A DNA stretch of 13,905 nt from an uncultured Lachnospiraceae bacterium (lineage in GTDB: Bacteria > Bacillota_A > Clostridia > Lachnospirales > Lachnospiraceae). How positions within the stretch are numbered: the first letter of the stretch is position 1; each line of letters begins with the position of its first letter. The notes below the pieces were generated by a model. It was not told where the DNA came from and ran no database searches. It was given only the letters and a program-made list of their open reading frames with translations. The DNA lies in assembly GCA_902773195.1 (NCBI GenBank), contig CACYDL010000256.1:1-13905 (forward strand), in the 5' to 3' direction. Below, piece by piece: positions 1 to 13,905 of the stretch. The translations under genes were made by a program, and so were the position numbers.

Positions 1-38
1 GCAGCCATATCCCGGAATCCACCGAAATTGAAAAGTCT

Positions 39-82
39 CCCCCGGCCGGCGGCCTGAGTAAGTTCGGACCGCCGGCCGGGGG
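39..82 (-). terminator. Rho-independent terminator of the arabinofuranosidase operon
   Basis: A perfect 14-bp GC-rich inverted repeat (39-52 pairing with 69-82) has a 16-nt loop and lies 27 nt beyond the stop codon of the last GH51 gene. Read on the minus strand it is followed by AGACTTTT. Read on the plus strand it is followed by ATTTTCGTTTT, so it could also end a gene arriving from the left. Positions 1-38 show no gene that I can support. Confidence 0.85.
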
Positions 83-109
83 ATTTTCGTTTTCCTCTCC
101 GGTTTTTCT

Positions 110-3126
<3,017 letters not shown>

Positions 3127-3160
3127 GGCGCTCCTTTCCGCTCCTTCTTTCCCCGCGGGG

Positions 3161-3178
3161 ATCCCGGACCGCCGGGAT
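3161..3178 (-). other. Intercistronic hairpin between permease and GH51 genes
   Basis: The arms ATCCCGG (3161-3167) and CCGGGAT (3172-3178) are a perfect 7-bp repeat with a 4-nt loop, flanked by runs of C (3151-3154) and G (3181-3188) that could extend the stem past a bulge. On the minus strand no U-run follows, so it is more likely an mRNA-stabilising or processing element than a terminator. Confidence 0.5.
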
Positions 3179-3202
3179 GCGGGGGGGGAGGAGCCGCCGC
3201 TC

Positions 3203-4036
3203 TCAGCCCTTCACGCCGCCGGCTGTCATGCCCTCGATGAAGTACTTCTGGAAGCACACAAAGAGGATCAGGATCGGTATGATCGCGAAGCACGAGCCGG
3301 CAATCAGGATGTCGTAGTTGTTCCCGTACGGGGAGAGAAGGCTCTGGAGTCCGACGGGCAGGGTGATCTTGCTGTTGGCGTTGGTCACGATCATCGGCCA
3401 GAGGAAGTTGTTCCAGCTGGACATGCCCTCGTAGATTCCCATCGCCGCGAAGGCGGGCTTCATGAGGGGGATCATGATCTTCCAGTAGATGCCGAACTCC
3501 GAGCAGCCGTCGATGCGCGCCGCGTCGAGGAAATCCTTCGGTATCCCCGACAGGTACTGCCGGAAGAAGAAGATCAGCATCGGGATGACCACGTATGGAA
3601 TGACAATACCTGCCTTCGTGTTCATCAGGTGCATGCGTATGATCAGCCGGTACAGCGGCAGGAGGATGACCTCCGTCGGAACCATCATGACCAGAAGCAC
3701 CAGCAGGAACGCGACGGTCTTGCCCTTGAAGTCATACATGGCAAAGCCGTAGCCGACCCAGGAGCTCAGAAGCAGCGCCAGCACCACCTGGAGGACCGTC
3801 ACGATCAGACTGTTCTTGTACCAGGTGAAATAGGCGTTGTTGCCGCTGAAGAGCAGCTTGTACTCGTTCAGGTTGGCGTTGGCCCAGTCGATGCTGAAGT
3901 TGAGCCCGTTTCTCATCAGGTCCTGGCCGGGCCTGAGGGAAGCGACCGCCAGCAGGATCAGGGGAAGAAGGGTGATGAACGCGACAACGATAAAGAAGAT
4001 GATCAGGAGGGTCGTCTTGGTCGGTGACTTTTTCAT
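3203..4036 (-). CDS. CUT1-family sugar ABC transporter permease, MalG-like
   Basis: This 277-residue inner permease subunit of a carbohydrate importer belongs to the MalG/LacG-like branch. Hydrophobic segments lie near residues 10-32, 76-98, 108-130, 141-158, 190-215 and 243-262. The cytoplasmic EAA loop that docks to the ATPase is at about 171-193, from D-A-A-R-I-D-G to I-M-I-P-L. The C-terminus E-G-M-T-A-G-G-V-K-G is typical of MalG-type subunits. GGAGGAG (4043-4049), six bases upstream of the ATG, lies inside the last codons of the MalF-like gene, and only 3 nt separate the two reading frames. No ATP-binding subunit is encoded in this operon. Family knowledge suggests a shared MsmX-type ATPase elsewhere in the genome. 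The substrate is inferred from the two downstream arabinofuranosidases. Confidence 0.95.
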   Translation of the reverse strand: MKKSPTKTTLLIIFFIVVAFITLLPLILLAVASLRPGQDLMRNGLNFSIDWANANLNEYKLLFSGNNAYFTWYKNSLIVTVLQVVLALLLSSWVGYGFAMYDFKGKTVAFLLVLLVMMVPTEVILLPLYRLIIRMHLMNTKAGIVIPYVVIPMLIFFFRQYLSGIPKDFLDAARIDGCSEFGIYWKIMIPLMKPAFAAMGIYEGMSSWNNFLWPMIVTNANSKITLPVGLQSLLSPYGNNYDILIAGSCFAIIPILILFVCFQKYFIEGMTAGGVKG

Positions 4037-4039
4037 GTC

Positions 4040-4942
4040 TCACTCCTCCTTCTTGAAGTAGCCGTTCAGAATCAGCTGCACGGCGTTGACGCCCAGGACG
4101 ATCAGAAGGAAGATCACGCCGATCGCGCTGGCGATGCCGAGATTGTTCTGCTCAAATCCCATGCGGTACAGCATGCCGACCAGGGTGGTGCCGACGTTGT
4201 TCGGGGACTTGTTGCCGTTGAAAATCATGTAGGATTCGGAGAACATCGCCATGCCGCCGAAAATCGAGATCGTCAGGACGTAGATCACCGTCGGCCTCAG
4301 AAGCGGTATCGTGATGTAGAAAAAGCTCTGCAGATCGCTGGCGCCGTCGATGGCGGCGGATTCGTAGAGGGAGTTGTCGATCTGCTGGATGCCCGAGAGA
4401 TAGTACATCATGTTGACGCCCGTCCACCTCCACAGGCAGAGGAAGAACAGGATGATCCAGACCGTCAGGGGCGTCCTGAGCCACACGATCGGTCCCTGGC
4501 CGAAGACGCCGATCAGCTTGTTCATGAAGGATCCCTCCAGCTCTCCGAACATGAGCCGGAAGACGACGCCGGCCACGACGACGGAGGTGAGGGCCGGCAC
4601 GAACAGGATGCTTCGGAAGGTGCTCTTCGCCCTCATGTGCCTGCTGTTCAGCATCGCCGCCATGACGAGCGGGATCGGAATCATCAGGGCGCAGCTGACG
4701 ATGGTGTAGAAGATGCTGTTCCTGAGACTTTTCTGGAACACCGCGTTCTTGAGAATCTTGAAGTTTTCGAGACCGACCCAGGCCGTGTTGGCGCCGGCCA
4801 CCTTCTGGAAGCTCATGATGACCATGCTTACGATCGAGTAGGCAAAGAACACCGCGAACGTGATCAGGAAGGGCGCGATAAAGATGTAGGGCGCGATCTT
4901 CTGCGAGTAGATTATTCTTTGAAATAAACTTTTCTTCTTCAT
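4040..4942 (-). CDS. CUT1-family sugar ABC transporter permease, MalF-like
   Basis: This 300-residue permease forms the heteromeric membrane channel with the MalG-like subunit. The N-terminus has the common I-A-P-Y-I-F-I-A-P-F lead into the first helix (residues 17-41). Further hydrophobic segments lie near 78-98, 111-132, 158-178, 218-240 and 268-293. The EAA loop is at 194-213 (E-S-A-A-I-D-G-A-S followed by I-T-I-P-L-L). The N-terminus is short, without the extra helices of E. coli MalF, as is usual in Gram-positive relatives. The start is supported by GGGAGG at 4947-4952, about 4 nt upstream. The gene follows the solute-binding protein after a 247-nt gap that contains a strong hairpin, so the permeases are probably made at lower levels than the binding protein. 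Confidence 0.95.
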   Translation of the reverse strand: MKKKSLFQRIIYSQKIAPYIFIAPFLITFAVFFAYSIVSMVIMSFQKVAGANTAWVGLENFKILKNAVFQKSLRNSIFYTIVSCALMIPIPLVMAAMLNSRHMRAKSTFRSILFVPALTSVVVAGVVFRLMFGELEGSFMNKLIGVFGQGPIVWLRTPLTVWIILFFLCLWRWTGVNMMYYLSGIQQIDNSLYESAAIDGASDLQSFFYITIPLLRPTVIYVLTISIFGGMAMFSESYMIFNGNKSPNNVGTTLVGMLYRMGFEQNNLGIASAIGVIFLLIVLGVNAVQLILNGYFKKEE

Positions 4943-5054
4943 GCTTCCTCCCGGAGCCTTGTGTGCCGGGCGGAGGAGAAAAAAAGATTTCTCCCGTCCG
5001 GCTGCCCTGTCCGTTTTCTTCGAACCCCCGCAGACCGGGGGCGCGGGGACGAAA

Positions 5055-5086
5055 TGCGGCGCAGGAGCTTTAACTCCGGCGCCGCA
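5055..5086 (-). other. Strong hairpin between binding-protein and permease genes
   Basis: TGCGGCGC (5055-5062) pairs with GCGCCGCA (5079-5086). After one A/G mismatch, GGAG (5064-5067) pairs with CTCC (5074-5077) around a 6-nt loop. On the minus strand only TTT follows before C, so it could be a weak partial terminator or a block to 3' exonucleases. Either would raise binding-protein mRNA over permease mRNA. A smaller stem lies beside it at 5025-5041 (CCCCCG/CGGGGG). The rest of the 4943-5189 gap shows no gene. Confidence 0.6.
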
Positions 5087-5189
5087 CTCCTTTTATACCT
5101 TAACTATGCTGTCAGCTCTGATTGCCGCGCTCTCCGCGGGTCTGCGCGCCGGGCCAGTCGTCCGGCTGTGCGGATGATTCCGGCTGTGA

Positions 5190-6512
5190 TCAGAAGATGA
5201 TGCTGTCCTGCTCCGCCTGAAGCAGCTCGGCCGCATCCTGATCCAAGGAGATCTCGAAAGCGTTGGCGTAGGTCGTGGAGACCAGCGTGCTGTAGGTCGT
5301 GCTGTAGGTTCCGGAGATGTCCGGAGCCGTCAGATCCGTTCCGTTGGCCTTCAGAATGTCGAACGGGTTGGTCAGGAAGTAGGCCAGGAACTTGTTGTCC
5401 TTGTTCTCGGTGATGGCGGGATCGTCCCAGAGCTCCGTACGGATCGGGTCGAAGCCGAGCTCATTCCACTCATAGGTGCAGCCTTCCTTGGAAAGCTTCG
5501 CGAACGCGAGGAAGTCCTTCGCAAGCTGCTCGTTTTCGGTTCCCTTGATGACGGATGTGCCCGTGCCGCCCTGAAGGACTTCGCGCACGTCGCCTTCGTT
5601 CCAGACCGGGATCTGATAGATGCCGATCTTCTGGTTCAGATCCGGGCAGTAGTCGGTGAATCTTCCCATGTACCACAGCGGCATAAGGACCGAAGCCACT
5701 CCGCCGTTGTCAAGGAAGCCGTACCACTCTTCCGTGTGGAAGCCGCCGCCCGGGGCAACGATGCAGATGCCGAGGTCGATCATCTCGCGGATCTTGTCGA
5801 TGACCTGGACGTGCTCGTCGGTGACAAGGTTCGGGTTGCCTTCCGCGTCGACGTACTGGGCGCCAAGCTCAAGCATCATCAGCTGCGGCAGGAAGAGGTC
5901 GGCCGTCTCGACCGCGCACATCGGCTTTCCGGTCTTCTCGAGAACCGTCTTGCCGGCTTCAATGTAGTCGTCCCATGTGACGATGTCGGCGGGATCGATG
6001 CCGGCTTCGTTCATGATGTCCATGTTGTAGTAGGCAACCGTCGCGCCGAGGTGGAAGTCCACGCCGTAGTAATTGCCTTCCGGATCGCCGTACATGGAGA
6101 TGCGGGACATGACCACATCGTTCTTATAGGGCTCGACCGCGTCGTTGATCGGCGTCAGATAGCCGTCCTTGAGGAATGCGCCGTAATAGCCGATCTCGAT
6201 ATCCGCCATATCCGGGGCGCCTTCGCCGGCCTGGCAGGCGACGAGAAGCTTGCTGTGAAGAGAATGAGACTCGCCGTTCGTGACCGTCAGGTTGATCGGG
6301 CGGTCCGGATTCTGCTCGTTCCACACATCCGCCATGGTAGTCCAGAACGCGACGTGAAGCTCCTGGAACGTCCAGAAGGAAAGCTCGGTTCCGCCGTCAA
6401 CGAAGGTGTTGGTTCCCTGTGTGGACCCGTCGTCCGCCATCGCGGGGACCGTGCAGACAGATCCGACTGTCATCGCAGCAACAAGAAGCGCCGCAAGAAT
6501 CCTCTTTTTCAT
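5190..6512 (-). CDS. Sugar ABC transporter extracellular solute-binding protein
   Basis: This 440-residue secreted protein is of the family-1 (MalE/CUT1) solute-binding type. It captures the sugar outside the membrane and delivers it to the two permeases. The first 26 residues are a Sec signal peptide: M-K-K-R, a hydrophobic core at 5-22, then A-M-A before D27. The mature part opens with the usual beta-strand L-S-F-W-T-F and continues with W-N-E-Q-N-P and A-P-D-M-A-D, common in this family. The only cysteine in the signal (Cys20, preceded by G-S-V) is a poor lipobox, whereas monoderm binding proteins are normally lipoproteins. Cleavage at 26/27 by signal peptidase I looks more likely. AAGGAG (6520-6525) lies 7 nt before the ATG. 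It is the first gene of the operon, read from the promoter at 6555-6583. Arabino-oligosaccharides are the inferred ligand, from the GH51 genes. Confidence 0.93.
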   Translation of the reverse strand: MKKRILAALLVAAMTVGSVCTVPAMADDGSTQGTNTFVDGGTELSFWTFQELHVAFWTTMADVWNEQNPDRPINLTVTNGESHSLHSKLLVACQAGEGAPDMADIEIGYYGAFLKDGYLTPINDAVEPYKNDVVMSRISMYGDPEGNYYGVDFHLGATVAYYNMDIMNEAGIDPADIVTWDDYIEAGKTVLEKTGKPMCAVETADLFLPQLMMLELGAQYVDAEGNPNLVTDEHVQVIDKIREMIDLGICIVAPGGGFHTEEWYGFLDNGGVASVLMPLWYMGRFTDYCPDLNQKIGIYQIPVWNEGDVREVLQGGTGTSVIKGTENEQLAKDFLAFAKLSKEGCTYEWNELGFDPIRTELWDDPAITENKDNKFLAYFLTNPFDILKANGTDLTAPDISGTYSTTYSTLVSTTYANAFEISLDQDAAELLQAEQDSIIF

Positions 6513-6554
6513 ACACTTTCTCCTTTCAGGTTGACCTGTTTACAAGGTATTTAT

Positions 6555-6583
6555 AGATTAACGTTATCCCAACATTTTGTCAA
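6555..6583 (-). promoter_or_regulatory. Predicted sigma-A promoter of the arabinoside operon
   Basis: On the minus strand a perfect -35 TTGACA (6583-6578) is followed after 17 bp by TAATCT (6560-6555), which keeps the key T, A and final T of a -10 box. Transcription would start near 6548, giving a leader of about 36 nt with the Shine-Dalgarno site at 6520-6525. A 12-bp palindrome, CAGGTTGACCTG (6527-6538), lies in that leader. Confidence 0.7.
6556..6569. promoter_or_regulatory. Putative LacI-family operator overlapping the operon promoter
   Basis: The perfect 8-bp core TAACGTTA (6559-6566) has the central CG typical of LacI/GalR operators, with a further matching G/C pair at 6556/6569. It covers the promoter spacer and the -10 box, where a bound repressor would block RNA polymerase. 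Assignment to the adjacent LacI-type regulator is inference. Confidence 0.55.
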
Positions 6584-6609
6584 GATCGTCCGGCGCATTT
6601 TTTGGCCTC

Positions 6610-6623
6610 CATGAGCGTTTTCG
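6610..6623. promoter_or_regulatory. Possible second LacI-type or CcpA-like site
   Basis: On the minus strand this reads CGAAAACGCTCATG. Aligned on the central CG it matches the 6556-6569 site at 9 of 14 positions (GA-AACG-T-AT). The centres are 54 bp apart, about five helical turns. It could be an auxiliary operator for looping, or a degenerate catabolite-response half-site. Confidence 0.3.
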
Positions 6624-6729
6624 TACATTTATCCAAAAATCTCCGGGCTGATTTTGTGGAATTTTGCAAATCGCCTCTCTCCCCCGCCCTCCCTCTCCGT
6701 CATTTGGGACACCGTCTCTTTCATACTTC

Positions 6730-6758
6730 TTGTGACCCTCCGCGCAAGGTGTTATAAT
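6730..6758 (+). promoter_or_regulatory. Predicted promoter of the LacI-family regulator
   Basis: TTGTGA (6730-6735), a 17-bp spacer and a perfect TATAAT (6753-6758) give an expected start near 6765, about 33 nt before the ATG. It diverges from the operon promoter within the 285-bp intergenic region. No CG-centred operator is visible over it, so autoregulation is not obvious. Confidence 0.75.
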
Positions 6759-6797
6759 CGGTGGCACAGACTCAATCATGAAGGACGGGTAAGGATC

Positions 6798-7814
6798 ATG
6801 ACAAACAAACCGGCCCGCGTCACGCTCAGGGACATCTCGCGGGCATGCGGCTTTTCGGTCAATACAGTATCGCGCGCGCTCCGGGGGGATCTCCGTCTCT
6901 CCGAGGAGACAAGGAACCGCATCTGCGCCGCCGCGGAGGAGATGGGCTACATCCGGAACAGTCTGGCCTCCGGCCTCCGCTCCGGCAAAAGCCACGTCAT
7001 CGCGATCATCGTGGAGGAAATACAGAACCCCCACTACTCCAGCCTGCTGGGGGAGCTGGACCTTCTTCTCCGGAAGAACGGCTACATTCCCATGATCCTG
7101 TGCACGCACAACGACGCCGACCAGGAGGTGGCGATGCTCGAGCTGGCGGTCTCCCACTCCGTGGACGGGATCTTCCTTTTCCCGCTCAGCAGCGGCAGCC
7201 GGGCCGCCTCGCGGATCAAGTCCTCGCACCTGCCCCTCGTGCTGATCGACCGCGAGATCTCCGGCGTCCGGCTGGATCTCGTCCGCATCGACGACTACGA
7301 CGGCGGCCTTCAGGCCGGAAGGTATCTCATCGGCGCCGGTCACAGCCGCTTTCTCTATATCGGAGGCTCCGTCACGAACTCCTCCCATACCTACCGCTTC
7401 CAGGGCTTTAACGACGCCCTGAAGGAGGCCGGTTTTTCCGCGGACGACTGCCTGCGGGTCATCAGCCACCGCGACATCGAAAGCGATTTCGCGGGGCGTC
7501 TCCGCGAGCTGCTGCCCTCCGAGATCCGCGGCACCGGCATCTTCGCCTTCAACGACGAGCTCGCCTACTACACCGTCAACGAGCTTCTCACCCGGGGCGT
7601 GCGCATCCCGGAGGACGTGCACATCGTCGGCTTCGACGACATCCACCGGACGATCTCCTATCTGCCCGCCCTGACCACGATCGCCGGCATCCCCGGCGCC
7701 AGCATGGCCGGCTCCGCCGTGCGGCTCCTTCTGGAGCGCATCGCCGATCCGGAGCTTCCGGCCCGCGAGGAGATCATCCCGGTCGTTCTGCGGAACGCCG
7801 GAGAAGACAGGTAA
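6798..7814 (+). CDS. LacI/GalR-family transcriptional regulator
   Basis: This 338-residue repressor-type regulator has an N-terminal helix-turn-helix at about residues 8-30 (T-L-R-D-I-S-R-A-C-G-F-S-V-N-T-V-S-R-A-L). A hinge near 50-62 (N-S-L-A-S-G-L-R-S) follows, then a periplasmic-binding-protein-like sensor domain (64-330) with the family signatures I-I-V-E-E-I-Q-N-P-H-Y and I-V-G-F-D-D-I. An upstream open extension exists, but the protein family begins at this ATG, which has GAAGGACGGG and AAGGA just before it. It is divergent from the sugar operon and is probably its repressor, released by an arabinose-containing ligand. Its last nine codons and stop form the first unit of a 38-bp tandem array. 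The family call is secure; the ligand is inferred from context. Confidence 0.94.
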   Translation: MTNKPARVTLRDISRACGFSVNTVSRALRGDLRLSEETRNRICAAAEEMGYIRNSLASGLRSGKSHVIAIIVEEIQNPHYSSLLGELDLLLRKNGYIPMILCTHNDADQEVAMLELAVSHSVDGIFLFPLSSGSRAASRIKSSHLPLVLIDREISGVRLDLVRIDDYDGGLQAGRYLIGAGHSRFLYIGGSVTNSSHTYRFQGFNDALKEAGFSADDCLRVISHRDIESDFAGRLRELLPSEIRGTGIFAFNDELAYYTVNELLTRGVRIPEDVHIVGFDDIHRTISYLPALTTIAGIPGASMAGSAVRLLLERIADPELPAREEIIPVVLRNAGEDR

Positions 7815-7974
7815 AACCGGCTGTTCTGCGGGACGCCGGGGAAGACAGGCAAAAACACCCGTTCTGCGGGACGCCGGAGAAAGCAGATAACACCGGCTGT
7901 TCTGCGGGACGCCGGGGAAGGCAGACAAATACACCCGTTCTGCGGAACGCCGGAGAAGGCCGGTAAAACGGCCC
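7785..7974 (+). repeat. Five-unit 38-bp tandem array with 76-bp higher-order period
   Basis: Units start at 7785, 7823, 7861, 7899 and 7937, exactly 38 bp apart, and each begins with GTTCTGCGG. Odd units carry GCCGGAGAA and, in units 1 and 3, end CCGGCT. Even units carry GCCGGGGAA and end ACACCC. By eye unit 2 matches unit 4 at 35 of 38 and unit 1 matches unit 3 at 33 of 38, while units 1 and 2 share 31. The array starts in the LacI coding sequence and ends inside its terminator. Each unit can form GTTC-TGCG-G(G/A)AC in RNA. Confidence 0.95.
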
Positions 7975-7990
7975 TTCTCCGGACTTTTTT
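7950..7990 (+). terminator. Rho-independent terminator of the LacI-family gene
   Basis: CCGGAGAAGGCCG (7950-7962) pairs with 7969-7982 through 13 bp with one bulged C and a 6-nt loop. AC and six T (7985-7990) follow. The left arm is part of the fifth repeat unit. Confidence 0.88.
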
Positions 7991-8021
7991 ATAATTTCCC
8001 CAAATATTTTTATATTACCCC

Positions 8022-8050
8022 TTGACACACCTGTACGTCTGTGTTAATGT
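8022..8050 (+). promoter_or_regulatory. Predicted promoter of the GntR-ABC operon
   Basis: A perfect TTGACA (8022-8027) is followed after 17 bp by TAATGT (8045-8050), preceded by TG in the extended -10 position (8042-8043). The leader before the GntR ATG is about 135 nt and GC-rich. It includes a small hairpin, CCGGAG (8133-8138) with CTCCGG (8144-8149). Confidence 0.65.
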
Positions 8051-8076
8051 TCTATTGTATTAATCAGTTAACACAG
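8039..8076. promoter_or_regulatory. Inverted-repeat operator candidate for the GntR regulator
   Basis: CTGTGTTAA (8039-8047) and TTAACACAG (8068-8076) are perfect 9-bp inverted arms 20 bp apart. The left arm covers part of the -10 box and the right arm lies just past the expected start. Autorepression by the adjacent YtrA-like protein is the simplest reading, by analogy with other GntR autoregulators. Confidence 0.55.
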
Positions 8077-8190
8077 TGACACAACAGACACAGGCGGCTG
8101 TTCCGGCTGCCCGGACCGGCGGGGAACCGTCACCGGAGCGTCACTCCGGGCGTCCCCCGGGAACCGATCATTTTTCCGGCAGAGGTATGT

Positions 8191-8586
8191 ATGAAATGGC
8201 AGTTTAAACCGGGTATTCCCATATACCAGCAGATCATTTCGACGATCAAGGCCGGCATCGCCGCGGGCGATCTTCCGCCCGGCTCAAGAGTGCCTCCCGT
8301 CCGCGAGATGGCGATGGAGGCCGGGGTCAACCCGAACACGATGCAGCGCGCTTTTTCCGAGCTGGAGCGGGACGGCCTGCTCTACTCCGTCAGGACAAGC
8401 GGCCGTTACGTCACGGAAGATCCCGAGATCAGAAAGAAGCTCCGGCTCGAGATGAGCGGGGAGTGGATTGCCGAGCTGTGCGCGAAGCTGGCCGCCATCG
8501 GCATGAGCAGGGAGGACATTCTCGACGCGGTGTCGGAACAGATGAACGGAATGGAATCCACCGGACCAGAAAGGATAACAGTATGA
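8191..8586 (+). CDS. GntR-family regulator, YtrA subfamily
   Basis: This 131-residue DNA-binding protein consists of a winged helix-turn-helix at about residues 9-76 and a short alpha-helical tail. It has none of the larger ligand domains of FadR- or HutC-type relatives. P-I-Y-Q-Q-I, P-G-S-R-V-P-P-V-R-E-M-A, N-P-N-T-M-Q-R-A-F-S-E-L-E-R-D-G-L-L-Y and G-R-Y-V-T are the subfamily pattern. AGAGG (8181-8185) lies 5 nt before the ATG. Its TGA overlaps the ATG of the ABC ATPase gene (ATGA at 8583-8586), so regulator and transporter are coupled. YtrA-type proteins normally repress their own ABC operon and are relieved by cell-envelope stress or peptide antibiotics. Whether that inducer applies here is unknown. 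Confidence 0.93.
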   Translation: MKWQFKPGIPIYQQIISTIKAGIAAGDLPPGSRVPPVREMAMEAGVNPNTMQRAFSELERDGLLYSVRTSGRYVTEDPEIRKKLRLEMSGEWIAELCAKLAAIGMSREDILDAVSEQMNGMESTGPERITV

Positions 8587-9278
8587 CAATTCTCGAATGC
8601 AGCGGACTGACCAAGAGCTACGGCAGCCTCACGGCCCTCGACCACATAGACCTCTCCCTGGACGGAGGCCGGATCGTCGGACTTCTGGGGCCGAACGGAA
8701 GCGGCAAGACGACGCTGATCAAGCTGATCTGCCGGCTGCTCACCCCCACGGAGGGGCGCATCCTGATCAGCGGGTCGGAGCCGGGACCTGCTTCCAAGAA
8801 CATCATCTCCTATCTCCCGGACCGCAACTATCTCCCGGATTACATGAAGATGCCCGCGCTGCTCCGTCTCTTCGGCGACTTCTACGAAGATTTCGACAAA
8901 GAACGGGCCGAGCAGATGCTCGCCTCCCTTGAAATCGACCCCGATATGAGCATCCGCAAGATGTCCAAGGGCACCCGGGAGAAGGTCCAGCTCATTCTCA
9001 CCATGAGCCGCCGGGCGAAGTTCTACATCCTGGACGAGCCCATCGCCGGCGTGGACCCCGCGGCGCGGGACTACATCCTCCGCACCATCATCTCCAACTA
9101 CGAGCCGGACGCCCTCGTCCTCATCTCCACACACCTGATCGCGGACGTGGAATCCGTGCTGGACGAGGCGGTATTTCTGAAACACGGCAAGATTGTCCTG
9201 CACCGCCCCTGCGACGAGCTGCGGGAAGAGACCGGCATGAGTGTCGACGATTATTTCAGGGAGGTCTTCCGATGCTGA
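8583..9278 (+). CDS. ABC transporter ATP-binding protein, YtrB/BcrA-like
   Basis: This 231-residue ATPase should energise the membrane protein encoded next. Walker A is G-P-N-G-S-G-K-T (36-43), Walker B Y-I-L-D-E-P (148-153) with Glu152 as catalytic base, and the switch histidine is His184 (S-T-H). The signature is M-S-K-G-T-R-E-K (127-134) rather than LSGGQ, and the position usually held by the Q-loop glutamine reads Y-L-P-D (Asp80). Both variations are, as I recall, seen in the YtrB-like branch, so the protein is probably active. The frame is open further upstream, but homology starts at this ATG, which overlaps the GntR stop by 4 nt. Its own TGA overlaps the permease start by 7 nt. Export of a peptide, antibiotic or envelope component is the likely role. 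Confidence 0.94.
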   Translation: MTILECSGLTKSYGSLTALDHIDLSLDGGRIVGLLGPNGSGKTTLIKLICRLLTPTEGRILISGSEPGPASKNIISYLPDRNYLPDYMKMPALLRLFGDFYEDFDKERAEQMLASLEIDPDMSIRKMSKGTREKVQLILTMSRRAKFYILDEPIAGVDPAARDYILRTIISNYEPDALVLISTHLIADVESVLDEAVFLKHGKIVLHRPCDELREETGMSVDDYFREVFRC

Positions 9279-10087
9279 AAAAACTGCTTAAATACGAATT
9301 GCTCTCGGGCGGACGCGTCATGCTCCCGCTCTACGCGGCGGCTCTGGCGGCCTCCGTCCTGATGGCCCTGAATATCCGCATCCAGAGAAACGGCGCCGGA
9401 CTCGTCACCATCTGGGTCACGGCCCTCTTCGTCCTGTGCTTCACCGCGATGTCGGTCATGACGCTGTATATGATCCTGCGCCGGTTCTACCGGAACCTTC
9501 TGGGCGACGAGGGGTATATGATGTTCTCGCTGCCGGTCACCACCGGACAGCACATCGCGTCGAAGCTGATCGGCGCCTTCCTCTTCACCGCGGGCGCCGG
9601 CGTCGTGGCGGGGATCTCCGTCCTCCTGATCGTACTGGTGGCGCACCCCTCCGCGGACGGGATGCAGACGGTCCGGGAAATTTTCGCCAGGATCTGGACC
9701 GCCATGACGTCCGACAGCCGCCTGACCGCGGTTCTCACGATTCTTCTCATGATCGCCTCCGTCGTCCAGACGATCCTTGAGATCTACGCCGCCATCGCCA
9801 TCGGCCACCAGTGGAGCCAGCACCGGATTCTGGGGAGCATCCTGGCCTACGTCGGCATCAGCGTCGCGATGTCCGCCGTCACGAATCTGGCGGCGAGAGC
9901 CGGTTACACCCTGCTCAAAAACAACTCGATCTCCGTGATCATCAACTCCATCGACGACGTCTACAACGTGCTTCCCTCCTTCGCTCTCGAGGGAATCACC
10001 GCGGCCCTCGTCTTCACGCTGATCCGGTGCGTGCTCTACTGGTTCATCACCTGGAAGCTGCTGGACCGCCGGCTGAATCTGGAGTGA
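9272..10087 (+). CDS. ABC transporter membrane subunit (ABC-2 type, YtrC/D-like)
   Basis: This 271-residue integral membrane protein has about six hydrophobic segments, near residues 14-35, 45-68, 97-125, 149-174, 186-206 and 236-260. The cytoplasmic stretch after helix 2, with Y-R-N-L-L-G-D-E-G-Y-M-M-F-S-L-P-V-T, is a recognisable motif of permeases paired with YtrA/YtrB-like proteins. It probably works as a homodimer with two copies of the preceding ATPase, since no second permease is in this operon. The ATG lies inside the end of the ATPase gene (7-nt overlap) downstream of GGGAGG. A gap of about 300 bp with degenerate repeats follows. Export or envelope-stress defence is inferred from the regulator type, and the substrate is unknown. 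Confidence 0.9.
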   Translation: MLKKLLKYELLSGGRVMLPLYAAALAASVLMALNIRIQRNGAGLVTIWVTALFVLCFTAMSVMTLYMILRRFYRNLLGDEGYMMFSLPVTTGQHIASKLIGAFLFTAGAGVVAGISVLLIVLVAHPSADGMQTVREIFARIWTAMTSDSRLTAVLTILLMIASVVQTILEIYAAIAIGHQWSQHRILGSILAYVGISVAMSAVTNLAARAGYTLLKNNSISVIINSIDDVYNVLPSFALEGITAALVFTLIRCVLYWFITWKLLDRRLNLE

Positions 10088-10105
10088 CCGCCGGACATCC
10101 TCTCC

Positions 10106-10205
10106 GGAGCCGGATGACGAACACGTCGGAGAAGCGGAGCGGGATGACGCGGCGCGGCGGAGAAACGGAGCCGGACGACGCGGCGCGGAAAAACGCAGCC
10201 GGGTT
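10106..10205 (+). repeat. Degenerate tandem repeat of about 30 bp after the permease gene
   Basis: Copies begin near 10106, 10136, 10167 and 10195 (the last partial), each starting G(G/C)AGC(C/G)GG followed by a GA(T/C)GACG stretch in the first three. The second and third also share GACGCGGCGCGG. The period drifts between 28 and 31 bp. The array begins 18 nt past the stop codon. No function is visible. Confidence 0.7.
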
Positions 10206-10240
10206 CCGGCCTCCCGCAAATCAGCCCCGGAAACGAATTA

Positions 10241-10268
10241 TTACTATAAAAAGCAGCTCTTCTATGAT
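10241..10268 (+). promoter_or_regulatory. Weak promoter candidate for the second ABC locus
   Basis: An AT-rich island (about 10231-10275) in otherwise GC-rich DNA contains TATGAT (10263-10268), with TTACTA 16 bp upstream (10241-10246) as a poor -35. It would give a leader of about 115 nt before the ATPase gene. The -10 is plausible and the -35 is weak. Confidence 0.35.
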
Positions 10269-10297
10269 AAAATATTCCGGAAGCTTCTTCAGAAAGA

Positions 10298-10316
10298 GCC
10301 TCCTTTTTCCGGAGGC
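10298..10316 (+). other. Small leader hairpin
   Basis: GCCTCC (10298-10303) pairs perfectly with GGAGGC (10311-10316) around TTTTTCC. No T-run follows, so it is not a terminator. It sits upstream of the larger leader stem at 10335-10377. Confidence 0.45.
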
Positions 10317-10334
10317 GTGGTGACGCGGAAAGGC

Positions 10335-10377
10335 TCCGTCCGGTCTGTCTTTGAAGAGAGCGGATCAACCGGACGGA
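10335..10377 (+). promoter_or_regulatory. Leader hairpin abutting the Shine-Dalgarno site
   Basis: TCCGTCCGGT (10335-10344) and ACCGGACGGA (10368-10377) are perfect 10-bp inverted arms with a 23-nt loop. The last paired base is the first A of AAGGAG (10377-10382), the ribosome-binding site of the following ATPase. Stem formation may tune translation. Confidence 0.55.
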
Positions 10378-10393
10378 AGGAGATGAGGCATTG

Positions 10394-11101
10394 ATGCAGA
10401 CGTCAGAAAGGAACGGCCCCGCCGGGGCTCCGGCGGAGGACGGCTTCGCGGCGGAGCACATCTCCCAGCGGTACGGAAGGAAGACGGTCCTTCATGACTG
10501 CACCGTCCGCGCCGGAAGAGGGGAATGCGTCGGCGTGGCCGGGAGAAACGGATGCGGCAAAAGCACGCTGCTCTCCGTCCTGGCAGGCATCAGCCGCCCG
10601 GTATCCGGCAGCGTCACCTGTTTCGGAAGAAATCTTCTCGCCGGCAGAAAGGCCTTCGCCGAGCTGGTCGGCTACGTCCCGCAGACGAACCCTCTCCTGG
10701 AGGATCTCTCCGTCTGGGACAACCTCAGGCTTCTTTCGGGGAGAAATATCCCGAAGGACGACCGCTTCCTGAAGGCCCTGGAGCTCACGGACCTGCTGGG
10801 GACAAAGGTGTCCGCCCTCTCCGGAGGAATGAAGCGGCGCGCGGCGATCGCCTGCAGTCTCGCGGTCTCACCGCCGGTACTGGTCATGGATGAGCCCACC
10901 TCCGCGCTGGACCTCTATCACAAGTCCGTCATCTACGACACGCTGGACTCGTACAGGAGGTCGGGAGGCATTATCATCATGGCAACACACGACATCAGGG
11001 AAATGACATACTGCAACCGTCTTTATCTCATCAACCACGGTTCGGCCAGCGAGACTGATCCCGAATCGGCAATTAAAATCATCAAAGGAGGATCATCATG
11101 A
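10394..11101 (+). CDS. ABC transporter ATP-binding protein of the second export locus
   Basis: This 235-residue ATPase has a canonical set of motifs: Walker A G-R-N-G-C-G-K-S-T (50-58), Q-loop Gln97 (Y-V-P-Q), signature L-S-G-G-M (142-146), Walker B V-M-D-E-P (164-168) and switch His199 (A-T-H-D). The first 18 or so residues are a poorly conserved extension. AAGGAG (10377-10382) is 11 nt before this ATG. A TTG directly before it (10391) would be at a better 8-nt spacing and adds one residue, so either may start. The C-terminus is short, with no accessory regulatory domain. Its TGA overlaps the ATG of the secreted protein. The ABC-2 permease at 12555 is the obvious membrane partner, so this is probably an exporter; the substrate is unknown. 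Confidence 0.93.
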   Translation: MQTSERNGPAGAPAEDGFAAEHISQRYGRKTVLHDCTVRAGRGECVGVAGRNGCGKSTLLSVLAGISRPVSGSVTCFGRNLLAGRKAFAELVGYVPQTNPLLEDLSVWDNLRLLSGRNIPKDDRFLKALELTDLLGTKVSALSGGMKRRAAIACSLAVSPPVLVMDEPTSALDLYHKSVIYDTLDSYRRSGGIIIMATHDIREMTYCNRLYLINHGSASETDPESAIKIIKGGSS

Positions 11102-12486
11102 AACGTAAATGGCTCAACACCATGTGCGCCGCTTTCACGGCCGCTGCCCTCACCGTCTCTTTCGCGCCGGCGATGGCCGCCGCGGATGACGCGCAGTCCG
11201 TCCCCGAAATCATGGCAGACGCCGGTCTCGAAGAACTCGCCCTCGGCGGCTCCATGACGGCGGAGATCAAGGTCACCGGCAGCATCGAAAACGGTGAATC
11301 CAGCATGCCCATCGAGGCGTCCGTCACGGCGGTCAGCGACCAGGACGCCGGAGCGAATTCCGTACAGGGCGCCGTGTCCGCGTCCGGAATCAACGTCTCC
11401 TTCGCCGAATACATGGACGCCGAGAAGGTGGTGCTCCAGATCCCCGGCCTCCCGTCCGCGATCTCCTATAACTACGTCACGGATCCGGCCGGAACAAACC
11501 TCGCCAAGGTCGTCGGGACCCAGATGCCCGAATACATCAACCACGTTCTCCAGCTGTTCTACGCCACGGCCTATCAGAACGAGGCATTCATGCAGTACGC
11601 CGAGGAACTCGGCCAGGTGCTCCAGGAGATCGCCGGCAGCGTGTCCTTCACCCAGGCGGAGCCCAAGGACTTCACCATCGGCGGCGCCGCCGTGTCCTGC
11701 CCCGGCTCCACGACCACGATCACCAAGGAATTTGCCCTTGACACCGTCAACAAGGTTCTCGGCGTCAGGATGCCGAACGGACAGACCTTCCTTGAGTACT
11801 ACGACATGGTTCTGAACTTCGCCAACAACATGAACGGCTCGGCCGAAAAGGTCGACATCCCGGCTCAGCTCGAGGAGTTCTTCAGCGATATGCCCGACAT
11901 GAATCTGACGGTCTACACCAGGTCCGACCTGGAAGGATCCTCGTTCGACGGAGCGCCCGCTGCCATCGAGCTTGAAGCAGAAGGCCAGAATCTCTCCCTG
12001 AGATTCCTCGGCAGCCCGATCCCGTTCACGGAAGTGCGCGCCTTCGCCAACGATGTGGAGCAGTTCTCCGCCGTCACCGAAGTGTCGGAGAACGGCGTCG
12101 ACGTCGTGATCTCCCAGGAAGGCGAGGTCGTCGGCTCGGTCAACGTCACGGGCGTCCAGCCCAACTTCGTCATCTCCGCCAAGGTCGGCGACAGCATGAA
12201 CGTCGGGACGCTGACGGTCAACACCGAGACGGGCGTGTTCACCCTCTCCTCTCCGTATCTTCCCTCTGACGCCACCGGCCAGTTCTCGCTGGATGAAAAC
12301 GGCCTGAACCTCACGGCGTCCTGCATGGGCTTCAACGCCGAGTGCCGCTTCAGCAAGGGCGGAACCGTCACGCCGATCGAAGGCAATGTCGTCGAGATCA
12401 CGGAGATGGCCGAAGAGGACCTTCAGGCCCTTCTCTCCTCCGTCGGCTCCATGGCCTCCGGCACGGGCCTCGCTCCCGCCGCGTAA
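11098..12486 (+). CDS. Unrecognised secreted protein between ABC ATPase and permease genes
   Basis: I do not recognise this 462-residue protein. Residues 1-29 are a Sec signal peptide (M-K-R-K, hydrophobic 9-23, then A-M-A-A-A before D30). There is no lipobox, no transmembrane segment after the signal and no LPXTG anchor. The mature part is acidic, low in cysteine and apparently all-beta with a helical middle (about 155-185). Alternating strands such as M-T-A-E-I-K-V-T-G-S-I and T-L-T-V-N-T-E-T-G-V-F-T-L suggest two open beta-sheet domains, loosely like LolA/LppX-type lipid-binding folds; that likeness is speculation. It starts inside the ATPase stop (4-nt ATGA overlap) with AAAGGAGG upstream, so it is made with the ATPase. 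It ends in a strong terminator. A role as extracellular partner or cargo of the transporter is inferred from position. Confidence 0.85.
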   Translation: MKRKWLNTMCAAFTAAALTVSFAPAMAAADDAQSVPEIMADAGLEELALGGSMTAEIKVTGSIENGESSMPIEASVTAVSDQDAGANSVQGAVSASGINVSFAEYMDAEKVVLQIPGLPSAISYNYVTDPAGTNLAKVVGTQMPEYINHVLQLFYATAYQNEAFMQYAEELGQVLQEIAGSVSFTQAEPKDFTIGGAAVSCPGSTTTITKEFALDTVNKVLGVRMPNGQTFLEYYDMVLNFANNMNGSAEKVDIPAQLEEFFSDMPDMNLTVYTRSDLEGSSFDGAPAAIELEAEGQNLSLRFLGSPIPFTEVRAFANDVEQFSAVTEVSENGVDVVISQEGEVVGSVNVTGVQPNFVISAKVGDSMNVGTLTVNTETGVFTLSSPYLPSDATGQFSLDENGLNLTASCMGFNAECRFSKGGTVTPIEGNVVEITEMAEEDLQALLSSVGSMASGTGLAPAA

Positions 12487-12507
12487 ACCAACCTACACAG
12501 TTTTTCC

Positions 12508-12540
12508 GGATGCAGGGCGTCGGTCCTGCATCCTTTTTTT
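12508..12540 (+). terminator. Rho-independent terminator inside the second ABC locus
   Basis: GGATGCAGG (12508-12516) and CCTGCATCC (12525-12533) form a perfect 9-bp stem with an 8-nt loop, followed by seven T (12534-12540). The Shine-Dalgarno site of the permease gene starts 2 nt later, so readthrough past this point sets permease expression unless a hidden promoter exists. Confidence 0.92.
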
Positions 12541-12554
12541 CAGAGGACCTTTTC

Positions 12555-13905
12555 ATGAAACGATTCCCGATCTGCCTGAAGCTCAAGCTCAAAAAGGGAC
12601 TGAAGCTGATCCCGTCCTTCCTGCTCAGCATTCTGATCACCGCGGCAGCGGCGGCCCTGGCCGCCGCCGTCTTCAGCGCCGTCATGGGCGAGCGGAGCAT
12701 TCTCCCCAAAGCCGTCGTCGCCATCGTCGCCGGCAGCGACGGCACCGACGACACGGTGGAGACGGGCGGCATGCCGGACTTCAAGACCATGATGATGATC
12801 GGCGTCGTCGAAGGCATGGACAGCATCCGGAGCGTCTGCAGCTTCTCCTACATGAGCCCCCGGCAGGCCGCGGACGCCCTCGCCGACGGGAGCGTGAGCG
12901 CGGCCGTCTATCTCCCCGACGGGATCTACGAGGACATCGACAGCGGCGAAAACACGCCCGTCAAGGTCCGGCTCGCCGGGGACGGCACAGGACTCCTCTC
13001 GGGACTCTTCCGGGCCCTGACGGAATCCGGTGTGACGCTGATCCGCGCGGTGGAGTCCTCGATCTACGCGATGGACATTCTGAGCGGGACGTATACCCTG
13101 ACCGCGGACCTGCCCGTTCTGGAGGACGCCGTCTTCAACACCTACATAAACGGCGCTCTTTCGAGAAACGCCCTGTGGAACCCGGAGAACGTCTCACAGC
13201 GCTCCGGCCTCTCCCTCCGGGACTTCATCGTCACGAGCGCGGCGCTGCTCCTGCTGCTTCTGTTCGGCATCGGATTCCGGGCGTTCTACACCCGGGACGA
13301 GAAGGATTCCGCGGCGGTCCTGGCGCGCCAGGGCCTGCCCCGTCCCGCCGTCTCGGCGGCTGTGGTCCTCTCCTCCACGGTCGTCTTCGCGATCCTGGCC
13401 GCGCTCCTGGCCGCGGCGGTCCGCCTGACGCTCCGCGCGGTCTTTCCGGGGGAATACGCCCTGCCCTCTCCCGCGGAGGCGCTGCTTCTGCTCCCCGCGA
13501 TCGCCGCTCTATCCTTCAGCGCCGCCGCTTACGCGCACTTTCTCTACTCGGCGGTGCCGGAGAAGGGCTCCGGTCTTTTCTATCTTCTGATCACGGTCCT
13601 TCTGTACGCGGCCTGCGGCGGACTTCTGCCCGCGGCCTATCTCCCGGGCGTTCTGCGGCAGGCGGCCCTTCACTCGCCGGTGGCGGCGTGGCAGGCAGCC
13701 CTGTCGGCCGTCCTGTTCGGCGGCGGCGCGGCCGCCGCGGTCCCCGCTGCCCTGTGGGGAGCGGTTCTTCTGGCGGCCGCCCTCGCGGGCCGGCGTCTGA
13801 CCGGCCGGGAACGGACGGCGGGGCTTTCCGACGGTAGTCCGGCCGCCCGGCCGGCTTCCGGCGCCGGGTCAGACCGGCCGGGTTCCGCCTGCACGGGGCC
13901 AGACC
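12555..13905 (+). CDS. ABC-2 type permease with large extracellular domain, 3' end cut by window
   Basis: The frame is open for 450 codons to the window edge. AGAGGA (12542-12547) lies 7 nt before the ATG. Residues 19-43 form one hydrophobic helix. A soluble, probably extracellular domain follows (about 44-220). Five more hydrophobic segments then lie near 223-241, 257-285, 302-325, 334-356 and 390-415. This one-helix, big loop, five-helix layout, with G-G-L-L-P-A-A-Y-L-P and later H-S-P-V-A-A-W, fits ABC-2 permeases of the YhgE/Pip-like kind. The last 30 visible residues are a Gly/Pro/Ser-rich tail. It is the likely membrane half of the ATPase at 10394, separated from it by the secreted-protein gene and a terminator. 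An overlapping open frame is Arg/Pro-rich and implausible. The ABC-2 call is good; the substrate is unknown. Confidence 0.83.
   Translation, partial: MKRFPICLKLKLKKGLKLIPSFLLSILITAAAAALAAAVFSAVMGERSILPKAVVAIVAGSDGTDDTVETGGMPDFKTMMMIGVVEGMDSIRSVCSFSYMSPRQAADALADGSVSAAVYLPDGIYEDIDSGENTPVKVRLAGDGTGLLSGLFRALTESGVTLIRAVESSIYAMDILSGTYTLTADLPVLEDAVFNTYINGALSRNALWNPENVSQRSGLSLRDFIVTSAALLLLLLFGIGFRAFYTRDEKDSAAVLARQGLPRPAVSAAVVLSSTVVFAILAALLAAAVRLTLRAVFPGEYALPSPAEALLLLPAIAALSFSAAAYAHFLYSAVPEKGSGLFYLLITVLLYAACGGLLPAAYLPGVLRQAALHSPVAAWQAALSAVLFGGGAAAAVPAALWGAVLLAAALAGRRLTGRERTAGLSDGSPAARPASGAGSDRPGSACTGPD

What the first reader, a model, noticed from the sequence alone, without database searches (positions are those of the whole stretch)
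10394..13905. ATPase / orphan secreted protein / ABC-2 permease cassette
A 462-residue Sec-exported protein with no recognisable domain starts inside the ATPase stop codon and precedes an ABC-2 permease that has its own large extracellular domain. Tight coupling suggests that the secreted protein is a working partner (extracellular chaperone, cargo or immunity factor) and not a passenger. I know of no described system with this exact layout. It is the best candidate here for an undescribed system.
Basis: partly seen in the sequence, partly recalled or inferred. Interest (0 to 1): 0.72.

Follow-up and report, generated by a model that had tools for sequence, protein, structure and literature searches.

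The report
ABC exporter with dedicated secreted partner
A bacterium encodes a membrane pump together with an exported helper protein of unknown kind, and many related bacteria keep a helper gene of this family beside the same pump genes, so the helper is probably a working part of the pump.

Summary
ATPase 10394-11101, 462-aa exported protein (SECR) 11098-12486 with ATGA overlap, and an ABC-2 permease from 12555, cut by the window end, are real. SECR matches no Pfam family, yet it is not an orphan. Profile searches found members in 49 genomes; in 38 of them the gene lies beside the same exporter genes. From the permease side, 18 of 31 exporter loci carry an adjacent SECR gene. The usual cassette is ATPase, SECR, permease 1, permease 2. 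Most relatives look membrane-anchored; the window's signal-peptide clade nests inside them, so the secreted form looks derived. Profile comparison links SECR remotely to DUF6612, and DUF6612 to LolA_like; SECR and LolA_like show no direct similarity, and the fold is unresolved. Best reading: accessory extracytoplasmic subunit of an uncharacterised ABC exporter, perhaps a carrier of hydrophobic cargo. Against it: 13 of 31 exporter loci lack an adjacent SECR gene, 11 of 49 SECR genes stand alone, and in this window a terminator-like hairpin separates SECR from the permease. Substrate and contact are untested.

The parts
10394..11101 (+). ABC ATPase, 235 aa, catalytic motifs intact; too short for an added C-terminal regulatory domain (inference from length)
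11084..11091 (+). AAAGGAGG, likely ribosome-binding site of SECR, inside the ATPase gene
11098..12486 (+). SECR, 462-aa Sec-exported protein; start overlaps the ATPase stop (ATGA 11098-11101)
11098..11178 (+). likely signal peptide, residues 1-27 (A-M-A site), read from hydropathy and motif
12508..12540 (+). terminator-like hairpin (11 pairs, loop 4) and T7 between SECR and permease
12555..13905 (+). ABC-2 permease (PF12698), first 450 aa, cut by the window end; probably first half of a fused two-permease protein (inference from L001)
12675..13220 (+). extracellular domain of the permease, residues about 41-222, by hydropathy

Best explanation
SECR is an accessory extracytoplasmic subunit of an uncharacterised ABC-2 type exporter. 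Shown by sequence: an ATPase with intact motifs, permease halves with a large extracellular domain, and a SECR-family gene that stays with them through changes of gene order. Inferred: the ATPase drives two permease halves whose outer domains hand a substrate to, or are controlled by, the SECR domain. In most relatives SECR looks like a single-pass membrane protein; in the window's clade the anchor is replaced by a cleavable signal peptide, so the domain works as a soluble protein outside the membrane. More tentative: because SECR is remotely related to DUF6612, which in turn resembles LolA_like lipoproteins, it may shield or carry a hydrophobic or amphipathic cargo.
For: SECR-first survey: adjacency in 38 of 49 genomes. 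Gene order varies: of 49 loci with SECR beside exporter genes (window and permease-first loci included), SECR lies after the ATPase and before a permease in 33, after the ATPase at a contig end in 2, before the ATPase in 7, before the permeases with the ATPase last in 3, and before permeases with no ATPase in view in 4. Permease-first survey: 18 of 31 loci. Tree distances of 40 loci: SECR-permease r 0.77, SECR-ATPase 0.67, permease-ATPase 0.79, each with 0 of 2000 permutations reaching it; the eight signal-peptide members included form one clade in both the SECR and permease trees. SECR profile (40 rows) against DUF6612 (23 rows): hhalign probability 86-88, score 50 against at most 15.4 in 60 column shuffles and 18.4 reversed. 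DUF6612 against LolA_like (25 rows): 76-80 locally, reversed 0.1-0.2.
Against: 13 of 31 exporter loci have no adjacent SECR gene; of these 13 genomes 7 have a member elsewhere at E<1e-5, 2 only borderline matches, 4 none. In 11 of 49 SECR-first genomes SECR is not beside the exporter, 3 of them at contig ends. Tree agreement is not corrected for species descent. SECR against LolA_like directly: 0.1-0.3; DUF6612 against LolA_like in global mode only 26 and 0.2. Smaller SECR alignments give weak DUF6612 scores (18.6 and 1.1) and the signal-peptide clade alone 4.1. No confident structure (pLDDT 50.2 and 55.4). The hairpin before the permease argues against equal expression. Substrate and physical contact were not tested.
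Confidence: 0.66

Rival explanations
1. SECR is a sensor or regulator of the exporter: anchored forms pass an extracellular signal through the cytosolic tail or zinc ribbon to the ATPase or to expression, and the soluble form is a ligand-binding remnant.
For: Tails with FDPMTG-like repeats (13 of 68 rows) or zinc ribbons (9 of 68 rows); some members stand alone, one beside a kinase-like gene (L084, by eye).
Against: The window's clade has lost tail and anchor, yet the gene stays beside exporter genes in 11 of 11 cases; I saw no recurring kinase or regulator gene in the neighbourhoods read by eye.
Confidence: 0.15
2. SECR is a substrate-binding protein and the system imports or clears something from outside.
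For: Extracytoplasmic protein encoded with ATPase and permease, as in binding-protein cassettes.
Against: The permease matches PF12698, a family I know as exporter-type (recalled); no binding-protein family matched SECR, the 12 members of A2 or 10 further members.
Confidence: 0.06
3. SECR is the cargo of the exporter, or an immunity factor for an exported toxin.
For: Soluble secreted form in the window's clade; ATPase-SECR overlap.
Against: It carries its own Sec signal; most relatives look membrane-anchored, unlike a released cargo; no recurring precursor or toxin gene seen by eye (listing cut), where ORFs under 60-130 aa were not shown.
Confidence: 0.07
4. Passive linkage: neighbours inherited together without a functional tie.
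For: Tree agreement may reflect species descent; lone SECR genes and partner-free exporters exist; close relatives share other neighbours too (L001 and L029, L037 and L038, L031 and L035; by eye).
Against: Across lineages the flanking genes change while these genes stay together in several orders.
Confidence: 0.06

Closest known systems
Type V/VI hybrid exporters of Bacillus subtilis (LnrLMN, YhaQP, NatAB), PMC11466899
   Same: Type V-like membrane part with large extracellular domains; NatAB likewise lacks a regulatory domain on the ATPase (section 12 read, other passages by find)
   Different: The passages I saw describe no extracytoplasmic partner gene for them; here one recurs. The window permease's fold was not predicted
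LptB2FG with LptC
   Same: Two permeases with outer domains plus a partner with one membrane helix; that helix can be replaced by unrelated ones (PMC6286764, passages seen by find)
   Different: Not compared by sequence here beyond the Pfam scan; lipopolysaccharide bridge of two-membrane bacteria; SECR fold not established; in the window's clade the anchor is lost
DUF6612 (PF20316)
   Same: Collinear remote profile similarity (hhalign 86-88)
   Different: SECR members scanned do not reach PF20316; SECR is longer and has a conserved cysteine motif; surroundings of the DUF6612 genes were not examined
LolA/LppX-like carriers (PF03548, PF17131, PF07161)
   Same: Linked only through DUF6612 (76-80 over 49 columns)
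   Different: No Pfam match of SECR and hhalign 0.1-0.3 against LolA_like

Membership tests
ABC transporter ATPase (PF00005) | match above cut-off and catalytic motifs | tested here: met
   102.3 bits against 25; motifs
ABC2_membrane_3 permease (PF12698) | match above cut-off | tested here: met
   49.1 bits against 31.6
Type V/VI hybrid exporter (LnrLMN/NatAB kind) | large extracellular domain between TM1 and TM2 | tested here: met
   hydropathy only: window residues 41-222, both halves of L001 and L037, permease 1 of L031; permease 2 of L031 has one weak extra segment in the gap
Type V/VI hybrid exporter (LnrLMN/NatAB kind) | type V membrane fold with domain-swapped extracellular domains | not tested
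   no permease structure was predicted
DUF6612 (PF20316) | match above the Pfam gathering score | tested here: not met
   no PF20316 match for the window protein, the 12 members of A2 or 10 further members; remote profile similarity only
LolA / LolA_like / LppX | sequence-profile match | tested here: not met
   no Pfam match; hhalign against LolA_like 0.1-0.3
LolA / LolA_like / LppX | half-barrel fold | tested here: inconclusive
LptB2FG-LptC | single-pass partner with beta-jellyroll outer domain | tested here: inconclusive
   single hydrophobic segment in most relatives; fold not established
Bacteriocin export or immunity cassette | precursor peptide or toxin gene in the cluster | tested here: inconclusive
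   none seen by eye; short ORFs were not listed and many loci were not read

The most novel reading that the evidence does not exclude
A family-wide export machine of Lachnospiraceae-like bacteria in which an undescribed, LolA-superfamily-like domain is the dedicated extracytoplasmic carrier of an ABC-2 exporter: a one-membrane counterpart of LptB2FG-LptC or LolCDE-LolA, with one clade that has freed the carrier from the membrane as a diffusible secreted protein.
Probability: 0.27. Interest if true: 0.78.

Novelty: new variant of a known kind. Interest (0 to 1): 0.55.

Why it matters
It turns a protein without a family into a defined component of a recurrent export cassette: 31 exporter loci of this kind were confirmed among 150 genomes drawn from the family of L001's genome, 18 of them with the partner beside them. 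If the carrier reading holds, it would be a dedicated outside partner of an exporter in one-membrane bacteria. The natural series of anchored, lipoprotein-like and secreted forms makes the role of the anchor directly testable.

Tried and rejected

Rows dropped before counts; 10 genomes with E 0.0036-0.096; three of these places were fetched (G078, G156, G249; no member found), seven were not; all 44 genomes were looked at, but the second matches G044:C60 (E 3.6e-16) and G521:C141 (7e-5) were not fetched; 5 genomes were judged not members (G440 is DUF6612; G485, G539, G552 and G059 matched only leader-like or short stretches and stayed under my 25-bit line, G059 at 17 bits). L166-L170 are another permease pair without this ATPase; G096, G140 and four second rows were not fetched; L164 and L165 are kept although their permease scores are low (68 and 38); most of the weaker second matches were not fetched. 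One search used 25 of the 30 LolA_like loci. One search used 40 loci that had all three genes long enough.
Full report
What is there. The window carries on the + strand an ABC ATPase (10394-11101), a 462-aa exported protein (SECR, 11098-12486) whose start overlaps the ATPase stop, and an ABC-2 permease from 12555 that runs off the window end. The ATPase matches PF00005 and has the catalytic motifs; the permease matches PF12698. SECR has no Pfam family. Between SECR and the permease lie 68 nt with an 11-pair hairpin followed by T7; the scan found 12 terminator-like sites in 8000-13905 where shuffles give 3.8. In relatives this gap holds a strong hairpin in L030 and L034, only diffuse folds in L029 and L037, and nothing of note in the short gaps of L001, L031, L032, L035, L038, L039 and L040, so the hairpin is not conserved. 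No genome is held for the window and its organism was not identified.

First relatives. P0002 is 39% identical. A second scan found L001, from a record titled uncultured Lachnospiraceae bacterium RUG11868, with ATPase, SECR and permease in the same order; its permease has 831 aa and carries both halves. Its genome is G001. Kinship of G-handle genomes is not told, so 'family' below means the family of G001 as the tool defines it.

SECR-first survey. A two-row profile in 295 relatives of G001 matched 22 genomes at E<=0.1, 12 of them at E<=1e-5. A 12-row profile in 397 genomes of the family matched 44 at E<=1e-3, two of them (G001, G044) seen before. I fetched surroundings of all 12 and of the 42 new ones and scored ORFs with profiles of SECR, both permeases and the ATPase. 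Five of these 54 genomes hold no family member on inspection. Of the other 49, 38 have SECR beside ATPase and/or permease genes. In G032, L086 and L092 the contig ends hide part of the cassette, in G025 the gene is split over two contigs, and in L039 no such ATPase lies in the 15 kb fetched. In L100 and L107 the fused permease is diverged. The 11 others are G392, G487, G102, G416, G138, G549, G389, G444, G171, G048 and G317; G487, G389 and G048 sit at contig ends. Six of the 11 have an exporter locus of this kind elsewhere (G392, G487, G549, G138, G102, G171); G416 and G389 have no permease match, the match in G444 is the other permease pair by its surroundings, and G048 and G317 were not searched for it. 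All ten genomes of the window's signal-peptide clade are among the 38; with the window 11 of 11.

Permease-first survey. A permease-1 profile in 150 genomes of the family matched 38 at E<=1e-8. Nine were cassettes with SECR already seen. Of 27 further loci, five (L166-L170) are another permease pair. Of the remaining 22, seven have a SECR gene by my profile and two more (L153, L161) by A6: 18 of 31 in all. In the 13 genomes without an adjacent gene a member lies elsewhere at E<1e-5 in 7 (G058, G138, G136, G112, G082, G102, G171), two have borderline matches (G084, G054) and four none (G059, G111, G083, G046); the elsewhere genes that I fetched are not beside exporter genes. In L197 the slot before a fused permease holds a 523-aa gene with FDPMTG repeats that my profiles miss. 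So the exporter can lack an adjacent partner, and the partner domain also occurs alone.

Gene order in the 71 loci scanned. SECR after the ATPase and before a permease 33; after the ATPase at a contig end 2; before the ATPase 7; before the permeases with the ATPase last 3; before permeases with no ATPase in view 4; exporter without SECR 13; SECR alone 9. Neighbourhoods read by eye (window, L001, L029-L038, the lone loci, L144-L170 with the listing cut, L195-L206) show housekeeping-like genes that change between lineages; close relatives share some, such as L001 with L029, L031 with L035 and L037 with L038. Wider neighbours of L073-L107 with a cassette were not read.

Form of the partner. The 11 leader sequences of the window's clade have a hydrophobic stretch followed by an A-x-A site, with peak hydropathy 1.56-2.09. 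Most other members have a stronger segment, mostly above 2.3, usually after a cytosolic tail; a few overlap in value (L094, L098, L104). Of 68 rows 13 carry FDPMTG-like repeats and 9 a zinc ribbon. L091, L093, L155 and L161 look like lipoproteins by eye. In trees of 40 loci the eight signal-peptide members included form one clade inside the others, for SECR and for the permease; distances correlate (r 0.77, 0 of 2000 permutations), not corrected for species descent. The secreted form is most simply derived.

Remote relatives. Weak hits of the SECR profiles included DUF6612 proteins. I collected DUF6612 members (23 of 149 genomes). SECR (40 rows) against DUF6612 (23 rows) gave hhalign 86.4, the other way 88.5, and a global alignment through the whole DUF6612 profile. 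Controls: at most 15.4 in 60 column shuffles and 18.4 reversed, against 50; six random halves gave 45-89; anchored members alone 79, signal-peptide clade alone 4. Smaller alignments gave 18.6 and 1.1. DUF6612 against LolA_like gave 76-80 over 49 columns, 26 and 0.2 in global mode; SECR against LolA_like 0.1-0.3. One DUF6612 member matched LolA_like in Pfam at E 0.003 and one LppX at 0.029. These pairwise values are not calibrated by a database search. I take the DUF6612 link as likely and the LolA link as a hypothesis. Structure models were too poor to decide.

Mechanism. Shown: ATPase with intact motifs, permease halves with outer domains, an exported or anchored partner that recurs with them. 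Inferred: SECR acts at the outer face with the permease domains. Hypothesis: it carries or shields a hydrophobic cargo, as LptC does for lipopolysaccharide; the LptC helix can be replaced by unrelated ones (PMC6286764, passages by find), so a changed anchor need not end such a function. The core resembles the hybrid type V/VI exporters of Bacillus subtilis (PMC11466899, section 12 read, other passages by find).

Verdict. A real, recurrent exporter cassette with an accessory extracytoplasmic protein of an unnamed family; a new variant of a known kind. The layout with a clearly signal-peptide-bearing partner is confined, in what I searched, to one clade. Prior description was sought only in the held open-access library.

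Noticed in passing
window 12478-12483 and C-termini of relatives: In the signal-peptide clade 9 of 10 complete C-termini end in Ala-Ala (window, L001, L029, L030, L031, L032, L034, L035, L038; not L037); no other row listed does. Could be composition or a C-terminal recognition signal.
   Followed up: partly
window SECR residue 201; permease residue 95: A cysteine in SECR (50 of 58 rows) and one in the permease outer domain (37 of 63) are conserved. SECR with Cys: permease with 29, without 12; SECR without: 0 and 6; no adjacent SECR: 8 and 8. L029, L034, L037 and L038 of the window's clade lack the permease cysteine, and shared descent is not corrected for, so a linking disulfide is only a weak lead.
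   Followed up: partly
L085, L074, L081, L040, L090 and others: Cytosolic tails made of FDPMTGxP-like repeats, function unknown; the one paper holding that letter string concerns HLA epitopes (listing only).
   Followed up: partly
window 8191-10087: A separate GntR regulator, ATPase and permease-like gene upstream; best NCBIfam matches PmtR and PmtA, far below cut-offs.
   Followed up: no
window 7784-7969 and 10105-10188: Two arrays of GC-rich tandem repeats, periods 38/76 and 31; the first begins inside the end of the LacI-like ORF.
   Followed up: no
L166-L170 and L198: A different recurring pair of ABC-2-like permeases without this ATPase, in recurring surroundings that include rhomboid-like genes (by eye).
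   Followed up: no
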